DNA from: Verrucomicrobiota bacterium
GTDB taxonomy: Bacteria; Verrucomicrobiota; Verrucomicrobiia; Chthoniobacterales; UBA10450
Length of the DNA: 58,162 nucleotides
Reading direction: 5' to 3'
Assembly: GCA_003217875.1 (NCBI GenBank)
Contig: QHMR01000011.1
Coordinates: forward strand, 1-58,162
The notes beneath the pieces were generated by a model. That model saw only the letters and a list, made by a program, of their open reading frames with translations. It ran no database searches and had not been told where the DNA came from. The position numbers and the translations under genes were made by a program. Shown piece after piece: positions 1-58,162 of this stretch (position 1 is the stretch's first letter; every line of letters starts with the position of its first letter).

Positions 1-136
1 CCGATTTCGCGGAGCGGCGAATCTTGCTAGCCTCCTCGTACATCTCAAACTTAGGCAAGTTTTGGAGTGTCATGCGATGCACAGCAACCGCCATTTGTCG
101 CGCCAGCGCCCAAATCTCGAGATCTCGATAGCTCAT
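1..136 (-). CDS. Four-helix bundle protein (TIGR02436-like), partial at window edge
   Basis: The minus strand opens with ATG at 136 and stays open to the window edge, giving 45 residues that begin [16 protein letters not shown] and continue with [16 protein letters not shown]. This is the N-terminal signature of the small four-helix-bundle family first met in 23S rRNA intervening sequences and related to the Avd accessory protein of diversity-generating retroelements. The family is about 115-130 residues long, so roughly two thirds lies outside the window. The cellular role of stand-alone members is unknown. The gene lies just past the end of the ExbB gene, from which it is separated by a 7-bp tandem array. 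Confidence 0.75.
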
Positions 137-141
137 TCCCC

Positions 142-197
142 CATCCCGCATCGTGTACCTCGGATCCCGCATCCTGCACCTCGTATCCCACATCCCG
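142..197. repeat. Degenerate 7-bp tandem array, 8 units
   Basis: Eight consecutive 7-base units of the type CATCCCG (variants CATCGTG, TACCTCG, GATCCCG, CACCTCG) keep an exact 7-base period. The array ends three bases before the ExbB stop codon and begins just upstream of the four-helix-bundle start. It is one of several 7-bp arrays in this window, each with a different unit. Confidence 0.85.
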
Positions 198-199
198 CA

Positions 200-964
200 T
201 TACAATTCCTCTTCGATCAGCACAGGAGTTCGCTCCACTCGTTTGCCGTATTGCAACGAAATCAAAGCTAGAACGTGTGTCGAAGCGGCTTCCAATTCTG
301 AGATCAGCTTTTGCGCTTTACCGCGGAAAAAAGCATAGAACATCATCGCAGGAATGCCGATTGCCAGACCGGCGGCTGTGTTTACCAGTGCCTCGCTGAT
401 CCCGCGCGAGAGTGCCACGTACCGCGCCGAGCCGATGTCGGATCCCAGCGCGCCGAAGGAGTGGATAATTCCAAAGACCGTGCCCAAAAGCCCCAGCAAC
501 GGCGCAATCATCCCGATGTCGGCGAGGTAAATCACGCGGTTGTTCAGACTGGCTGCGACGCGTGTTCCCTCTGTCTCGGCGATTTCGCGGACATGCTGAA
601 AGTCGGCGTGCGGATTTTTCGTCGTGAAATCGAGCATTTTTTGCACGACCCGCGCAATGGCTTCTCCGTGACGATTTGAGACGGCGAGCAAGCCCAGGTA
701 ATCGCGCTTCCGTAAGAGCGCATCCGCCGTAGCCATGTAACCGCTCGAAACGACGGCTCCACGGCGGATTGTCATCAAGTAAACAACCACCAGCGCCACG
801 AAAAAGATCGATAATAGAAAGAGAGGAATCATTACCGGCCCGGCCTTGAGCAGCGTTTCCATAATGCTCTGCGAGTGCTCAGGCACGAGAGGCGGGGTAG
901 GTTCCTGTGCCATCACAGGAGACGCGCTCGCCAGCGCGGTCAACAACAGGACCCAAATCTTCAT
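200..964 (-). CDS. MotA/TolQ/ExbB proton channel family protein
   Basis: The 254-residue protein starts with a cleavable signal peptide (about residues 1-19, ending PVMA), then has a membrane segment at about 40-65 and the conserved ExbB/TolQ core of two long helices at about 145-215 (motif GLLGTVFGIIHSF, then GLAIGIPAMM). Family members form the inner-membrane proton channel that energises TonB or Tol systems. An N-terminal signal peptide is typical of the longer ExbB variants. No ExbD/TolR or TonB gene is visible; a partner would have to lie elsewhere. The specific branch (ExbB or TolQ) cannot be decided, so no symbol is given. Confidence 0.9.
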   Translation of the reverse strand: MKIWVLLLTALASASPVMAQEPTPPLVPEHSQSIMETLLKAGPVMIPLFLLSIFFVALVVVYLMTIRRGAVVSSGYMATADALLRKRDYLGLLAVSNRHGEAIARVVQKMLDFTTKNPHADFQHVREIAETEGTRVAASLNNRVIYLADIGMIAPLLGLLGTVFGIIHSFGALGSDIGSARYVALSRGISEALVNTAAGLAIGIPAMMFYAFFRGKAQKLISELEAASTHVLALISLQYGKRVERTPVLIEEEL

Positions 965-1090
965 GCCAGAAATTTCGTAATGATAGGCAGAGCGGTTAGT
1001 GGATGCAAATGCCCTCGACGTTCAAACACATACCGTGCGTAAAGGTTGCTGCACTGATAGGGTGCGACCGCCGGGCGCGCCCACCCGAGC

Positions 1091-3037
1091 TCAGCGGCGC
1101 ACCAAAAAAATGTGTGCTGGTTGAACCTCCGGATCGAGTTCCACGTAATTGCGGCGACCGCGCCATGTGTAGGTCGCGCCGCTGAGTAAATCCTGCACTT
1201 TGTATTGATCGCTTTCCATCTGCCCAAACTGTTCAATCGGCACATCGACAAAGGAATGCTGTTTGCGATGTGGATTAAGATTCACCACAACCAGAATGAT
1301 GTTGTCGCGCGCCGGGGTCATCTTGCTGTAAAACAGAATGGCTTCGTTCTCGGCAGGATAGAATCGCAGATTCGTATAGAGCTGAAGCGAACGGTTTTGC
1401 TTTCGAATTCTATTTAGTCGCGCGATCCAGTCCTTGATGTTTCCCGGCGCGTTCCAATCGCGTTTCTTGAACTGATATTTTTCCGAATCGAGATACTCCT
1501 CGCGATCAGGCAAAGCCTGGTTCTCGCACAGCTCGTATCCGCTGTAGATCCCATAAAGAGGCGAAAGCGTCGCCGCCAGAAGAACGCGGATCATGAATGC
1601 CGGGCGCCCGCCTTCCTGAAGAACAAACGGCAGGATATCAGGTGTATTTGGCCAGAGGTTCGGTCGAAAATATTCACTCATTTCGGTCTGAGTGAGTTCA
1701 GTAAAATATTCGATGAGCTCGCGCTTCGAATTTCGCCACGTGAAATAGGTGTAACTCTGGTTAAAGCCGGCTTTGGCCAGCGCTTTCATCATCTTTGGCC
1801 GGGTGAAGGCTTCGGAGAGAAAAATCGTGTCAGGATATTCTTCGCGGACGCCGGTGATCAAATACTCCCAGAAGGCGACAGGTTTTGTATGCGGATTGTC
1901 CACACGGAAGATGCGCACTCCGCGCTTGGCCCAAAAAAGCACGATGCTCCTGATCTCGGCCCAGAGCTCGCGCCAGTTCTCACAGCGAAAATTCAGAGGA
2001 TAAATGTCTTCGTACTTTTTGGGTGGGTTCTCCGCGTACTTGATCGTGCCATCCGGCCGTCTGTAGAACCATTCGGGGTGCTCTTTGACATAAGGATGAT
2101 CGGGCGAGCAATTCAGTGCAAAATCGAGGGCGATTTCCATTCCGCGTTTTCGCACCTCTTTTTGAAACCAGTCGAAATCGGCGAGCGTCCCGAGCGAAGG
2201 CTCGACCGCCTTGTGTCCGCCGACCTCGCTGCCGATCGCCCACGGCACTCCCGGGTCGCCCGCCTCGGACGTGGTCGAATTGTTCCGTCCCTTGCGGTTG
2301 GTGTGACCAATCGGGTGAATCGGCGGAAGATAAATAACGTCGAACCCCATCGCCTTTGCGTCGTCCAGCCGCGGCAGACAATCGCGAAAAGTCGATCCGC
2401 GATCGTCGCGGCCCTCTGCTGAGCGCGGAAAAAATTCATACCATGCTGCGAACAATGCAGCGGATCGATCGACGATAACCCGGGGAGCGGGTTCATATTG
2501 CGTCGCGTCGGAGCGATCCGGATATGTTGCCATCAGCACCTCCAGCTCCGCGGATTGCGCAATCGCGTAAATTTCTGAATTGGCAGCGGTGGAGATTTGT
2601 TCTGAAAATTCCAGCAACCGCGCCCGGTCCGCTCGATCGCGCGCCCGCTTGGCGGCAGCTTGCACCAAACCTGCACCTTCCAGTGCTTCGCTTCGCAAAT
2701 CCGAAATGCCACCCTCAAATTTTTTTGCAAACTCGCGTTGCCAACTGCGAAAACTGTCTGTCCACGCTTCGACGGTGTATTCGTGAATAGCCTCGTCATA
2801 AAGCGTGCAAATTCCGCGCCAACGATCGTTATCGACAAAAGTCATCGGCGTTTCCCTCCATCCGCGTTGTCCCAGAACGCGCCATTTTAGAACGGCGGCC
2901 ACCACGTCGTGTCCATCCTTAAAAATGTCCGCTTGAACGACGAGATCTTCGCCAACGATGCGCTTTATCGGATAACGTCCACTTTCGAGTAGCGGCTGCA
3001 GGTTCTCGATGGCAACAGATGGAAACGTGGTAGCCAT
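1091..3037 (-). CDS. glgE: Alpha-1,4-glucan:maltose-1-phosphate maltosyltransferase
   Basis: The 648-residue protein matches GlgE in length and order: an N-terminal beta-sandwich region (about 20-105), a helical insert, then a GH13 alpha-amylase barrel. The barrel shows LPPIHPIGHTNRKG near 238-250, the nucleophile Asp380 in RIFRVDNPHTKP and the acid/base Glu409 in FLSEAFTRP. GlgE transfers maltose from maltose-1-phosphate to the non-reducing end of alpha-1,4-glucans in the cytoplasm. Its usual partners (treS/pep2, glgB) are not in the window. A divergence of about 200 bp separates it from the winged-helix regulator on the same strand upstream. Assignment is firm from the catalytic motifs. Confidence 0.95.
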   Translation of the reverse strand: MATTFPSVAIENLQPLLESGRYPIKRIVGEDLVVQADIFKDGHDVVAAVLKWRVLGQRGWRETPMTFVDNDRWRGICTLYDEAIHEYTVEAWTDSFRSWQREFAKKFEGGISDLRSEALEGAGLVQAAAKRARDRADRARLLEFSEQISTAANSEIYAIAQSAELEVLMATYPDRSDATQYEPAPRVIVDRSAALFAAWYEFFPRSAEGRDDRGSTFRDCLPRLDDAKAMGFDVIYLPPIHPIGHTNRKGRNNSTTSEAGDPGVPWAIGSEVGGHKAVEPSLGTLADFDWFQKEVRKRGMEIALDFALNCSPDHPYVKEHPEWFYRRPDGTIKYAENPPKKYEDIYPLNFRCENWRELWAEIRSIVLFWAKRGVRIFRVDNPHTKPVAFWEYLITGVREEYPDTIFLSEAFTRPKMMKALAKAGFNQSYTYFTWRNSKRELIEYFTELTQTEMSEYFRPNLWPNTPDILPFVLQEGGRPAFMIRVLLAATLSPLYGIYSGYELCENQALPDREEYLDSEKYQFKKRDWNAPGNIKDWIARLNRIRKQNRSLQLYTNLRFYPAENEAILFYSKMTPARDNIILVVVNLNPHRKQHSFVDVPIEQFGQMESDQYKVQDLLSGATYTWRGRRNYVELDPEVQPAHIFLVRR

Positions 3038-3245
3038 GGACGATCAATCAACTGAGATTCACAAGGTGCGAAAGAGCAAATCGACCGCGTTGGACGCCGA
3101 CAGGCCGATGCGCCGACATGGGACGTTGTTTTCCGGTGACAGAAGCTGTTCGCAGGAAACCGCGGTTTACAACCGACTGAGTTAAGGCACACGACGGCTC
3201 ATGAGCCTTGGCCGAAACGCGCGCGTCCCGGTGATGCGAAGTTGT

Positions 3246-3881
3246 CTACAGCGCGAACTGGAACATGCACTCGTATAGTCCCGAGTTGCGTGTTACCTGC
3301 CGGCGCACACGGTTGCCCAGAACGGCTTCGAACATGTCCTGCTCGAATCGGCCGATGATCGGGTAATGCTCCAGCAAATTCATAATGGGCGAATGACACT
3401 CGAGGATTTGCGGGCCGTCTTTGTCGGTGATGAATTGGGCCATGTAACCTTCCCCGTCACGGACGTGGGCGAGCCATTTAGCGCGCTCCGCGACGGTGTT
3501 CCCCTTCACCTTAGCCTTGAGCGCCGCAGTCTTCCTTTTGAAAATATTGTAAAGGAGCTTCTCCGGCGCGTTTGTTCCATAAATTTCCTCGGCTGCTTTC
3601 AACAGGTCGAGAGTGAATTGATGACTATCGGCCTGAAAGAGATCGTGGCTCCGAGGCGTCAGGCGATAGACCATCTCAGGCCGGCCCATTTTTTGTGGGC
3701 GACGCCAGGTGTCCAGATAACCGTCCCGGTGAAGCGTGATGCAATGCTGCTTGATGCCCATGTAGCTCATGTTCATTTTTCCCACGAGCTCATTGACAGA
3801 CATTCCGCTGGTGCGCTTGAGCGAATTGATAATCCCGAGCCTTTGAGTGCGGCCAATTTCCGCGATTAGACGTTGGTTCAT
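3246..3881 (-). CDS. Winged-helix transcriptional regulator, SufR/ArsR-like
   Basis: The 211-residue protein has an N-terminal winged helix-turn-helix (about 10-75: GIINSLKRTSGMSVNELVGK, then MGRPEMVYRLT in the wing), a middle dimerisation region and a C-terminal region ending YECMFQFAL. This layout fits SufR-type regulators, which repress suf iron-sulfur genes through a cluster held by C-terminal cysteines. Here Cys is visible in LECHSP and YECMF, but the cysteine expected between them (region HYPIIGRFEQDMF) is absent, so cluster binding is uncertain. No suf genes are nearby. Neighbouring genes glgE and kamA lie on the same strand but are well separated. Confidence 0.75.
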   Translation of the reverse strand: MNQRLIAEIGRTQRLGIINSLKRTSGMSVNELVGKMNMSYMGIKQHCITLHRDGYLDTWRRPQKMGRPEMVYRLTPRSHDLFQADSHQFTLDLLKAAEEIYGTNAPEKLLYNIFKRKTAALKAKVKGNTVAERAKWLAHVRDGEGYMAQFITDKDGPQILECHSPIMNLLEHYPIIGRFEQDMFEAVLGNRVRRQVTRNSGLYECMFQFAL

Positions 3882-4121
3882 ACAATGAGAATGGTTGAGG
3901 AGGGTTGAGGAGAGAGGGAAAGGCTGACTTTACACGCCGCGATATTTAATACGCAAGCTTAAAGTTTACACAAGAATCGACAAGAAAAGAAATTACAAAA
4001 ACAGGCGGCGTTTTTTTGCGAAGCGACAACGCCAAGAGCCGGGGAGATATTTCTCCCGGTCAACAAGCTAATATTCTCGACGCAGCCTATCCTGAGCGGA
4101 ATCGAAGCGCTTGGAAAGAAC

Positions 4122-5327
4122 CTAGGAATACAAATATTCGTCGTCGTATTCGCGCTGCGGCGCGAACTGGACATTCTCGTTTCCAGTTTCCGGGTACTCG
4201 AAGATCTTGCCTTCGTAATTGCGGATCACGATTTTTTCGTTGTCGTGATAAAGGACGTAACCAGGGTTGATCGGCACCTTTCCGCCGCCGCCGGGAGCGT
4301 CGATGACGTATTGCGGGACGGCGTAACCGGTCGTGTGCCCGCGTAAGCCTTCGATGATCTCGATGCCTTTTGCGACCGACGTGCGCAAATGTGATGATCC
4401 ATTGATCAAGTCGCATTGATAAATGTAATAGGGGCGCACCCGGCACATGAGGAGCTTGTGCACGAGCGTTTTCATTGTCTCAAGATCGTCGTTCACACCC
4501 GCGAGTAACACACTTTGGTTTCCGAGCGGAATGCCAGCGTTCGCGAGACGCTCCAGAGCTTGCTTCACCTCAATCGTCAGCTCACGCGGATGATTTACAT
4601 GCACACTTATCCAGAGGGGATGATGTTTCGCAAGCATCGCGCATAATTCAGGCGTGATTCGTTGCGGCAGAAAAATCGGAACGCGCGTGCCGATGCGGAG
4701 AAACTCGATGTGTTTAATCGTCCGTAATCGGGAGAGCAGTTTGTCGATCCTGTCGTCGCTGAAAATGAGAGCGTCGCCGCCGCTTAGGAGCACGTCGCGC
4801 ACTTCTGTGTGTTGTTCAAGATAACGGAACGCTTCCTCAAAATTGGTGTGCAATTCCTGTTCGCCGACGCCGCTCACCACACGGCTGCGGGTACAGTAGC
4901 GGCAATAACTCGCGCAACGATCCGTCACCAAGAACAGTACCCGATCGGGATAACGGTGGACCAGTCCCGGCACAGGCATGTGCGAATCTTCTCCGCACGG
5001 ATCTGCCATGTCGTACGGGGACGCCCAAGTTTCTTCGATACGCGGAATCATCTGGCGTCGGATCGGGTCTTCTGGATTATTTCGCGGCACCAGGTTGAAA
5101 AAGTGCGGCGTGATCGCCAGCGCGAGTTTGTCGCCCGATATTAAGACGCCGCTCCGCTCCTCTTCGTTAAGCTGGAGGTGTTTTTCGAGTTGAGAGAGTG
5201 TAGTGACCCTGTTCTTGAGCTGCCATTTCCAATCGTTCCGGAGTTCTGGCGGTGTGTCCGACCAATAGCCCGGAGCCCAAGAGATAAACTCTTTTCCGTC
5301 CCCTTTCCCTGATGCAGGAGTAATCAT
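4122..5327 (-). CDS. kamA: Lysine 2,3-aminomutase (radical SAM, PLP)
   Basis: The 401-residue protein has the radical SAM motif Cys138-x3-Cys142-x2-Cys145 in DRCASYCRYC, the SAM-binding stretch LLSGGDAL, and a C-terminal PLP lysine motif GGGGKVPI. It is longer than EpmB (about 340) and close to clostridial KamA (about 416), so lysine 2,3-aminomutase is preferred over the EF-P modifying branch, though the two are related. KamA converts L-lysine to beta-lysine in the cytoplasm, either as the first step of lysine degradation or to make N-acetyl-beta-lysine as an osmolyte. No ablB acetyltransferase or kamDE is next to it. Glutaryl-CoA dehydrogenase and a thiolase lie a few kb away on the same strand. 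Confidence 0.88.
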   Translation of the reverse strand: MITPASGKGDGKEFISWAPGYWSDTPPELRNDWKWQLKNRVTTLSQLEKHLQLNEEERSGVLISGDKLALAITPHFFNLVPRNNPEDPIRRQMIPRIEETWASPYDMADPCGEDSHMPVPGLVHRYPDRVLFLVTDRCASYCRYCTRSRVVSGVGEQELHTNFEEAFRYLEQHTEVRDVLLSGGDALIFSDDRIDKLLSRLRTIKHIEFLRIGTRVPIFLPQRITPELCAMLAKHHPLWISVHVNHPRELTIEVKQALERLANAGIPLGNQSVLLAGVNDDLETMKTLVHKLLMCRVRPYYIYQCDLINGSSHLRTSVAKGIEIIEGLRGHTTGYAVPQYVIDAPGGGGKVPINPGYVLYHDNEKIVIRNYEGKIFEYPETGNENVQFAPQREYDDEYLYS

Positions 5328-5436
5328 TGTTCGGTAAAAAAACTAAGGCCCTTGAATGGCGCGTCAACGCAGGCACTTTTGAGTGCGCAGCGCACAACAG
5401 AGTTCCGGGCACAATTTCGGCGAAGGAAACGAGAAG

Positions 5437-5823
5437 CTATTTCCCGCCGAGCACACTTAGCTCCCAGCGGTAACCGTCGGGATCGTGGAACCAGAGGCCC
5501 ATGTTTTTCGAACCCGGAGCTTCCGGGCCAATTTCGTCGCCCGGATCTTCTATATCGGCGCCGATGCTCTTTAAATGTGCGAGCGCTCTTCGCAACGTCG
5601 CCATGTCCGGCAAATGAAATGACATGTGATCTATCGTTTCAGGCGATGGCTTTCCTTTGAATAGCGCTATCGTGACATTCGCGTTGCCGACAGCGACGCC
5701 ATTTTCGAACTCAAATTCCTTTCGCAATCCCAGCGCGCTCTCAAACCATTGTGCACTTTTCTTAGGATCGCGAACAGCCAGACCAAAATGACCAACCTCT
5801 CCGAGCGTGAACGGAACTTTCAT
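5437..5823 (-). CDS. VOC family protein (glyoxalase/dioxygenase fold)
   Basis: The 128-residue protein shows the paired beta-alpha-beta-beta-beta modules of the vicinal oxygen chelate fold: GHFGLAVRDPKKSAQWFESALG at the start, IDHMSFHLPDM in the middle, and GLWFHDPDGYRWELSV at the end. Likely metal ligands are His and Glu in these strands. The family includes glyoxalase I, dioxygenases and antibiotic-resistance proteins; the substrate cannot be read from the sequence. It stands between kamA and a small unknown gene on the same strand. Confidence 0.85.
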   Translation of the reverse strand: MKVPFTLGEVGHFGLAVRDPKKSAQWFESALGLRKEFEFENGVAVGNANVTIALFKGKPSPETIDHMSFHLPDMATLRRALAHLKSIGADIEDPGDEIGPEAPGSKNMGLWFHDPDGYRWELSVLGGK

Positions 5824-5852
5824 GAAAAATCGCCGATCCTTAACTCGGTCGC

Positions 5853-6140
5853 CTAATGTGGTTCGGAGCCGTTTCGAGAAATAAGCGGTTCCATGAAGTT
5901 GCGATTGAAATCGTCGAGTGCCTCGCGCGGTGTATTTCCTAGTCCGCTGGCGCCCCGTCGGACCTCACGCCCGATAAAGGCCAGCCAGATGTCGCCGGCC
6001 ATTCCCATTCTGGGGCGCAGCCGCGCGGCTGGGCTGGCCGGATTGTTTGCGAGGTACTCCTCTACGTCCTCTTTTATCACCGTCGGAAGCTCTTCAATCG
6101 TAAGTGAAGTCACATCTAAGAAAACGTGTATGAGCTGCAA
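5853..6140 (-). CDS. Small protein of unknown function
   Basis: A 95-residue soluble protein lies 29 bp upstream of the VOC gene on the same strand, so the two may be co-transcribed. It has no signal peptide or membrane segment. The stretch GREVRRGASGLGNTPREAL followed by DDFNR near the C-terminus looks conserved in character, with a helix-forming end. I do not recognise a characterised family and give no function. Confidence 0.6.
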   Translation of the reverse strand: MQLIHVFLDVTSLTIEELPTVIKEDVEEYLANNPASPAARLRPRMGMAGDIWLAFIGREVRRGASGLGNTPREALDDFNRNFMEPLISRNGSEPH

Positions 6141-6257
6141 TTTGGACTTGAAGACTCCGAAAACGTGGCGCGCTTATGAGAAATTGAGAGCGATGCGCTG
6201 GACGCATCGCCGGAGGTACGGACACTGTGCTTCGTCGCTATCGCCCTCGTCGCGGGA

Positions 6258-7490
6258 TCAGTCTCGTCCCCAGACCATGGCGACTGAAGTCGTGAGGCTG
6301 CCGCCCATATTGAACGTGAGGAAATTTTTTGCGTTCTCGATCTGGCGAGCGCCAGCTTGTCCAGTGAGCTGCTGATATGCTTCGAACACCTGCCGAACGC
6401 CAGTTGCGCCTACGGGATGACCGTCGCCGATCAGACCGCCGCCCGCGTTCACCGGAATATCGAATGGGGCTTTGGATTTTTCTGGACGCACCTGCGGCAG
6501 CGTCGTTGCGCCGCTCTTCACAAGCTCCACGCCTTTGCCGGATTCGGCGAGCCCAAGAATTTCGTAAGCAACGATTTCAGTGATGGAAAAGCAATCGTGC
6601 ACCTCGGCGCCCTGCAGATCGCGTGGCGTCAGGTTTGCCATTCGAAAAGCTCTCTCGGCTGCTTTTCGCGCCGTCGAAAATGTTGGCGCATCTTTTTTGT
6701 CGAGCGGTAAATAATCGGTCGTGTGGCCGTAACCAAGCAGTCGGCCGGTCTTATTTCTGTCGCGACCGATTTTGTCGAGATATCTTCCAGAAACCAAAAC
6801 AACCGACGCCGCGCCATCAGTGATCTGCGAACAATCGGAAACCTTAAGCGGCGGCGCCACGCTCGGGTTTTTATCAGAAACTTGCGATGCACAATCAAAC
6901 GTAAGATCGGCGTCGCGCATTTGCGCGAGCGGGTTCAACTTCGCGTGCGCGTAATTTTTCCATGCAACCCGGGCCAGGTCCGCTTCGGTCGCGCCATATT
7001 TTTCGATATAAATTTGCGCGATGCGTCCGAACAATTTTGGAAACATGAAATCGCCATACTCCGGCTTTTCATTGTGGTAATCGGCAGCCGCGCCGAGTAC
7101 GTCGGAACCATCGAGCGACGACATCGTCTTCTGTTGTTCCGCGCCGACGACCAGCACGACGTCGTAAAAACCGCCTATGATCCATTCGGCGCCAAGTAGG
7201 ACCGACAGTGCCCCGGACGCGCAGGCCGCTTCGGTGTGCATCGTTGGGATCCCGTGCAGTTTCGGATCAATCTCCGGGATAAACGCGCCGAGCTGCAACT
7301 GTTTCGTGAACTGACCGGCGTTGAAATTGCCCACTGCTCCCGCCTGAATTTCCGCCGGATCAATCTTCGCGTCATCGATCGCCTTTTTGCCGGCTTCGAT
7401 GATGATGTGCCGGATTGTTTTCCCTTCTTTCTTGAGGTTGCGCTTAAAATCCGTGCGTCCGCCGCCGAGAATGTAAACTGACTCGCTCAT
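6258..7490 (-). CDS. Thiolase family protein (SCP2/acetyl-CoA acetyltransferase-like)
   Basis: The 410-residue protein has the thiolase layout with acyl-accepting Cys90 in HTEAACASGAL, the HDCF motif of the SCP2-thiolase branch (EVHDCFSITE), and the C-terminal GDGHPVGATG motif. It lacks the second Cys-Gly motif of classical thiolases, which is normal for this branch. Such proteins cleave or condense 3-ketoacyl-CoA, and some act as lipid-transfer-type thiolases in degradative operons. Its neighbour upstream is glutaryl-CoA dehydrogenase, separated by 158 bp that contain an inverted-repeat element. A role in acyl-CoA breakdown with that enzyme is an inference. Confidence 0.88.
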   Translation of the reverse strand: MSESVYILGGGRTDFKRNLKKEGKTIRHIIIEAGKKAIDDAKIDPAEIQAGAVGNFNAGQFTKQLQLGAFIPEIDPKLHGIPTMHTEAACASGALSVLLGAEWIIGGFYDVVLVVGAEQQKTMSSLDGSDVLGAAADYHNEKPEYGDFMFPKLFGRIAQIYIEKYGATEADLARVAWKNYAHAKLNPLAQMRDADLTFDCASQVSDKNPSVAPPLKVSDCSQITDGAASVVLVSGRYLDKIGRDRNKTGRLLGYGHTTDYLPLDKKDAPTFSTARKAAERAFRMANLTPRDLQGAEVHDCFSITEIVAYEILGLAESGKGVELVKSGATTLPQVRPEKSKAPFDIPVNAGGGLIGDGHPVGATGVRQVFEAYQQLTGQAGARQIENAKNFLTFNMGGSLTTSVAMVWGRD

Positions 7491-7516
7491 ATTTAACCTT
7501 AACCCATTTCTTCAGC

Positions 7517-7596
7517 GAGTCATCCCGACCCAGCTACTTGGCTTGACCTTGAGTCGCTTCCGTAAGACAACCGAACAAGTAGCTGGGGAGGGACTC
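7517..7596. repeat. 80-bp imperfect inverted repeat between acyl-CoA genes
   Basis: The element begins GAGTC and ends GACTC. Inside, CCCAGCTACTTG at 7529-7540 is repeated exactly in inverted form at 7576-7587, leaving a 35-base loop. It could form a large hairpin and may be a REP- or MITE-like unit. It lies between the thiolase and glutaryl-CoA dehydrogenase genes and has no U-tract typical of a terminator. Confidence 0.7.
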
Positions 7597-7648
7597 TCAT
7601 CGAAGCCACACGTCACACCAGCTTGAGGATCCTTCGGTCGCTCCCGTC

Positions 7649-8812
7649 TTACCCGGCAAACGCATCAACCCCTGTGATGTCTCGACCGACGATCAAAGTA
7701 TGGATGTCATGTGTGCCTTCGTACGTGGAGACGCTCTCAAGGTTCATGAGGTGCCGGATGACGGGGTAACGATCCGTGATTCCAGCGGCGCCTAGTATGT
7801 CCCGCGCCTTGCGAGCACATTTCAGCGCCATCCACACGTTATTGCGTTTCGCTAGCGAAATTTGCACAGGACGCGCGGAGCCAGCCTCTATCATGCGCGT
7901 GAGACGCAATGCCAACAGCTGCGCCTTGGTGATCTCTTGTAGCATCCAGACAAGTTTTTGTTGTACCAATTGGAAACCGGCGATCGGGCGGCCAAATTGT
8001 TCGCGTCCTTTGGCGTACGACAGCGCTGTTTCATAGCAATCAACGGCTGCGCCGATGACACCCCATGCGATTCCTACCCGCGCATGCGAGAGACATGATA
8101 ACGGCGCGCTGAGCCCAGATGCTTTGGGCAGGCGATTCTCCTCCGGTATCCGGCAGTTTTCGAACCAGCATTCCGACGTGCGGGACATGCGCAGACTGAA
8201 TTTCCCCTCAATGTCGCGCGCGCGAAATCCCGGCGCGTCCTTTTCTACAATGAATCCACCAACACGCCCGTCGTCGTCTTTCGCCCAAACAACTTTGACG
8301 TCTGCAATCGACGCGTTGCCGATCCAGCATTTGCTTCCGTTTAAGATGTAATTGTCGCCATTGCGTTTGGCGCGGGTTTCCATCCCGCCTGGATCTGACC
8401 CGTGCCCATGTTCCGTCAGTGCGAAACAAGCCACGCGCTCGCCTGACACCAGCCCCGGCAGCCAGCGCGCATGTTGCTCCGGCGAACCGAACGAATGGAT
8501 GGCCTGGATGGCCAGCGCGCCCTGGACCGACGCCAGCGAGCGCAGACCCGAGTCGGCGCGCTCCAGTTCTTGCATGATCAGGCCGTACGCTGTGTCGCTA
8601 AGCCTGGCGCAGCCGTGCTCTTTCAGATACGGAGCATAGAATCCCAACTTACCCATACGCGGCGTGAGATGTTCCGGGAACTTGCCCGCGCGATGACATG
8701 GAACGATCTCGGACAACACTTCCTCCTGCACAAAGCGCCTTGCCCGATCGCGCGCTGCGCGTTCCTCGTCCGAGAGAAGCTCCTCAATGCCGTAGTAATC
8801 CAGCGAAGTCAT
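7649..8812 (-). CDS. gcdH: Glutaryl-CoA dehydrogenase-type acyl-CoA dehydrogenase
   Basis: The 387-residue flavoprotein has the three-domain acyl-CoA dehydrogenase layout: an N-terminal helical domain, a middle beta domain with FALTEHGHGSDPGGMET, and a C-terminal helical domain with YAKGREQFGRPI. The catalytic base is Glu365 in YEGTHDIHTLIVGR, which is nearly the glutaryl-CoA dehydrogenase signature. GcdH oxidises and decarboxylates glutaryl-CoA to crotonyl-CoA in lysine and tryptophan breakdown, passing electrons to electron-transfer flavoprotein. The nearby thiolase and lysine aminomutase fit amino-acid catabolism, but KamA and GcdH normally belong to different lysine routes. The exact substrate is inferred from motif similarity. 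Confidence 0.85.
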   Translation of the reverse strand: MTSLDYYGIEELLSDEERAARDRARRFVQEEVLSEIVPCHRAGKFPEHLTPRMGKLGFYAPYLKEHGCARLSDTAYGLIMQELERADSGLRSLASVQGALAIQAIHSFGSPEQHARWLPGLVSGERVACFALTEHGHGSDPGGMETRAKRNGDNYILNGSKCWIGNASIADVKVVWAKDDDGRVGGFIVEKDAPGFRARDIEGKFSLRMSRTSECWFENCRIPEENRLPKASGLSAPLSCLSHARVGIAWGVIGAAVDCYETALSYAKGREQFGRPIAGFQLVQQKLVWMLQEITKAQLLALRLTRMIEAGSARPVQISLAKRNNVWMALKCARKARDILGAAGITDRYPVIRHLMNLESVSTYEGTHDIHTLIVGRDITGVDAFAG

Positions 8813-8917
8813 GTCGTGTGAGTCGCAGTGATGCGCGCCAGTTTAGCGAGCGTGCGTCGCGACCACAACGCTCGCTCTCTTTGGCCAATGCTGCCCAGTA
8901 TGGGCGGACAAGCCCAG

Positions 8918-9283
8918 TTATTTTGTGCTCGGCAGCCCAGCAGCTTTCCAAGCTTTGAACCCGCCGGCCATGGAGCGGACGTTTTTGTAGCCCATTTTTT
9001 GCAGACTCTCAGCGGCCAGCGCAGAACGGCCGCCTCCGCCGCAGTGGCAAATAATCGTTGCGTTCATATCGGGAACTTTTTCTTCGACATCGAGCTCAAG
9101 AGTGCCGCGACTCAGGTGAATCGCGCCGGGAATATGTTGTTCGTCCCATTCGTCTTTCTCGCGGACATCGACAATCACCGCCTCGCTGCTTTGTAATTTC
9201 GATGCCGCATCCTGTGGCGAAATCTCAGTGATGTTTTTCTTCGCTTCGGCCACCAGTTTTTCAAAACGATTGTGCTCTGCCAT
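8918..9283 (-). CDS. Rhodanese-like domain protein
   Basis: The 121-residue single-domain protein carries the rhodanese CH2A-like motif VIVDVREKDEWDEQHIPGAIHL and the active loop with Cys81 in CHCGGGGRSALA, closing with Arg86. Stand-alone rhodaneses carry sulfane sulfur as a persulfide on the active cysteine and serve sulfur transfer or cyanide and thiosulfate handling in the cytoplasm. There is no signal peptide. The N-terminal 20 residues form a short helical extension. It stands 45 bp from the end of the ABC permease gene that follows on the left of its stop on the same strand, with no obvious functional tie. Confidence 0.88.
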   Translation of the reverse strand: MAEHNRFEKLVAEAKKNITEISPQDAASKLQSSEAVIVDVREKDEWDEQHIPGAIHLSRGTLELDVEEKVPDMNATIICHCGGGGRSALAAESLQKMGYKNVRSMAGGFKAWKAAGLPSTK

Positions 9284-9327
9284 TTCTAATAGAATCGACG
9301 GGCGCGGCGATGATGGTCTCTACCAAT

Positions 9328-10545
9328 TTATTCGTAGCGCAGGGCTTCAATGGGATCGAGCGCGGCGGCTTTGCGCGCGGGATAAAATCCAAAGAACACG
9401 CCGACGGCTGCGCTGAACAAAAATGCGATAGCAATTGAGCTGATCGAGATGAGCGTGGGCCAATGCGCGTAGATCGATAAGATGCGGGACGCGCCGATAC
9501 CGCAGATAATCCCAATCAGGCCGCCAACGGAACTCAGCGTCACAGCTTCAATGAGGAATTGTGTGAGAATGTCGATGCCATGCGCGCCCACCGCCATGCG
9601 CACACCGATTTCGCGCGTTCGTTCAGTCACGCTCACCAGCATGATGTTCATGATTCCGATTCCGCCGACCACGAGCGACACACCTGCGATTGCACCGAGC
9701 AATACCGTCATCACTCGCGAGGTGGCCGTGGCAGCTTCGGCGATTTCCTGTTGAGTGCGCACAGTGAAATCGTCATCGCGACCGGGCCGAATGTTATGCC
9801 GTTGTCGCAGCAACGAAATAATTTGCTGTTGCGCCGATGCGATCTGACCCGGGTCGCCCATTTGCACGTTCATGTTGCGCAAGGTCGTGCCACCAATCAC
9901 ACGTTTCATCGCGCTGGTGTACGGCATGACGACGATGTCGTCCTGATCCACACCCTGTGGGCTCAAGCCTTTGGGTGTCAGCACACCGGTAATCGTGAAC
10001 GGCACATTTTTGATGCGCAAAATCTGGCCGATGGGACTTTCGTTTCCGTAAATCTGCGTCGCGGTGGTGCGGCCAATAACGCACACTTTGTTCGCGCTCC
10101 GCACGTCCTGCGCCGTGAATGGCGCGCCGTCCGCCAGTGGCCATTGTCGAATATCAAAGTAATCCGCAGACTCCCCGAAAATCCGGGTGAACCAGTTTTG
10201 ATTTCCGGCGGCCACCTGCGTAGTCGAGACAACTTCTTCGCTTACGCCGATTACACCGGGCACTTCGCGCCGGATCGCCTCGGCATCTTCGATCTTCAAC
10301 GTGCCGGCGCCGCCCCAGCCGGTCCGAATACCACTTGCAGTCGTGCTCCCGGAAAAAATCAAAATCACATTTTCTCCGAGGCTGGCGATCTGTGCTTCCA
10401 CCTGCGCCTTCGCGCCATTGCCAATCCCGACCATCGCAATGACTGCGCCGACGCCGATGATGATACCCAGCGCGGTTAGCACCGAGCGCATTTTGTTTCG
10501 GCGTAAAGCGCGCAATGCAACGTTAAATGTGGGTGCGATTCTCAC
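9328..10545 (-). CDS. ABC transporter permease, MacB/FtsX type
   Basis: The 405-residue protein has the four-helix MacB/FtsX plan: one helix near 20-45 (SVLTALGIIIGVGAVIAMVG), a large periplasmic MacB-PCD domain (about 50-270), then three helices at about 285-390 with the conserved EIGVRMAVGA coupling loop, ending in ARKAAALDPIEALRYE. It starts with GTG. It forms the membrane part of a tripartite exporter with the ATPase and the adaptor encoded immediately upstream. Exported substrates of such MacAB-like systems range from peptides to lipoproteins and macrolides; none can be chosen here. Confidence 0.92.
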   Translation of the reverse strand: MRIAPTFNVALRALRRNKMRSVLTALGIIIGVGAVIAMVGIGNGAKAQVEAQIASLGENVILIFSGSTTASGIRTGWGGAGTLKIEDAEAIRREVPGVIGVSEEVVSTTQVAAGNQNWFTRIFGESADYFDIRQWPLADGAPFTAQDVRSANKVCVIGRTTATQIYGNESPIGQILRIKNVPFTITGVLTPKGLSPQGVDQDDIVVMPYTSAMKRVIGGTTLRNMNVQMGDPGQIASAQQQIISLLRQRHNIRPGRDDDFTVRTQQEIAEAATATSRVMTVLLGAIAGVSLVVGGIGIMNIMLVSVTERTREIGVRMAVGAHGIDILTQFLIEAVTLSSVGGLIGIICGIGASRILSIYAHWPTLISISSIAIAFLFSAAVGVFFGFYPARKAAALDPIEALRYE

Positions 10546-10550
10546 TGATT

Positions 10551-10574
10551 CGTTAAATCATTGAAGCGTTGAAG
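10551..10574. repeat. 8-bp tandem array at ABC ATPase/permease junction
   Basis: Three 8-base units (CGTTAAAT, CATTGAAG, CGTTGAAG) run from the permease start into the last codons of the ATPase gene. Read in gene direction the unit is of the CTTCAACG type, the same consensus as the array before the CcoN-like gene at 40.8 kb. Confidence 0.65.
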
Positions 10575-11361
10575 CGGGTTCCGGCGCGCCCTCGCCGGGG
10601 CGAGTAGTGTTTGGTCGCGCCCTACCATTTTGAAGCTGTGTTGCTGCAGTGGTCCGTTTTGAAACGGCATGATCCTCCAGAATTACGCCATCACGCATCA
10701 TTACACTGCGTTGCGCGTACGCGGCGATGTCCTGCTCGTGTGTCACCATGATGATTGTGATTCCGCTCTCGTTGAGCTGCTGGAAAATCCCCATGATCTC
10801 GACACTGGTTCGGCTGTCGAGATTCCCGGTCGGCTCGTCTGCAAGGAGGATTTCAGGCTCATTGATTAACGCCCGCGCAATTGCTACGCGCTGTTGCTGG
10901 CCGCCAGAGAGCTGGCTGGGATGATGATCTTCACGACCTGCGAGTCCAACCGATGCGAGCACGCGATCTGCTCTTTCACGAAGCTGCGCATGTGACAAGT
11001 GCTGTGTGCTGTAAACCAGCGGCAATTCCGCGTTTTCCCGCGCCGAAGTGCGTGGAAGGAGATTAAAATTCTGAAAAACGAAACCGATTTTGCGATTTCG
11101 AATGTCGGCGAGTTGATCGCGATCTAGTCCGGAAACATCCGCGTCATCGAGGAAATAACTACCGGAAGTCGGCCGGTCGAGACAGCCGAGGATATTCATG
11201 AGCGTCGATTTTCCCGAACCACTCGCGCCCATGAGAGCGACGAATTCGCCGCGCTTGATTTCGAGCGATACGCCGCATACAGCACGCACTTCCATTTCGC
11301 CCGTCTTATAGACCTTGTGCACGTCAACCAGCCTAACGAGCGCGCCGTTGTTTATATCCAT
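10558..11361 (-). CDS. ABC transporter ATP-binding protein, MacB/LolD type
   Basis: The 267-residue ATPase has Walker [10 protein letters not shown], the Q-loop [12 protein letters not shown], the ABC signature [15 protein letters not shown], Walker [13 protein letters not shown] and the H-loop VTHEQ. It is a stand-alone nucleotide-binding subunit that would dimerise and drive the permease encoded 12 bp downstream. The C-terminal tail of about 40 residues past the ATPase core is poor in conserved motifs; its last codons lie in an 8-bp repeat array, which suggests the stop has shifted as the array changed. The adaptor gene lies upstream in the same operon. Confidence 0.92.
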
Positions 11362-11372
11362 TGATCAAATGT

Positions 11373-11454
11373 TGTAGCTGCGTCTCTGTGAGACGTGTGA
11401 CGCGAGCACTGTAAACACCTCAGCGTTCTCGCTTCGCATAGCGAAGCGGCTACA
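11373..11454. repeat. Inverted-repeat element with TGTAG...CTACA ends
   Basis: The intergenic element starts TGTAGCTGCGTCTC and ends AAGCGGCTACA, with terminal complementarity and an inner GCTTCGCATAGCGAAGC hairpin at about 11430-11447. It belongs with similar elements at 13580-13654 and 14905-14977. It lies between the adaptor and ATPase genes of one operon and would be transcribed with them. Confidence 0.65.
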
Positions 11455-11495
11455 GCGAGCTGCGATCAACACGACGAATTCTCTTTGCATCATCC

Positions 11496-12710
11496 TCATG
11501 GAAAGCGCCGCGGTCCGCCGGAGAACGGATTTGCCGCCGGAGATGCTGCCGGCGATTTCGACGCCAACTCGGCAGTGATAACGCGATCGCCTTCCTTCAA
11601 TCCTTCCATGACTTCCGTCACGATACCGTCGCTGATCCCTGTCTTGATCTGCACGGGTTGCGGTCGGCCACCGGACAAAAGATAGACGGTCCGCGCACTG
11701 GTGCCGCGCTCGCGTCCTGCGCCGCGTTGCGCACCGGTTGGCGTGCGCGGTTTCGATTCATTGCTCCCGGCTCTCGGTCCAGTCATTTGTCCGGACGCCG
11801 CTTCTGCCGCGCGATAGCGCAGCGCCGCGTTTTTGATCTGCAACACGTTGTCCTTGTGCGCGACGACAATTGAAACGTTCGCCGTCATTCCGGGCTTCAA
11901 CTTCAAATCCGGATTACTTACACCGATCACCGTGTCGTAAGTCACCACGTTTTGCACCGTGATGGGTGCGTTTCGCACCTGGACGACTTTGCCGTGGAAA
12001 GTGCGCATTGGGAAGGCGTCCACAGTGAAATCGACATCCTGCCCAACCTCCAGAACACCGACGTCAGCCTCAGCCACATTCGCGTCGATCTGCATTTTAG
12101 TCAGATCGTTGGCGATCTGAAAAATGACTGGCGCCTGCAAACTGGCCGCGACCGTTTGCCCGACATCCACGCTGCGGGAGATCACCACACCATCGATCGG
12201 CGATGTGATTGTGCAGTGGTCAAGGTCCGCCTTTGCTTTATCCAGCGCGCCTTGTTTAATTTTCACATTGGCTTCCGCTTGGTGCAGGTTTGCTACTGCC
12301 TGATCGAGATCCGCTTTGGATGAAGTTTTTTTAGCAAACAGCTCTTCTGTGCGTGTGGCGTTCAGTTTCGCGAGCTCCAGCGCGGCCTGCGCGCTGGCGA
12401 GATCGCCTTCTGCCTGAGTGACTGTCGCCTGAAAAAGTGCTGGATCGATTTGCGCGACCACGTGGCCTGCTTTGACCTGTGAATTAAAATCTGCAAACAA
12501 CTTTGCGATATTTCCTGAGACCTGGCTGCCCACCTGCACGTTTACGACGGGGTTGAGCGTACCCGTCGCGGTTACTGCCTGTGTAATCGGACCGCGCGTG
12601 ACAATGGAGATCTGATAATTTTCAGCCACGGCGTTGCGGCACTGGCGCACCACGGAGGCGACAATGAGCAGCGCGACGATGAGGACGACCCACGGCAAAA
12701 AACGTTTCAT
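11496..12710 (-). CDS. Periplasmic adaptor (membrane fusion protein), MacA-like
   Basis: The 404-residue protein has a single N-terminal membrane anchor (about 4-22), a first half lipoyl motif (VSGNIAKLF), a long alpha-helical hairpin of about 95-175 rich in Ala, Lys and Glu, the second lipoyl half (ITSPIDGVVISRSVDVGQTV) and a beta-barrel domain. The C-terminal region contains a Pro/Arg/Gly-rich linker at about 300-335 before the last membrane-proximal domain. It would link the MacB-like permease to an outer-membrane channel; no TolC gene is seen here. It is the first gene of the three-gene operon. Confidence 0.92.
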   Translation of the reverse strand: MKRFLPWVVLIVALLIVASVVRQCRNAVAENYQISIVTRGPITQAVTATGTLNPVVNVQVGSQVSGNIAKLFADFNSQVKAGHVVAQIDPALFQATVTQAEGDLASAQAALELAKLNATRTEELFAKKTSSKADLDQAVANLHQAEANVKIKQGALDKAKADLDHCTITSPIDGVVISRSVDVGQTVAASLQAPVIFQIANDLTKMQIDANVAEADVGVLEVGQDVDFTVDAFPMRTFHGKVVQVRNAPITVQNVVTYDTVIGVSNPDLKLKPGMTANVSIVVAHKDNVLQIKNAALRYRAAEAASGQMTGPRAGSNESKPRTPTGAQRGAGRERGTSARTVYLLSGGRPQPVQIKTGISDGIVTEVMEGLKEGDRVITAELASKSPAASPAANPFSGGPRRFP

Positions 12711-12756
12711 TCAAGTGGCGGTTGACTGCGCCTACAAATAGCGACAGGAACAAGCG

Positions 12757-13551
12757 ATGCGCCGTTACATCGAAATCTATTCCATCATGCTGCGCAACTC
12801 GCTCATTCGGGAGATGAGTTTCAAGGCGAACTTCCTCCTGTGGATGATCGTCGAAGTTCTTTGGTTCTGCGGCCAGATCGTCTTTTTTAGCATCATCTTC
12901 GGCAATGTGGACCGAATTGGCGACTGGACAAAGTGGGAGGTGGTGCTGCTGGTAGGCACGCACCAGATGATCGCACAACTTTTCCAGGCGTTCTTCTTCG
13001 TGAACGTCGCAAACATTCCAGAGCTAGTGCGCACCGGAAGGCTGGACTCACTGCTCGTCCTACCGATCGACAGCCAATTTGCCGTGTCCACGAAACAATT
13101 CGGTCTGGACAGCATCGTCAACGCGGCGCTCGGAGGCGTGGTAGTCTGCTTCTCCCTTTCGCGCCTAGACCTTATGCCGAATCTCACGTCAATCTCGCTA
13201 TACCTGATTGCACTCGGATTCGGCATTGCCGTGCATTATTCGATCATGCTCGGCCTGGCGGCCATGAGTTTTTGGATCATCCGCGCGCAGGGACTGGTCT
13301 ATGGCTATTTTAATTTTCTGAACATTGCGCGTTATCCGGACGCGATTTTCCCGCGACTCTTCCGCATAATTTTTGGCTGGATCATTCCGGTAGTCATTAT
13401 TGCGAATATTCCCGCCCGACTGCTTATCAAATCACTTGGGCAACCGTTTCCACTGATGCTTCACCTGGTTCTCGCATCGAGTGTTGTGTTTTGGCTTTCG
13501 CGTGTCTTCTGGAAATTTGCTCTGCGGCATTACTCCAGCGCAAGCTCGTGA
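12757..13551 (+). CDS. ABC-2 type permease (DUF990-like)
   Basis: The 264-residue protein has six predicted membrane segments, an amphipathic start (RRYIEIYSIMLRNSLIREMSFKANF) and the conserved block RTGRLDSLLVLPIDSQF that marks the DUF990 branch of ABC-2 permeases. These usually work as pairs of permeases with one ATPase in export of unknown substrates. Neither a second permease nor an ATPase of that type lies next to it, so it is an orphan here. It is divergently arranged with the MacA-like adaptor, 46 bp apart, so the two share a short bidirectional promoter region. Confidence 0.85.
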   Translation: MRRYIEIYSIMLRNSLIREMSFKANFLLWMIVEVLWFCGQIVFFSIIFGNVDRIGDWTKWEVVLLVGTHQMIAQLFQAFFFVNVANIPELVRTGRLDSLLVLPIDSQFAVSTKQFGLDSIVNAALGGVVVCFSLSRLDLMPNLTSISLYLIALGFGIAVHYSIMLGLAAMSFWIIRAQGLVYGYFNFLNIARYPDAIFPRLFRIIFGWIIPVVIIANIPARLLIKSLGQPFPLMLHLVLASSVVFWLSRVFWKFALRHYSSASS

Positions 13552-13579
13552 ATGCAGGGCGCAACGTAGCGAAAATGGC

Positions 13580-13654
13580 TGTAGCGTCCGCTGTCCTCAG
13601 CTGATGATCGTTCGAAGCCGCAACTCCGCTGCGTTGAGGGCAGAGCACGCTACA
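13580..13654. repeat. 75-bp inverted-repeat element with TGTAGCG ends
   Basis: The element opens TGTAGCGTCC and closes GCACGCTACA. About 22 bases at each end are complementary with a few mismatches. It fills part of the gap between the ABC-2 permease and dksA and resembles the elements at 11373 and 14905. Confidence 0.7.
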
Positions 13655-13773
13655 ATCAAGATTATAAGCGACACAGCTGAAATTTTGGCCGAATCCGCTT
13701 GCGCGCTCGGCGAAATGTTCTTAATTAAGCGTCCATTTTTCCTGCGCTGGGCGATTAGAAGGCGCTTACAACC

Positions 13774-14478
13774 ATGGCAAGACCAACCAAAAAGAAGAGT
13801 TCTGCAAAGAAATCGGCTGCGCGTAAGCCGCGACCAGTCCGCAAGATTCGCGCCAAGAAGGCTCGGCGTCGCGAGCCTGCGTCGCGGCAGACGGATTCGA
13901 AAAGGAGCGCGCGTGGCACCAAGGCCGCGCGACCTTCGGCGAAAAGCAGACGGCAAAGCACCGAGTCGCCTGCGATTCTGCTGGGTCTGAATCACCGCGA
14001 AAAGAAGCTGGACCCATTCATGCACCAGCAAAAACAAAAGCTCCTCCAGCTTCGCGATGCGATGGTGGATTCGATGGCCGGTGTAGCCCAGGGAACTCTG
14101 CGCTCCCGCGCTGAAGGCAGCGAGGCCTCTGCATTTGGCATGCACCAAGCAGATGCCGGATCGGACGCGTACGACCGCGATTTTGCGTTGAGTTTGCTTT
14201 CGCAGGAGCAGGACGCGCTTTACGAAATTGACGAGGCTCTCAAGCGCATCGAGCTGGGGACCTACGGAAAGTGCGAAATGTCCGGAAAATCAATCCCGCG
14301 TGCGCGACTTGAAGCAATCCCGTTCGCTCGTTTCACCGTCGAATGCCAATCGCAGTTGGAAAGGCAGAATAGAGCATCCCGCGTTCGTCAATCGGTCACC
14401 TCCTTGTTCGGCCTGACTGAGGAAGAAGGGGGCGACGCCGAGGAAGAGGAAGCTGCGCCAACTGAAGTGAAGGAGTAG
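13774..14478 (+). CDS. TraR/DksA family regulator with basic N-terminal tail
   Basis: The 234-residue protein has three parts. Residues 1-65 are Lys/Arg/Ala-rich and histone-like. Residues about 80-165 form the coiled-coil with the DxxD-like tip ([10 protein letters not shown]). The C-terminal domain holds the zinc-finger remnant [20 protein letters not shown]. Only Cys167 and Cys191 of the usual four zinc cysteines remain; the partners are Ser170 and Thr188. Family members bind the RNA polymerase secondary channel and modify promoter response, often with ppGpp. The acidic tail ends 5 bp before the L33 gene, so it is probably co-transcribed with rpmG and rpsR. Alternative: a DksA-like protein without zinc. 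Confidence 0.85.
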
Positions 14479-14483
14479 CGGAA

Positions 14484-14657
14484 ATGGCGCAGGAAATTGT
14501 CACTCTGGAATGCACCGAGGCGAAAGCCTTAGGCAAACCGACTTCGCGCTACATGACCACGCGAAATAAAAAGAGCCCGCGCACGCCAAATCGGCTCGAG
14601 AAAAAGAAATACAATCCGTTTCTGCGGCGACACACGTTGCACCGCGAGACCAAGTAA
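14484..14657 (+). CDS. rpmG: 50S ribosomal protein L33
   Basis: A 57-residue basic protein starts with ATG five bases after the dksA stop. It shows [38 protein letters not shown] and [12 protein letters not shown], the standard L33 pattern. It has a single cysteine and so is of the zinc-free type. It lies between dksA-like and rpsR; L33 next to S18 is a known ribosomal arrangement. Confidence 0.93.
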
Positions 14658-14663
14658 CCGTTG

Positions 14664-14903
14664 ATGCAGCCAAAAACGCCAAAACGCCGTTCCGCGTTCC
14701 GTCGCGCCAATCGTCCAATGCCGCGGCGCCGGATCGATATTGCTCTCGAAGCAATCGATTACAAGAATCCCGATCTCCTGAAAAAATTCGTTACTGAGAG
14801 CGGCAAGATCCTGCCTCGCCGCGTGACCGGCATGCCGGCATACATGCACCGCAAAATCACGCGGGAGATCAAGCGCAGCCGCTCGGTCCTGTTGATGAAA
14901 TAG
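14664..14903 (+). CDS. rpsR: 30S ribosomal protein S18
   Basis: The 79-residue protein has the S18 core: [19 protein letters not shown], then [22 protein letters not shown] and a short tail. The start is placed at ATG 14664; a TTG lies one codon earlier. The gene follows rpmG by 6 bp. It has a slightly longer Arg/Pro-rich N-terminus ([17 protein letters not shown]) than E. coli S18, common outside Proteobacteria. An inverted-repeat element begins two bases after its stop codon and may end the transcript. Confidence 0.95.
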
Positions 14904-14904
14904 A

Positions 14905-14977
14905 TGTAGAGGCGCTTGTGCCAAGCGCCTGTTTTGCCTGGTTGTCGGGTTCGGCGTTTGACACAAACGCCGCTACA
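14905..14977. repeat. 73-bp inverted-repeat element with TGTAG...CTACA ends
   Basis: The ends TGTAGAGGCGCTTGTG and CACAAACGCCGCTACA are complementary over about 16 bases with three mismatches. Each arm also contains its own small palindrome (GGCGCTTGTGCCAAGCGCC; GGCGTTTGACACAAACGCC). It lies between the convergent rpsR and relE-like genes, where it could act as a two-way transcription end. Confidence 0.75.
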
Positions 14978-15016
14978 CCGGCAATTGACGTTAGAGATTT
15001 GCTTCGGCGTTCTTGG

Positions 15017-15379
15017 TTACGCCTTCCGCGTCTTCTCGCCCTGCTCGATTAACTTCCAGAATTCGCGCGTCTCGCCCAGTTGGGCATCTTCAGAAACGGG
15101 CAGTTTGCTGCGGAAAAGAAAATCGCGAAACGTGTTCTTGTGTAAAACGCGGTGCACCTTGATGCCTTCGTCGGTCTTCGCGAAATAAATCCGATAATCT
15201 TTTGCGCGATAGCGATACAATTTTTTTCCATCGCGCTCGATCACGCCAAATCGTTCCGAATCGACATGCTCCAGGTCCTCTGGCAAAATTTGAAATTCGG
15301 CAAGTAACTCGAGCTGCAATTTCTTCGGGAGCGCCGAGATCTCGGCCGCGCTCAGCTCGTTGAAGATAATTTGGAACAT
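15017..15379 (-). CDS. RelE/ParE-fold protein without visible antitoxin
   Basis: The 120-residue protein contains the RelE-type strand pattern KKLYRYRAKDYRIYFAKTDEGIKVHRVLHKN at about 50-82, with Arg, Tyr and His in places typical of the mRNA-cleaving fold. A C-terminal helical extension of about 35 residues is unusual for RelE toxins. It starts 6 bp after the alr stop codon, so it is the last gene of the alr operon. No antitoxin gene adjoins it on either side. It could be a domesticated, non-toxic member or a regulator of translation; this is inference from its housekeeping setting. Confidence 0.7.
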   Translation of the reverse strand: MFQIIFNELSAAEISALPKKLQLELLAEFQILPEDLEHVDSERFGVIERDGKKLYRYRAKDYRIYFAKTDEGIKVHRVLHKNTFRDFLFRSKLPVSEDAQLGETREFWKLIEQGEKTRKA

Positions 15380-15385
15380 CGGCGA

Positions 15386-16474
15386 TCAAACATAAACCCG
15401 TCGCACACGCGTGCCAATGCGGGTAACGATTTCCCATGGAATAGTGCCGGCCTTTTCAGCGAGTTCTGCGCAGGTGACTTCCTCACTCCCATCGCGCCCC
15501 ATGAGAACAACGTCGTCACCGACTTGCACAGCCTCGACCTTGCTTACGTCGATCATCATCAAATCCATTGTTACTCGGCCAATGATCGCGCAGCGTTGAC
15601 CTCGCACCAAGACGGTCGCGTCGCGGTTCGAAAGATGCCATGGATACCCATCGGCGTAACCGGCTGATAGCGTCGCAATCCGCATTTTTTGCGGAGCGAT
15701 GAAGGTGCGACCGTAACTGATGGAGCTCCCTTTTGGCATGTCGCGCACCAGAGCAATTCGCGTTTTCCATGTCATCGCTGGCTGGAGCAGCTTTTGAAAT
15801 TCCGGCAGTGGGGAAATCCCGTAGAGAACGATGCCTGCGCGCACAATGTCGAACTCCGAAGGATTGAACGCCAGCGTGCCTGCGCTTTGCAACACGTGCG
15901 CTTTGTAAGGTCCTGGAACTTCAGCGCGAATCTGCTGAAGGATGTTTTGAAATCGGACAAGCTGGCCCCGCGTGTATTCCGCATCTTCGTTAGACACTGG
16001 CAGATGGGTCGAGATGCTGTGGATTGCGATGTTCGGCAACGCTACGACCCGTTTGAAAACCTCGGACGCTTCACTTTCCACCACGCCCATTCGCCCCATG
16101 CCAGTGTCGATCTTGAAGTTGATAGCCGCCGACCTGAGTTGACTGAATGCTTGGGCTTCTTCGAGACTGGAGATCGTGGGAATAAATCCGCATTCCGCGA
16201 TTGTTGATCTCTCCTCCGGAGTTGCGGGCCCGAGAATCACGACCGGATGCGGGACGACTTCGCGCAGCGCAAGCGCCTCTTGCAGATTTGCGACGCCAAA
16301 TAGTTGTGCGTCATCTGCCAACGTCTGGGCCACGCCGATCAAACCGTGACCGTAAGCGTTGGCTTTTACCACCGCGAGCATTTCGGCGGAACCGATTCGA
16401 TCACGCACCACCTTTGCATTGTGCCGTAGTGCATTTCGATCGATTTCAGCCCAGCAACGAAAAGTTTCTTTCAT
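15386..16474 (-). CDS. alr: Alanine racemase
   Basis: The 362-residue protein has the PLP-binding motif VVKANAYGHG with Lys37, the barrel strand signatures KIDTGMGRMGV and SAGYADGYPW, the active region SISYGRTFIA, and the C-terminal domain with GRVTMDLMMIDVS. It interconverts L- and D-alanine for peptidoglycan. The start at 16474 fits the family; an in-frame ATG at 16501 would add nine residues (MRTCCSRLK). It lies between tsaB and the relE-like gene in a seven-gene minus-strand operon. Confidence 0.95.
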   Translation of the reverse strand: MKETFRCWAEIDRNALRHNAKVVRDRIGSAEMLAVVKANAYGHGLIGVAQTLADDAQLFGVANLQEALALREVVPHPVVILGPATPEERSTIAECGFIPTISSLEEAQAFSQLRSAAINFKIDTGMGRMGVVESEASEVFKRVVALPNIAIHSISTHLPVSNEDAEYTRGQLVRFQNILQQIRAEVPGPYKAHVLQSAGTLAFNPSEFDIVRAGIVLYGISPLPEFQKLLQPAMTWKTRIALVRDMPKGSSISYGRTFIAPQKMRIATLSAGYADGYPWHLSNRDATVLVRGQRCAIIGRVTMDLMMIDVSKVEAVQVGDDVVLMGRDGSEEVTCAELAEKAGTIPWEIVTRIGTRVRRVYV

Positions 16475-16519
16475 CTTTAATCGCGAACAACATGTCCGCA
16501 CAGCGCACTGGCCACAAGG

Positions 16520-17122
16520 CTATGTTCCTGTCTTCGGAATCGTGACGTATGGCTCGCGAAGGTAGATTGGCTCGAGGGGAGGCAATTGAAAATCGCGTGT
16601 CGAATCCCGGGCCAGGCGCGCGAGTACGCGCGCAGAGGGATACTGAACGACCGCTGTTGTAAATTGGGCCAGCGATTCAGAACAAAAAATGGGCGTGTCG
16701 AGTGTGGTGAGTTTTTTCTGAAGTTGCTTTTCAGAAAACAAAATCGGGCCTTCTAAGAGTTTGCGGTCGCGGATTCGCGCGAAGAAAAACGAATTCCTGC
16801 GGGCATCCCCGATCGCACAGTATTCTCGCCCGTCGGACTCCATGGCGCAGATGGAAGGAAAACCAATCAGGCGCGCGCCGGAAGAAACTTGCAAGCCGAT
16901 TGCAGCGGAAATGGCGATGCGCGTCCCTGCGTACGAACCAGGGCCAAGGCCAACAAGGATGGTGTCTGGCGCGCCAAATTTTTTCATTACAGCATCGAGG
17001 TTCTCGAAAAATGCAGCAGAATTCTTTCGCTCGTTTGGCCATTCGCGTGCAACCTCAACTTCGCCATCCAGCCACGCCAGGCTACCCCGCGACGTGGAAA
17101 GTTCTAACGCGAGAATTTTCAT
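16520..17122 (-). CDS. tsaB: tRNA threonylcarbamoyladenosine biosynthesis protein TsaB
   Basis: The 200-residue protein begins MKILALELSTSRGSLAW and has the ASKHA-type glycine motif VGLGPGSYAGTRIAIS at about 57-73, both diagnostic for TsaB. TsaB joins TsaD and TsaE in making t6A37 of ANN-decoding tRNAs. Its ATG overlaps the tsaE stop (ATGA at 17119-17122), a sign of translational coupling. It is a little shorter than E. coli TsaB (231). TsaD is not in the window. Confidence 0.93.
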   Translation of the reverse strand: MKILALELSTSRGSLAWLDGEVEVAREWPNERKNSAAFFENLDAVMKKFGAPDTILVGLGPGSYAGTRIAISAAIGLQVSSGARLIGFPSICAMESDGREYCAIGDARRNSFFFARIRDRKLLEGPILFSEKQLQKKLTTLDTPIFCSESLAQFTTAVVQYPSARVLARLARDSTRDFQLPPLEPIYLREPYVTIPKTGT

Positions 17123-17532
17123 TGCAGGGTAATCGCCCGCTGATTTTCCGATTTTATCTCAAACAAAATCCACCGCGCTTGTTCGGGAATGAATTTGGGA
17201 AAACGGTCGGCCCATTCGATTACTGAGAGGCCGTCACCGAAGAAGTAATCATCGAGGCCAAGTCGTTCGACGGATTGTCTGTCTTCCACACGAAAAAAAT
17301 CGAAATGATAAACGGGTAGTCGTCCTCCTCGATATTCGTGCAGGATGGTGAATGTGGGGCTCGTCACACTGGCACTGCTATCCAACCCGGCGACCAGACC
17401 TTTGACGAAGGACGTTTTACCGCTCCCCAAGTCTCCCTTGAGAGCCAAAATTGATCCGACGCTGATATGCTCTGCGAGTCGCCGCCCAATCGCTTCCGTC
17501 TCAGTCGGACTGTTGGAAATGAACGTAGCCAC
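17119..17532 (-). CDS. tsaE: tRNA threonylcarbamoyladenosine biosynthesis ATPase TsaE
   Basis: The protein carries the P-loop LKGDLGSGKTSFVKGL, switch SPTFTILHEY, the HFDFFRVED strand and the VIEWADRF motif of TsaE. The start is placed at GTG 17532 (MATFISNSP), giving 137 residues and a 32-bp overlap with the end of thiL. A longer reading from 17580 would add 16 residues encoded by the 7-bp tandem array (IENRKSKIENY) and is less likely to be native. TsaE is the ATPase that cycles the TsaBD complex. It is coupled to tsaB downstream by an ATGA overlap. Confidence 0.92.
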   Translation of the reverse strand: MATFISNSPTETEAIGRRLAEHISVGSILALKGDLGSGKTSFVKGLVAGLDSSASVTSPTFTILHEYRGGRLPVYHFDFFRVEDRQSVERLGLDDYFFGDGLSVIEWADRFPKFIPEQARWILFEIKSENQRAITLQ

Positions 17533-18400
17533 CTGGTAATTTTCGATTTTCGATTTTCGATTTTCGATTGAGCGAACCAATTCGAGTCAGTGGCAGATTT
17601 GGAAATTTTCTTCGCCAGCTTCGCACCAGGCGGTCGTTGTAGCGCGGTGAAATTGCGAAGAGCAATTCGTAATCTTCGCCTTCAGAAATTGCATCATTGA
17701 TATTTGCGCCACGGGTGAGCGGCAGCTTTTTCGTGTCGATTTTGAATCCGACTTTACTGGCACGCGCCAAACGCGGAAGATCCGTTCCCAAGCCATCGCT
17801 CAGATCCATCATCGCGTGGATGGAGAAATTATCCGTAAGCCAGCGCGACTCCACGATTCGCGGAATGAATTGTAAATGTTTTTTTTCCAAGGAACGCCCG
17901 AGCCGGCCAGTAACGAAAAGATCGTCACCCGGCTTGCCGCCCCGGCGCGATATCGCGCGCCTCTTTTCAACAAATCCAATTACGCTCACGGAGATGGCGA
18001 TTGGCCCGGGCGTGCTGCTCGTCTCGCCGCCGACTATGCTGACTTGAAACCGCTTCGCAGCCCGGCGCAGCCCGCGATAGAGCTCTTTCATCCACCGTAC
18101 TTCGGTTTGTTCGGGGACCATAAGCGTAATCAGCGCGAACTCAGGCAGCGCTGAGGTAGCGGCAAAATCGCTGAGCGGACGCATCATTGCTTTCCAACCA
18201 ACGTCCCGCGCATTCGTTCCCCAAAAAAAATGCACCCCTTCCACAACGCAGTCAGTTTTTAGTACAAGAAAGCTGTCGCGATTCATCGTTTCGACCACAG
18301 CGCAATCATCGCCCATGCCTGCAACAACCGATTTTCCGCGCGGAAGACGGGACAAAAGCTGATCGAGAAGCCGGTCTTCGCGCAGATCACGGAGTTTCAT
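17501..18400 (-). CDS. thiL: Thiamine-monophosphate kinase
   Basis: The 299-residue protein has GMGDDCAVV, LKTDCVVEGVHF, GGETSSTPGPIAI and DLSDGLGTDLPRLA, the metal- and ATP-binding motifs of ThiL. It phosphorylates thiamine monophosphate to the diphosphate cofactor. The start at 18400 is chosen because its ATG overlaps the CPBP gene stop (ATGA). The last 20 or so residues (NRKSKIENRK and beyond) are encoded by a 7-bp tandem array and then by tsaE sequence in another frame. The original C-terminus has therefore been extended past its likely end. Confidence 0.94.
   Translation of the reverse strand: MKLRDLREDRLLDQLLSRLPRGKSVVAGMGDDCAVVETMNRDSFLVLKTDCVVEGVHFFWGTNARDVGWKAMMRPLSDFAATSALPEFALITLMVPEQTEVRWMKELYRGLRRAAKRFQVSIVGGETSSTPGPIAISVSVIGFVEKRRAISRRGGKPGDDLFVTGRLGRSLEKKHLQFIPRIVESRWLTDNFSIHAMMDLSDGLGTDLPRLARASKVGFKIDTKKLPLTRGANINDAISEGEDYELLFAISPRYNDRLVRSWRRKFPNLPLTRIGSLNRKSKIENRKLPGGYVHFQQSD
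17540..17567. repeat. Perfect 7-bp tandem array, 4 x TTTTCGA
   Basis: Four identical 7-base units of TTTTCGA (on the plus strand) lie inside the thiL 3' end, just upstream of the likely tsaE start. The reading frame through them is open, so they are translated as NRKSKIEN-type residues in thiL. Confidence 0.9.
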
Positions 18401-19236
18401 GGAGAAAAAATCTCCGGAAACGCCAGAGCGGTGAGGGTTAGCGAATTGAAGAGCGAATGCATTGTCATGGAGACCAGGATCGAACCGCTCCATTCGTAGG
18501 CAATCGCGAAACAACTTCCCAGGACGAACAATGGCACGAATGAGGGCAAATGCGCGTGGGCTGCTGCAAACAACAGCGCGCTGAATGTGATGCCCAGAAG
18601 ACGGCCGAAATAACGCTTGAGTACACCGTAAATAAAAAATCGAAAAAGAAACTCCTCAACCACCGGCGCGATTGCTATCGCGAAAACGATGATCATCATG
18701 CGCTGCTCGATCGTGCGCGATCCGCTGAAAAATTCGACGATGTTTTGCTTGCTCGAGCCACCTCCGAAAAGCCGCTGCGTGATGGCGTCGGACAACAAGA
18801 TCAGTGGATACGCAAAAAACAGCAGGATCGCTCCGGTGCTCAAGGTCCGGGCAAAACTTACTCTGAAAAATCCGCCTAACGCGCCGACATCGAATCCGCG
18901 AAGATGAAGGAATGTCACTACGAAGAGCACTACGAAAGCGGTGAGAAGGAAATTTCCAAGAAGATTGCGCGCGTTGAACTGGATCGAGGGCTGCGAAACG
19001 GATGCGCCAATGTTTAGCAAAAGGAAAAGAATCAACAGCGCAGCAAGTATTGCTTCCGGAAGCCCGAAGCTTCGCGCCGGTGCGTCCGCGCCAGCGGTGT
19101 TTGGTGTTCGCGCGCTGATCTGATGAATCAGCGAAATGTAGACGTAAAGGCTGGCAAGAAGATAAAGGACCGAAAGGACGCCTAAGACGAGGCTTGGGGC
19201 GGCTCCGAATGCCGCAAAGAGGCTGGCGGATGGCAT
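18397..19236 (-). CDS. CPBP family intramembrane metalloprotease
   Basis: The 279-residue protein has eight or so hydrophobic segments and the CAAX/ABI motifs in order: PVVEEFLFRFFIYG (paired glutamates and arginine), FAAAHAHLPSF, and MTMHSLFNSL. These residues form the buried metal site of the Rce1-like protease fold. In bacteria such proteins serve in protein processing, bacteriocin self-immunity or unknown tasks. It lies between sppA and thiL in a tight operon; its neighbour sppA is also a membrane protease, so a shared role in membrane protein turnover is possible but not shown. Confidence 0.9.
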   Translation of the reverse strand: MPSASLFAAFGAAPSLVLGVLSVLYLLASLYVYISLIHQISARTPNTAGADAPARSFGLPEAILAALLILFLLLNIGASVSQPSIQFNARNLLGNFLLTAFVVLFVVTFLHLRGFDVGALGGFFRVSFARTLSTGAILLFFAYPLILLSDAITQRLFGGGSSKQNIVEFFSGSRTIEQRMMIIVFAIAIAPVVEEFLFRFFIYGVLKRYFGRLLGITFSALLFAAAHAHLPSFVPLFVLGSCFAIAYEWSGSILVSMTMHSLFNSLTLTALAFPEIFSP

Positions 19237-19248
19237 GGGACCCCGCCG

Positions 19249-20253
19249 CTACGGTGCGTAATAGCTTGGCAGAAAATACGCGCGCCCCGATTCCAGTTGC
19301 GGAATAAGCTGCTTCGGAAGCTGGAGTTCAATCTTTGCGTCAGATTCTCCGAATATTCGCAGGAAACGGCTTAGACTGAAAGGCGGACCGTACTTCACCA
19401 CTTTGGCATCCGGCGCGTTGCCCAATTCTTTGGCTTTATGGAAAGCGTCGTCCAACTCACCAAGGCCATCGATCAGTTTGTGTTCGAACGCTTCCTTGCC
19501 GGACAAAATCCGGCCATCGGCAATCGTATTGCGCAGCTGATCGGCTGGGAGGTTCCTCTCGTTCGCAACGATGCCGAGAAACTTGTCATAAGTTTTCATG
19601 ATGAAGTTCTGCACAAGGTCGCGTTCTTCCGGCGTGATTGGTCGTGCGCCATTAAGCATGTCTTTGAATTTGCCGCTCTTAAATATAACGGACGCAAGGC
19701 CCACCTTGTTGAACAGCTGCTCATAATTCAACGTTTGAATGATGACGCCGATGCTGCCAGTGATAGTTGTTTCATTGGCCATTAGGAACTGACCGCCGCA
19801 TGAGACGTAATAACCGCCGGACGCCGCCAGCGAATCCATATAGACGACTACTGGTTTCCTCGCGCGCGTCTTGACCAGCGCGCTGTAGATCGCATCCGAT
19901 GCTGTCACTTCTCCCCCGGGAGAATCAATCTCCATCACAATGGCTTTCACCCGGCTGTCGTCGCGCGCCTGTTGCAGCGCCGCGCGCATGTCATCGACCA
20001 TTGAATCGCTTACGTTGCCGGGGATCGAAGAACTGATCAGGCCGCGCATGGTGATGACAGCGATTTTGTCCAGGCTGGCGCGCACGCCTCTTTGGAGCAG
20101 GATCTCGCGGAAACGCGGGATCGGTTCTGCTTCCCGGATGCCGCCCAGGCGCTGAAACGCCGCAATCATCAGGACAAAGTTGACGAACAGACTGACGCAA
20201 AGCGCGACAAACAAAAAAATGCTGAGACAACCGAGCCCGCGATTTCCGGCCAT
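19249..20253 (-). CDS. sppA: Signal peptide peptidase SppA
   Basis: The 334-residue protein starts at ATG 20253 with a membrane anchor (about 6-32). The ClpP-like serine protease domain follows: MEIDSPGGEVTASD, then nucleophile Ser145 in SLAASGGYYVSCGG, TGSIGVI, and base Lys197 in KSGKFKDML. The spacing fits the short, single-domain SppA of the Bacillus type. It degrades cleaved signal peptides in the membrane. An in-frame extension up to 20496 has no membrane or family features and overlaps the preceding gene fragment, so it is not used. It heads the operon sppA-CPBP-thiL-tsaE-tsaB-alr. Confidence 0.93.
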   Translation of the reverse strand: MAGNRGLGCLSIFLFVALCVSLFVNFVLMIAAFQRLGGIREAEPIPRFREILLQRGVRASLDKIAVITMRGLISSSIPGNVSDSMVDDMRAALQQARDDSRVKAIVMEIDSPGGEVTASDAIYSALVKTRARKPVVVYMDSLAASGGYYVSCGGQFLMANETTITGSIGVIIQTLNYEQLFNKVGLASVIFKSGKFKDMLNGARPITPEERDLVQNFIMKTYDKFLGIVANERNLPADQLRNTIADGRILSGKEAFEHKLIDGLGELDDAFHKAKELGNAPDAKVVKYGPPFSLSRFLRIFGESDAKIELQLPKQLIPQLESGRAYFLPSYYAP

Positions 20254-20315
20254 GACAGGACGAAACTGGCGGAGAACCGCCGCACGCACAAGCGCTTTTA
20301 GCACGGACAAATGCC

Positions 20316-20729
20316 CTAGAGCATTTTCAAATATTCGAGCAATTTCTCTTTGTCTTTCACTAAGCCCAAAGTTTTGAAACGCTCGCTTCGGGGAAACTTG
20401 CGGTTGTCGAGCATCTTTAAGAGATCCATCAAGCCGTAGCTGTCCTGCGCGTCCTGATTCCAAAAATGCTGGTTGCCTCCGCTCCAGAGGTTCCACGTGT
20501 TGCGTCCCGTGATTTCCTCGGGGGAAAGATCAATGCCGCCGTGCATCGGCTTGAAAATGTCGGCAGTGATTTGCGGAAAATCGGCAGTGGTCCTTCCAGC
20601 CGCTTTCGCTTCGTCAATTGGCTCGTTTTTCTTGCAGCTGGAAAAAACGACAACCGCGCATGCAACGAGGCAGCTTCCGACTCGCGCGAGGCGGAGAAGA
20701 TCGTCTCTGGCTTCCCCGAACGCCTTCAC
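20316..20729 (-). pseudogene. 5' fragment of a lipoprotein gene (copy A)
   Basis: A GTG-started reading frame of 137 residues begins with a lipoprotein signal (LLRLARVGSCLVACAVVVFSS then Cys-Lys-Lys) and continues ADFPQITADIFKPMHGG, TGRNTWNLWSGGNQHFW and RSERFKTLGL. The motif style recalls the N-terminus of much longer exported proteins of soil bacteria, so this looks like a truncated gene; that is memory-based and not checked. It ends 62 bp before the sppA start. Its first 55 codons and promoter are repeated at 24.0-24.2 kb. It may still be expressed as a small lipoprotein. Confidence 0.55.
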
Positions 20730-20783
20730 CGAGCCATTATTGATACGTTGGTCGAGAGCTTTCTGGCAAGAAAATTCTAGACG
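20565..20783 (-). repeat. Duplicated promoter plus gene 5' end, copy A
   Basis: About 219 bp here align in the same orientation with 23998-24214. Shared blocks include CTTCCGACTCGCGCGAG, AACGCCTTCACCG and CATTATTGATA on the plus strand. The copy spans the promoter-like boxes, the GTG start and the first 55 codons of the lipoprotein fragment. The unit flanks the large unknown gene at 20835-23981. Confidence 0.8.
20739..20769 (-). promoter_or_regulatory. Predicted promoter, copy A (TTGCCA-18-TATCAAT)
   Basis: On the minus strand TTGCCA (20769-20764) is followed after 18 bases by TATCAAT (20745-20739). Both boxes and their spacing are kept in copy B while the spacer has diverged, which supports function. 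The GTG start lies 9 bases past the -10-like box, so the transcript would be leaderless or nearly so. Confidence 0.5.
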
Positions 20784-20834
20784 CTATTGCTAAGGCAGAT
20801 GCAGCGCAGAGGCCGGGCCCAATCTTTTCGTTGC

Positions 20835-23800
20835 CTAGAAAAACTCGAACAAACGCTGGCCGACCGCAAGGAGACCAACGGCGGCGCCGGGAAAAAGTAC
20901 GGCACGAATGAAAGGCTGATCAGTCAGCGGCGCGAACGCGCCCGCCTTGAGATCGCGGATTTCGGCGATCAGCTCATCGAATGTCTGCCGTTTCGCGTCG
21001 CTTTCCTGACCAACGAGTCGAAACCATCGCAAATCATTGAGCGCAGTTTCGCGCAATTGTTCGGCCGCGCGTCTGAGCAAGATGGCGCTGCCCAGCGCCC
21101 AGGCGGCCGTGATGGCAGCGATCAGAACGAGACTGGCAGGCCACGTCCAATTATCAAAAAAGGATGAACGCGCGACAACCAACAACGTGAGAACGAGCAG
21201 CGGATACCAGATGAGGGGGGCCACTACTTGCGTGCGCTGCGCGACAAAAAAGATCTCATGGTAGGCGGAAAGTTCCTTTTCGGTCAGCGGCGGTTTCCGG
21301 TGAGATTGCTCGACGACCTCACGGCTCCACCTGGTTACTTCCCTGGCAAACATGCGAATAAAATTGCTGTTCAACTGGATCGCATCGACCACGTAGAAGG
21401 AGAGAAGCAGAAGACTCGCTCCAGACAGAAAAGAGACAACCTTGTCGATCTTAAACGCCATCTCACCGCGAGCGGGGGCGGGTGGCGGCGGAAAAAGCTT
21501 GTAGATTACGAAGGAGAACAAAAAGTACAGAGCAAAGAGAACTCCGATCCGAATAAAGCGGGGCCAAAATTTATTGCGGCAAAGATAAGCGTGCCACGCT
21601 TCTTCCGCGGAAAAACGCGAAGTTCGCGGAGGCTCCTTCATCTGCCAGTGTTCGAACCCGATGCCAAGATCCCGCCATCGAAATCGCGTCAACGGTAATG
21701 GAGCAAAAGAAAATTCTGCTTCGATCTTCTTTGCATTGGCGTGGAGATCGAAGCTCGCTTTGAACATGAAAAAAATCGCAAGCATGAAGGCGACCATGCG
21801 CAGCATTTCACTGGGCCAGATGCTGATTCCGGAGAAAAACGCCAGCGGCTCCTGAGGAGCCCAGTACTGCGCGATGAGAGCGAGCAGGAAAACTATGAGT
21901 GGCCCCCCGCAGACTAACCAGAAAGTCGTGCTGACGAGCGCGCGTTTTAGACGCTCAAGAACAGTACCACCTCCGGGCAAGGTGCGTCGCGCGATGCTCA
22001 CACTTATCCAGGCAGCCATGGCCAACACTGTGAGCGCAATGATGATCAGCCACCAGATAACACCGGGCGCAAGCAACCACTCCCGAAACCACGTCTTGTC
22101 TTTTTCATTCTTGCCGTAGTGCGATTCAATCTTCAAGTCCCCGTTCGGTTTCGAGAGATACCAAGGGTGACTCAGATCATAAGCGCCGCGCCGGCTAATC
22201 TCGAAGAGTCGCGGTTGCCAGGAAAGACACCACGCCTCTTCGTTTTTCATTCTAGTCGTGGCGACAAGCGTGCCGACGTACATCGAAGTTTGATTCGTGT
22301 CGCGAAATGGGGCGATGTGCTGCTGAAGGTAAATGTCGGGCAACGCGCTGCCAAAGGGCGATGCGATGATGAGATTGTGTGTGTCATCCCAATCGTCGCG
22401 GCGCTCAAAATGCGCGTCGTAGTTGTTGGTGAAAAAAAGTGCGCCGGGAAATTCCGGACGCAGCGCCCGCAGAATCATCAGCTTATCGTAAATGTCTGAG
22501 CCCAGCAGACCGATCGCACGAATTCCAACGCCATCTTCGCGCTGCCAGCGCGCGTTGTCCTCTTTCATCTGCCGCGCTAAACGGCGCAGATAATCAGATT
22601 GATTTAGTCCTTCGGTCGCTTCGATCGCGACGGTGTTTTGGCCGAGCTGACTTTTTTGTGGTTGCTCGTGCTGACTTTCCTTGCCGGATTCGCCCGGCAA
22701 TTGGCCGTCAATGCCGCGAAGGTAATGGTAAGAGTGAATCCATGATGGCCGTTTGTCAGGCTGCTCGAGGATCTGATTAACGGTTTGGCCGGAAGCCTGT
22801 GCTTCAAAAGTTGCGCCTAACGACCGGCCATAAGGAGTGTCCCATTCGCTCAGAATTACGATGTGGGGCGGCTTGAAACCTGCCTCCGCGTTAGCCCATG
22901 GTTGTTGCACTACCGGAATGCGCCGACGCTCCAGTTCGCAGATCAGTTCGCACAATACTTCGTCGTCGGGTGCGACTGTTCGCACAAAGTGCAGACCGCC
23001 ACGAGGGCCGAGTCCAGTCGAACCTTCAAGAATTTTCTCGACCATTTTGTTTTCCAAAAGACCGGCGCAACTTTCGCAATCGCGAGGCAGTTGACCGGAA
23101 GCACCAGTCTCGTCTGGAATATTTGCTGCAGCCAGAAGTGCGGCATTCGGCGCCGTCGCTCGAGGCGAAATAATCAAGACCCCGTCGAGCGCTTTTTGCG
23201 TCGGGGCGCTTAAGCCGTCCCATTTTGCTTCGCGAACCATGTTCTGCAGGCCGGTGGAATTAGCCGGGCCGATCAGTTTGACGGTGACGCTGTCGCGGAT
23301 GTTCTCCGGGTCCTCAGGCAGAAGCTCGTCCACAAGAGCGGCAAAGCGGCGCAATGGGTTAGGATTGAAATTCCCTGCCGGCAACCAGACTACAACAACT
23401 CGGGTCGTATCCGGGGGAAAAACTCTTTTGGTATCGCCTATTGCTTCGCATTCTTCCCACGGAAGGAGCAGCGCGCGCTCCACCGCAGTTGAAGGCGCGT
23501 TCGCAGGCGGCAGTTGATTTTCTGGCGGTGGCGGCCAGCTTCGCGTGACGAATCCTATGTGCTCACCATCAACCGGTGTAAATCCGCTTTCGCTCAATCC
23601 TTCGAGAACGGCCTGGCGCGCGCGCACTCGTGACTCAGCTTGTTCGCTGTACGGTCCGGCGTCGAGCATCACTGCAAGCAAGAGAACATGAAACGTGCAG
23701 GCACGGTCGCGCAGAAGCTCGGCCAGGGCGCCGACTTCATGCCGAGCCTTAATCTCCGCTTCGAGCGAAAGTTCCTGCTTTTGCGCCACGGCGATTGGGT

Positions 23801-23981
23801 CCTGCCACAGCCGAGCATCTACGTCTTGTTTCGCTGTCACCGGAATCGCTTTTTCGCTCGGCACGGGCGGACGCGTGCTGACCAGCGGTTTATATTGCGC
23901 GATTACTCCGGCGAGCACTGCGAGGAGCGGCAACAGGGTTCCCCAAGGTAAATCAAACTTTGATTTGTCGTTGTCCGCCAT
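20835..23981 (-). CDS. Large membrane protein of unknown function
   Basis: The protein has 1048 residues from ATG 23981 (a GTG lies two codons earlier). It has an N-terminal membrane segment (about 13-28), a soluble region of about 620 residues, then several strongly hydrophobic segments between about 640 and 960 and a soluble helical end. The soluble part contains RAIGLLGSDIYDKLMILRAL, FPGALFFTNNYDAHF and NLIIASPFGSAL. This has the look of a type 1 periplasmic-binding or Rossmann-like ligand domain (inference). I recognise no characterised family. It follows the lipoprotein 5' fragment (copy B) in a stop/start overlap and sits between the two copies of the repeat. Confidence 0.8.
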   Translation of the reverse strand: MADNDKSKFDLPWGTLLPLLAVLAGVIAQYKPLVSTRPPVPSEKAIPVTAKQDVDARLWQDPIAVAQKQELSLEAEIKARHEVGALAELLRDRACTFHVLLLAVMLDAGPYSEQAESRVRARQAVLEGLSESGFTPVDGEHIGFVTRSWPPPPENQLPPANAPSTAVERALLLPWEECEAIGDTKRVFPPDTTRVVVVWLPAGNFNPNPLRRFAALVDELLPEDPENIRDSVTVKLIGPANSTGLQNMVREAKWDGLSAPTQKALDGVLIISPRATAPNAALLAAANIPDETGASGQLPRDCESCAGLLENKMVEKILEGSTGLGPRGGLHFVRTVAPDDEVLCELICELERRRIPVVQQPWANAEAGFKPPHIVILSEWDTPYGRSLGATFEAQASGQTVNQILEQPDKRPSWIHSYHYLRGIDGQLPGESGKESQHEQPQKSQLGQNTVAIEATEGLNQSDYLRRLARQMKEDNARWQREDGVGIRAIGLLGSDIYDKLMILRALRPEFPGALFFTNNYDAHFERRDDWDDTHNLIIASPFGSALPDIYLQQHIAPFRDTNQTSMYVGTLVATTRMKNEEAWCLSWQPRLFEISRRGAYDLSHPWYLSKPNGDLKIESHYGKNEKDKTWFREWLLAPGVIWWLIIIALTVLAMAAWISVSIARRTLPGGGTVLERLKRALVSTTFWLVCGGPLIVFLLALIAQYWAPQEPLAFFSGISIWPSEMLRMVAFMLAIFFMFKASFDLHANAKKIEAEFSFAPLPLTRFRWRDLGIGFEHWQMKEPPRTSRFSAEEAWHAYLCRNKFWPRFIRIGVLFALYFLFSFVIYKLFPPPPAPARGEMAFKIDKVVSFLSGASLLLLSFYVVDAIQLNSNFIRMFAREVTRWSREVVEQSHRKPPLTEKELSAYHEIFFVAQRTQVVAPLIWYPLLVLTLLVVARSSFFDNWTWPASLVLIAAITAAWALGSAILLRRAAEQLRETALNDLRWFRLVGQESDAKRQTFDELIAEIRDLKAGAFAPLTDQPFIRAVLFPGAAVGLLAVGQRLFEFF

Positions 23982-23983
23982 GA

Positions 23984-24163
23984 TCACTTCCGTTCCGCAG
24001 TGATCTGCGGAAAATCCGAAGTTGTCTTATCGGCCGCCTTTGCTTGCCTGACGTGCTCGTTCGTTTCGCGGGCATCAAGCGCGAGCAGCCCGCATATAGA
24101 AAACCGGCTTCCGACTCGCGCGAGAGAGAGAAGATCGCCTCTGCCTGGCAGCAACGCCTTCAC
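23984..24163 (-). pseudogene. 5' fragment of the same lipoprotein gene (copy B)
   Basis: A GTG-started frame of 59 residues matches the start of copy A: KALLPGRGDLLSLARVGS against KAFGEARDDLLRLARVGS, and KTTSDFPQITA against RTTADFPQITA. The lipobox cysteine of copy A is lost. The frame ends TGA, which overlaps a GTG and lies 2 bp before the ATG of the large membrane protein. It could act as a leader peptide coupling translation to that gene, or be a plain remnant. Confidence 0.55.
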
Positions 24164-24214
24164 CGGGTCATTATTGATATGTGATTCGTGAACAGAGTGG
24201 CAACAAAATTCTAA
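23998..24214 (-). repeat. Duplicated promoter plus gene 5' end, copy B
   Basis: This 217-bp copy aligns with 20565-20783 from CAGTGATCTGCGGAAAATC to CAACAAAATTCTA on the plus strand. Identity is highest around the promoter and GTG start and in the DFPQITA codons, lower in the middle. Confidence 0.8.
24173..24203 (-). promoter_or_regulatory. Predicted promoter, copy B (TTGCCA-18-TATCAAT)
   Basis: The minus strand has TTGCCA (24203-24198) and TATCAAT (24179-24173) with an 18-base spacer, identical boxes to copy A. It would drive the 59-residue leader frame and the large membrane protein gene. Confidence 0.5.
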
Positions 24215-24281
24215 AAGCCTGTGCGTTTGCAGAATCTGGGCAGTGCCGGGGGTCACCGACCCGGTTACAACGCGGTCCGGT

Positions 24282-25131
24282 TCATTCGACGAATTCCAAT
24301 TCAATGGGAGCGTCGATGTAGCCTTTGGCGCGTGCGTGAGTTAGAAATTTGCGGATAGCCGCGCGTCCAACTTCACCATAGTCGCGGGTAAATTCATTCA
24401 CATACATGCCGATGAATTTACTGGTGAGCTTCGTGCTCATGCCGCGGGCGTAGGCAAGCGAATTACGCACCGCCTCATCTCGATTCGCCAGACCATAATC
24501 GATGCTTTCGCGAATAATTTCGCTGAGATCGTGCCGGATTGCTGATGGGATATCTTTACGAATCACATTGCCACCCAGAGGCAACGGCAAGCCCGTTTCG
24601 CGCTTCCACGACTCTCCAAGATCGACAACCTTCTCAAAACCTGATTGCACATAGGTGAGTTGTCCTTCGTGAATGATTAGACCGGCATCCGCTCGCCCTG
24701 CTTTTACCGCATCGAAAATTCGATCGAACGGAACGACGACGTAATCGAACTCGCCCACAAAAAGTTGTAGCGCAAGAAATGCGCTCGTCATCTTGCCCGG
24801 TACGGCGATTTTGCTGCCCACTAAAAATTCCTTCACCGTGGCTTCTTGCATTCCATTCTTATTGAGCGTTGAGCGTCGAGCGCTGCGCGTTGTCTGCTTT
24901 CTAAAGCGCGTACTTGTGGGCCACGTATGGATACGCGTGGATCGAGATAGCTGATATGTGCAGCTCGCTGCGTCGCGCTCGTTCATTCAGCGTCTGAATA
25001 TCTTCCAGCCGATGGTCGAACCGATAACCGCGGAGATCGATCTTGTTCTCCGCCATCGCATAGAACATGAACGCATCATCCGGATCGGGGGAATGACCCA
25101 GGGTAAAGCGGTCGGGGATGTGCTTCGTCAT
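24282..25131 (-). pseudogene. mqnD: Interrupted mqnD-like gene (1,4-dihydroxy-6-naphthoate synthase)
   Basis: The first 76 codons from ATG 25131 give LGHSPDPDDAFMFYAM and the ISIHAYPYVAHKYAL stretch of the MqnA/MqnD family, then meet a stop at 24901. The remainder continues in another frame as VKEFLVGSKIAVPGKMTSAFLALQ, GRADAGLIIHEGQLTY and onward to a normal C-terminus at 24282. The join holds a 7-bp tandem array in place of the expected roughly 17 residues that carry the SG...GxGPxxV-type motif. MqnD acts in the futalosine menaquinone pathway. The gene is either broken or read as two pieces; an assembly fault is possible. Menaquinone synthesis would need an intact copy elsewhere. Confidence 0.75.
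24864..24891. repeat. Degenerate 7-bp tandem array inside broken mqnD
   Basis: Four 7-base units GAGCGTT, GAGCGTC, GAGCGCT, GCGCGTT lie exactly at the frame break of mqnD. The array replaces conserved codons while the total spacing between the two halves stays near the family norm. Confidence 0.8.
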
Positions 25132-25397
25132 TTGTTCTGACCTCTAATCATTTGCCTGTCAGGTTCCGTTAACAATAGACGCCTCGACGATGAAAGCGAT
25201 GCGAAGACGCGTCGCAGTCCCAAAGCACTGCGTTCGAAAAGCGTGGGGACCGCATGTTCTGTTTTTTGCGAAGCTTTGGAGTGCATACGCGTCCTCGCGT
25301 CGCTTTTGCGCGATCGCGCGCTTACCAAACCGCCCCCTCGATTTTGATTAGGAGATCGCTCTGTCGAAGACGAGAACAACGCTTCCTTCATAAAACA
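25132..25397. other. Non-coding stretch upstream of mqnD remnant
   Basis: No convincing gene is seen between the mqnD start and the hairpin at 25398. The stretch is rich in GCG/CGC words and short alternating frames without family motifs. It may hold the old mqnD promoter, but no clear boxes were found. Confidence 0.5.
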
Positions 25398-25433
25398 AAA
25401 CAGCCGCCGCGCGGTTCGGCGCGACGGCTGTTT
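25398..25433 (-). terminator. Rho-independent terminator for the S74 remnant
   Basis: AAACAGCCGCCGCGC and GCGCGACGGCTGTTT form a stem of about 15 bp with one mismatch around a short GGTTCG loop. Reading on the minus strand, the hairpin is followed by TTTTGTTTTA. It lies 55 bp past the stop of the S74 remnant gene. Confidence 0.85.
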
Positions 25434-25488
25434 GTTACAACTGTGTCGAGGAAGGTGCTGACTTCTCTACAGCGCTCCCTCCACAGTC

Positions 25489-25782
25489 TTATCGATTCTC
25501 TACTACTTGGGGCGCCGGCTTGATCATTTCAATCTGGGCGCTCACCTTTTGGATTTGTGCGGCCTGCTCCCTCAGGCTTGCAGTCAGGGCTTTAATTTCT
25601 CCCTCCTGTAAGGCGATGGTAGCCTGCTGTTTTTCAGTCGTGGCCTTCAACTGTTGCACGGTCTGATGCTCTTTGAGGAATTCGTTGAGCAACATCGCGT
25701 TGATCTGGTTGTAGCGGACGGTGTAGGGTTTTCCGTCTTTGTCCACCCCTATCAAGGCGGGATTCACCTTTGCTACTTCTTC
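25489..25782 (-). pseudogene. C-terminal remnant of an S74-type fibre protein
   Basis: The frame reads EEVAKVNPALIGVDKDG, then KPYTVRYNQINAMLLNEFL and a coiled coil of about 45 residues (QQLKATTEKQQATIALQEGE onward). This is the end of the intramolecular chaperone (peptidase S74) domain and its trimeric coiled coil, seen in phage tail fibres and large bacterial surface proteins. The catalytic Ser/Lys region is missing: a stop codon occurs three codons before EEVAKV. A GTG at 25767 could start a 92-residue product. The fragment abuts a plus-strand fragment from the same kind of gene, pointing to an inversion. Confidence 0.75.
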
Positions 25783-25784
25783 GC

Positions 25785-25961
25785 TTCAACACCGGGGTCG
25801 GTACTGGAGCGCTGGCCCTCACGAGCGGTGCCGGGTCGGATTCCAATACCGCAGTTGGCGCTGCAGCGATGCTGCTGAACACCACCGGCGATCGGAATAC
25901 GGCCGTTGGTCCCGTGTCTGTTTTGGAACCTTCCGCGTTGGTACTGAATTTCAGCTTTTAG
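25785..25961 (+). pseudogene. Inverted fragment of fibre-protein NTAVG repeats
   Basis: On the plus strand the sequence reads FNTGVGTGALALTSGAG, SNTAVGAAAMLLNTTG and RNTAVG, the short head repeats that normally precede an S74 chaperone domain in the same protein. Here they run in the opposite direction to the S74 remnant a few bases away. No start codon or promoter fits, and the frame ends shortly after the last repeat. It is a leftover of the same or a sister gene. Confidence 0.7.
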
Positions 25962-26081
25962 TGTCAATACTTTTTTAGAAATTCTTTTTGGAGGAGTACA
26001 GGCAGCGCCCTGCTAAGCGTCGAATGCTCGGCTCGGATTGCTGTTTGCCTTAATAAAGCTGTTCCGTTAGCCTCAGGACCG

Positions 26082-27008
26082 ATGGCTCGCTCCGGTTTGG
26101 GTAAAGGTCTTGGCGCGCTGATTGGTCCGCCTTCAGCCGCCACGGGCACAGAGGTCACTGAATCGGGCGAGAGAGTGCACCAGATCAGTTTGGCGAGCAT
26201 TGTCCCGAGCGCGTTACAGCCGCGCAAGGATTTTGGGCGCGAAGCGTTGCAGGAACTGATCAATTCGATTCAGCAGCACGGCATCATTCAACCCCTCATC
26301 GTCCGCCTCGCCACAGCGAGTCCGTCCAGTGGCGGACAGATGGGCGCGCGATTTGAGCTTATCGCAGGCGAACGCCGCTGGCGAGCGGCACAGGAAATCG
26401 GCCTTGCGACCGTGCCCGCGATCGTTCGCACCGCAAATGACCTGGAGGTGCTCGAGTTATCGTTGATTGAAAATCTACAGCGCGCGGACCTAAACCCAAT
26501 CGAAGAAGCTCAGGGCTACGCGAGGTTAGCTAATGAATTTGGAATGCGACAGGAGGACATCGCGGTCAAGGTCGGACGTAGCCGGGCGGCAGTGGCGAAC
26601 GCGCTGCGGCTTTTGGATCTGCACCCACAGGTGCAAGTCTGGCTAGCTCAGAACTTGCTTTCGGTTGGTCACGCAAAAGTGCTGCTGGCATTAAAAGCTC
26701 CAGAGGAACAACTATTGGCTGCGGAAACAGTTTTGCGACGCAATGCCACTGTGCGTTCCACGGAGCGCCTGGTCGCACGCCAGCTCGGGATCGGACGGTC
26801 ACGGCGAAGGTCTCGACGGATGGCGGCCGAATTGCCCGCCGCGGGGACGGCAGTGGAAGACTTACAGAACCGGCTGCAACAACATCTGGCGACGCACGTC
26901 ACCATCCACCACGGAGACAAACGCGGGCGGATTGAAATTGAGTACTACGGAACGGACGATCTCCAACGGATCGTTACTGCCCTGGGGCTGCCGCCCAGCG
27001 AGACCTGA
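26082..27008 (+). CDS. parB: ParB/Spo0J family chromosome partition protein
   Basis: The 308-residue protein has the N-terminal signature GKGLGALIG, the CTPase/ParB domain (LQPRKDFGREALQELINSI, then GERRWRAAQEIGL and VIENLQR-like LIENLQRADLNPIEEAQGY), and the HTH QEDIAVKVGRSRAAVANALRLL. The C-terminal dimerisation domain is present. ParB binds parS and loads SMC. A partner parA would be expected directly upstream, but that place is taken by the fibre and mqnD remnants. No clear parS site was seen near the gene. Confidence 0.95.
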   Translation: MARSGLGKGLGALIGPPSAATGTEVTESGERVHQISLASIVPSALQPRKDFGREALQELINSIQQHGIIQPLIVRLATASPSSGGQMGARFELIAGERRWRAAQEIGLATVPAIVRTANDLEVLELSLIENLQRADLNPIEEAQGYARLANEFGMRQEDIAVKVGRSRAAVANALRLLDLHPQVQVWLAQNLLSVGHAKVLLALKAPEEQLLAAETVLRRNATVRSTERLVARQLGIGRSRRRSRRMAAELPAAGTAVEDLQNRLQQHLATHVTIHHGDKRGRIEIEYYGTDDLQRIVTALGLPPSET

Positions 27009-27044
27009 CCTTGCTGCACTGCGGCAGCGGGGGAACAGTTGGAT

Positions 27045-27068
27045 CGTTGAAGCATTGAAACGATGAAC
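27045..27068. repeat. 8-bp tandem array at M28 peptidase start
   Basis: Three 8-base units CGTTGAAG, CATTGAAA, CGATGAAC run into the gene; the ATG start codon is part of the last unit. Confidence 0.6.
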
Positions 27069-27965
27069 TGTGCGATTGCATACGCGAGATTGGTTCCGTT
27101 TTTGCTGTTTGTGATATTACTGGCAAAGACAGAGACCCCGAAGATCTGGGAGGAATTCTCCGGCGAGAAAGCTTTTGGTCATGTTCAACGGCTCGTTGAT
27201 TTCGGGCCGCGCCCAGCTGGATCTACGGCTATCGAAAAATCCAGAGATTACATTGAGGACCAACTTCGTCGCTCTGGCTGGCAGGTAACGCGTCAAGCAT
27301 TCAGTGACGACACCCCGCGGGGCACGATCCAGTTCGTAAATTTGGTTGCCCAATTTTCCGGCCAGGGGAAGGCGGCGTCCCCCTCGTTTTTGTTGTGCTC
27401 GCATTACGACACAAAAATTTTTGACGCCATTCGGTTTGTCGGAGCTAACGACGGCGGCTCTAGCACAGGCCTGCTCCTGGAATTAGCCCGGGTAATCGGG
27501 CAGCAGCCAAGTTTGGCTAAGAAAATCGAACTGGTGTTTTTTGATGGCGAAGAAGCTTTTGAACAGTTTTCTCAGACGGATGGTTTGTACGGAAGCCGCT
27601 ACTTTGCCAGGCGACTTCAAAGCGGCGGCGCGAAACAATTTCGCGGCGGGCTGTTGTTCGACATGGTTGGCGACCGGTCTCTCGGCATAACGCTTCCCGC
27701 AGATTCCCCTGCCGAGATTGCGCGAGGTATTTTTGCCGCGGCAGAAGCGCTTAAGTTGCGAAACTATTTTACCTACCTGGGCCGGGAGCTCATCGACGAT
27801 CACGTACCGCTGAACGCGGTCGGTATTGCGACGGCGGACATTATTGATTTTGAATATCCCTGGTGGCACACAGCCGATGACACAATCGACAAAGTCAGCG
27901 CGCAGAGTCTCCAGACCGTCGGGTCCGTCGCCTTGTATTACCTGTCTGAGTTCGCGCTAAGGTGA
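27063..27965 (+). CDS. M28 family metallopeptidase / glutaminyl cyclase-like
   Basis: The 300-residue protein has an N-terminal hydrophobic export signal (about 8-22) and the M28 zinc site in order: LLCSHYDTK, GANDGGSSTG, FFDGEEAF, and PWWHTADDTIDKVS near the end. The sequence around DGEEAF and DDHVPLN fits the glutaminyl-peptide cyclotransferase branch, which makes N-terminal pyroglutamate, better than the aminopeptidase branch. It probably acts in the periplasm or as a membrane-anchored enzyme. It stands alone after parB. Confidence 0.85.
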   Translation: MNCAIAYARLVPFLLFVILLAKTETPKIWEEFSGEKAFGHVQRLVDFGPRPAGSTAIEKSRDYIEDQLRRSGWQVTRQAFSDDTPRGTIQFVNLVAQFSGQGKAASPSFLLCSHYDTKIFDAIRFVGANDGGSSTGLLLELARVIGQQPSLAKKIELVFFDGEEAFEQFSQTDGLYGSRYFARRLQSGGAKQFRGGLLFDMVGDRSLGITLPADSPAEIARGIFAAAEALKLRNYFTYLGRELIDDHVPLNAVGIATADIIDFEYPWWHTADDTIDKVSAQSLQTVGSVALYYLSEFALR

Positions 27966-28097
27966 ATGAGTAGCGCGGCACAAGATGCGCATCGTCGCAC
28001 CGCTCTGGCCGTCAATTGCAAATTTCCAGATTGCCTGTTGCCATCTTTCCCGGCAGTCTGATTGTGAATTGCCGTCTCAACGGAGCCCTTCGTATCT

Positions 28098-29192
28098 ATG
28101 TCCCGTCTAACGCAAAAGAACATTGGGGTGATTGGCCTGGGGATCATCGGTCGGTCAGTAGCCGGGAATCTCCGCCGCAGAGGGTTTCCGGTTTTCGTTT
28201 GGAACCGATCGCCGCGGTCGGTGCCAAATTTTGTCGGTTCGCTTGGAGAACTGGCAGAGGTTTGCAATTACATCCAGATCTTTGTGTCCGACGACGGAGC
28301 TCTGCTGCAGACTGTTGAAGAGCTAAGCGGAGACCTTGCGCCGCGTCATCTCGTCCTTGCGCATTCGACGGTCGCTCCGGATTCGATGCGTGCTGCGGCA
28401 GAAATTGCCGAACGTCGAGGAGCACGCTTCATCGAGGCGTCATTTACCGGGAGCAAGGTTGCAGCCGAAAAAGGTGAACTGGTTTATTACGTCGGCGGAA
28501 CCGACACAGCGTTGCGAGAAGCGCGTCCCATTCTTGAGGCTAGCAGCAAAGAGATCATCCACCTCGGAGCTGTCGGCGAGGCGAGTGCCATCAAGCTCGC
28601 CACGAACATGATCACTGCCGCAACCGTCCAAGCCGCGGCGGAAGCTCTCGCCCTGATTCAAGCATTAGGCTTGCCGCTGGAAAAATTTGTCGAAGCGATG
28701 CATGCCAATGCCAGTTATTCTGGCACTCTAGCGTTGAAACTCCCGAAAATGCTCGAGCGGGATTTCGAGCCGCACTTTTCCGTTAAGCACATGCTGAAAG
28801 ACATGCAGATCGTCAGTCAGGTTGCTTTGTCGCGTTATTTGGACTTGGGAGTGACCGCCGCGGTCCACGACCAGTTGCTTGAGCAAATGCAGTGGGGTCA
28901 CGGAGACGATGATTATTCGTCCGTTGTGCGCAAATATTTGCACGACCGTGGTGCAGCGCTTTACGAAGAGCCGCAAACACAAGAGCAGGATGAGAAGGCC
29001 GACGCCGCTGAGCCGAATATTGCCCTAGCAGAATCGGAGCCGGACAAGGTTGCAGAAGGTGGGGGTCTCGCGACGCGACAGCCTTTGCTCGCTTTCGGAG
29101 AGGCAGGTGGTGCAGCGGCTGACGCAACGACACGATTGCGCCGCGGTTTTCTCAAACAACTCCTGAGCCGGTTCTCGTCTGGACAAGAATGA
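28098..29192 (+). CDS. NAD(P)-dependent beta-hydroxyacid dehydrogenase
   Basis: The 364-residue protein opens with a Rossmann fold (IGVIGLGIIGRSVAGNL), then the substrate motif FIEASFTGSKVAAEKGEL and the catalytic Lys in SAIKLATNMI. This is the 3-hydroxyisobutyrate / glyoxylate-succinic semialdehyde reductase family, usually 285-300 residues. The extra 75 residues at the end are Glu/Ala/Gly-rich, then basic (RLRRGFLKQLLSRF), and have no family match I know. The stop overlaps the ygfZ start (ATGA). The tail may come from loss of an earlier stop. Substrate is not determined. Confidence 0.85.
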   Translation: MSRLTQKNIGVIGLGIIGRSVAGNLRRRGFPVFVWNRSPRSVPNFVGSLGELAEVCNYIQIFVSDDGALLQTVEELSGDLAPRHLVLAHSTVAPDSMRAAAEIAERRGARFIEASFTGSKVAAEKGELVYYVGGTDTALREARPILEASSKEIIHLGAVGEASAIKLATNMITAATVQAAAEALALIQALGLPLEKFVEAMHANASYSGTLALKLPKMLERDFEPHFSVKHMLKDMQIVSQVALSRYLDLGVTAAVHDQLLEQMQWGHGDDDYSSVVRKYLHDRGAALYEEPQTQEQDEKADAAEPNIALAESEPDKVAEGGGLATRQPLLAFGEAGGAAADATTRLRRGFLKQLLSRFSSGQE

Positions 29193-30112
29193 TCCAGCCC
29201 TCCCGAGCTGGGAAGGCCAGCTCCCTCGATCTTTCGGAGCGCGCGAAGTTTCGGATCACCGGGACGGACCGGTTTCGATTTCTCAACGGGCAAATCACAA
29301 ACGATTTGCGCAAAGTCAGCGAAACAGTCGCGATCGAGGCGTGCGTGCTCAATGCGAAGGGAAAAATGGATGCGCACATTTTCGTTGGAGCATTGGGCGA
29401 ATCGTTTTTGGTGGATGCCGAGACGGGTGTTCGAGAGAAACTCCGCGCCAGGTTGGAGCGCTACATCATCGCCGATGACGTTGAAATTCAAGACGTCACC
29501 AATCAATTCTCGCTGTTTCACGTTCTCTCACCGGAATCACCAACAGCAAAAGATAGCAGGCTTGTTTCTGCGCGTCGCTTTACCGAGCAAGGTTGCGACA
29601 TATGGAGTGACCGGGCACATCACGACGCCTTGTTGCAACAATTGTCTTCCACATTTGCTCCTCTCGATTCTGCCGCGGCAAACATCATGCGAATCGAGCA
29701 AGGTATTCCTCAGTGGGGCTCAGAGCTGACCGAGGAGATTATCCCCATTGAAGCGAACCTGGAACAACGCACGATCGATTACCAAAAAGGCTGTTACATC
29801 GGTCAGGAAGTGATCTCACGAATTAAGATGTCAGGCCAAACAAACAAACGCTTATGCGGGTTGATTCCGCTCGATAACGTTCCGCTCCAGCCAACAATGA
29901 AACTTGCAGCTCCGTCGATAGAAGGGAAAGAAGTCGGCTGGATCACCAGCGCAACCCATAGCGAGCGAATGGGAAAAGAGATCGCCCTCGGATATGTGAA
30001 ACGCGGCTTCAACAGCGTCGGCACGAAATTAGATGCGCTCGTGGCGGCAGATTTCGCAGCGCAAAAACCCAACACAATTTCAGTCGAAGTGGTTCCGCTT
30101 CCGTTTGTCTGA
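29189..30112 (+). CDS. ygfZ: Folate-binding protein YgfZ (GcvT-like)
   Basis: The 307-residue protein has the GcvT fold with FRFLNGQITNDL near the start and the family motif KGCYIGQEVISRI (conserved Cys) at about 197-209, followed by a short C-terminal barrel. YgfZ uses tetrahydrofolate to support assembly or repair of some iron-sulfur enzymes, including MiaB. It is translationally coupled to the dehydrogenase gene upstream by an ATGA overlap. Its stop is followed by the convergent amidohydrolase gene 33 bp away. Confidence 0.92.
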   Translation: MIQPSRAGKASSLDLSERAKFRITGTDRFRFLNGQITNDLRKVSETVAIEACVLNAKGKMDAHIFVGALGESFLVDAETGVREKLRARLERYIIADDVEIQDVTNQFSLFHVLSPESPTAKDSRLVSARRFTEQGCDIWSDRAHHDALLQQLSSTFAPLDSAAANIMRIEQGIPQWGSELTEEIIPIEANLEQRTIDYQKGCYIGQEVISRIKMSGQTNKRLCGLIPLDNVPLQPTMKLAAPSIEGKEVGWITSATHSERMGKEIALGYVKRGFNSVGTKLDALVAADFAAQKPNTISVEVVPLPFV

Positions 30113-30145
30113 AGCCTCACGACAACGAAAAAGTCAGAGAGCGTG

Positions 30146-31846
30146 TCATTCCAGGCGTTGCTCTGCGGATTCAAAGACAACCTCGCCGCCGATCATGGTC
30201 ATCACGCAGCGGCTCTTTAGGATCTCCGGCTCCGGGATTTTCAGGATGTCCTGCGAGAGAACGGTGAAATCGGCGAGTTTTCCGACTTCGATCGAGCCCT
30301 TGTCGTTTTCTTCAAAGACGCCGTATGCGGGCCAGATCGTGAACATTTTCAATGCCTGCTTGCGAGAGACCGCTTGCTCCGGATGCCAACCTTCAGCTGA
30401 TTCGCCTCTGATGCTTTTGCGCGCGACTGCTGCATAAAATTCAATCATCGGTTCGCCGCGTTCGACTGGCGCATCGGAGCCGCCGCAAATGATCGAGCCG
30501 GATTTCAGAAACGATTGCCACGCATACGCTGCGGCGAGCCGATCAATTCCGAGACGACTCAGTGCGAAAAATAGATCGCTTATTGCGTGCGACGGCTGCA
30601 TTGAAGGGATCACACCTAGTTTCGCGAAGCGCGGAATGTCCACCGGATCGACAATCTGCGCGTGCTCGACACGCCAGCGCGGCTCGCGAATTTTTCGCGC
30701 GTTCGGCGGCACAGCTTTGAACGCCTGTTCGTAAAGATCGAGGATCAGCCGGTTCGCACGGTCGCCGATTGCGTGTGTCTCGACTTGAATGCCGCTGCGA
30801 AGCGCTTCTTCAAACATCGGCTTCAATTCTTCCGGCTTCTCGGTCAGATAACCGGAAGTATCAGGCGCATCGGCGTACGGTTTGAGCAAGGCAGCGCCGC
30901 GCGAACCGAGCGCGCCGTCGAAGATCACTTTGATCGTGCGCTGCGTGAAATGATGGTCGAACGCGTTAATGGTTGCTCCTTCACGTAAGAAATTCTGCGC
31001 ATCTTTACCTGGGCCGTACACTGCGTTTATGAATCGGATTTTGATCTTGCCGGCTTCAAAATCTTTTCGGAGAAGGTCGATATCCTCACTGTCGCTGCCG
31101 GCGTTTTGAATTTCGCACCAGCCCAGCCCAATCTCGCGATTAATTCCGCGCAGCAACGCTTCCTCGCGTTCTGCTTCTGTCGGCTTCGGAATATTTCTTG
31201 AGACCAGTTCCTGCGCGTTATCGAGCAGCATTCCATTTGGCTCGCCACTGCTTTTCAGAATTTGTCCACCAAACGGGTCTGGCGTGTTCCTGTCGATTTT
31301 CGCGATTCTCAGCGCGGCAGAATTTGCGACTGACGCATGACCGTCGGCGCGCGTGAAAAAAACGGGATTATCCGGCGCGATTTTATCGAGGTCCTGTCGG
31401 GTGGGAAACTTTGACGGTTTCCAAAATGTTTCGATCCAGCCGCGTCCGGTGATCCATTTGCCGATCGAAGTTTGGGCGACGCGCGCTTTCACTTTGTTTA
31501 GAAAATCGCCAAGTGTGTTCGTGCCCTCGAGGTTCAGGCGCATCTCGCGTTCGCCGATCCCAAAAATGTGGCAATGTGAATCGGTCAATCCCGGCACGAG
31601 CGTATGTCTACGAAGATCGATGACTTTCGCGGCGTGAAATTTCTTCGCGTCTTCATTCGAGCCAACGAAAACTATTCGGTCGCCTTTTACAGCAATTGCT
31701 TCAGCTTTCGGCTGTTTGTCGTGCTCCGTGTAGATGTTTCCATTGGCAAGCACGAGATCGACATCCTGAGCGCGAATCATTGCAGTCACAGAAAATGCGG
31801 CGAGACAGGAAAATAACGATTGCGCCGCTCGAGGTGTTTTCACCAT
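30146..31846 (-). CDS. Exported amidohydrolase, YtcJ-like
   Basis: The 566-residue protein begins with a signal peptide (about 1-26, LFSCLAAFSVTAMIRA) and has the amidohydrolase-3 layout: LVPGLTDSHCHIFG with the HxH metal motif, RADGHASVANSAAL, the barrel region VETHAIGDRANRL, and ICGGSDAPVERG with the metal-binding Asp. YtcJ-type enzymes hydrolyse N-acyl or amide bonds in varied small molecules. An exported form suggests periplasmic processing. No related genes adjoin it. Confidence 0.9.
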   Translation of the reverse strand: MVKTPRAAQSLFSCLAAFSVTAMIRAQDVDLVLANGNIYTEHDKQPKAEAIAVKGDRIVFVGSNEDAKKFHAAKVIDLRRHTLVPGLTDSHCHIFGIGEREMRLNLEGTNTLGDFLNKVKARVAQTSIGKWITGRGWIETFWKPSKFPTRQDLDKIAPDNPVFFTRADGHASVANSAALRIAKIDRNTPDPFGGQILKSSGEPNGMLLDNAQELVSRNIPKPTEAEREEALLRGINREIGLGWCEIQNAGSDSEDIDLLRKDFEAGKIKIRFINAVYGPGKDAQNFLREGATINAFDHHFTQRTIKVIFDGALGSRGAALLKPYADAPDTSGYLTEKPEELKPMFEEALRSGIQVETHAIGDRANRLILDLYEQAFKAVPPNARKIREPRWRVEHAQIVDPVDIPRFAKLGVIPSMQPSHAISDLFFALSRLGIDRLAAAYAWQSFLKSGSIICGGSDAPVERGEPMIEFYAAVARKSIRGESAEGWHPEQAVSRKQALKMFTIWPAYGVFEENDKGSIEVGKLADFTVLSQDILKIPEPEILKSRCVMTMIGGEVVFESAEQRLE

Positions 31847-32168
31847 CTCTGAATTTTATTTGTACGGGAGGCTAACAGCTTGCCCTACAGGGTTTGGTAC
31901 ACAATCGGCAGGATCAATGTCGATCTTACGGACTTGACGCTTTGCCGAAGTTCTGACGTGATCAGGTGTCGCGGAAGTTTTTGGATCGATATGAACAGCG
32001 AAATTTATTTTGCCCTCCCGCAGCGCATTTATAGAATCCGTTACTCCTCGGACAAGCGATTAACCTTAACCCTTTGCAGCGTCTGAACGAGATAGTTTCT
32101 GAGCTCAGTTTCCTTTTGTTGGGAGCGCGGAGATTCAGCTCCGTCAGCCGGGCTGTCGATTACTGACT
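31847..32168. other. Intergenic region before the act operon
   Basis: This 322-bp gap separates the divergent amidohydrolase and actA genes and must hold the promoter of the respiratory operon. I see no tRNA, convincing small gene or clear hairpin. A TTGACG at 31935 is a possible -35 box, but no good -10 box follows at the right distance. Confidence 0.5.
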
Positions 32169-32894
32169 ATGGCAAATTTCTTTCCACGCTGGACGAATTG
32201 GGTGCCGATCAAGCTCGTGGTCTGCGGCATCGTGCTCGCATGTGGGCTGAGTGGCGCCACCTGGTACTACGCTACGCCAAAATACACCAAAGTAGGATAT
32301 CAACCGATCCAACCCGTGCCGTTTCCGCACGATATTCATGTTACACAGCTCGGAATGGATTGCCGTTATTGTCACAGCTTTGTGGAGGTGGCGGCGCACT
32401 CCAATGTGCCGAACACGCAGACCTGCATGAACTGCCATACGCAGGTGCAAAAGGACAATCCAAAGCTGGAGCCGGTGCGTGCGAGCTGGAAATCAGGCGA
32501 TCCGGTCGACTGGGTGTGGATCTATCGCACGGTCGATTACGTTTATTACAATCATGCCGCACATGTGAACCGGGGCATTAGTTGTTTCAGTTGTCACGGC
32601 CCCGTCAATCACATGTCGACCGTGTATCTGGCTAAGCCGCATAGCATGGCGTGGTGCCTCGACTGTCATCGGCATCCGGAAAATTTTCTGCGGCCTGAAG
32701 AACAGGTTTTTGATCTCGATTGGAAACCTGAAGACGTGAAGCCGGCGGAGTTTGTCGCCAAATACGGTCAGCCAAGCAACGTGCGCGAAGATTTTTCCAA
32801 GAAGAAAAAACTCACGCAGACCGAGATCGGCGAGACGCTGAAGGAGCGCTGGAATATAACGCCGCCGACAAATTGCCAGGGGTGCCATCGATGA
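32169..32894 (+). CDS. actA: Alternative complex III subunit ActA, pentaheme cytochrome c
   Basis: The 241-residue protein has one N-terminal membrane helix (about 14-34) and five CxxCH motifs: CRYCH, CMNCH, CFSCH, CLDCH and CQGCH, the last at the very C-terminus. This is the number expected of ActA. It passes electrons within alternative complex III, which oxidises quinol and reduces a cytochrome c in place of bc1. It begins the operon actABCDEF, and its stop overlaps the actB start (ATGA at 32891-32894). Confidence 0.95.
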   Translation: MANFFPRWTNWVPIKLVVCGIVLACGLSGATWYYATPKYTKVGYQPIQPVPFPHDIHVTQLGMDCRYCHSFVEVAAHSNVPNTQTCMNCHTQVQKDNPKLEPVRASWKSGDPVDWVWIYRTVDYVYYNHAAHVNRGISCFSCHGPVNHMSTVYLAKPHSMAWCLDCHRHPENFLRPEEQVFDLDWKPEDVKPAEFVAKYGQPSNVREDFSKKKKLTQTEIGETLKERWNITPPTNCQGCHR

Positions 32895-35800
32895 AACGCG
32901 TCTTCCAACATCCGCCGGAGCCATTACACGGAAAGCATTACTGGCGCGGTTTGGGTGAGTTGAACGATACGCCAGAATTTCGGCAATGGCTGGAGCGTGA
33001 GTTTCCCCCAGGCGCGGCAGAGCTGAACGGGGACGAATGGTCGCGACGCGACTTTTTGAAGTTAATGGGCGCCTCGATGGCGCTCGCAGGCGTTGGCCTG
33101 ACGAGTTGTCGCAGGCCCGAGCTGCATCTCGTTCCGTTCACAAAGAACGTTGAATGGACGATCCCCGGGAAATTTCTCTACTACGCCACCGCGATGCCCC
33201 GACGCACAGGCGCAATTCCGCTGATCGCCACAACCGTGGATGGGCGCCCGATAAAATTGGAAGGCAACCCGTTGCATCCGGCTAGTGGCGGCGCCACGGA
33301 CACATTTGTTCAAGCATCAATTCTGGACTTGTACGATCCATCACGCTCGCAGCGTTTTGTTCACAAGGGAAAAACGAGCAATCGCGCTGATTTTGACGCT
33401 TACGTAGGAACTCTTCGCAACGCGCTTACGAGCCAACGTGGAGACGGTCTTGCATTCCTGGTTGGGGAAACGAATTCCCCAACGCGTGAACGACTGTGCA
33501 ATGAACTCGAAAAAATGTTTCCGAGCATGCGCTGGTGCGTTTATGAACCGCTGCTGAGTCATGAGCAGGCAACTGCTGCGCAAAGCGCGTTCGGAGCCGG
33601 CGCGCGGCTTGTTCCGAAATTGGATCGCGCAGACGTAATTTTCGCGCTGGATAGCGATTTTCTCGATTGCGGCCATGGCGACCTCGAATCGGTGCACGCG
33701 TTCACCTCGCGCCGAAGAGTGAAATCCGCGGCAGACAGTATGAATCGGCTTTACGTCGTCGAGAACCGCTTCACGCTCACCGGTGCAATGGCAGACCACC
33801 GGCTCCGTTGCCCCGCGAGCCAGATTGCCGCGTTCGCGCACGCGCTTGCGAAAAAAATTCTCGCAGGAACAAACGATGCCGGACTAGGCGGACTCGTTAA
33901 CAATCTGCAGACTCCGGCAGGCGGCGCAACCTTCAATGAACAATGGCTTGGCGAGGCCGCAAATGACCTGCTCACAAAACCGGGTGCGAGCTTGGTACTC
34001 ACGGGTCCAAATCAGCCGAGCCCAGTGCAATTGCTTGTTTATGCAATTAATGCTGCGTTGAAAAATATCGGCCAGACGTTGACCGTCCGACAATTACCGC
34101 ACAACGCGCGCACGATAGGCATTTCACAATTGGCGTCCGACGTAAAGGATGGGCGAATCAAGCAACTTTTCATTTTCGGCGGCGATCCCGTTTACAACGC
34201 ACAGCGCGGACTCGTATCGGATCCGCAAACAAAGCTCCCGCTCGACTGGGCTGAATTGCAAAAGAAGGTGCCGGAGATTGTGCGACTCGGTTATCACGAG
34301 GACGCGACGTCCGCGCTCAGCCACTGGCAAATTCCGCTCGCGCATTATTTGGAATCGTGGGGCGACGCACTCACATCCGGTGGCGATTACTTGTCAATTC
34401 AACCAATGATCCTGCCGCTCTTTGGCGGACTTTCGGAAATCGAACTGCTCAATGCGTTGCTCGGCGGCCCAAAAACAGAAGGGCCTGAACTCGTGCAGGA
34501 AAGTTTTCGCGCCACAAATCCGCTGGGCGATTTTCAAACTGCGTGGTCCCGTTTCTTGCACGACGGTTTCGCATCGCACGTCCAACCGCGTGATCAGACC
34601 GCTTCGTTCAATGCAAACGCGATCCGACCGCAGTTTCAAAGTTCATGGACGTTGCCTCCAGCGCCAACGCCGGATTCGCCGGAGATTGTGCTCACAGGCA
34701 GTTATTCAATGGACGACGGGCGTTACGCCAATAACGGCTGGCTACAGGAATTGCCCGACCCAATAACCAAACTCACCTGGGACAACGCCGCGCTCATGAG
34801 TCCTGGCTTTGCGAAGAGGCTTGGTGTTGCAACCGGCGACCTGGTGCAGATCACGATCACAGCAAAAAGCGCCGCGTTGGAACCGATCAAACGTGAGTTG
34901 GTCATCGCCGCACTCGTGTCGCCCGGCCATGCGGACAATTCGATTACCATCCCGCTGGGTTACGCGCGGAAGATGCCGCAATTTTACGAGCTTCCGTACG
35001 CGGGCGGAGCGCTCAAGCAAAGACCTGGAATCGCGGAGCAATCCGGCTTCAATGGTTATTTCCTGCGAACAGTTGCCAATCCGTATTTTGCCGTCGCAGG
35101 AGCGCCTGGGATCGAGAGTGTTCGCGTGACCAAAGTCGGCCGCACGTATCCGTTTTCGATTACGCAGGAGCACTTCAGCATCGAAGGCCGCGGGCTTGTC
35201 CGCGAAGCGACGTTGGAAGGTTACCGGGCGAATAATGAGTTCGCGAAAAAAATTCCGGGCGAAGAAGAATTGCCACATCCTCCGCCCAGCATTTACACCC
35301 ATCCGCCGCTGGACGCGCCGCAGCAGTGGGGGATGAGCATCGATTTGAATGTGTGCACTGGGTGCCAGGCGTGCGTCATCGCCTGTCAGGCGGAGAACAA
35401 CGTTCCTGTCGTCGGAAAGCTACAAGTCTCGCACGGCCGCATCATGCACTGGCTGCGCATCGATCGTTACTACGCCAGTCGTAAACCATTCAATCAAGAC
35501 CGCGGCGAATGGCCGGATGATCCCGAGATCGTGCATCAGCCGATGCCGTGTCAGCATTGCGAGAACGCTCCGTGCGAGACGGTTTGCCCCGTGAACGCGA
35601 CCCTCCACAGCGAGGACGGATTAAACGTCATGGCTTACAATCGTTGCGTCGGCACGCGATTTTGCTCGAACAACTGCCCGTACAAAGTGCGCCGATTTAA
35701 TTATTTCGACTACAATCAGCGACCAGTCGGCAAGAGAAAGGTCGTGGGCGCATTCAATATCTACGAAGAATATTTCGCGCCGCTGACCACCAAAGGCGCG

Positions 35801-36196
35801 CCCGACACGATCAAGATGCAGAAAAACCCGAACGTCACCGTGCGCATGCGCGGGGTGATGGAGAAATGCACCTTCTGCGTGCAACGTATCGAGGAAGCAA
35901 AGATCGCGGCGATCGCACGCGCAGGCGCTTCACCGGACAAACGTATTCCGCGCGATTCGTTTACGACCGCGTGTGCGCAAGCGTGCCCCACCGGCGCGAT
36001 TGTCTTTGGAGACATCAAGGATCGTGAAAGTGCGGTCTCAAAAGTGAAACAGCAGGATCGCAATTACCGCATTCTCGATTATTTGAACGTTGTCCCGCGA
36101 GTCAGTTATCTCGCGCGCATTCGCAATCCAAACCCGAAAATGCCTGACGCGGAAAACATCGGAGTCGCGAGTTTGGTAGAGAAATTACCGGAATAA
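32891..36196 (+). CDS. actB: Alternative complex III subunit ActB (molybdopterin-oxidoreductase-like, Fe-S)
   Basis: The 1101-residue protein starts at ATG 32891. A twin-arginine signal lies at about 50-75 (SRRDFLKLMGASMALAG). The long middle resembles molybdopterin oxidoreductases without cofactor motifs. The C-terminal part is FeS-rich: CTGCQACVIACQAEN, CQHCENAPCETVCP, RFCSNNCPYKVRRF and CTFCVQRIEEAK. In characterised ACIII this subunit is a fusion of both parts and carries the clusters facing the periplasm. The next gene follows a 76-bp gap that is almost wholly a 7-bp tandem array. Confidence 0.95.
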   Translation: MKRVFQHPPEPLHGKHYWRGLGELNDTPEFRQWLEREFPPGAAELNGDEWSRRDFLKLMGASMALAGVGLTSCRRPELHLVPFTKNVEWTIPGKFLYYATAMPRRTGAIPLIATTVDGRPIKLEGNPLHPASGGATDTFVQASILDLYDPSRSQRFVHKGKTSNRADFDAYVGTLRNALTSQRGDGLAFLVGETNSPTRERLCNELEKMFPSMRWCVYEPLLSHEQATAAQSAFGAGARLVPKLDRADVIFALDSDFLDCGHGDLESVHAFTSRRRVKSAADSMNRLYVVENRFTLTGAMADHRLRCPASQIAAFAHALAKKILAGTNDAGLGGLVNNLQTPAGGATFNEQWLGEAANDLLTKPGASLVLTGPNQPSPVQLLVYAINAALKNIGQTLTVRQLPHNARTIGISQLASDVKDGRIKQLFIFGGDPVYNAQRGLVSDPQTKLPLDWAELQKKVPEIVRLGYHEDATSALSHWQIPLAHYLESWGDALTSGGDYLSIQPMILPLFGGLSEIELLNALLGGPKTEGPELVQESFRATNPLGDFQTAWSRFLHDGFASHVQPRDQTASFNANAIRPQFQSSWTLPPAPTPDSPEIVLTGSYSMDDGRYANNGWLQELPDPITKLTWDNAALMSPGFAKRLGVATGDLVQITITAKSAALEPIKRELVIAALVSPGHADNSITIPLGYARKMPQFYELPYAGGALKQRPGIAEQSGFNGYFLRTVANPYFAVAGAPGIESVRVTKVGRTYPFSITQEHFSIEGRGLVREATLEGYRANNEFAKKIPGEEELPHPPPSIYTHPPLDAPQQWGMSIDLNVCTGCQACVIACQAENNVPVVGKLQVSHGRIMHWLRIDRYYASRKPFNQDRGEWPDDPEIVHQPMPCQHCENAPCETVCPVNATLHSEDGLNVMAYNRCVGTRFCSNNCPYKVRRFNYFDYNQRPVGKRKVVGAFNIYEEYFAPLTTKGAPDTIKMQKNPNVTVRMRGVMEKCTFCVQRIEEAKIAAIARAGASPDKRIPRDSFTTACAQACPTGAIVFGDIKDRESAVSKVKQQDRNYRILDYLNVVPRVSYLARIRNPNPKMPDAENIGVASLVEKLPE

Positions 36197-36197
36197 T

Positions 36198-36267
36198 GAA
36201 TCTCCGATTCTCGATTTTTGATTTTGGATTGTCGCCGTTGGCAACTGGCGATTGGCAATTGGTAATT
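36198..36267. repeat. 7-bp tandem array filling the actB-actC gap, 10 units
   Basis: Ten units in an unbroken 7-base phase start one base after the actB stop and end 5 bases before the actC ATG. The first units are of CGATTTT type and the last of GGCAATT type, so two related arrays are fused in phase. The actC ribosome-binding region is formed by or next to the last unit. Confidence 0.85.
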
Positions 36268-36272
36268 TCGTG

Positions 36273-37718
36273 ATGGACGGAGCACCCGCAGCAGCACCAG
36301 AAAAAATCAAAGAGGCCGAGCAGCGAATTGCGCATGTGCCGTTGGTTTTAAACCGGCGCAATTTCAGCTGGCTGACCGAGCGCATTTCCGGTGTCGTCGA
36401 ACAACCGGCGCCGCGCTGGTGGTGGGTGGCGTTCACCATCACTGCAAGCGCCGCGACGTTTGGGCTTTTTTGTATCGGCTACCTGATTTCCACTGGCGTC
36501 GGCACATGGGGAAATCAAATCCCGGTGGGCTGGGCTTGGGACATTACGAATTTCGTTTTCTGGATCGGTATCGGACACGCCGGCACACTGATCTCGGCGA
36601 TCTTGTTTTTGCTTCACCAAAAATGGCGTACTTCGATCAACCGCTCGGCGGAAGCGATGACGCTTTTTGCGGTGATCTGTGCCGCGATTTTCCCAGGCAT
36701 TCACGTCGGCCGGTTCTGGATGGCCTGGTATCTGGCGCCGGTGCCCAATAACTGGGCGATCTGGCAAAATTTCCGCAGCGCGCTGATGTGGGACGTGTTT
36801 GCGGTATCGACCTATTTTACCGTCTCGGTCCTATTTTGGTACACCGGTTTAGTTCCGGACTTGGCGTCTTTGCGCGACCGGGCAACCACAAAGATCAGGA
36901 AGTTCCTTTTCGGAATCTTCGCGCTTGGCTGGCGCGGCTCGAATCGGCACTGGCGCCATTACGAAATGGCGTATCTGCTTTTGGCCGGCCTTTCGACACC
37001 GTTGGTTCTCTCCGTGCACAGCGTGGTATCGTTCGACTTCGCCAGCACGGTCGTGCCGACGTGGCACAGCACAATCTTCCCGCCCTACTTCGTTGCAGGC
37101 GCAATCTTCGGGGGCTTTGCCATGGTGCTGACTCTGCTGTTGCCGGCCCGCGCCATCTTCAAGTTGCAAGATGTCATCACACCGCAGCACATCGACAAAA
37201 TGGCGAAGATCATTTTGTTGACTGGCTCATTCGTCGGTTACGCCTACACGATGGAGTTTTTCATCGCGTGGTATAGTGGCAATGCTTACGAGCGGTTCGC
37301 GTTTTGGAATCGCATCTTTGGTCCTTACTGGTGGTACTGGTGGTTCGGCATGCTCTTTTGCAACGTGCTTTCGCCGCAACTGTTCTGGTTCCGGTGGTGC
37401 CGGTACAACGTGTTGGTCGTTTTCTTTGTCGCCATGTGCGTGAACGCCGGCATGTGGTTTGAGCGCTTCATCATTATTGCCGGCGGTTTGGCCCGAGATT
37501 TCCTGCCATCGTCATGGAGAGTTTATCATCCGACGTGGGTGGACATCTGGACATACATTGGCACACTCGGGATTTTCACTTCGCTGTTTCTGCTGTTCAT
37601 CCGTTTCCTGCCGATGATCGCGATGTCGGAAGTGAAGACAGCCGTGCCTGAGGCAGACCCGCATCATGATATGCCTCTTCAATCGGTATCTCCTGGTGGA
37701 AAGGAGCGCACACGATGA
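36273..37718 (+). CDS. actC: Alternative complex III subunit ActC (NrfD/PsrC-like)
   Basis: The 481-residue integral membrane protein has about ten helices of the NrfD/PsrC kind, with [41 protein letters not shown] and [12 protein letters not shown]. It is one of the two large membrane subunits of ACIII and forms a quinol site with the ActB clusters. The start at 36273 ([11 protein letters not shown]) avoids translating the tandem array; a TTG at 36252 within the array is in frame. The stop overlaps the actD start by four bases. Confidence 0.94.
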
Positions 37719-38272
37719 TCAAAACTCCGTACGGTCACAAAGTTTACGCCATGGCGGCGGAGTACCAGAGCGCTGCAGCGCTTTATGAAGCAGCCAAGCG
37801 CGTCCGCGACGCCGGCTTCCGGCGTTGGGACGTTTATTCGGCATTCCCAATTCATGGGATGGACGAAGCCATGGGTCTGGGAAAATCTTGGTTGAGCGGC
37901 TGGGTCTTGTTTGGCGGAATTTCGGGACTGCTCACGGCGGCGCTGGTCGAGTTTGGTCCCTCATCGATTCTTTATCCGGTCGATGTGCACGGAAAACCAA
38001 CCAACTTTTTCACTGTTCCCGCGTTTTTCCCGATCATGTTCGAACTCACGGTGCTTTTCGCCGCGTTTGCGGCGTTTTTTGCTTGGCAGGGAATGAACCG
38101 GCTGCCGCGCTGGAATCATCCCATGTTCAACTGGGAGCGGTTTAGCCGCGTTACCAATGACGGATTTTTCCTCGCGATCGAAGCGCGCGACCCACGATTT
38201 ACCGAGACTGGCGTGCGCCAATTATTGGAAGAAACCGGCGGACAACACATCACCATCGTCCACGAGGACTAA
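37715..38272 (+). CDS. actD: Alternative complex III subunit ActD (DUF3341)
   Basis: The 185-residue protein has a soluble N-terminal ferredoxin-like part ([37 protein letters not shown]), two membrane helices at about 60-80 and 100-120, and a C-terminal soluble tail. This is the DUF3341/ActD pattern. It is a peripheral membrane subunit with no cofactor. The gene is coupled to actC and lies two bases before actE. Confidence 0.93.
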
Positions 38273-38274
38273 TT

Positions 38275-39021
38275 ATGTTGCGCGGATTTTTCGTGATTTT
38301 TTTTCTATGCACGATCGCGATCATCGCGGTGTTCGGATTTCGCGGGCAAATCAGCACACAACCGCCGACTGAAGTTTTTCCTGACATGGTGCGCCAGCCG
38401 AAAGTGCGCGCACAAGCGCCACTGGATTTGTTCGCGGACGGGCGGGGACCACGCTTGCCGGTTCCTGGCACAGTTCCGATTGGGTACGAAATGCCGAAGC
38501 CTCAGAGCGCTGAAACGCAGGCCATCGAAGTCGGTCCATGGTCGCATCCGCACAGCACTTTCAGTGTTGGCACCGATTACTACAACACCGGCAAAATGGC
38601 CGACCAGTGGGGAACAGGTATTCCGCTGGAAGTGACGCGCGAGTTAATGGAACGCGGACAACAGCGTTTCAACATCACTTGCGCGATGTGCCACGGCGCT
38701 GCGGCTGCGGGTAATGGAATCACCAAACAATATGGCCTTGCCACTGTGGTCACGCTTCAGGACGAACGCATTCGCAAAATGTCGGACGGCGAAATTTTCA
38801 ACACGATCACCAACGGTAAAAACACGATGATGGCTTACGGCCCAAACATCATCGTGCCGGATCGCTGGGCGATTATTGCTTACCTGCGCGCTTTGCAGCG
38901 TAGTCAAAACACGAACGTTGCCGATGTGCCGCCAGAGCATCGCGCCGAACTGGACAAGCCGGCCGAGAGCAAACCGCCGGAAGCGAAACCCGCAGGGAAG
39001 CAGGAGGCGCCAAAAAAATGA
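38275..39021 (+). CDS. actE: Alternative complex III subunit ActE, monoheme cytochrome c
   Basis: The 248-residue protein has an N-terminal membrane or lipoprotein-like segment (about 4-22, including Cys12), the YEMPKPQ and GTDYYNTGKMADQWGTGIP blocks typical of ActE, and one heme motif Cys136-AM-Cys-His140. The C-terminal 35 residues are Pro/Ala/Lys-rich. ActE carries electrons from the complex to its acceptor. The stop overlaps actF by four bases. Confidence 0.94.
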   Translation: MLRGFFVIFFLCTIAIIAVFGFRGQISTQPPTEVFPDMVRQPKVRAQAPLDLFADGRGPRLPVPGTVPIGYEMPKPQSAETQAIEVGPWSHPHSTFSVGTDYYNTGKMADQWGTGIPLEVTRELMERGQQRFNITCAMCHGAAAAGNGITKQYGLATVVTLQDERIRKMSDGEIFNTITNGKNTMMAYGPNIIVPDRWAIIAYLRALQRSQNTNVADVPPEHRAELDKPAESKPPEAKPAGKQEAPKK

Positions 39022-40220
39022 GCGAACGCTTACAGACTGTTCCGACTCCTGAAGGCGAATATTTCGACAGCGGCCGATTCGCTGGGCTTTCGTTCCTGCT
39101 TGGACTGGTTGCAGTAGTCGCGCTCGTCCTCTGTGTTGTCGGCGCAGTCCTAAATCCACATCAGTTCAGTTATTCCTGGCTCTTTGCGTTTGCCTTTTTC
39201 TTTACGCTGTGCGCTGGCTGCTTTTTTTGGACAATCGTGCATCATGCGACCGACGCCGAATGGAGCGTGGTCGTGCGCCGTCAGCTGGAAAATCTTGGCG
39301 CATTACTGACGGTCCTGGCGCTGCTGTTTGTCCCGATTCTTCTACTCCGCCATCATTTGTTTGCGTGGATGGATATTCCGCGCGGAGTCGAAGAATCACT
39401 CGATACCAAACGCGCCTATCTCAACTGGCCTTTCTTTCTCGTGCGCGCGGTAGTGTTTCTCGGGTTTTTCCTTCTGGCTGCGCTCGCCTTGCGACGACTT
39501 TCAGTCCGGCAGGACAGCGATGGCAATCCGTGGTTCACCATTGGAATGCGCAAAGTCTCGTTCATTAGTCTGCCGATGTTTGCGCTTTGTCTGACTTTCG
39601 GCGCGTTCGATTGGTTCATGAGCCTGAACTACCGCTGGTTCTCAACCATGTTCGGTGTTTACATCTTCGCGGGCGCAGCCGGCAGTTCCATGTCGCTGCT
39701 CGTTCTGGTGATCACCGCATTGCGGCAGGCTGGCTACCTGAAGGACGTCGTCACCGTTGAACATTATCACATCATGGGAAAATGGATGCTGGCCTTCTGC
39801 GTTTTCTGGGCCTACATCGGCTTTGGCCAGTATATGCTCATCTGGTACGCGAACATCCCGGAAGAGACGCAGTTTTTCATCACGCGAAACACGCAATCCT
39901 GGTGGGTGTTGAGCATGCTGTTGGTCATCGGGCGCTTCTTCATTGCCTTTCCAATCCTGCTCATGCGCTCCATCAAGAAGCATCCGCACCAGCTTTCTAT
40001 CGTAGCTGGTTGGATTCTGTGCATGCAGATGCTCGATATCTACCTCATCGTGCTGCCTGCGTTACACGGCACCGGGTTTCGTCCCAGCATTTGGGATTTG
40101 CTTTCGCTCATCGCCATCGGCGCGACGCTCGGGTTCGTCTATCTGCGTCTCGTGCCCAGGACTTCGCTGTTTCCTGTTCGCGATCCGCGGCTGATCGAAT
40201 CTCTGCAAACTGTAAACTGA
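39018..40220 (+). CDS. actF: Alternative complex III subunit ActF (membrane)
   Basis: The 400-residue protein has ten hydrophobic helices and family blocks FFWTIVHHATDAEWSVVVRR, FDWFMSLNYRWFSTMFGVY and HYHIMGKWMLAFCVFWAYI. It is the second NrfD-like large membrane subunit of ACIII, paired with ActC. It ends one base before the next gene. The six act genes match the order known in Rhodothermus and Flavobacterium clusters. Confidence 0.93.
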   Translation: MSERLQTVPTPEGEYFDSGRFAGLSFLLGLVAVVALVLCVVGAVLNPHQFSYSWLFAFAFFFTLCAGCFFWTIVHHATDAEWSVVVRRQLENLGALLTVLALLFVPILLLRHHLFAWMDIPRGVEESLDTKRAYLNWPFFLVRAVVFLGFFLLAALALRRLSVRQDSDGNPWFTIGMRKVSFISLPMFALCLTFGAFDWFMSLNYRWFSTMFGVYIFAGAAGSSMSLLVLVITALRQAGYLKDVVTVEHYHIMGKWMLAFCVFWAYIGFGQYMLIWYANIPEETQFFITRNTQSWWVLSMLLVIGRFFIAFPILLMRSIKKHPHQLSIVAGWILCMQMLDIYLIVLPALHGTGFRPSIWDLLSLIAIGATLGFVYLRLVPRTSLFPVRDPRLIESLQTVN

Positions 40221-40221
40221 A

Positions 40222-40767
40222 ATGGCAAACGCTGAATCTATTCGTCAGATTGCACGTTCGCGCGCTCCGTTGTCCACGTGGTTGGCGGTCGTGCTCATCT
40301 TTGCGTTGTTTGGCGTAATCGTGCTCGCGATCATTGGCCCAATGCCGCGGGGAAGTGACTACGAAGAGACGCGCGCCAAAAAGCGCATTGAAAAACTTAA
40401 AACTGTCCGAGAAGACGCAGAGAAAGCTCTGAACACGTACGCTTGGATCGATAAAAATAAAGGCGTCGTTCAAATCCCGATCAGTCGCGCGATGGAGCTG
40501 ACGACCGCTCAGCTTGCACAGCAAAAACCAGCGCCGGCAGGTCCAATTGCTACGCCACAGGCGCAGTCTCCGGCCGCGCCCAGTTCACCTGCTCCTGCAG
40601 GTTCCCCGAAACCTGGCGCGGTTCAGCCGGCTGGCTCGCCTTCGGCGCCCGCACCCGCTGCGCCGGTGACTCAACCTGCTGCATCGCCTTCACCAGCGGC
40701 ACAGGCATCGCCACCTGCAGGTGCTTCACCCGCCGCGGCTTCGCCGTCACCTGCGCAAAGCCCATGA
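40222..40767 (+). CDS. Membrane-anchored Pro/Ala-rich protein of unknown function
   Basis: The 181-residue protein has one membrane helix (about 20-42, STWLAVVLIFALFGVIVLAII), a Lys/Glu-rich helix with AWIDKNKGVVQIPISRAM at about 70-95, and a low-complexity tail of Pro, Ala, Ser and Gly from about 100 to the end. The block around IDKNKGVVQIP recalls small proteins encoded in respiratory clusters of this type, so it may be a further small subunit or assembly factor. The tail resembles the insert in the CcoO-like protein nearby. Function is not known. Confidence 0.75.
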   Translation: MANAESIRQIARSRAPLSTWLAVVLIFALFGVIVLAIIGPMPRGSDYEETRAKKRIEKLKTVREDAEKALNTYAWIDKNKGVVQIPISRAMELTTAQLAQQKPAPAGPIATPQAQSPAAPSSPAPAGSPKPGAVQPAGSPSAPAPAAPVTQPAASPSPAAQASPPAGASPAAASPSPAQSP

Positions 40768-40774
40768 GTGCTCT

Positions 40775-40806
40775 ACGATTTCACGATTCAACATTTCAAC
40801 GGTTCA
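40775..40806. repeat. 8-bp tandem array before the CcoN-like gene
   Basis: Four 8-base units ACGATTTC, ACGATTCA, ACATTTCA, ACGGTTCA end at 40806. The next part-unit ACGAAGG provides the ribosome-binding GAAGG directly before the ATG at 40814. The array fills most of the 46-bp gap. Confidence 0.75.
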
Positions 40807-40813
40807 ACGAAGG

Positions 40814-42295
40814 ATGAACGCCACTGGAATTCCACTGAAAGAACCATCCGTCTCTGCCGCCGCGGGAGCGACAGAGCAGTTGGAGCGCGCGTACATCGAC
40901 GCGTCGACGCGTGTGCCAGTACTGATGTTCTACACCTCGGCAATGGCGTGGCTGATCCTCGGCACGCTGCTGGCGGGTTTCGTTTCATTTAAACTTCACG
41001 AGCCCGATCTGCTGTCGAACATTAGTTTTCTGACGTGGGGACGCGTGCGGCCGGCGCACATGAACGTGATGGTCTACGGCTGGGCTTCCATGGCCGGAAT
41101 TGGCACTGCCATTTGGCTCATGGCGCGATTGTGCCGGACCGTTTTGCGATATCCGCTGTTGCTCCTTGCGGGTGCTTGTTTTTGGAACTTGGGCGTGCTC
41201 CTTGGCGTCTGCGGAATTCTTCTCGGCGACAGCACCGGTTATCAATGGCTCGAATTTCCGGGCTACGCGGCGATCATTCTTTTTGTTGCGTACACGCTCG
41301 TTGTTTCGTGGGCGGTGCTGATGTTTCGCTATCGGCGGGGCGAACAAATTTACATTACGCAATGGTATTTGCTCGGCGCGTTTCTCTGGTTCCCATGGCT
41401 ATACGCGGCCGGGCAACTGATGCTTTTCGTTGTGCCGGTGCAGGGGGTCTTGCAGTCGGCCGTCGGCTGGTGGTACGCGAACAATCTGCTCTTTCTCTGG
41501 TTCGGCGCCATCGCTCTCGGCACGGCGTATTACATGATTCCCAAAGTGATCGGACGCCCGGTGTACAGTTATCATCTGGCGACAATTGGCTTTTGGACCT
41601 ACGCGCTTTTCTCAAGCTGGACCGGAATGCAGCGGCTGGTCGATGGGCCGTTTCCAGCGTGGATGATCACGGCCAGCATCGCCGCGATGATTCTGGCGAT
41701 GATTCCCGTCGCAACAGTCGGCCTTAACCATCACATGACGATGCAGGGTTATTTTCCGCTGATGCGCTACAGCCCGACGCTGCGGTTCACCGTGTTCGGC
41801 GCGATGTCTTACACCGTCTTTAGCGTAGTTGGCCTGTTGATTTCACTTCGCTCGGTCGCGGGATACGTCAACTTCACCCAGACGAGCATCGCTTACTCGC
41901 ATCTCGGTCTTTACGCGTTTTTCACAATGGTGATTTTTGGTGCCATGTACTACATCGTGCCGCGGTTAGTCGGCCGCGAATGGCGGTACGCATCGCTGAT
42001 CAAACTGCATTTCTGGGCATCGGCTTACGGCATCGGTTTAATGACGCTCATGCTGCTCGCTGGCGGCTTTCTTCAAGGCGCAGACATGGAGAACCCTACG
42101 CTCCCATTCAGTGAGACCGTGGAAACAGTGCTGCCGTATCTGCGAGGACGCAGTCTCGCTGGTATTTTGCTCACCGCGGCACATTTCATTTTCGCGTATC
42201 ACTTCGGGTTGATGCTCTTGGGCTTAGGGCGCACATCGACTGTTCCTACATTTCTCAACCCAGTCGAAGCAGAGGAAACTTCAGGAGGACACTGA
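40814..42295 (+). CDS. CcoN-like heme-copper oxidase subunit lacking the active site
   Basis: The 493-residue protein from ATG 40814 has about 12 helices and aligns by eye with cbb3 subunit I. His82 in PAHMNVMVYGW and His363 in YSHLGLY match the low-spin heme b ligands. All active-site ligands are changed: the CuB histidine of WWYGHN is Asn223 (WWYANN), the CuB pair of AGPHHLHYT is Gln273-Arg274 (TGMQRLVDG), the heme b3 ligand of HVH is Tyr361 (YSH), and the helix VII tyrosine is Ser267. It should bind one heme b and not reduce oxygen. It probably passes electrons between ACIII and the cytochromes encoded next. It could also be a scaffold. Confidence 0.88.
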   Translation: MNATGIPLKEPSVSAAAGATEQLERAYIDASTRVPVLMFYTSAMAWLILGTLLAGFVSFKLHEPDLLSNISFLTWGRVRPAHMNVMVYGWASMAGIGTAIWLMARLCRTVLRYPLLLLAGACFWNLGVLLGVCGILLGDSTGYQWLEFPGYAAIILFVAYTLVVSWAVLMFRYRRGEQIYITQWYLLGAFLWFPWLYAAGQLMLFVVPVQGVLQSAVGWWYANNLLFLWFGAIALGTAYYMIPKVIGRPVYSYHLATIGFWTYALFSSWTGMQRLVDGPFPAWMITASIAAMILAMIPVATVGLNHHMTMQGYFPLMRYSPTLRFTVFGAMSYTVFSVVGLLISLRSVAGYVNFTQTSIAYSHLGLYAFFTMVIFGAMYYIVPRLVGREWRYASLIKLHFWASAYGIGLMTLMLLAGGFLQGADMENPTLPFSETVETVLPYLRGRSLAGILLTAAHFIFAYHFGLMLLGLGRTSTVPTFLNPVEAEETSGGH

Positions 42296-43410
42296 TGAAA
42301 GGTCTCGCTCCTCTCTTCCTTGGAATCTTCGGTACGTTCGCTTTCTCATGGGTGGGATTGACCGTCCTCCCGAATTGGCAGATCGGACATCTGAATCCGC
42401 AATCCGACGAGGAAGGCACCGATATTTATCCGCAGCCGCAATCAGGAATGTTCGAGCGCGGCGCTCGCGTTTATGCTGCAAACGGCTGCATTTACTGTCA
42501 CAGCCAGCAAGTGCGCCCCGCTTACGCCGCGGCCGACATCGAACGCAAATGGGGTGACCGCCGGAGCGCACCGCGCGATTACATCTTCGAACGGCCAGTG
42601 TTTCTCGGGAAAATGCGAATGGGCCAGGACCTCGCGAATATCGGCGCCCACGCGTCTGCGGAACAGGCGAGCCCGGCGCCAACCGGAGCGGCGCCTCCTG
42701 GAGGTTCGCCGAGTGGAGGAACAAGTCCCGCGGCTTCGCCTGCGCCACAAGGAGGAGCACCAGCGGCTGCTTCACCAGCGGCGAAACAAAGTCCGAATCC
42801 CTCTCCTGCAACACAAGGTGCCTCACCCGGGCTAGCAGGTTCGCCCGCAACTGCGAGTTCGCCTGCAACAGCAGCTGCTGCGTCGCCCGGCGCGTCACCA
42901 GGATCATCATCGCCGCCCGCGGGAGCGCCACCGCCCGGCCCTAAGACAGGTCTCGCCTCGCCGTCCCCTGCAGCAGCAGCGAATGCGACGCCGGGAGGCG
43001 TGACTGCCCCGTCATCCGGTTCGCAGACCGCAGGCCCGCCGTGGCCAATTCAAACGATTGGCGAACCACCGATGTATTCCGCGGCCTGGCATCATGTGCA
43101 CCTTTATTCGCCACGCAGCATCAACTTCGATTCGAACATGCCTGCTTATCGTTTCCTTTACAAAAAGCGCCGCATCAGTGACGCACGTTCAGCGGAAGCC
43201 CTGCAGCTCACTGGCTCCGACGCGCCGCCTGAAGGTTGGGAAGTTGTTCCCACTTACGACGCGAAATGCCTTGTCGCTTACATGATGGCGCTCAATCAAT
43301 CGCATCCGCTAAGCGAAGCGAGATCTGCCGGAGGTGCACCGCCGGCCGCAGCATCACCAGCCGTATCACCTGGTCCCTCAGCCGCCGGGTCCCCCGCGCC
43401 AGCAAAATGA
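42295..43410 (+). CDS. ccoO: CcoO-like monoheme cytochrome c with large low-complexity insert
   Basis: The 371-residue protein has an N-terminal anchor (about 5-25), the heme site Cys65-IY-Cys-His69 in the CcoO-type context CHSQQVRP, and the axial Met282 in NFDSNMPAYRFL. Between ANIGAH (about 119) and AAWHHVHL (about 263) lies an insert of about 127 residues made mostly of Pro, Ala, Ser and Gly, where normal CcoO has a few residues. A second such tail closes the protein. It begins TGATG-overlapped with the CcoN-like stop and has an AGGAGG ribosome site. Confidence 0.9.
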   Translation: MKGLAPLFLGIFGTFAFSWVGLTVLPNWQIGHLNPQSDEEGTDIYPQPQSGMFERGARVYAANGCIYCHSQQVRPAYAAADIERKWGDRRSAPRDYIFERPVFLGKMRMGQDLANIGAHASAEQASPAPTGAAPPGGSPSGGTSPAASPAPQGGAPAAASPAAKQSPNPSPATQGASPGLAGSPATASSPATAAAASPGASPGSSSPPAGAPPPGPKTGLASPSPAAAANATPGGVTAPSSGSQTAGPPWPIQTIGEPPMYSAAWHHVHLYSPRSINFDSNMPAYRFLYKKRRISDARSAEALQLTGSDAPPEGWEVVPTYDAKCLVAYMMALNQSHPLSEARSAGGAPPAAASPAVSPGPSAAGSPAPAK

Positions 43411-43417
43411 AAACGCA

Positions 43418-44194
43418 ATGAACGAAGAACCGAAAGAGCCGGCGCGCGTGGGACAGGGAATGGATTACGGCGAACAAGCCGACGTCCAGCAGGTACACGC
43501 TGCTGTTCAACGTGAAAAACGCGAACCGCGCGTCGGTGCCGAGCCGCTCTCGATTTGGCTCATCGCGATCTACGGACTGGCGATTTTTTTTGGTGGCGCG
43601 TATCTCGGCCGTTACTCGGGCAACTTCAGCAGTGGCGGGCTCGACCCGATGGGCGCGCCGCCTCCGGCAAAGAAAGCAGTGGCGGGTCCTGCTGGCGGCG
43701 AGCAGGCGGCGGAATTATCGCCCCACGATCGCGGCAAGAAGGTTTTCTCGGCGAATTGTCAGACCTGTCATCAAGCCAATGGTCAAGGCGTGCCGGGTCA
43801 ATATCCGCCTCTTGCCGGTTCCGAATTTACAACTGGCGGCTCGCGACGCATGGGCATGATAGTACTCAAAGGTTTGCAGGGCCCGGTTAAAGTTAAAGGC
43901 CAACAGTACGGCACCGCTGTCATGCAACCGTGGGACAAAACTTTGACTGACAAACAGATTGCCGATGTCATGACTTACGAGCGAAGCGAATGGGGCAACA
44001 GCGCCAGCCCGCTCACACCCGAACAAATTGCCGCGTTGCGCAAAGAGCTGGCCAATCATCCCGAATCATTCACTGAGCACGATATTCTTGCCGCTCCTGA
44101 CGAAGATCTTTCCGGAGGCGCACCGGCAGGCGGTGCGCCAGCAAAACCGGGGGAAGCCTCAAAGCCGGGCCAACCTCCGAAGCCGCACGGATAG
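43418..44194 (+). CDS. CcoP-like monoheme cytochrome c
   Basis: The 258-residue protein starts at ATG 43418, with a membrane helix at about 45-64 and one cytochrome c domain (Cys114-QT-Cys-His118, likely axial Met169 in TAVMQPWDKTL). Classical CcoP has two heme domains; here there is one, and the N-terminal membrane part is single. The C-terminal 35 residues are Gly/Pro/Lys-rich. It is the last gene of the cytochrome group and likely the exit carrier. Confidence 0.88.
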   Translation: MNEEPKEPARVGQGMDYGEQADVQQVHAAVQREKREPRVGAEPLSIWLIAIYGLAIFFGGAYLGRYSGNFSSGGLDPMGAPPPAKKAVAGPAGGEQAAELSPHDRGKKVFSANCQTCHQANGQGVPGQYPPLAGSEFTTGGSRRMGMIVLKGLQGPVKVKGQQYGTAVMQPWDKTLTDKQIADVMTYERSEWGNSASPLTPEQIAALRKELANHPESFTEHDILAAPDEDLSGGAPAGGAPAKPGEASKPGQPPKPHG

Positions 44195-44256
44195 CGTCTG
44201 GCGACAAGGTAGCTAACAAAGCCGGACGAGAGATCAAAACCGAAACATTAAACGCT

Positions 44257-44889
44257 GTGAGCTACAAACCGCCCACGGTGAAGTTGCCAGTGCCCTTTGA
44301 GAAAATCGACGGACAGACGGTGACGTTCAGACCGATGCGAGACGGAATAAATTCGGAAGTGTCAGGTGTGATCCAAGTCATCAAAGAAGCGGACGGATTT
44401 AGCGTTAATGCCTCGTACATCGTCGGCCAGGATCCGCCGAGTTCTCACGTGTATTGGTTCGATCAATCCGAGATCGATGCGATCACCAGGTCGCTGGTCA
44501 AAGAAAAGCGCCGTATTCTTGTTGTTGACGATGATCCAGACAGCACGCACCTGCTCAAAATCCTTCTCGAAAAGACCGGCAACTATGTCGTGCTCGAAGA
44601 GAATGACCCTGATGAAGCTCATCAAAGCGCTAGGAATTTTCGGCCGGATGCGATCTTGCTGGACATTATGATGCCAAAGACAGATGGAGGCGAAGTAGCA
44701 GCACAAATCGACACCGATCCAGAATTACGTAGCACGCCGATAATTTTTCTCACTGCGTTAATCACAGAACCTGAGACAAAAGCTGGTCTCCGCATCGAAG
44801 GGCATCGATCTCTCGCGAAGCCGATCAATATTCCTGAGTTGATCGACCAGATTGAAGAAAGCCTGCGCGCGCTTGGGCCGGGGACGTAA
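44257..44889 (+). CDS. Single-domain response regulator with N-terminal extension
   Basis: The 210-residue protein starts at GTG 44257. Residues 85-205 form a CheY-like receiver: acidic pocket DDD at 91-93, phospho-acceptor Asp136 in LLDIMMPKTDG, Thr166 in FLTAL and Lys188 in LAKPI. The first 80 residues (KLPVPFEKIDGQTVTF and so on) form a small beta-rich domain of unknown kind. No DNA-binding output or histidine kinase adjoins it. It follows the respiratory genes on the same strand and may sense or report on that operon, which is inference. Confidence 0.85.
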   Translation: MSYKPPTVKLPVPFEKIDGQTVTFRPMRDGINSEVSGVIQVIKEADGFSVNASYIVGQDPPSSHVYWFDQSEIDAITRSLVKEKRRILVVDDDPDSTHLLKILLEKTGNYVVLEENDPDEAHQSARNFRPDAILLDIMMPKTDGGEVAAQIDTDPELRSTPIIFLTALITEPETKAGLRIEGHRSLAKPINIPELIDQIEESLRALGPGT

Positions 44890-44973
44890 AGGTCGCTGAG
44901 ACACCGCGATCTTTCGAGGCCGTCGCGCTTGCTGACAGAATCGTGGGGAGTAATTACTGCGCAGCGGGTTTGG

Positions 44974-46407
44974 ATGCGATCACCTAAGTTTTTGGTCATC
45001 ATTGGTGCCGGTCTCGGGTCGGCTGCGTTCTCGTATTTGGGCACCGGCCTTCAGCCAATTTGGTGGATGCTGTGGTTGGCGCCTGTTCCCGTACTCGCGA
45101 TCGCGCCGCGAATCCGTAATAGCACAGCTTTTCTGCTCGGTTCGGTCGCGTGGCTCATTGGCGAAATGAACCAATGGAACTACGTCAGGCATGAGATCGA
45201 ACTGCCATGGCAAATCATGATCCTTTACTTTGTAGTCCCTGCTGCGGTTTTCGGTTTGGGCGTTCTATTCGTGCGTAGCTTTCTTCGCGGTGGATTGCTC
45301 TTCCTCGCGGCGCTTGCTTTCCCAGTTTATTGGGTGGCATACGAATATCTCACCGCGATCGCGTCGCCTCATAGCACCTGGGGCAACCTCGCTTACACAC
45401 AAATGAATTGCCTCCCCGTGATCCAGATCGCTTCGATCATTGGTCTTTGGGGGATTAGCTTCATCGTGTTTCTGTTTGCCGGCACGATCGCAGCTCTGTT
45501 GAGCGGCATCGGAAATCCGCGGCAACGTGGTGCGCTTGTCGTCACTATCGGCATCGTTGTTTGCGCGTTCTTTCTTTTTGGCGAATGGCGGTTGCGGTCA
45601 AATCCTTCGGCTGAATCTGTAGCGGTGACACTTATCGCTAAGGACGTGCCGATGAGCGTTTACCTCGGTACCGAAGAGCAAGCGCTAGCACTGTTGCGCG
45701 AGTATGCTGGCGAGGTCCGGCGTGTTACTCCAACTGGAACGGAGGCTGTTGTTCTCCCGGAAAAAATCGCGCGCGTTAGCGAGAACGCGTTAGCGGAGGT
45801 GGATGCGCTCTTTTCTGCAACTGCTGCTGACACACGCGCGGCGATTGTCCTTGGCCTTGTTCGGCGAACGCCATTCGGCACCTTTAATTCTTCTCGCTTT
45901 TATTCGGCGGACGGAAAATTCGAGGCGAACTACGATAAGCATCATCTGGTACCGGGCGTTGAGCCCGAAAAACCCGGCGACAAACGAGTGCTTCTCGACC
46001 AAGTGTCGGGACGTTGGGGATTGCAAATTTGCAAGGACATGGATTTCCCGAAGCTCAGCCGCAAATATGCCGCCGAAGGCGCCACCCTGCTGCTGGTGCC
46101 TGCATGGGACTTCAATCTCGATCGCTGGCTGCACGCGCGGATGGCCGTGCTACGCGCGGTTGAGAACGGTTTTGCGCTTGCTCGTTCCGGGCGCAACGGA
46201 CTCTTAACCCTTAGCGATAATCGTGGTCGGATCGTCGCTGAGGCCGCAACCGTTCCCGGCCGTTTCGTCTCGATTACAGCAAAAGTAAACGTTGGGTCTG
46301 CACAAACGTTTTACACGCGAGCTGGCGATTGGTTCGGCTGGGTTTGCGTCGCCATTTTCGTCAGCCTGGTCGCATTTCGGCTCCTTGCGCCATCGCGAAT
46401 CGGATAG
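44974..46407 (+). CDS. lnt: Apolipoprotein N-acyltransferase-like protein
   Basis: The 477-residue protein has five to six N-terminal membrane helices, a nitrilase-like domain (about 215-440) and a last membrane helix. The catalytic triad fits Glu263 (VLPEKI), Lys322 (YDKHHLVPG) and Cys353 (LQICKDMDF), numbered from ATG 44974. Lnt adds the third acyl chain to lipoproteins at the inner membrane. An in-frame TTG at 44929 would add 15 residues. The GLQICKDMDFP motif differs from the usual ICYE of Lnt, so a related nitrilase-family acyltransferase is possible. Confidence 0.85.
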   Translation: MRSPKFLVIIGAGLGSAAFSYLGTGLQPIWWMLWLAPVPVLAIAPRIRNSTAFLLGSVAWLIGEMNQWNYVRHEIELPWQIMILYFVVPAAVFGLGVLFVRSFLRGGLLFLAALAFPVYWVAYEYLTAIASPHSTWGNLAYTQMNCLPVIQIASIIGLWGISFIVFLFAGTIAALLSGIGNPRQRGALVVTIGIVVCAFFLFGEWRLRSNPSAESVAVTLIAKDVPMSVYLGTEEQALALLREYAGEVRRVTPTGTEAVVLPEKIARVSENALAEVDALFSATAADTRAAIVLGLVRRTPFGTFNSSRFYSADGKFEANYDKHHLVPGVEPEKPGDKRVLLDQVSGRWGLQICKDMDFPKLSRKYAAEGATLLLVPAWDFNLDRWLHARMAVLRAVENGFALARSGRNGLLTLSDNRGRIVAEAATVPGRFVSITAKVNVGSAQTFYTRAGDWFGWVCVAIFVSLVAFRLLAPSRIG

Positions 46408-46440
46408 AAGAAGGCGCACGCGGAGTCGTGGGCACGCGAG

Positions 46441-47820
46441 CTAAGACGCCGTCGCGCTCGCTGGAATGAAAGTTTCCGGTTCATCGAATCGAAGTCGCTT
46501 CCGCAGCTCGTGCCGGAGCAGCAAAAGATTAACGCACATCTGCAGAATGATGGATCCAACCGACAGATACCATACGTGTTTTATCTCAAACCCAGGCGTT
46601 CGTGATATGAGCAACGCTGGCACAGCGAACACTGCCAGCCGTGTCATCGAACTGAACAGCGGCGGCAGCGTGTTACCGATTCCTTGGAAAATGCTGGAAC
46701 TTACAAAGACAATCCCCGCCGATATGAAATTCAATGAGACGATCTGAAGGTATTCGCCGCCAAAAGCAATCACGCGCGGATCGCGTGAGAAAACGCGAAT
46801 CAACGTCGCCGGCGCGAAATACGTGATTAACGTGAGCACCAGCATCATCAGTGACGCGATGCCAATAGCCGAATAGACGGAACGCCGGACTCGATCGGCA
46901 CGACGTCCGCCGAAGTTCTGTCCCACTACAGGTGAAACAGCAAAGCTGAGCGCCACCACGGGCAGAAAAAGAGCCTGCATCACGCGCGCGCCGATTCCGA
47001 AACCCGCCTGAGCCGCAGGTCCAAACCCGCGGATGATCGCGTAAACCAGCATGATGTAAACGAAGAGCAACAAAAATTCCGCGCCCGCCGGCACACCGAT
47101 CCGCAGCATCCCGCCCCAAATTTTTGTGTCCGGGCGAAACAGCGGAAACCGAAACCGCAGGTAATGATATTTCTTTTTGAAATAAATTACCATCAGCACA
47201 TCGGCGACGAGTATCGAAACAAACGTGGCAAGCGCTGCGCCGGTCACACCCAGTTTCGGCCATGGACCAATTCCAAAAATTAGCAATGGAGCGAGCACGA
47301 TGTTGAGCAGCACGCTCAGAATCTGGAATCCTACAGCTGGCTTTATGATGCCAGTAGCGCGCAGCGCCGAACCCAGCGCCACGAGAGGAAACTGAAGTAA
47401 GAGTCCAGGAAGAAACCAGAGCAGATAAGCTTTTGCCAGGATCGCCGTCGCCGCGTCCGCGCTCAACCATTCGCAATAGGCAGGACGCACAAGGAACCCG
47501 ACACCACCCAAAATGATGGCAAGTAAGATAGACATGACAAAAGATTGGTTGAACACAAGCTCGGCGCGCGGTTGGTCCTTTCTTCCGGCGGCGTGCGCGA
47601 TCAACGTAGTGGTTCCGACACCCAGCATCTGGGTCAGCGCCAGCACAATCATCATGATGTTTCCCGCCACGCCAACGGCCGCAATCGCTTCCTTCCCGAG
47701 GTGTCCAACCCAATAAAGATCGGCCAGTAAATAAAGCGTTTGCACCACCATGCTCGCAGCCAAAAACGCAGACATATGCAGCAAATGCCTGGTCACTGAA
47801 CCCGTCGTCAGATCTTTCAT
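46441..47820 (-). CDS. MATE family efflux transporter
   Basis: The 459-residue protein has twelve membrane helices and the MATE pattern: TGSVTRHLLHMSAFLAASMVVQ at the start, LYWVGHLGKEAIAAVGVAG, then the second half with PVVGQNFGGRRADRVR and FQGIGNT. MATE proteins export cationic drugs in exchange for Na+ or H+. It converges with lnt, 33 bp between stops. No regulator adjoins it. Confidence 0.92.
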   Translation of the reverse strand: MKDLTTGSVTRHLLHMSAFLAASMVVQTLYLLADLYWVGHLGKEAIAAVGVAGNIMMIVLALTQMLGVGTTTLIAHAAGRKDQPRAELVFNQSFVMSILLAIILGGVGFLVRPAYCEWLSADAATAILAKAYLLWFLPGLLLQFPLVALGSALRATGIIKPAVGFQILSVLLNIVLAPLLIFGIGPWPKLGVTGAALATFVSILVADVLMVIYFKKKYHYLRFRFPLFRPDTKIWGGMLRIGVPAGAEFLLLFVYIMLVYAIIRGFGPAAQAGFGIGARVMQALFLPVVALSFAVSPVVGQNFGGRRADRVRRSVYSAIGIASLMMLVLTLITYFAPATLIRVFSRDPRVIAFGGEYLQIVSLNFISAGIVFVSSSIFQGIGNTLPPLFSSMTRLAVFAVPALLISRTPGFEIKHVWYLSVGSIILQMCVNLLLLRHELRKRLRFDEPETFIPASATAS

Positions 47821-48005
47821 AAATTAACTGCGTCTACAATGCGTGCTGCGTACCGAGCCTTGAGTAAGATCTTTCATTCGGCCCGAAGCTTCGCTCAACG
47901 TTTCAGTTGCTCGAAATTCGAACTACGAGGGTGGCGAGCCGACGATCATCACCGCTCATGTTTTTCTCGCGCAACTTTTGCTACTGGGGAAAGATTCAAA
48001 TCTGT

Positions 48006-48161
48006 ATGAAGGCGTACACGAAAGTTCTCTTTTCCGTTTTCGCAGCGATCATATGCGCGACTGCACTCGCAGCAGATCAGCCCGCGTGTAAAGAGACCGG
48101 CAAAAATTGCCCGATGAATAACGGTAAGGCGTGCAATTGCGGCAAGAGCTGCGATTGCTAG
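48006..48161 (+). CDS. Secreted Cys-rich mini-protein (metallothionein-like)
   Basis: The 51-residue product starts at ATG 48006 with an upstream GGGGA ribosome site. A signal peptide of about 22 residues ends TALAA. The mature 28 residues hold six cysteines in CKETGKNC, ACNC and SCDC patterns. This spacing resembles small metal-binding peptides. A periplasmic or outer-surface metal or thiol buffer is a plausible role, but it is inference. No partner gene is seen. Confidence 0.65.
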   Translation: MKAYTKVLFSVFAAIICATALAADQPACKETGKNCPMNNGKACNCGKSCDC

Positions 48162-48169
48162 GCGAATAC

Positions 48170-48290
48170 TGTAGCGGCAGGCATCTCGCCTGCGATCATT
48201 ACTGTAGCGGCGGTTTGTAAATCGCGGGTTCATCTCTCGCCGTGCCGAAGCTTGTCACACACAGGTCAGCTGCGTTGTAGCCTGCCTGCT
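48170..48290. repeat. Cluster of TGTAGCGGC half-elements
   Basis: TGTAGCGGC occurs at 48170 and 48203, 33 bases apart. The first is followed by the small palindrome GCAGGCATCTCGCCTGC, and a further GTTGTAGCCTGCC follows at about 48275. These look like parts of the TGTAG-ended inverted-repeat family found at 11.4, 13.6 and 14.9 kb. No gene is seen in the stretch up to 48353. Confidence 0.55.
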
Positions 48291-48353
48291 CGCGAAGAAA
48301 TTCGGAGCTGTCGGTGACTCCGGCTTATTCCAATCTCGAGACCCTGACGCAGA

Positions 48354-48980
48354 TCAAATCTTCGAAGGCGAAGCTTTCGCCTCTTTAAGGCGCGCTGCTT
48401 TGCGCGGCAATTCGCGGAGTGAAGCTGGCGATGGCGTATCGTTCCATTCCATCAGCATCTTTTCCATTTTCGGGCCGTTGTCCTTTAACCAGGCACTCAT
48501 TTGGTCGCCGACTTTCTCGCCGTAAATGCGATGTGAATACACGATCGCGCATCCGGCGCCGTCCACTAATTTAAAGCGAGCAAACGCCACCTCGATAAAG
48601 TTTGACCGGCCAAACACCACCGCGATGAAATGCTCCGCGGGCCGATCCGGCGTCCGAGGAACTGAATTGGTTCTGAGCACCGTGCCGTTGTGGCTTTTAT
48701 AATTTTCCAGGACCGCGTTCGCTTTTGCTGCCAGCGCGTCACCATCATGAGCATTCGAGTAAACATTCATCGTGATCATATCAGACCATTTCTCGAGGTC
48801 CTCTTGACCGCCAGGCGTAAATTCATGCTGATCATTCATCGACCAGCGGTGGAAATAACTGACGCCTTCGAAAACGAACGCTGGCTTCGCTGCTGTAGCG
48901 GCCGCCTGCGTCTCTTGCGCATACAGTGCGATGCTCGCTACAGACTGCACGAGAACAAGCTGAAGGATGTGAATTCTCAT
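48354..48980 (-). CDS. Exported protein of unknown function
   Basis: The 208-residue protein from ATG 48980 begins with a signal peptide (MRIHILQLVLVQSVASIALYA). The mature part contains FEGVSYFHRWSMNDQHEFTP, LEKWSDMITMNVY, and HFIAVVFGRSNFIEVAFARF. It is probably a single globular periplasmic domain. I recognise no named family. The codons for the signal cleavage region coincide with a 49-bp TGTAGCG...CGCTACA inverted element. An in-frame extension to 49190 has no start support. Confidence 0.7.
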   Translation of the reverse strand: MRIHILQLVLVQSVASIALYAQETQAAATAAKPAFVFEGVSYFHRWSMNDQHEFTPGGQEDLEKWSDMITMNVYSNAHDGDALAAKANAVLENYKSHNGTVLRTNSVPRTPDRPAEHFIAVVFGRSNFIEVAFARFKLVDGAGCAIVYSHRIYGEKVGDQMSAWLKDNGPKMEKMLMEWNDTPSPASLRELPRKAARLKEAKASPSKI

Positions 48981-49045
48981 AATCTTAACCGTGCCTGGTC
49001 TCTCGACTCTCAATAATCGACGATCAACCGTGACATCATAACCGC

Positions 49046-49414
49046 TCAAGCCGGTGATGGCGGCGAGGGAATCGGAGGAGTAACTCCGGGAGAGACTCGC
49101 TTTCGCCAGGCTACACGATGCAGGATGAGAAAGATCAGCCAGCTGACAAATGCGACTAGTCCTCCGGGAATAGTAACGAGCATGAACCAACCCATCACGC
49201 CGAGATCGTACAGAAGCTCGCCATAATCGTGCCCGTTGATAATGCAGGGATGCACTGAACCTTCATCGACCTTGCAGCCGTACGCATTAGCAATCCAAGC
49301 GCACAACATCACAGATCCAATCGGCGCAAACGCAAACGCCAGGATCAGGAAAAGCGCCAGCAGGTACCAAACCCACGGGAAACGTTTTCTCCGTGGCGAA
49401 GGTGGCGGGTTCAT
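49046..49414 (-). CDS. Small membrane protein of unknown function
   Basis: The 122-residue protein has a Pro/Arg-rich start (MNPPPSPRRKRF), a membrane helix at about 14-45, a short loop with KVDEGSVHPCIINGHDYGELLYDLGV, a second helix at about 75-105 and a Pro-rich tail. The loop, with Cys, His and acidic residues between two helices, is of a type common in uncharacterised bacterial membrane proteins. It stands 65 bp upstream of the exported protein gene on the same strand. Confidence 0.65.
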   Translation of the reverse strand: MNPPPSPRRKRFPWVWYLLALFLILAFAFAPIGSVMLCAWIANAYGCKVDEGSVHPCIINGHDYGELLYDLGVMGWFMLVTIPGGLVAFVSWLIFLILHRVAWRKRVSPGVTPPIPSPPSPA

Positions 49415-49643
49415 ATCAACTAGCTCCAAGCTTTAGCCACAGGATGGACACACTTGGAACACCGATACAAGACTGTTCGCAGATACGCAGACGATATAGC
49501 CAGTCGCTGATTGCCACGCCGAAGCTCAGCGGAGCGGGTGCGCCATCTCACATTCGATCAACGGATGGTGGACGCGAATGCGTACACGGAACGCGCCGAG
49601 ATTGCTCTCGGCGCGAAGCCTTGATCTAATTGCGAGTTCGCGA

Positions 49644-49961
49644 TCAGGTCTGCGTGTCAGCTTTCTCGCCTTTCTTGCACTCGGCTTTGAACTTTGCGAA
49701 CTGCTCCGGAGTCAGGATTGCTTTTGCCTCCTGCCTGTATTTGGTCTCGCTCGCTTCGGAGCAACCCGCCTTCTGATGCTCGGTCATGGCCGCATCCATC
49801 TTTGTCTTCTGATCAGCCGTCAGGTTCAGGCTCGCCAATGAAACCTGACACGCAGCCTTCGCTTCGTTTCCGACTTGTTTTGTGCAGTCGCCATGTTCAC
49901 CCGCAAACATCGTGCCTGCCACAAACAGTCCCGCCGTTACTAACGCAATGAGTTTCGTCAT
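49644..49961 (-). CDS. Small periplasmic Cys-containing helical protein
   Basis: The 105-residue protein has a signal peptide ending FVAGTMFAG, then four cysteines (DCTK, AACQ, AGCS, AECK) and helical segments with LNLTADQKTKMDAAMTEH and AILTPEQFAKFKAECK. The repeated LT-x-x-Q-K pattern recalls the CpxP/Spy-like LTxxQ family, periplasmic chaperone-like or metal-sensing proteins. Assignment to that group is tentative. Confidence 0.65.
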   Translation of the reverse strand: MTKLIALVTAGLFVAGTMFAGEHGDCTKQVGNEAKAACQVSLASLNLTADQKTKMDAAMTEHQKAGCSEASETKYRQEAKAILTPEQFAKFKAECKKGEKADTQT

Positions 49962-50041
49962 AGTGGAAGCTAGACATAGCCGCAGCGATCATCGTTCAAA
50001 ATCCCTCTGGAATCGCGATTGCTGGCTGCCAGGTCCAACCT

Positions 50042-50617
50042 TCATCGTTCTCGCGCAAACTTCTCGATGTCACTTACCACCCGATCGAGCTCGCCGACGA
50101 GATCGGTATGATCGCCATGCTGGCGAAACGCGGTGACAAGCGCGCGGTAATACCAAAGCGTGCCGTCTTTCTTACCGGCGAACCGCTCGAAGACCTCCAG
50201 ACCGTTTCTTCGAAGTTCAGCCAGGATCGCACGCGTATTATGCAACTTATCGGACGCTGATACCAGCCGTGTCGAGGAATCGGAGTCTTTGAGGTGCTCG
50301 ATGTAAGCTCGCTTTCGTTCCAACCATGGCGGCTTTGGCGTCTCATGGGCATCGGTGCAACCATCAACGATTCTGGCGACATCATCGCCAAATTTTTCTC
50401 GAATCTCGCGCAATCGTTCCGCGCCGCCGCAATCTTCCACCGTATCATGAAGAAGCGCGCCGATCGCTTCGGTTTCATTCGCGCCGTACTCGAGCGCGAT
50501 AGCGGTGACGCCAAGGATATGCGCGATGAACGGAATCCCCGTTTTCTTGCGCGTCTGATTACCATGCGCCCGGGTCGCATAAATCAGCGCTTCCTCAAAT
50601 TGCCGGGAAAACTTCAT
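50042..50617 (-). CDS. Stand-alone HD-domain hydrolase, SpoT/MESH1-like
   Basis: The 191-residue protein has the metal-dependent HD pattern of SpoT hydrolase domains: ATRAHGNQTRKKTGIPFIAH, the HD pair in GALLHDTVEDCGG, and LVSASDKLHNTRAIL. It lacks the synthetase, TGS and ACT domains, so it is a small alarmone hydrolase candidate that would break (p)ppGpp, or a phosphohydrolase of another nucleotide. It lies alone on the minus strand after the small TM-protein gene. Confidence 0.82.
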   Translation of the reverse strand: MKFSRQFEEALIYATRAHGNQTRKKTGIPFIAHILGVTAIALEYGANETEAIGALLHDTVEDCGGAERLREIREKFGDDVARIVDGCTDAHETPKPPWLERKRAYIEHLKDSDSSTRLVSASDKLHNTRAILAELRRNGLEVFERFAGKKDGTLWYYRALVTAFRQHGDHTDLVGELDRVVSDIEKFARER

Positions 50618-50705
50618 CTCGATTTTCGGGTGTAACGGTTACAACCCTTCGGCGAAGGAATTTCAATCTGTGTTGATCCACGGCGAACAAGTCCAATTGA
50701 GTAGT

Positions 50706-51050
50706 TCATTGCTGGGGATGCGTCTTTCTGAATCCGTCCGTGTACCCCTTTTCGAAAGCCTGCTTCCGAGCCTGCAGCCCGCCCGCTGGCGAAAGATTTC
50801 GGAGCTCGTCGCCAGCCCCCTGGTGCTCGAGATACTTCTGAGCCATCATGTTCAACTCAGCGGCGCTCGGCAATTTTGCGTCGCGCGGGGATTGCTCGCC
50901 CGCTTTCTCCCCAATTTCGTACGCCGCCCGCTCCTCCGCTGTTCTGCCATGAGCGGCGCGATGAGTATAAAACACCGTCACGCCGCACACGACAAAAGCC
51001 GCCACTCCCATCAACACAAAGAATCGCACTGGCTTGAATTCTCTGGGCAT
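50706..51050 (-). CDS. Single-TM protein of unknown function
   Basis: The 114-residue protein from ATG 51050 has a basic start (MPREFKPVR), a membrane helix at about 9-28 and a soluble tail with AYEIGEKAGEQSPRDAKLPSA and a helical RKQAFEKGYTDGFRK end. I recognise no family. Its first 17 codons and upstream region are duplicated at 51434-51516, where the copy leads into the spike gene. An in-frame extension to 51230 would run antisense-free through the spike gene's end and is not used. Confidence 0.6.
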   Translation of the reverse strand: MPREFKPVRFFVLMGVAAFVVCGVTVFYTHRAAHGRTAEERAAYEIGEKAGEQSPRDAKLPSAAELNMMAQKYLEHQGAGDELRNLSPAGGLQARKQAFEKGYTDGFRKTHPQQ

Positions 51051-51075
51051 GAGTCGGGCTAGATAATCAAATGCG
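50990..51075 (-). repeat. Duplicated gene 5' end, copy A
   Basis: About 85 bp here match 51434-51516 in the same orientation, with the block CACTCCCATCAACACAAAGAA and GGCTTGAATTCTCTGG identical or nearly so. It covers the upstream region, the ATG and the first 17 codons of the single-TM protein gene. Confidence 0.8.
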
Positions 51076-51087
51076 GCAAGCCGTTGT

Positions 51088-51381
51088 TCATGGGGCGTTC
51101 CACAGTGAACGTGGCGTTTCGGCTGAACCGGTAAAGTAGCAGCCCGACCAGATCGGATAAGCTGGATCGCCTTGTTCGAATTCGATCCACACGTTAGAGC
51201 CAATCTCAGGTAATCCGCTCCCGACATCATCGGAAAGCGGTAGTGTCACACAAGGCATCGCCCACGGGGTATCGGCCTCGCCTAAAACGTCAGGTACTCT
51301 GGCGCGAATTCGCCCCATTTGCTCTGGGTCGCGATTGTCTGTGACGAGACCACGATATTTGCCGAAATATTTCACGCTCAT
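51088..51381 (-). CDS. Phage-type baseplate spike protein, gp5 OB-fold domain
   Basis: The 97-residue protein from ATG 51381 is a stand-alone OB-fold of the gp5/VgrG/gpV kind: KYRGLVTDNRDPEQMGRI, RARVPDVLG, LPEIGSNVWIEFEQGDPAYP and IWSGCYF. In contractile injection systems and T4-like phages this domain forms the top of the membrane-piercing spike. No needle, lysozyme or hub domain is attached. It has a GGAGGA ribosome site and its ATG overlaps the stop of the duplicated 37-residue frame upstream. The tail sheath gene lies 0.9 kb away on the same strand. Confidence 0.85.
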   Translation of the reverse strand: MSVKYFGKYRGLVTDNRDPEQMGRIRARVPDVLGEADTPWAMPCVTLPLSDDVGSGLPEIGSNVWIEFEQGDPAYPIWSGCYFTGSAETPRSLWNAP

Positions 51382-51491
51382 TTCTCCACGTCCTCCTTCG
51401 CCGTTGCGCAATGAGTGGTGGTGGCGCTGCGCCCGACAAATGCCACTCCCATCAACACAAAGAAACGTACCGGCTTGAATTCTCTGGCCAT
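51378..51491 (-). pseudogene. Duplicated 5' fragment fused ahead of the spike gene
   Basis: The frame from ATG 51491 gives 37 residues, of which the first 17 (MAREFKPVRFFVLMGVA) copy the start of the single-TM protein. It then diverges and ends at a TGA that overlaps the spike gene ATG (ATGA). It may be translated as a short membrane leader coupled to the spike gene, or be a remnant of the duplication. Confidence 0.6.
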
Positions 51492-51516
51492 ACTCGGAAC
51501 TAAACAATCACACGCG
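51434..51516 (-). repeat. Duplicated gene 5' end, copy B
   Basis: This 83-bp copy matches 50990-51075 and lies upstream of the spike gene. The two copies are direct repeats flanking that gene. Confidence 0.8.
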
Positions 51517-51665
51517 ATTCTTGCTGGCAATGTTCCATGTCAGCGAATAGTTGGAGGCTCCCTTTTCGCGAAAACAACTTTCCGTCGAGGCGACCACGTG
51601 CGGTTTCTTGTGCAACTTCGCAGAGATTGTTGGGTTCAATCGGCCAAACGACAGGAGGACTACTC

Positions 51666-51953
51666 ATGGGAAAGAAACTTATTGTGATGGCATCGGCCGT
51701 CTTCGCGTTCGGCTTTGCGTTAGCACTGCGCTCGAATGCGGGGACTGAGATGATCGAACCGTACCGCGCGCCCGCGCCGACTTATGGTTACGCGCCACCG
51801 CCACCGCGGCCGATCTACTACGCGCCTCCTCCGGTGGTCGGCGTCGTCGTTGCTCCAACCTATGGTTATTATGGCCCGCGGTTCGGGTTTTACCGTGGCC
51901 ACCGATTCAACGGGCGACACGCGTATTGGCGTTCTCATCATCACTGGCGATAA
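51666..51953 (+). CDS. Small secreted Pro/Tyr/His-rich protein
   Basis: The 95-residue protein has a strong AGGAGG ribosome site, a signal peptide (about 1-25, ending RSNAG) and a mature part made of Pro, Tyr, Gly and, at the end, His and Arg (PTYGYAPPPPRPIYYAPPP, then GHRFNGRHAYWRSHHHW). It should be unfolded or form a surface-binding coat; the His cluster could bind metal. It sits between spike and sheath genes but on the opposite strand, so it is not part of that unit. Confidence 0.7.
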   Translation: MGKKLIVMASAVFAFGFALALRSNAGTEMIEPYRAPAPTYGYAPPPPRPIYYAPPPVVGVVVAPTYGYYGPRFGFYRGHRFNGRHAYWRSHHHWR

Positions 51954-52079
51954 CCCACACCCAGAGCGCTGAACACGTGACGCAGCGACCGCGCTGTGTT
52001 CGGGGAAACGGGTGGGATTAACGAACGGAGCCGCTGTAGCGGCCGAGGCGCGTGCCATGTCTAAGCTTGGTAGGCGGCG

Positions 52080-52187
52080 TTATTTCGCCGTTTTCTCTTT
52101 GTTTTTCTTCGTGGTGGCGAGGCGTTCGGCCTTTTTGCGACGAACCGCGCGTTTCTTAACGTTATCTCTACCGTAGTTGTGTCCCAT
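52080..52187 (-). CDS. Tiny basic protein, 35 residues
   Basis: The frame from ATG 52187 reads MGHNYGRDNVKKRAVRRKKA and goes on to a Lys-rich end, with 16 basic residues out of 35. The composition is that of a nucleic-acid- or ribosome-binding peptide. No good ribosome site is visible (CCCCT upstream), so expression is uncertain. It lies just past the sheath gene on the same strand. Confidence 0.45.
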   Translation of the reverse strand: MGHNYGRDNVKKRAVRRKKAERLATTKKNKEKTAK

Positions 52188-52254
52188 AGGGGTCAATACT
52201 CGCCCGCTTGTCACGCCGTAGCAATGCGAAGGAGGATTCTCCGTCGGTTCCAAC

Positions 52255-53382
52255 CTATTTCGGCCGTCTCGCCTTGGTCGAGATGGTCAAGACGACGAAC
52301 TCGGCGCGCCTGAGTGGCGCAAAGCCGACCACGACATTCACCAAGCCCGCATCGATATCGTTCTGCGTGGTCGTAGCCGCATCACATTTAACAAAGTACG
52401 CGTCACGGGGTGTGCTACCCTGGAAAGCTCGTTGGCAAAATAATTGTTGCAGAAAAGCTCCTACGTTCAGCCGGATCTGTGCCCAGAGAGGTTCGGCGTT
52501 CGGCTCGAAGACAGCCCATTGGATTTCGCGATAAAGGCTCTCTTCAATGAAGAGTGCGAGTCGCCGCACCGGAATGTATTTCCAATCCGACGTAGACTCC
52601 TCAGTGCCTTCCAGTGTCCGTGCGCCCCACACGAGCGTGCCTGTCGGGAATACGCGCAGGCAGTTTATGCCGAGCGCGTTCAGCGCTCCGTTTTCCGAAT
52701 CCGTCAGATTGTAAGAAAGGCCAGACACGCCGATCACAGCAGCGTCTGTGCCTGCCGGCGCTGTCCAGACGCCTCGCGAATTATCGGTGCGTGCGAATAA
52801 GCCGGCGATGGAGCCGCTTGGCGGAGTCAGCCGGAGTTTTCTACTGTTGAGAGGATCAGGAATCTTGATCCACGGAAAATATGCTGCGCCGTAGCTAGTC
52901 TTTGGCAACGTGGCGTTCCGGACGGCTTGTGCCATTTGCGCGGGTGTTTCCGCACTCTTTGGGGCATCCAGGATAAGAAATGCGCGCCGCTGCCGACAGT
53001 AATCGGCTGCTGCGGAAAGCGCTTCTGAATTCACGACTCCTGGAATCACCAGCAGATTGAAAATGTCCACGGCATCGAGCGCGTGGATGCCTTTGATAAC
53101 CTTGGCGGCGGTGAGCTGCCGCGCCACACGCACGACCCAAGCGTCTTTGCCTCCATTGAGAAAAAACTGCTGCACGGCATAGCCGAGATCGTAGTTCGAA
53201 ACCAGTCCGCCGAACCGCTGTTCAAACTTGCGGAAGCTATTTATGCGCACCGCGCGATAGCTTCTCCCGCGACTTGCCGCTCCCACAAACGCGGTGACCG
53301 AAGTCGAAACTCTGTCAATTGTTCGCATGCCGGTCGGCACCTCTTCAACAAAGATGCCGGGATATTTTGGATGGGGAGTCAT
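52255..53382 (-). CDS. Phage-type contractile tail sheath protein
   Basis: The 375-residue protein starts PKYPGIFVEEVPTGMRTIDR and has VTAFVGAASRG, DLGYAVQQFFLNGGKDAWVVRV, FNLLVIPGV and the C-terminal half with LNALGINCLRVFPTGTLVWG and LFIEESLYREIQWAVFEPN. This is the core sheath fold with both linker arms and no surface domain between about 90 and 95, so it is a minimal sheath as in extracellular contractile injection systems. Sheath subunits contract around a tube; no tube, baseplate or ATPase gene is seen here. The protein seems intact from end to end. Confidence 0.92.
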   Translation of the reverse strand: MTPHPKYPGIFVEEVPTGMRTIDRVSTSVTAFVGAASRGRSYRAVRINSFRKFEQRFGGLVSNYDLGYAVQQFFLNGGKDAWVVRVARQLTAAKVIKGIHALDAVDIFNLLVIPGVVNSEALSAAADYCRQRRAFLILDAPKSAETPAQMAQAVRNATLPKTSYGAAYFPWIKIPDPLNSRKLRLTPPSGSIAGLFARTDNSRGVWTAPAGTDAAVIGVSGLSYNLTDSENGALNALGINCLRVFPTGTLVWGARTLEGTEESTSDWKYIPVRRLALFIEESLYREIQWAVFEPNAEPLWAQIRLNVGAFLQQLFCQRAFQGSTPRDAYFVKCDAATTTQNDIDAGLVNVVVGFAPLRRAEFVVLTISTKARRPK

Positions 53383-53604
53383 CGGGACAAAGCGTAACGT
53401 TGGTTACGCCGCGATCCTTGCAGTTCCAAGCTCTCACAAGCGCTCTGCTGTCGACCGTAACGGCACTCATTTCAGTTCAACCCTTAACCCCTTAGCTTTA
53501 GGCGCTCAACCAGGCCGGTCGCTGATCCACGCGATCAAATACACTCCCCACGCGAGAATCAACATGCTTGCAGAATTTAACGTCGAGGTGTTATAAGGGC
53601 CCCG

Positions 53605-54795
53605 TTGGACTCGCGATTACGATTTATTTCGATTTCAATCTCCGCCACGTCGCTGGTCGCTTGCACGCAACTTTCGCCGCTGCGCGAAAATACCGATGCG
53701 AATCCCCACAACTCAGTAGTGGTCGGGACAGGTTATAAAGTCGCATTCATCGAATTTGGCGAGCAAGGTTCCTACCAGGACACATCGCAGTTGAAGAACG
53801 CCATTGAGTTGGTTCAAAACACGAACAAACCGCTCGTAATTACGTACGTTCATGGCTGGCAGAACAATGCCGAGTCAGGCGATGTACAAAGATTTTCGGG
53901 ATTACTTTCGCGCTTGAATCAAGCATCTGCTATCCGCGATGCGGGATTCAATGTGATAGGTGTTTATATGGCGTGGCGTGGGAAGCTCAGCTCAGTGCCG
54001 GCTCTGAAGGAGATAAGCTTTTGGAACCGGAAGGCCACTGCTGAGCGTATTGCGAGTAACTTCGACTGCTACGATGCAATCGCAGCCTTGATTGTCGAGC
54101 GTTCTGTCGCTCACGCAATCAACGCCGAGATGCACGGACATGCCGATGCGGACCGCAGTTTGCCGGCCGATCTAATCTTGGTTGTCAACCCCGCTTCCGA
54201 CAGCGTTCTAGCGCGCCAAATGATCTCGGCTCTTTATAGCCGCAGGACAGAGAACTCTCGGCCGATATTTGTTTCAATTACATCCACTAGTGACACGGCC
54301 ACAAGTCTGGCTTTTCCAATCGGTACCAGTTTAGCGGCTACTACGAAGGGATTTAACAAAGTACCACCACCGGGTCCTGAGAAAAGTCTGCATAGTGAAC
54401 GCGAGTTCTACACGTCGACGCCTGGGCACAATCAGATGCTCATCAATTATGTTACCGAAAAGCTTCCAAAAACAATCCCATCCCATGGATTGCCGGCGTT
54501 CGAGACAAATCTGAAGCATAACTTAGTCGGCGACGTGTTTACCTTGGACGGTCCAAACGGAAGCCTTGAGCTTTGGCATATAAAACGCGTCAGTGCCGTG
54601 GACGTGCCATATTGGGATGTAAGTGTTGATCCCAGCATCATAAAGAATCATGGAGATCTTTGGAACGAACGAGCCGAAGCCATGATGGCAGCAATTTTCC
54701 GCATCGCCAACCCGAAGCTCAATCGGTACGCAAAGCCGAGAGCGATTTTGCAAAAGCCGCCCGATTTCAATCGGCTTCAATACCGCCAGCACTAA
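53605..54795 (+). CDS. Lipoprotein related to alpha/beta hydrolases, nucleophile missing
   Basis: The 396-residue protein from TTG 53605 has a lipoprotein signal (LVAC, Cys20 region). The core begins KPLVITYVHGWQNNAESGDV and continues FNVIGVYMAWRGKLSSVP and FWNRKATAERIAS, typical of a hydrolase family with a GHSFG serine elbow next. Here the stretch goes straight from DCYDAIAA to LIVERSVAHAI, with no G-x-S-x-G anywhere, so about 25 residues with the nucleophile appear deleted in frame. The rest, ADLILVVNPASDSVLARQM, is normal. It is probably inactive as an esterase. Confidence 0.75.
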   Translation: MDSRLRFISISISATSLVACTQLSPLRENTDANPHNSVVVGTGYKVAFIEFGEQGSYQDTSQLKNAIELVQNTNKPLVITYVHGWQNNAESGDVQRFSGLLSRLNQASAIRDAGFNVIGVYMAWRGKLSSVPALKEISFWNRKATAERIASNFDCYDAIAALIVERSVAHAINAEMHGHADADRSLPADLILVVNPASDSVLARQMISALYSRRTENSRPIFVSITSTSDTATSLAFPIGTSLAATTKGFNKVPPPGPEKSLHSEREFYTSTPGHNQMLINYVTEKLPKTIPSHGLPAFETNLKHNLVGDVFTLDGPNGSLELWHIKRVSAVDVPYWDVSVDPSIIKNHGDLWNERAEAMMAAIFRIANPKLNRYAKPRAILQKPPDFNRLQYRQH

Positions 54796-54939
54796 TCGCT
54801 AGCCGAGGTACCGCCTGAACAAGGATAGCAACTCTGGCAATCCTTATATTGCCTGGCTCATGACTGCCGATTGAATCTGCTCGCACCATTCCTGTCGAGA
54901 TCATCAAACGCTCGCTGGAACGGCTGCTGCTATTTGCTG

Positions 54940-56025
54940 TCACTTCGTCTGGCCGACTATCCCATGTGTTTCGGCCCACTCCCAGAGCGGCGCGAACTCC
55001 GCCGGCGCTCCCTGGCCCTTCGTGAAGTGTTCCCGATGCTGAGCCAGCATTTTCGCGAGCGTCATTCCATCAGCGGCGACTCGGTTCGGATCCGCGCCGC
55101 GTTCGAGCAGATGCAGCGCATCTGCGTACTCGCGGCTGTCATGAAGCCCATTTTGGGTGGTGTAAAGCAATAACGTATAGCCCGTGCTGTCCGATTCTGT
55201 TTCGGGCACCGTGGAGTTAATATCGGCGCCGCGGTCAAGGAGCAGGTCGAGCCGCGCGCGCTCCTCATCCTTGTAGTAACCGAGCTTGAAATGCATAAAG
55301 ACGATCGGCCACCCGAACTCGTTCCGAGCATTCGGATCTCCGCCGGCGTCGAGCATACTCTGCAGAAGACGCGCAGACCCATGCACGGCATTGCCCATTG
55401 CGAATGAATCTCGATGGCCATTGGTGAAGTTCGGGTCGGCGCCGAGCGACAACAACGTCTTCACCGAGTCGACTAATTGCGGACGCTGCCAGGTTTCCCT
55501 GACGGCCCAACAAAGCAGCGTTGTCCCGTCCCGCCCGGGCGCCTGCAAATCTGGAACGGACTTCGCGGCTGCGCGGATCGCGTCCTGATCATTCGCGGAA
55601 ATTGCCTGCGCCACGGCCAGAAGCGCCGGCTGATTGCCAAAGTCATATCTTCCGGAGCGAATCGCCTCGTCGATCTGGCGTCGATGCACGTCCCCTTTTT
55701 CCATGTCGATCCAAAACGCCGCGACCAGCGCAAGCGGAAGCCCGGCAGAAAGAATCAGAGGCGCGAGAATCAACCAGCCTCGCGATTTGTTAGCCAGAAA
55801 AGTCACGAAGGCGGACACAGCGCCGATGATCAGGAACATCAAGCCGAACACCATGTCCGCTTCGCGGGCACTGCCCAGCATGCCTGTGATGGCGACGACA
55901 CCCACAACCGCGTAAGCGGCGGCGGCGAGCCAGAGCACGATTTGAAATACCTTCCAGATCACGGTCGACGTTTTATCAGCCGGTGACGCTTTGCGCAAGG
56001 AACCTGCGCGTAATCGGCACGCCAT
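54940..56025 (-). CDS. Membrane-anchored ankyrin-repeat protein
   Basis: The 361-residue protein has three hydrophobic segments (about 22-45, 57-78 and 84-107) and then a soluble part of four or five ankyrin-like repeats: LLSLGADPNFTNGHRDS, MLDAGGDPNARNEFGWP, LLLDRGADINSTVPET and LLERGADPNRVAADG. Ankyrin proteins mediate protein contacts; the partner is unknown. The soluble part should lie on one side of the inner membrane. It is a single gene. Confidence 0.85.
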   Translation of the reverse strand: MACRLRAGSLRKASPADKTSTVIWKVFQIVLWLAAAAYAVVGVVAITGMLGSAREADMVFGLMFLIIGAVSAFVTFLANKSRGWLILAPLILSAGLPLALVAAFWIDMEKGDVHRRQIDEAIRSGRYDFGNQPALLAVAQAISANDQDAIRAAAKSVPDLQAPGRDGTTLLCWAVRETWQRPQLVDSVKTLLSLGADPNFTNGHRDSFAMGNAVHGSARLLQSMLDAGGDPNARNEFGWPIVFMHFKLGYYKDEERARLDLLLDRGADINSTVPETESDSTGYTLLLYTTQNGLHDSREYADALHLLERGADPNRVAADGMTLAKMLAQHREHFTKGQGAPAEFAPLWEWAETHGIVGQTK

Positions 56026-56372
56026 GTGGCGCCGTAATAAATGAAGGAGGAAGCGTCGGCAAGGGCGGCCGTTCTGGCTTCTGGTCGGCTGCGATTTGAC
56101 TCACTTGCTCCCGCTCGTTTCGGCCCCTCGGCTAACGGGATTTTCTAGAAAAAGGAAATGTAGTTAGTGTGGCAATTTGGTTGGGTTTATCGACACCCTC
56201 GATCACCAATTCCCTTAGGCAGAACGCTCTCTTTTTGGCCATTTTTTGGGAACCGCGAGACTGTCCGCATCCGATTATATTATAGAGGGAGATGCGCATT
56301 CTGCGGCGTCGAGGAAGTTCGTAATAGGAGCTTTCGTCCCTCGCAAAACAACAAACACGAAGGGAGAACTAC
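56026..56372. other. Non-coding stretch upstream of Gly/Tyr-rich protein
   Basis: This 347-bp gap shows no convincing gene on either strand. Its right end carries a GAAGGGAGAA ribosome site for the next gene, and an AT-rich TTATATTATAG at about 56275-56285 that could serve as a -10 region. No stable hairpin was seen. Confidence 0.5.
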
Positions 56373-56675
56373 ATGAAAAAACTTCTCTTAATTGCATTGG
56401 TGGTAAGTGGATTGGCTTTCGTCCCCGTGCAACGTTCTGACGCTCAAATTTCAGTCGGAGTTGGGGGGGTTGGAATTGGATTTGGTTATCCGGGGTACGG
56501 ATATAGCTCTTACGGCTACGGCTATCCGGGCTACGGATACGGGTATTATCCATATGGATACTACCGATCATATCCGTCCTATAGCTATTACACCGGTCCC
56601 TCGTACTACTGGTCCGGTGGGCGCCGGGTTTATTACCGCCACCACCGTCATCATTACTACCGTCACGGGTACTAA
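56373..56675 (+). CDS. Small secreted Gly/Tyr-rich protein
   Basis: The 100-residue protein has a signal peptide (about 1-24, ending RSDAQ) and a mature part built of Gly-Tyr-Pro repeats (GYGYPGYGYGYYPYGYY) and a His/Arg-rich end (YYRHHRHHYYRHGY). It is a low-complexity envelope or matrix protein in type. A strong terminator follows 28 bp after its stop, so it is a single-gene transcript. It is similar in kind, not in sequence, to the protein at 51666-51953. Confidence 0.75.
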   Translation: MKKLLLIALVVSGLAFVPVQRSDAQISVGVGGVGIGFGYPGYGYSSYGYGYPGYGYGYYPYGYYRSYPSYSYYTGPSYYWSGGRRVYYRHHRHHYYRHGY

Positions 56676-56702
56676 GCTGACGTAGAAAAGTAGAATTCAC
56701 TG

Positions 56703-56739
56703 AGCTGGCTTGGAAGAGATTCCGAGCCAGCTTTTTTTT
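56703..56739 (+). terminator. Rho-independent terminator
   Basis: AGCTGGCTTGGAA and TTCCGAGCCAGCT pair over 13 bp with one G-U wobble around a GAGA loop, followed by eight T. It ends the Gly/Tyr-rich protein transcript. It also lies 3' of the small minus-strand gene at 56742-56891. Confidence 0.95.
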
Positions 56740-56741
56740 GA

Positions 56742-56891
56742 CTAAACCCGGCGGAATGCCTGTCCGCCGAAAATAATCGCCAGCGCAAGGAGAATAACTG
56801 CGACCGGCACAAGTGGCGCGCCAGTGAGATAAGTCGCTAAGACGAAGAGGATCGCGATGACGGCGAGGATTGTTGCGATGTTGTAGTTCAT
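56742..56891 (-). CDS. 49-residue membrane protein
   Basis: The frame from ATG 56891 gives MNYNIATILAVIAILFVLAT, a short GAPLVPVAV turn and a second hydrophobic stretch ending FGGQAFRRV. Two helices with a short loop form a hairpin membrane protein, of a small type common in bacteria. It shares the terminator region with the gene on the other strand. Function is unknown. Confidence 0.65.
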   Translation of the reverse strand: MNYNIATILAVIAILFVLATYLTGAPLVPVAVILLALAIIFGGQAFRRV

Positions 56892-57232
56892 AGTTTTCCG
56901 ATCGTGGGTTTGTCGACGCTACCGTGTGAGGTTATCTGGAGCAAGATTCTTGAACAGAAGCGGCCATCATAAGCTGCTTACGATACATGTGCTGAACAGC
57001 TGTAGTGCAGCCGTGGCAGCCGCAAAACTGCCTGTCACGCCGAACCCCGCGAAGGCGGATCAACTCCGTAAAGGAGCGTGGCTCCCACGAAGCTTTACGC
57101 TCTCCACCCTCGACTATCCACAATTCTTGGGCTGCGATGTCGCTTGTGCTGATGTAATCCGCCGGCGCCAAACCGATCAATCGTCCGGATGCGATATAAC
57201 TGGCAGAAGCATTCTCATAGAAACGCAATACA
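56892..57232. other. Non-coding stretch before the right-edge genes
   Basis: This 341-bp gap between divergent genes shows no convincing reading frame or RNA. It should hold the promoters of both. A GTAGTGCAGCCGTGGCAGCCGC stretch near 57001 has short repeats but no clear hairpin. Confidence 0.5.
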
Positions 57233-57793
57233 GTGAGTACAACAGCACTGATCATTCTCGCCGTTGTCATAGTGCTCGTCGCGATCGGGCTTTTTTTCTT
57301 TTGGCAGCGCCGCCGCACGCAAAATCTGCAAGAGCAATTCGGACCCGAATACAAGCGCGCTGTGGATCAATATGGTGATCAGCGCAAAGCAGAGGCGGAG
57401 TTGGCCGCGCGAGAGAAACGCGTTAGCAAGCTTGAGATTCGCGTCCTCGCGCCTGCGGATCAGAGCCGCTTTGCCGAAGCTTGGAAGAAAACGCAAGCGC
57501 GATTCGTGGATGAGCCATCACAGGCGGTGCGCGATGCCGATGGGCTTGTCAAAGAAGTCATGCAAGCTCGTGGTTATCCGGTAGGCGACTTCGAGCAGCG
57601 CGCCTCGGACGTCTCGGTCGATCATCCCAACGTCGTGATCAACTATCGGGCCGCGCACGATATTGCGGCACGCAACAACAGCGGCAACGCAACCACCGAA
57701 GATTTGCGGCAGGCGCTGGTACACTATCGCTCGCTTTTTGAAGAACTGCTGGAGCCAATAGAAACTGTAACACGCGAGGAGGCAGCCTCATGA
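57233..57793 (+). CDS. Single-TM protein, right-edge pair member 1
   Basis: The 186-residue protein from GTG 57233 has an N-terminal membrane helix (about 4-24), a Lys/Glu/Arg-rich helical stretch (AEAELAAREKRVSKLEIR) and a C-terminal domain with RFAEAWKKTQARFVDEPSQA and RDADGLVKEVMQARGYP. That block is repeated in the next gene as RWTEIQTAFVDEPRRA. I recognise the type as an uncharacterised envelope-stress-like family but give no function. The stop overlaps the next start (ATGA). Confidence 0.7.
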   Translation: MSTTALIILAVVIVLVAIGLFFFWQRRRTQNLQEQFGPEYKRAVDQYGDQRKAEAELAAREKRVSKLEIRVLAPADQSRFAEAWKKTQARFVDEPSQAVRDADGLVKEVMQARGYPVGDFEQRASDVSVDHPNVVINYRAAHDIAARNNSGNATTEDLRQALVHYRSLFEELLEPIETVTREEAAS

Positions 57794-58162
57794 AAACTGA
57801 AGAAAAAACTACTGAAGAAACAGCTGAAGAAAAAGATAGAGAACCACACAAACAAGATTACAAGGTCGACGACCGACGCTCGAACCGTCCAACTTCCACA
57901 GCGGAAGTCGCCAGAAACCTTAAGCGCACTGAAACAGGGCGTAAATCCGACCATAAATCCGGCGATGCCGCGGCGACACTGTTCCCGGACAATGAAGCGA
58001 AAGATTTCCGTACACGATGGACGGAGATTCAGACAGCTTTCGTGGACGAGCCACGTCGAGCTGTCGAACAAGCGGATGCGCTCGTCGCTGAAGTAATCCA
58101 GCGATTGGCCAACAGTTTTTCTGAAGCCCGGACCAACTTGGAAGGACAATGGGGTCGCGGCG
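57790..58162 (+). CDS. Soluble protein, right-edge pair member 2 (partial)
   Basis: From ATG 57790 the frame is open to the window end, 124 residues seen. It begins with a highly charged stretch (EEKTTEETAEEKDREPHKQD), then a Lys/Arg-rich linker and the block FRTRWTEIQTAFVDEPRRAV with EQADALVAEVIQ, matching the first gene's C-terminal domain. It has no membrane segment in the part seen. The two genes are translationally coupled. Confidence 0.7.
   Translation, partial: MKTEEKTTEETAEEKDREPHKQDYKVDDRRSNRPTSTAEVARNLKRTETGRKSDHKSGDAAATLFPDNEAKDFRTRWTEIQTAFVDEPRRAVEQADALVAEVIQRLANSFSEARTNLEGQWGRG

Follow-up and report, generated by a model that had tools for sequence, protein, structure and literature searches.

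A CcoN-like protein of verrucomicrobial alternative complex III clusters that has lost the oxygen-reduction site, and its possible role as a membrane scaffold

In the standard clusters of Flavobacterium and Rhodothermus that encode alternative complex III (ACIII) and a caa3 oxidase, ActA-G are followed by oxidase genes with no CcoNOP genes between them. In cbb3-type oxidases, heme b sits downstream of CcoO and is a dead end once heme b3 is absent. A cbb3-type oxidase co-located with ACIII has been described in M. kamchatkense and tied to its high oxygen affinity (PMC6688271), cbb3 is counted among three terminal oxidase types in methanotrophs (PMC8498564, PMC10205796), and in M. caldifontis IT6 a nos cluster lies inside the ACIII cluster (PMC11102522). 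We analysed a 58,162-nucleotide stretch of verrucomicrobial DNA (the window) in which a CcoN-like gene lies within an ACIII cluster. This arrangement is unlike that of the planctomycete Paludisphaera (L215), a standard ACIII-caa3 cluster in which ActA-G are followed by SCO and CoxBA and CcoNOP is absent.

The CcoN-like gene and its cluster

The window carries a pentaheme ActA, an ActB fusion, an NrfD-like ActC, ActD, ActE and ActF in the order of an ACIII cluster, and the CcoN-like gene is followed, as at cbb3 loci, by CcoO and CcoP partners with c-heme motifs, although this CcoP has a single CXXCH. The features are as follows.

32169–32894 (+): ActA, pentaheme cytochrome c; Pfam multiheme matches, five CXXCH motifs, kept in relatives
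32873–36196 (+): ActB, fused molybdopterin-oxidoreductase-like and iron-sulfur subunit; TIGR04519 and QrcC/DsrO-type matches, likely start ATG 32891
36252–37718 (+): ActC, NrfD-like membrane subunit; DsrP-type match, about 54% identity to the Paludisphaera ACIII NrfD/PsrC subunit
37715–38272 (+): ActD (DUF3341-type); syntenic position and relatives
38275–39021 (+): ActE, monoheme cytochrome c; Cytochrome_CBB3/Cytochrom_C matches, one CXXCH
39018–40220 (+): ActF, membrane subunit; synteny and homologues
40222–40767 (+): ActG-like small membrane protein with a Pro/Ala-rich tail; conserved gene in the ActF–CcoN interval
40814–42295 (+): CcoN-like pseudo-oxidase subunit; CuB, heme b3 and Tyr ligands gone, low-spin heme b ligands His82 and His363 present
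42295–43410 (+): CcoO-like monoheme cytochrome c; FixO match, one CXXCH and Met282 kept, Pro/Ala/Ser-rich insertion of about 140 residues
43418–44194 (+): CcoP-like monoheme cytochrome c; Cytochrom_C/CBB3 matches, one CXXCH, start ATG 43418 from the junction sequence, reading frame open from 43334

The CcoN-like gene encodes 493 amino acids plus a stop in one open frame, and the description of it in an earlier note on this DNA as intact and within an operon holds. The good ribosome site claimed in that note does not stand up, as GAAGG runs straight into the ATG, leaving no spacer, and relatives do not share it; the start codon itself is backed by most homologues. The protein matches Pfam COX1 (E 2.8e-56), but the NCBIfam ccoN model scores it at 162.6 bits, far under the equivalog cutoff of 583. 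Its best sequence matches among PDB chains are cbb3 CcoN (3mk7, E 5e-40), and cbb3 CcoN chains also head a Foldseek search with the predicted structure, 3mk7 being the best (E 4e-17, TM 0.74–0.80); with a pLDDT of 65.6 and a pTM of 0.73 the model is of moderate quality, and thus good for the fold and not for atomic detail. Sequence and predicted structure agree on a CcoN fold with 12 transmembrane helices. The protein resembles C-family CcoN in fold and length, and also in its ligands for low-spin heme b, its conserved Trp, Asn and Lys residues and its CcoO/CcoP partners.

Clusters with ActA-G, CcoN, CcoO and CcoP are widespread in Verrucomicrobiae, and in many of them CoxB and/or CoxA follow CcoP. 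CcoN-like matches were found in 123 of 388 genomes of the phylum (a count that includes true CcoN) and in 181 of 213 genomes of the order. The CXXCH motifs of ActA (five), ActE, CcoO and CcoP are kept alike in clusters whose CcoN has intact or degenerate ligands, truncated reading frames excepted. Adjacency of CoxA/CoxB does not clearly separate the two kinds of cluster: 25 of 44 informative degenerate clusters have these genes after CcoP, compared with 12 of 29 intact ones. The CcoO insertion (window 42646–43070) separates the region of the heme motif from that of the Met ligand, and is found in a further locus (L003) and not in the intact L045. Elsewhere in the window, a gene at 52255–53382 (-) matches a contractile phage tail sheath protein (Phage_sheath_1, Pfam), possibly a prophage remnant or a contractile injection system.

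Ligand residues across the family

Ligand positions were read against Pseudomonas stutzeri CcoN (PDB 3mk7). In this alignment the CuB histidines are replaced (His207 by Asn223, and His257-His258 by Gln273-Arg274), as are the proximal heme b3 ligand (His345 by Tyr361) and the helix VII active-site tyrosine (Tyr251 by Ser267), and cbb3 Glu323 corresponds to Val; the low-spin heme b histidines are both present (His60 as His82, and His347 as His363). The four oxygen-site losses and two retained histidines proposed in the earlier note are therefore exact. The protein thus differs from cbb3 CcoN in the absence of these residues, in its linkage to ACIII, and in its CcoP with one heme motif. A relative with all ligands and about 50% identity (L045) aligns to it without gaps around the ligand sites. 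Oxygen-site losses are common to all of the approximately 45 loci from soil Verrucomicrobia with at least about 75% identity, and neither chance nor sequencing error can therefore account for them. Identity as a nitric oxide reductase (NorB) was also considered and rejected: the same histidines are absent, and the sole NorB sequence match is marginal (E 0.057).

A close comparison is with intact ACIII-linked CcoNOP clusters of Verrucomicrobiae (such as L045 and L174–L183), which share the operon order, 43–55% identity and residues particular to the family, the pair His306-His307 among them, but have all of the oxidase ligands and provide the only oxidase found in at least two genomes. The earlier note had considered that His306-His307 might occupy the CuB site. 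Of the 30 intact homologues, nearly all combine these two histidines with the canonical ligands, so the pair is a family feature rather than a relocated metal site, and a substitute CuB site at this position is ruled out.

Among 84 family members sampled for ligand state (a set with a few near-duplicates), 30 have an intact ligand set, one of these with a single change. The oxygen site is lost and both low-spin histidines are kept in 17, the class to which the window belongs; one low-spin histidine is lost as well in 16, and both are lost in 21. The 17 sequences of the window's class do not vary in the low-spin pocket (Arg79, His82, Asn84, Asn224, His306, His363 and Arg446, each at 100%), whereas the heme b surroundings are mostly gone in the class without low-spin histidines. 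This pattern suggests a stepwise loss, in which the b3/CuB centre would have gone first and heme b second. Both low-spin ligands are replaced in several relatives with the same operon, including L029 (Tyr/Asp), L033 and L035 (Gln/Gln), L131–L133 and the methanotrophs, and the CcoO and CcoP heme motifs are retained in the sister lineages where this has happened.

It could be proposed that heme b3 is retained with Tyr361 as its axial ligand and supports other chemistry, such as nitric oxide or peroxide handling. Tyrosine-ligated hemes occur in other proteins, and the window's family keeps Tyr361 almost without exception. However, L134 has Trp at this position and further degenerate lineages have Gln, Glu, Phe or other residues, the CuB ligands and Glu323 are absent, and electrons would still need to reach b3 through heme b, the ligands of which are lost in some members. 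We therefore regard retention of heme b3 as highly improbable.

Further loci extend the range of ligand states. An ACIII-linked and otherwise intact CcoN (L151, genome G468) has the single substitution His207 to Arg, which is either an error in the sequence or a site caught early in its loss. One genome (G523) has two CcoN proteins of one family, a degenerate ACIII-linked copy (L126) and a separate intact copy (L127). A third CcoN-like group (L193 and L200) has all ligands, with a WFYVHN motif, Gln at 323 and Ser at 337; CcoO is present and ACIII is absent.

Repeated loss, selection and other oxidases

A tree computed without the ligand columns requires a minimum of six changes between the intact and lost states, or five when long rows are omitted, and constraining all lost members to a single clade is rejected (p-AU 1e-10), ruling out one ancestral loss. 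Because regain of five ligands is implausible, we read these changes as losses, and the oxygen site appears to have been lost independently at least five to six times, with long branches leaving the exact number uncertain.

Purifying selection on CcoN persists after loss of the site. By simple Nei-Gojobori estimates, which are near synonymous saturation (dS about 1.1), dN/dS for CcoN is 0.064 in the window genus (0.066 for ActC of the same genus), 0.055–0.078 in clades without low-spin histidines and 0.12 in intact clades; these values are clearly not neutral. That the ligand columns vary freely among degenerate lineages could be taken to indicate a decaying gene with no present function and loss pending. 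This explanation is extremely improbable, given the dN/dS of about 0.06, a frame that is open in almost every genome searched and the retained operon position; the first two of these rule out a pseudogene. The proposition that the protein is a retained non-oxidase subunit is well supported by the complete loss of the oxygen site, the dN/dS of 0.064, the conserved operon and the presence of an aa3 oxidase in the same genome.

That oxidase is encoded by the one other COX1 gene of the window genome (a MAG, 83.8% complete), an aa3-type CoxA with intact ligands, located on a separate contig and followed by CoxC; cytochrome bd was not found in this 83.8% complete MAG. At least one further COX1 protein is present in all 34 of the degenerate-site genomes examined, consistent with loss through redundancy. 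An alternative is that CcoN became a regulatory or oxygen-insulating subunit that limits direct oxygen reduction by the ACIII-coupled complex, as site loss is seen only alongside another oxidase. Simple redundancy is sufficient to explain this pattern, however, and we view an insulating role as quite improbable.

Two nearly complete genomes (G001 and G146; 99% and 98%) have a single COX1 protein each, a CcoN of the ACIII-linked family, which identity and COX1 score place in the intact f7 group, with ligand columns read in the group members L175 and L179; neither a second COX1 protein nor cytochrome bd was found in either genome. The intact ACIII-linked form is therefore very likely to be a working oxidase, judging from gene content. 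A degenerate CcoN would then descend from a working ACIII-linked C-family oxidase by loss of the heme b3/CuB centre, and this descent is part of the scaffold explanation set out below.

A candidate scaffold and the methanotroph copies

We consider it probable that the window protein is a conserved, non-catalytic CcoN which would act as a membrane scaffold, holding the c-type cytochromes CcoO and CcoP between ACIII and an aa3-type oxidase. Menaquinol electrons would run from ActA/ActE over the c-hemes of CcoP/CcoO to CoxB/CoxA, bypassing CcoN. The window's lineage probably still binds the low-spin heme b, as a dead end or for structural reasons, and several other lineages have probably lost heme b too. 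The sequences themselves show that the ligands were lost, repeatedly and independently, that the operon and the c-heme motifs are kept, that the gene is under purifying selection and that another oxidase is present. The physical complex, the electron route and the heme content are what we infer, the ACIII–CcoNOP–aa3 assembly from gene order.

The earlier note had instead suggested a heme b subunit acting as an electron conduit between ACIII and the CcoO/CcoP cytochromes. The first part of this is plausible for the window's lineage, where the histidines and surroundings of heme b are invariant in 17 sequences and heme b may still carry electrons, but probably does not extend to the 21 of 84 members in which both low-spin histidines are lost. 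The second part is weak and we think it unlikely: close relatives with the same operon and an intact gene under constraint lack both ligands and still have the CcoO and CcoP heme motifs, so that a heme b conduit cannot be the shared function, and the place of heme b downstream of CcoO in cbb3 would make it a dead end without b3. The conserved conduit is more likely to be the c-hemes, with CcoN as their putative membrane scaffold.

Five genomes of one family (f9; G054, G042, G266, G072 and G152) have pmo/amo-type genes, from which we take them to be verrucomicrobial methanotrophs. The only CcoN relative found in these sits between ActG and CcoO (L191, L194, L208, L209 and L210). In an alignment at 26% identity, where single columns are less sure, its CuB, b3, Tyr and low-spin histidine positions are all replaced, save one histidine of the CuB pair; helix X contains no HxH pair, and histidines number about five to eight in the entire protein. 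These copies correspond to the published methanotroph cbb3-type oxidase beside ACIII (PMC6688271, PMC8498564) and share the cluster type and loss of the oxygen site with the window, but have lost both low-spin heme b histidines and are described as a terminal oxidase. From its residues, the ACIII-adjacent subunit should not be an oxidase, contrary to that role. One methanotroph locus (L209, 6122–13044) has an insertion of approximately 7 kb that separates ActF from ActG; this is probably the nos cluster described for the ACIII genes of M. caldifontis IT6 (PMC11102522).

More broadly, we lean towards the view that in Verrucomicrobiae an ACIII-linked cbb3-like oxidase has repeatedly become a non-catalytic and often heme-b-free scaffold, with the CcoO/CcoP c-hemes wiring ACIII to aa3, and that the Methylacidiphilum 'high-affinity cbb3 oxidase' is one of these and unable to reduce oxygen. 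No report of CcoN ligand loss was found in a literature search that reached few subscription papers and had the original ACIII gene-cluster surveys outside its reach. If the scaffold explanation is true, a respiratory oxidase core has repeatedly been turned into a structural, electron-wiring part, within a complex whose ActB is itself regarded as a molybdoenzyme remnant without cofactor. Published respiratory chains would then need reassessment, as the high oxygen affinity of methanotrophs has been credited to this cbb3 (PMC6688271), a subunit without ligands for oxygen chemistry or heme b. Likewise, genome pipelines relying on family matches to count ccoN would report too many high-affinity oxidases for the Verrucomicrobia that are abundant in soil, Udaeobacter among them.
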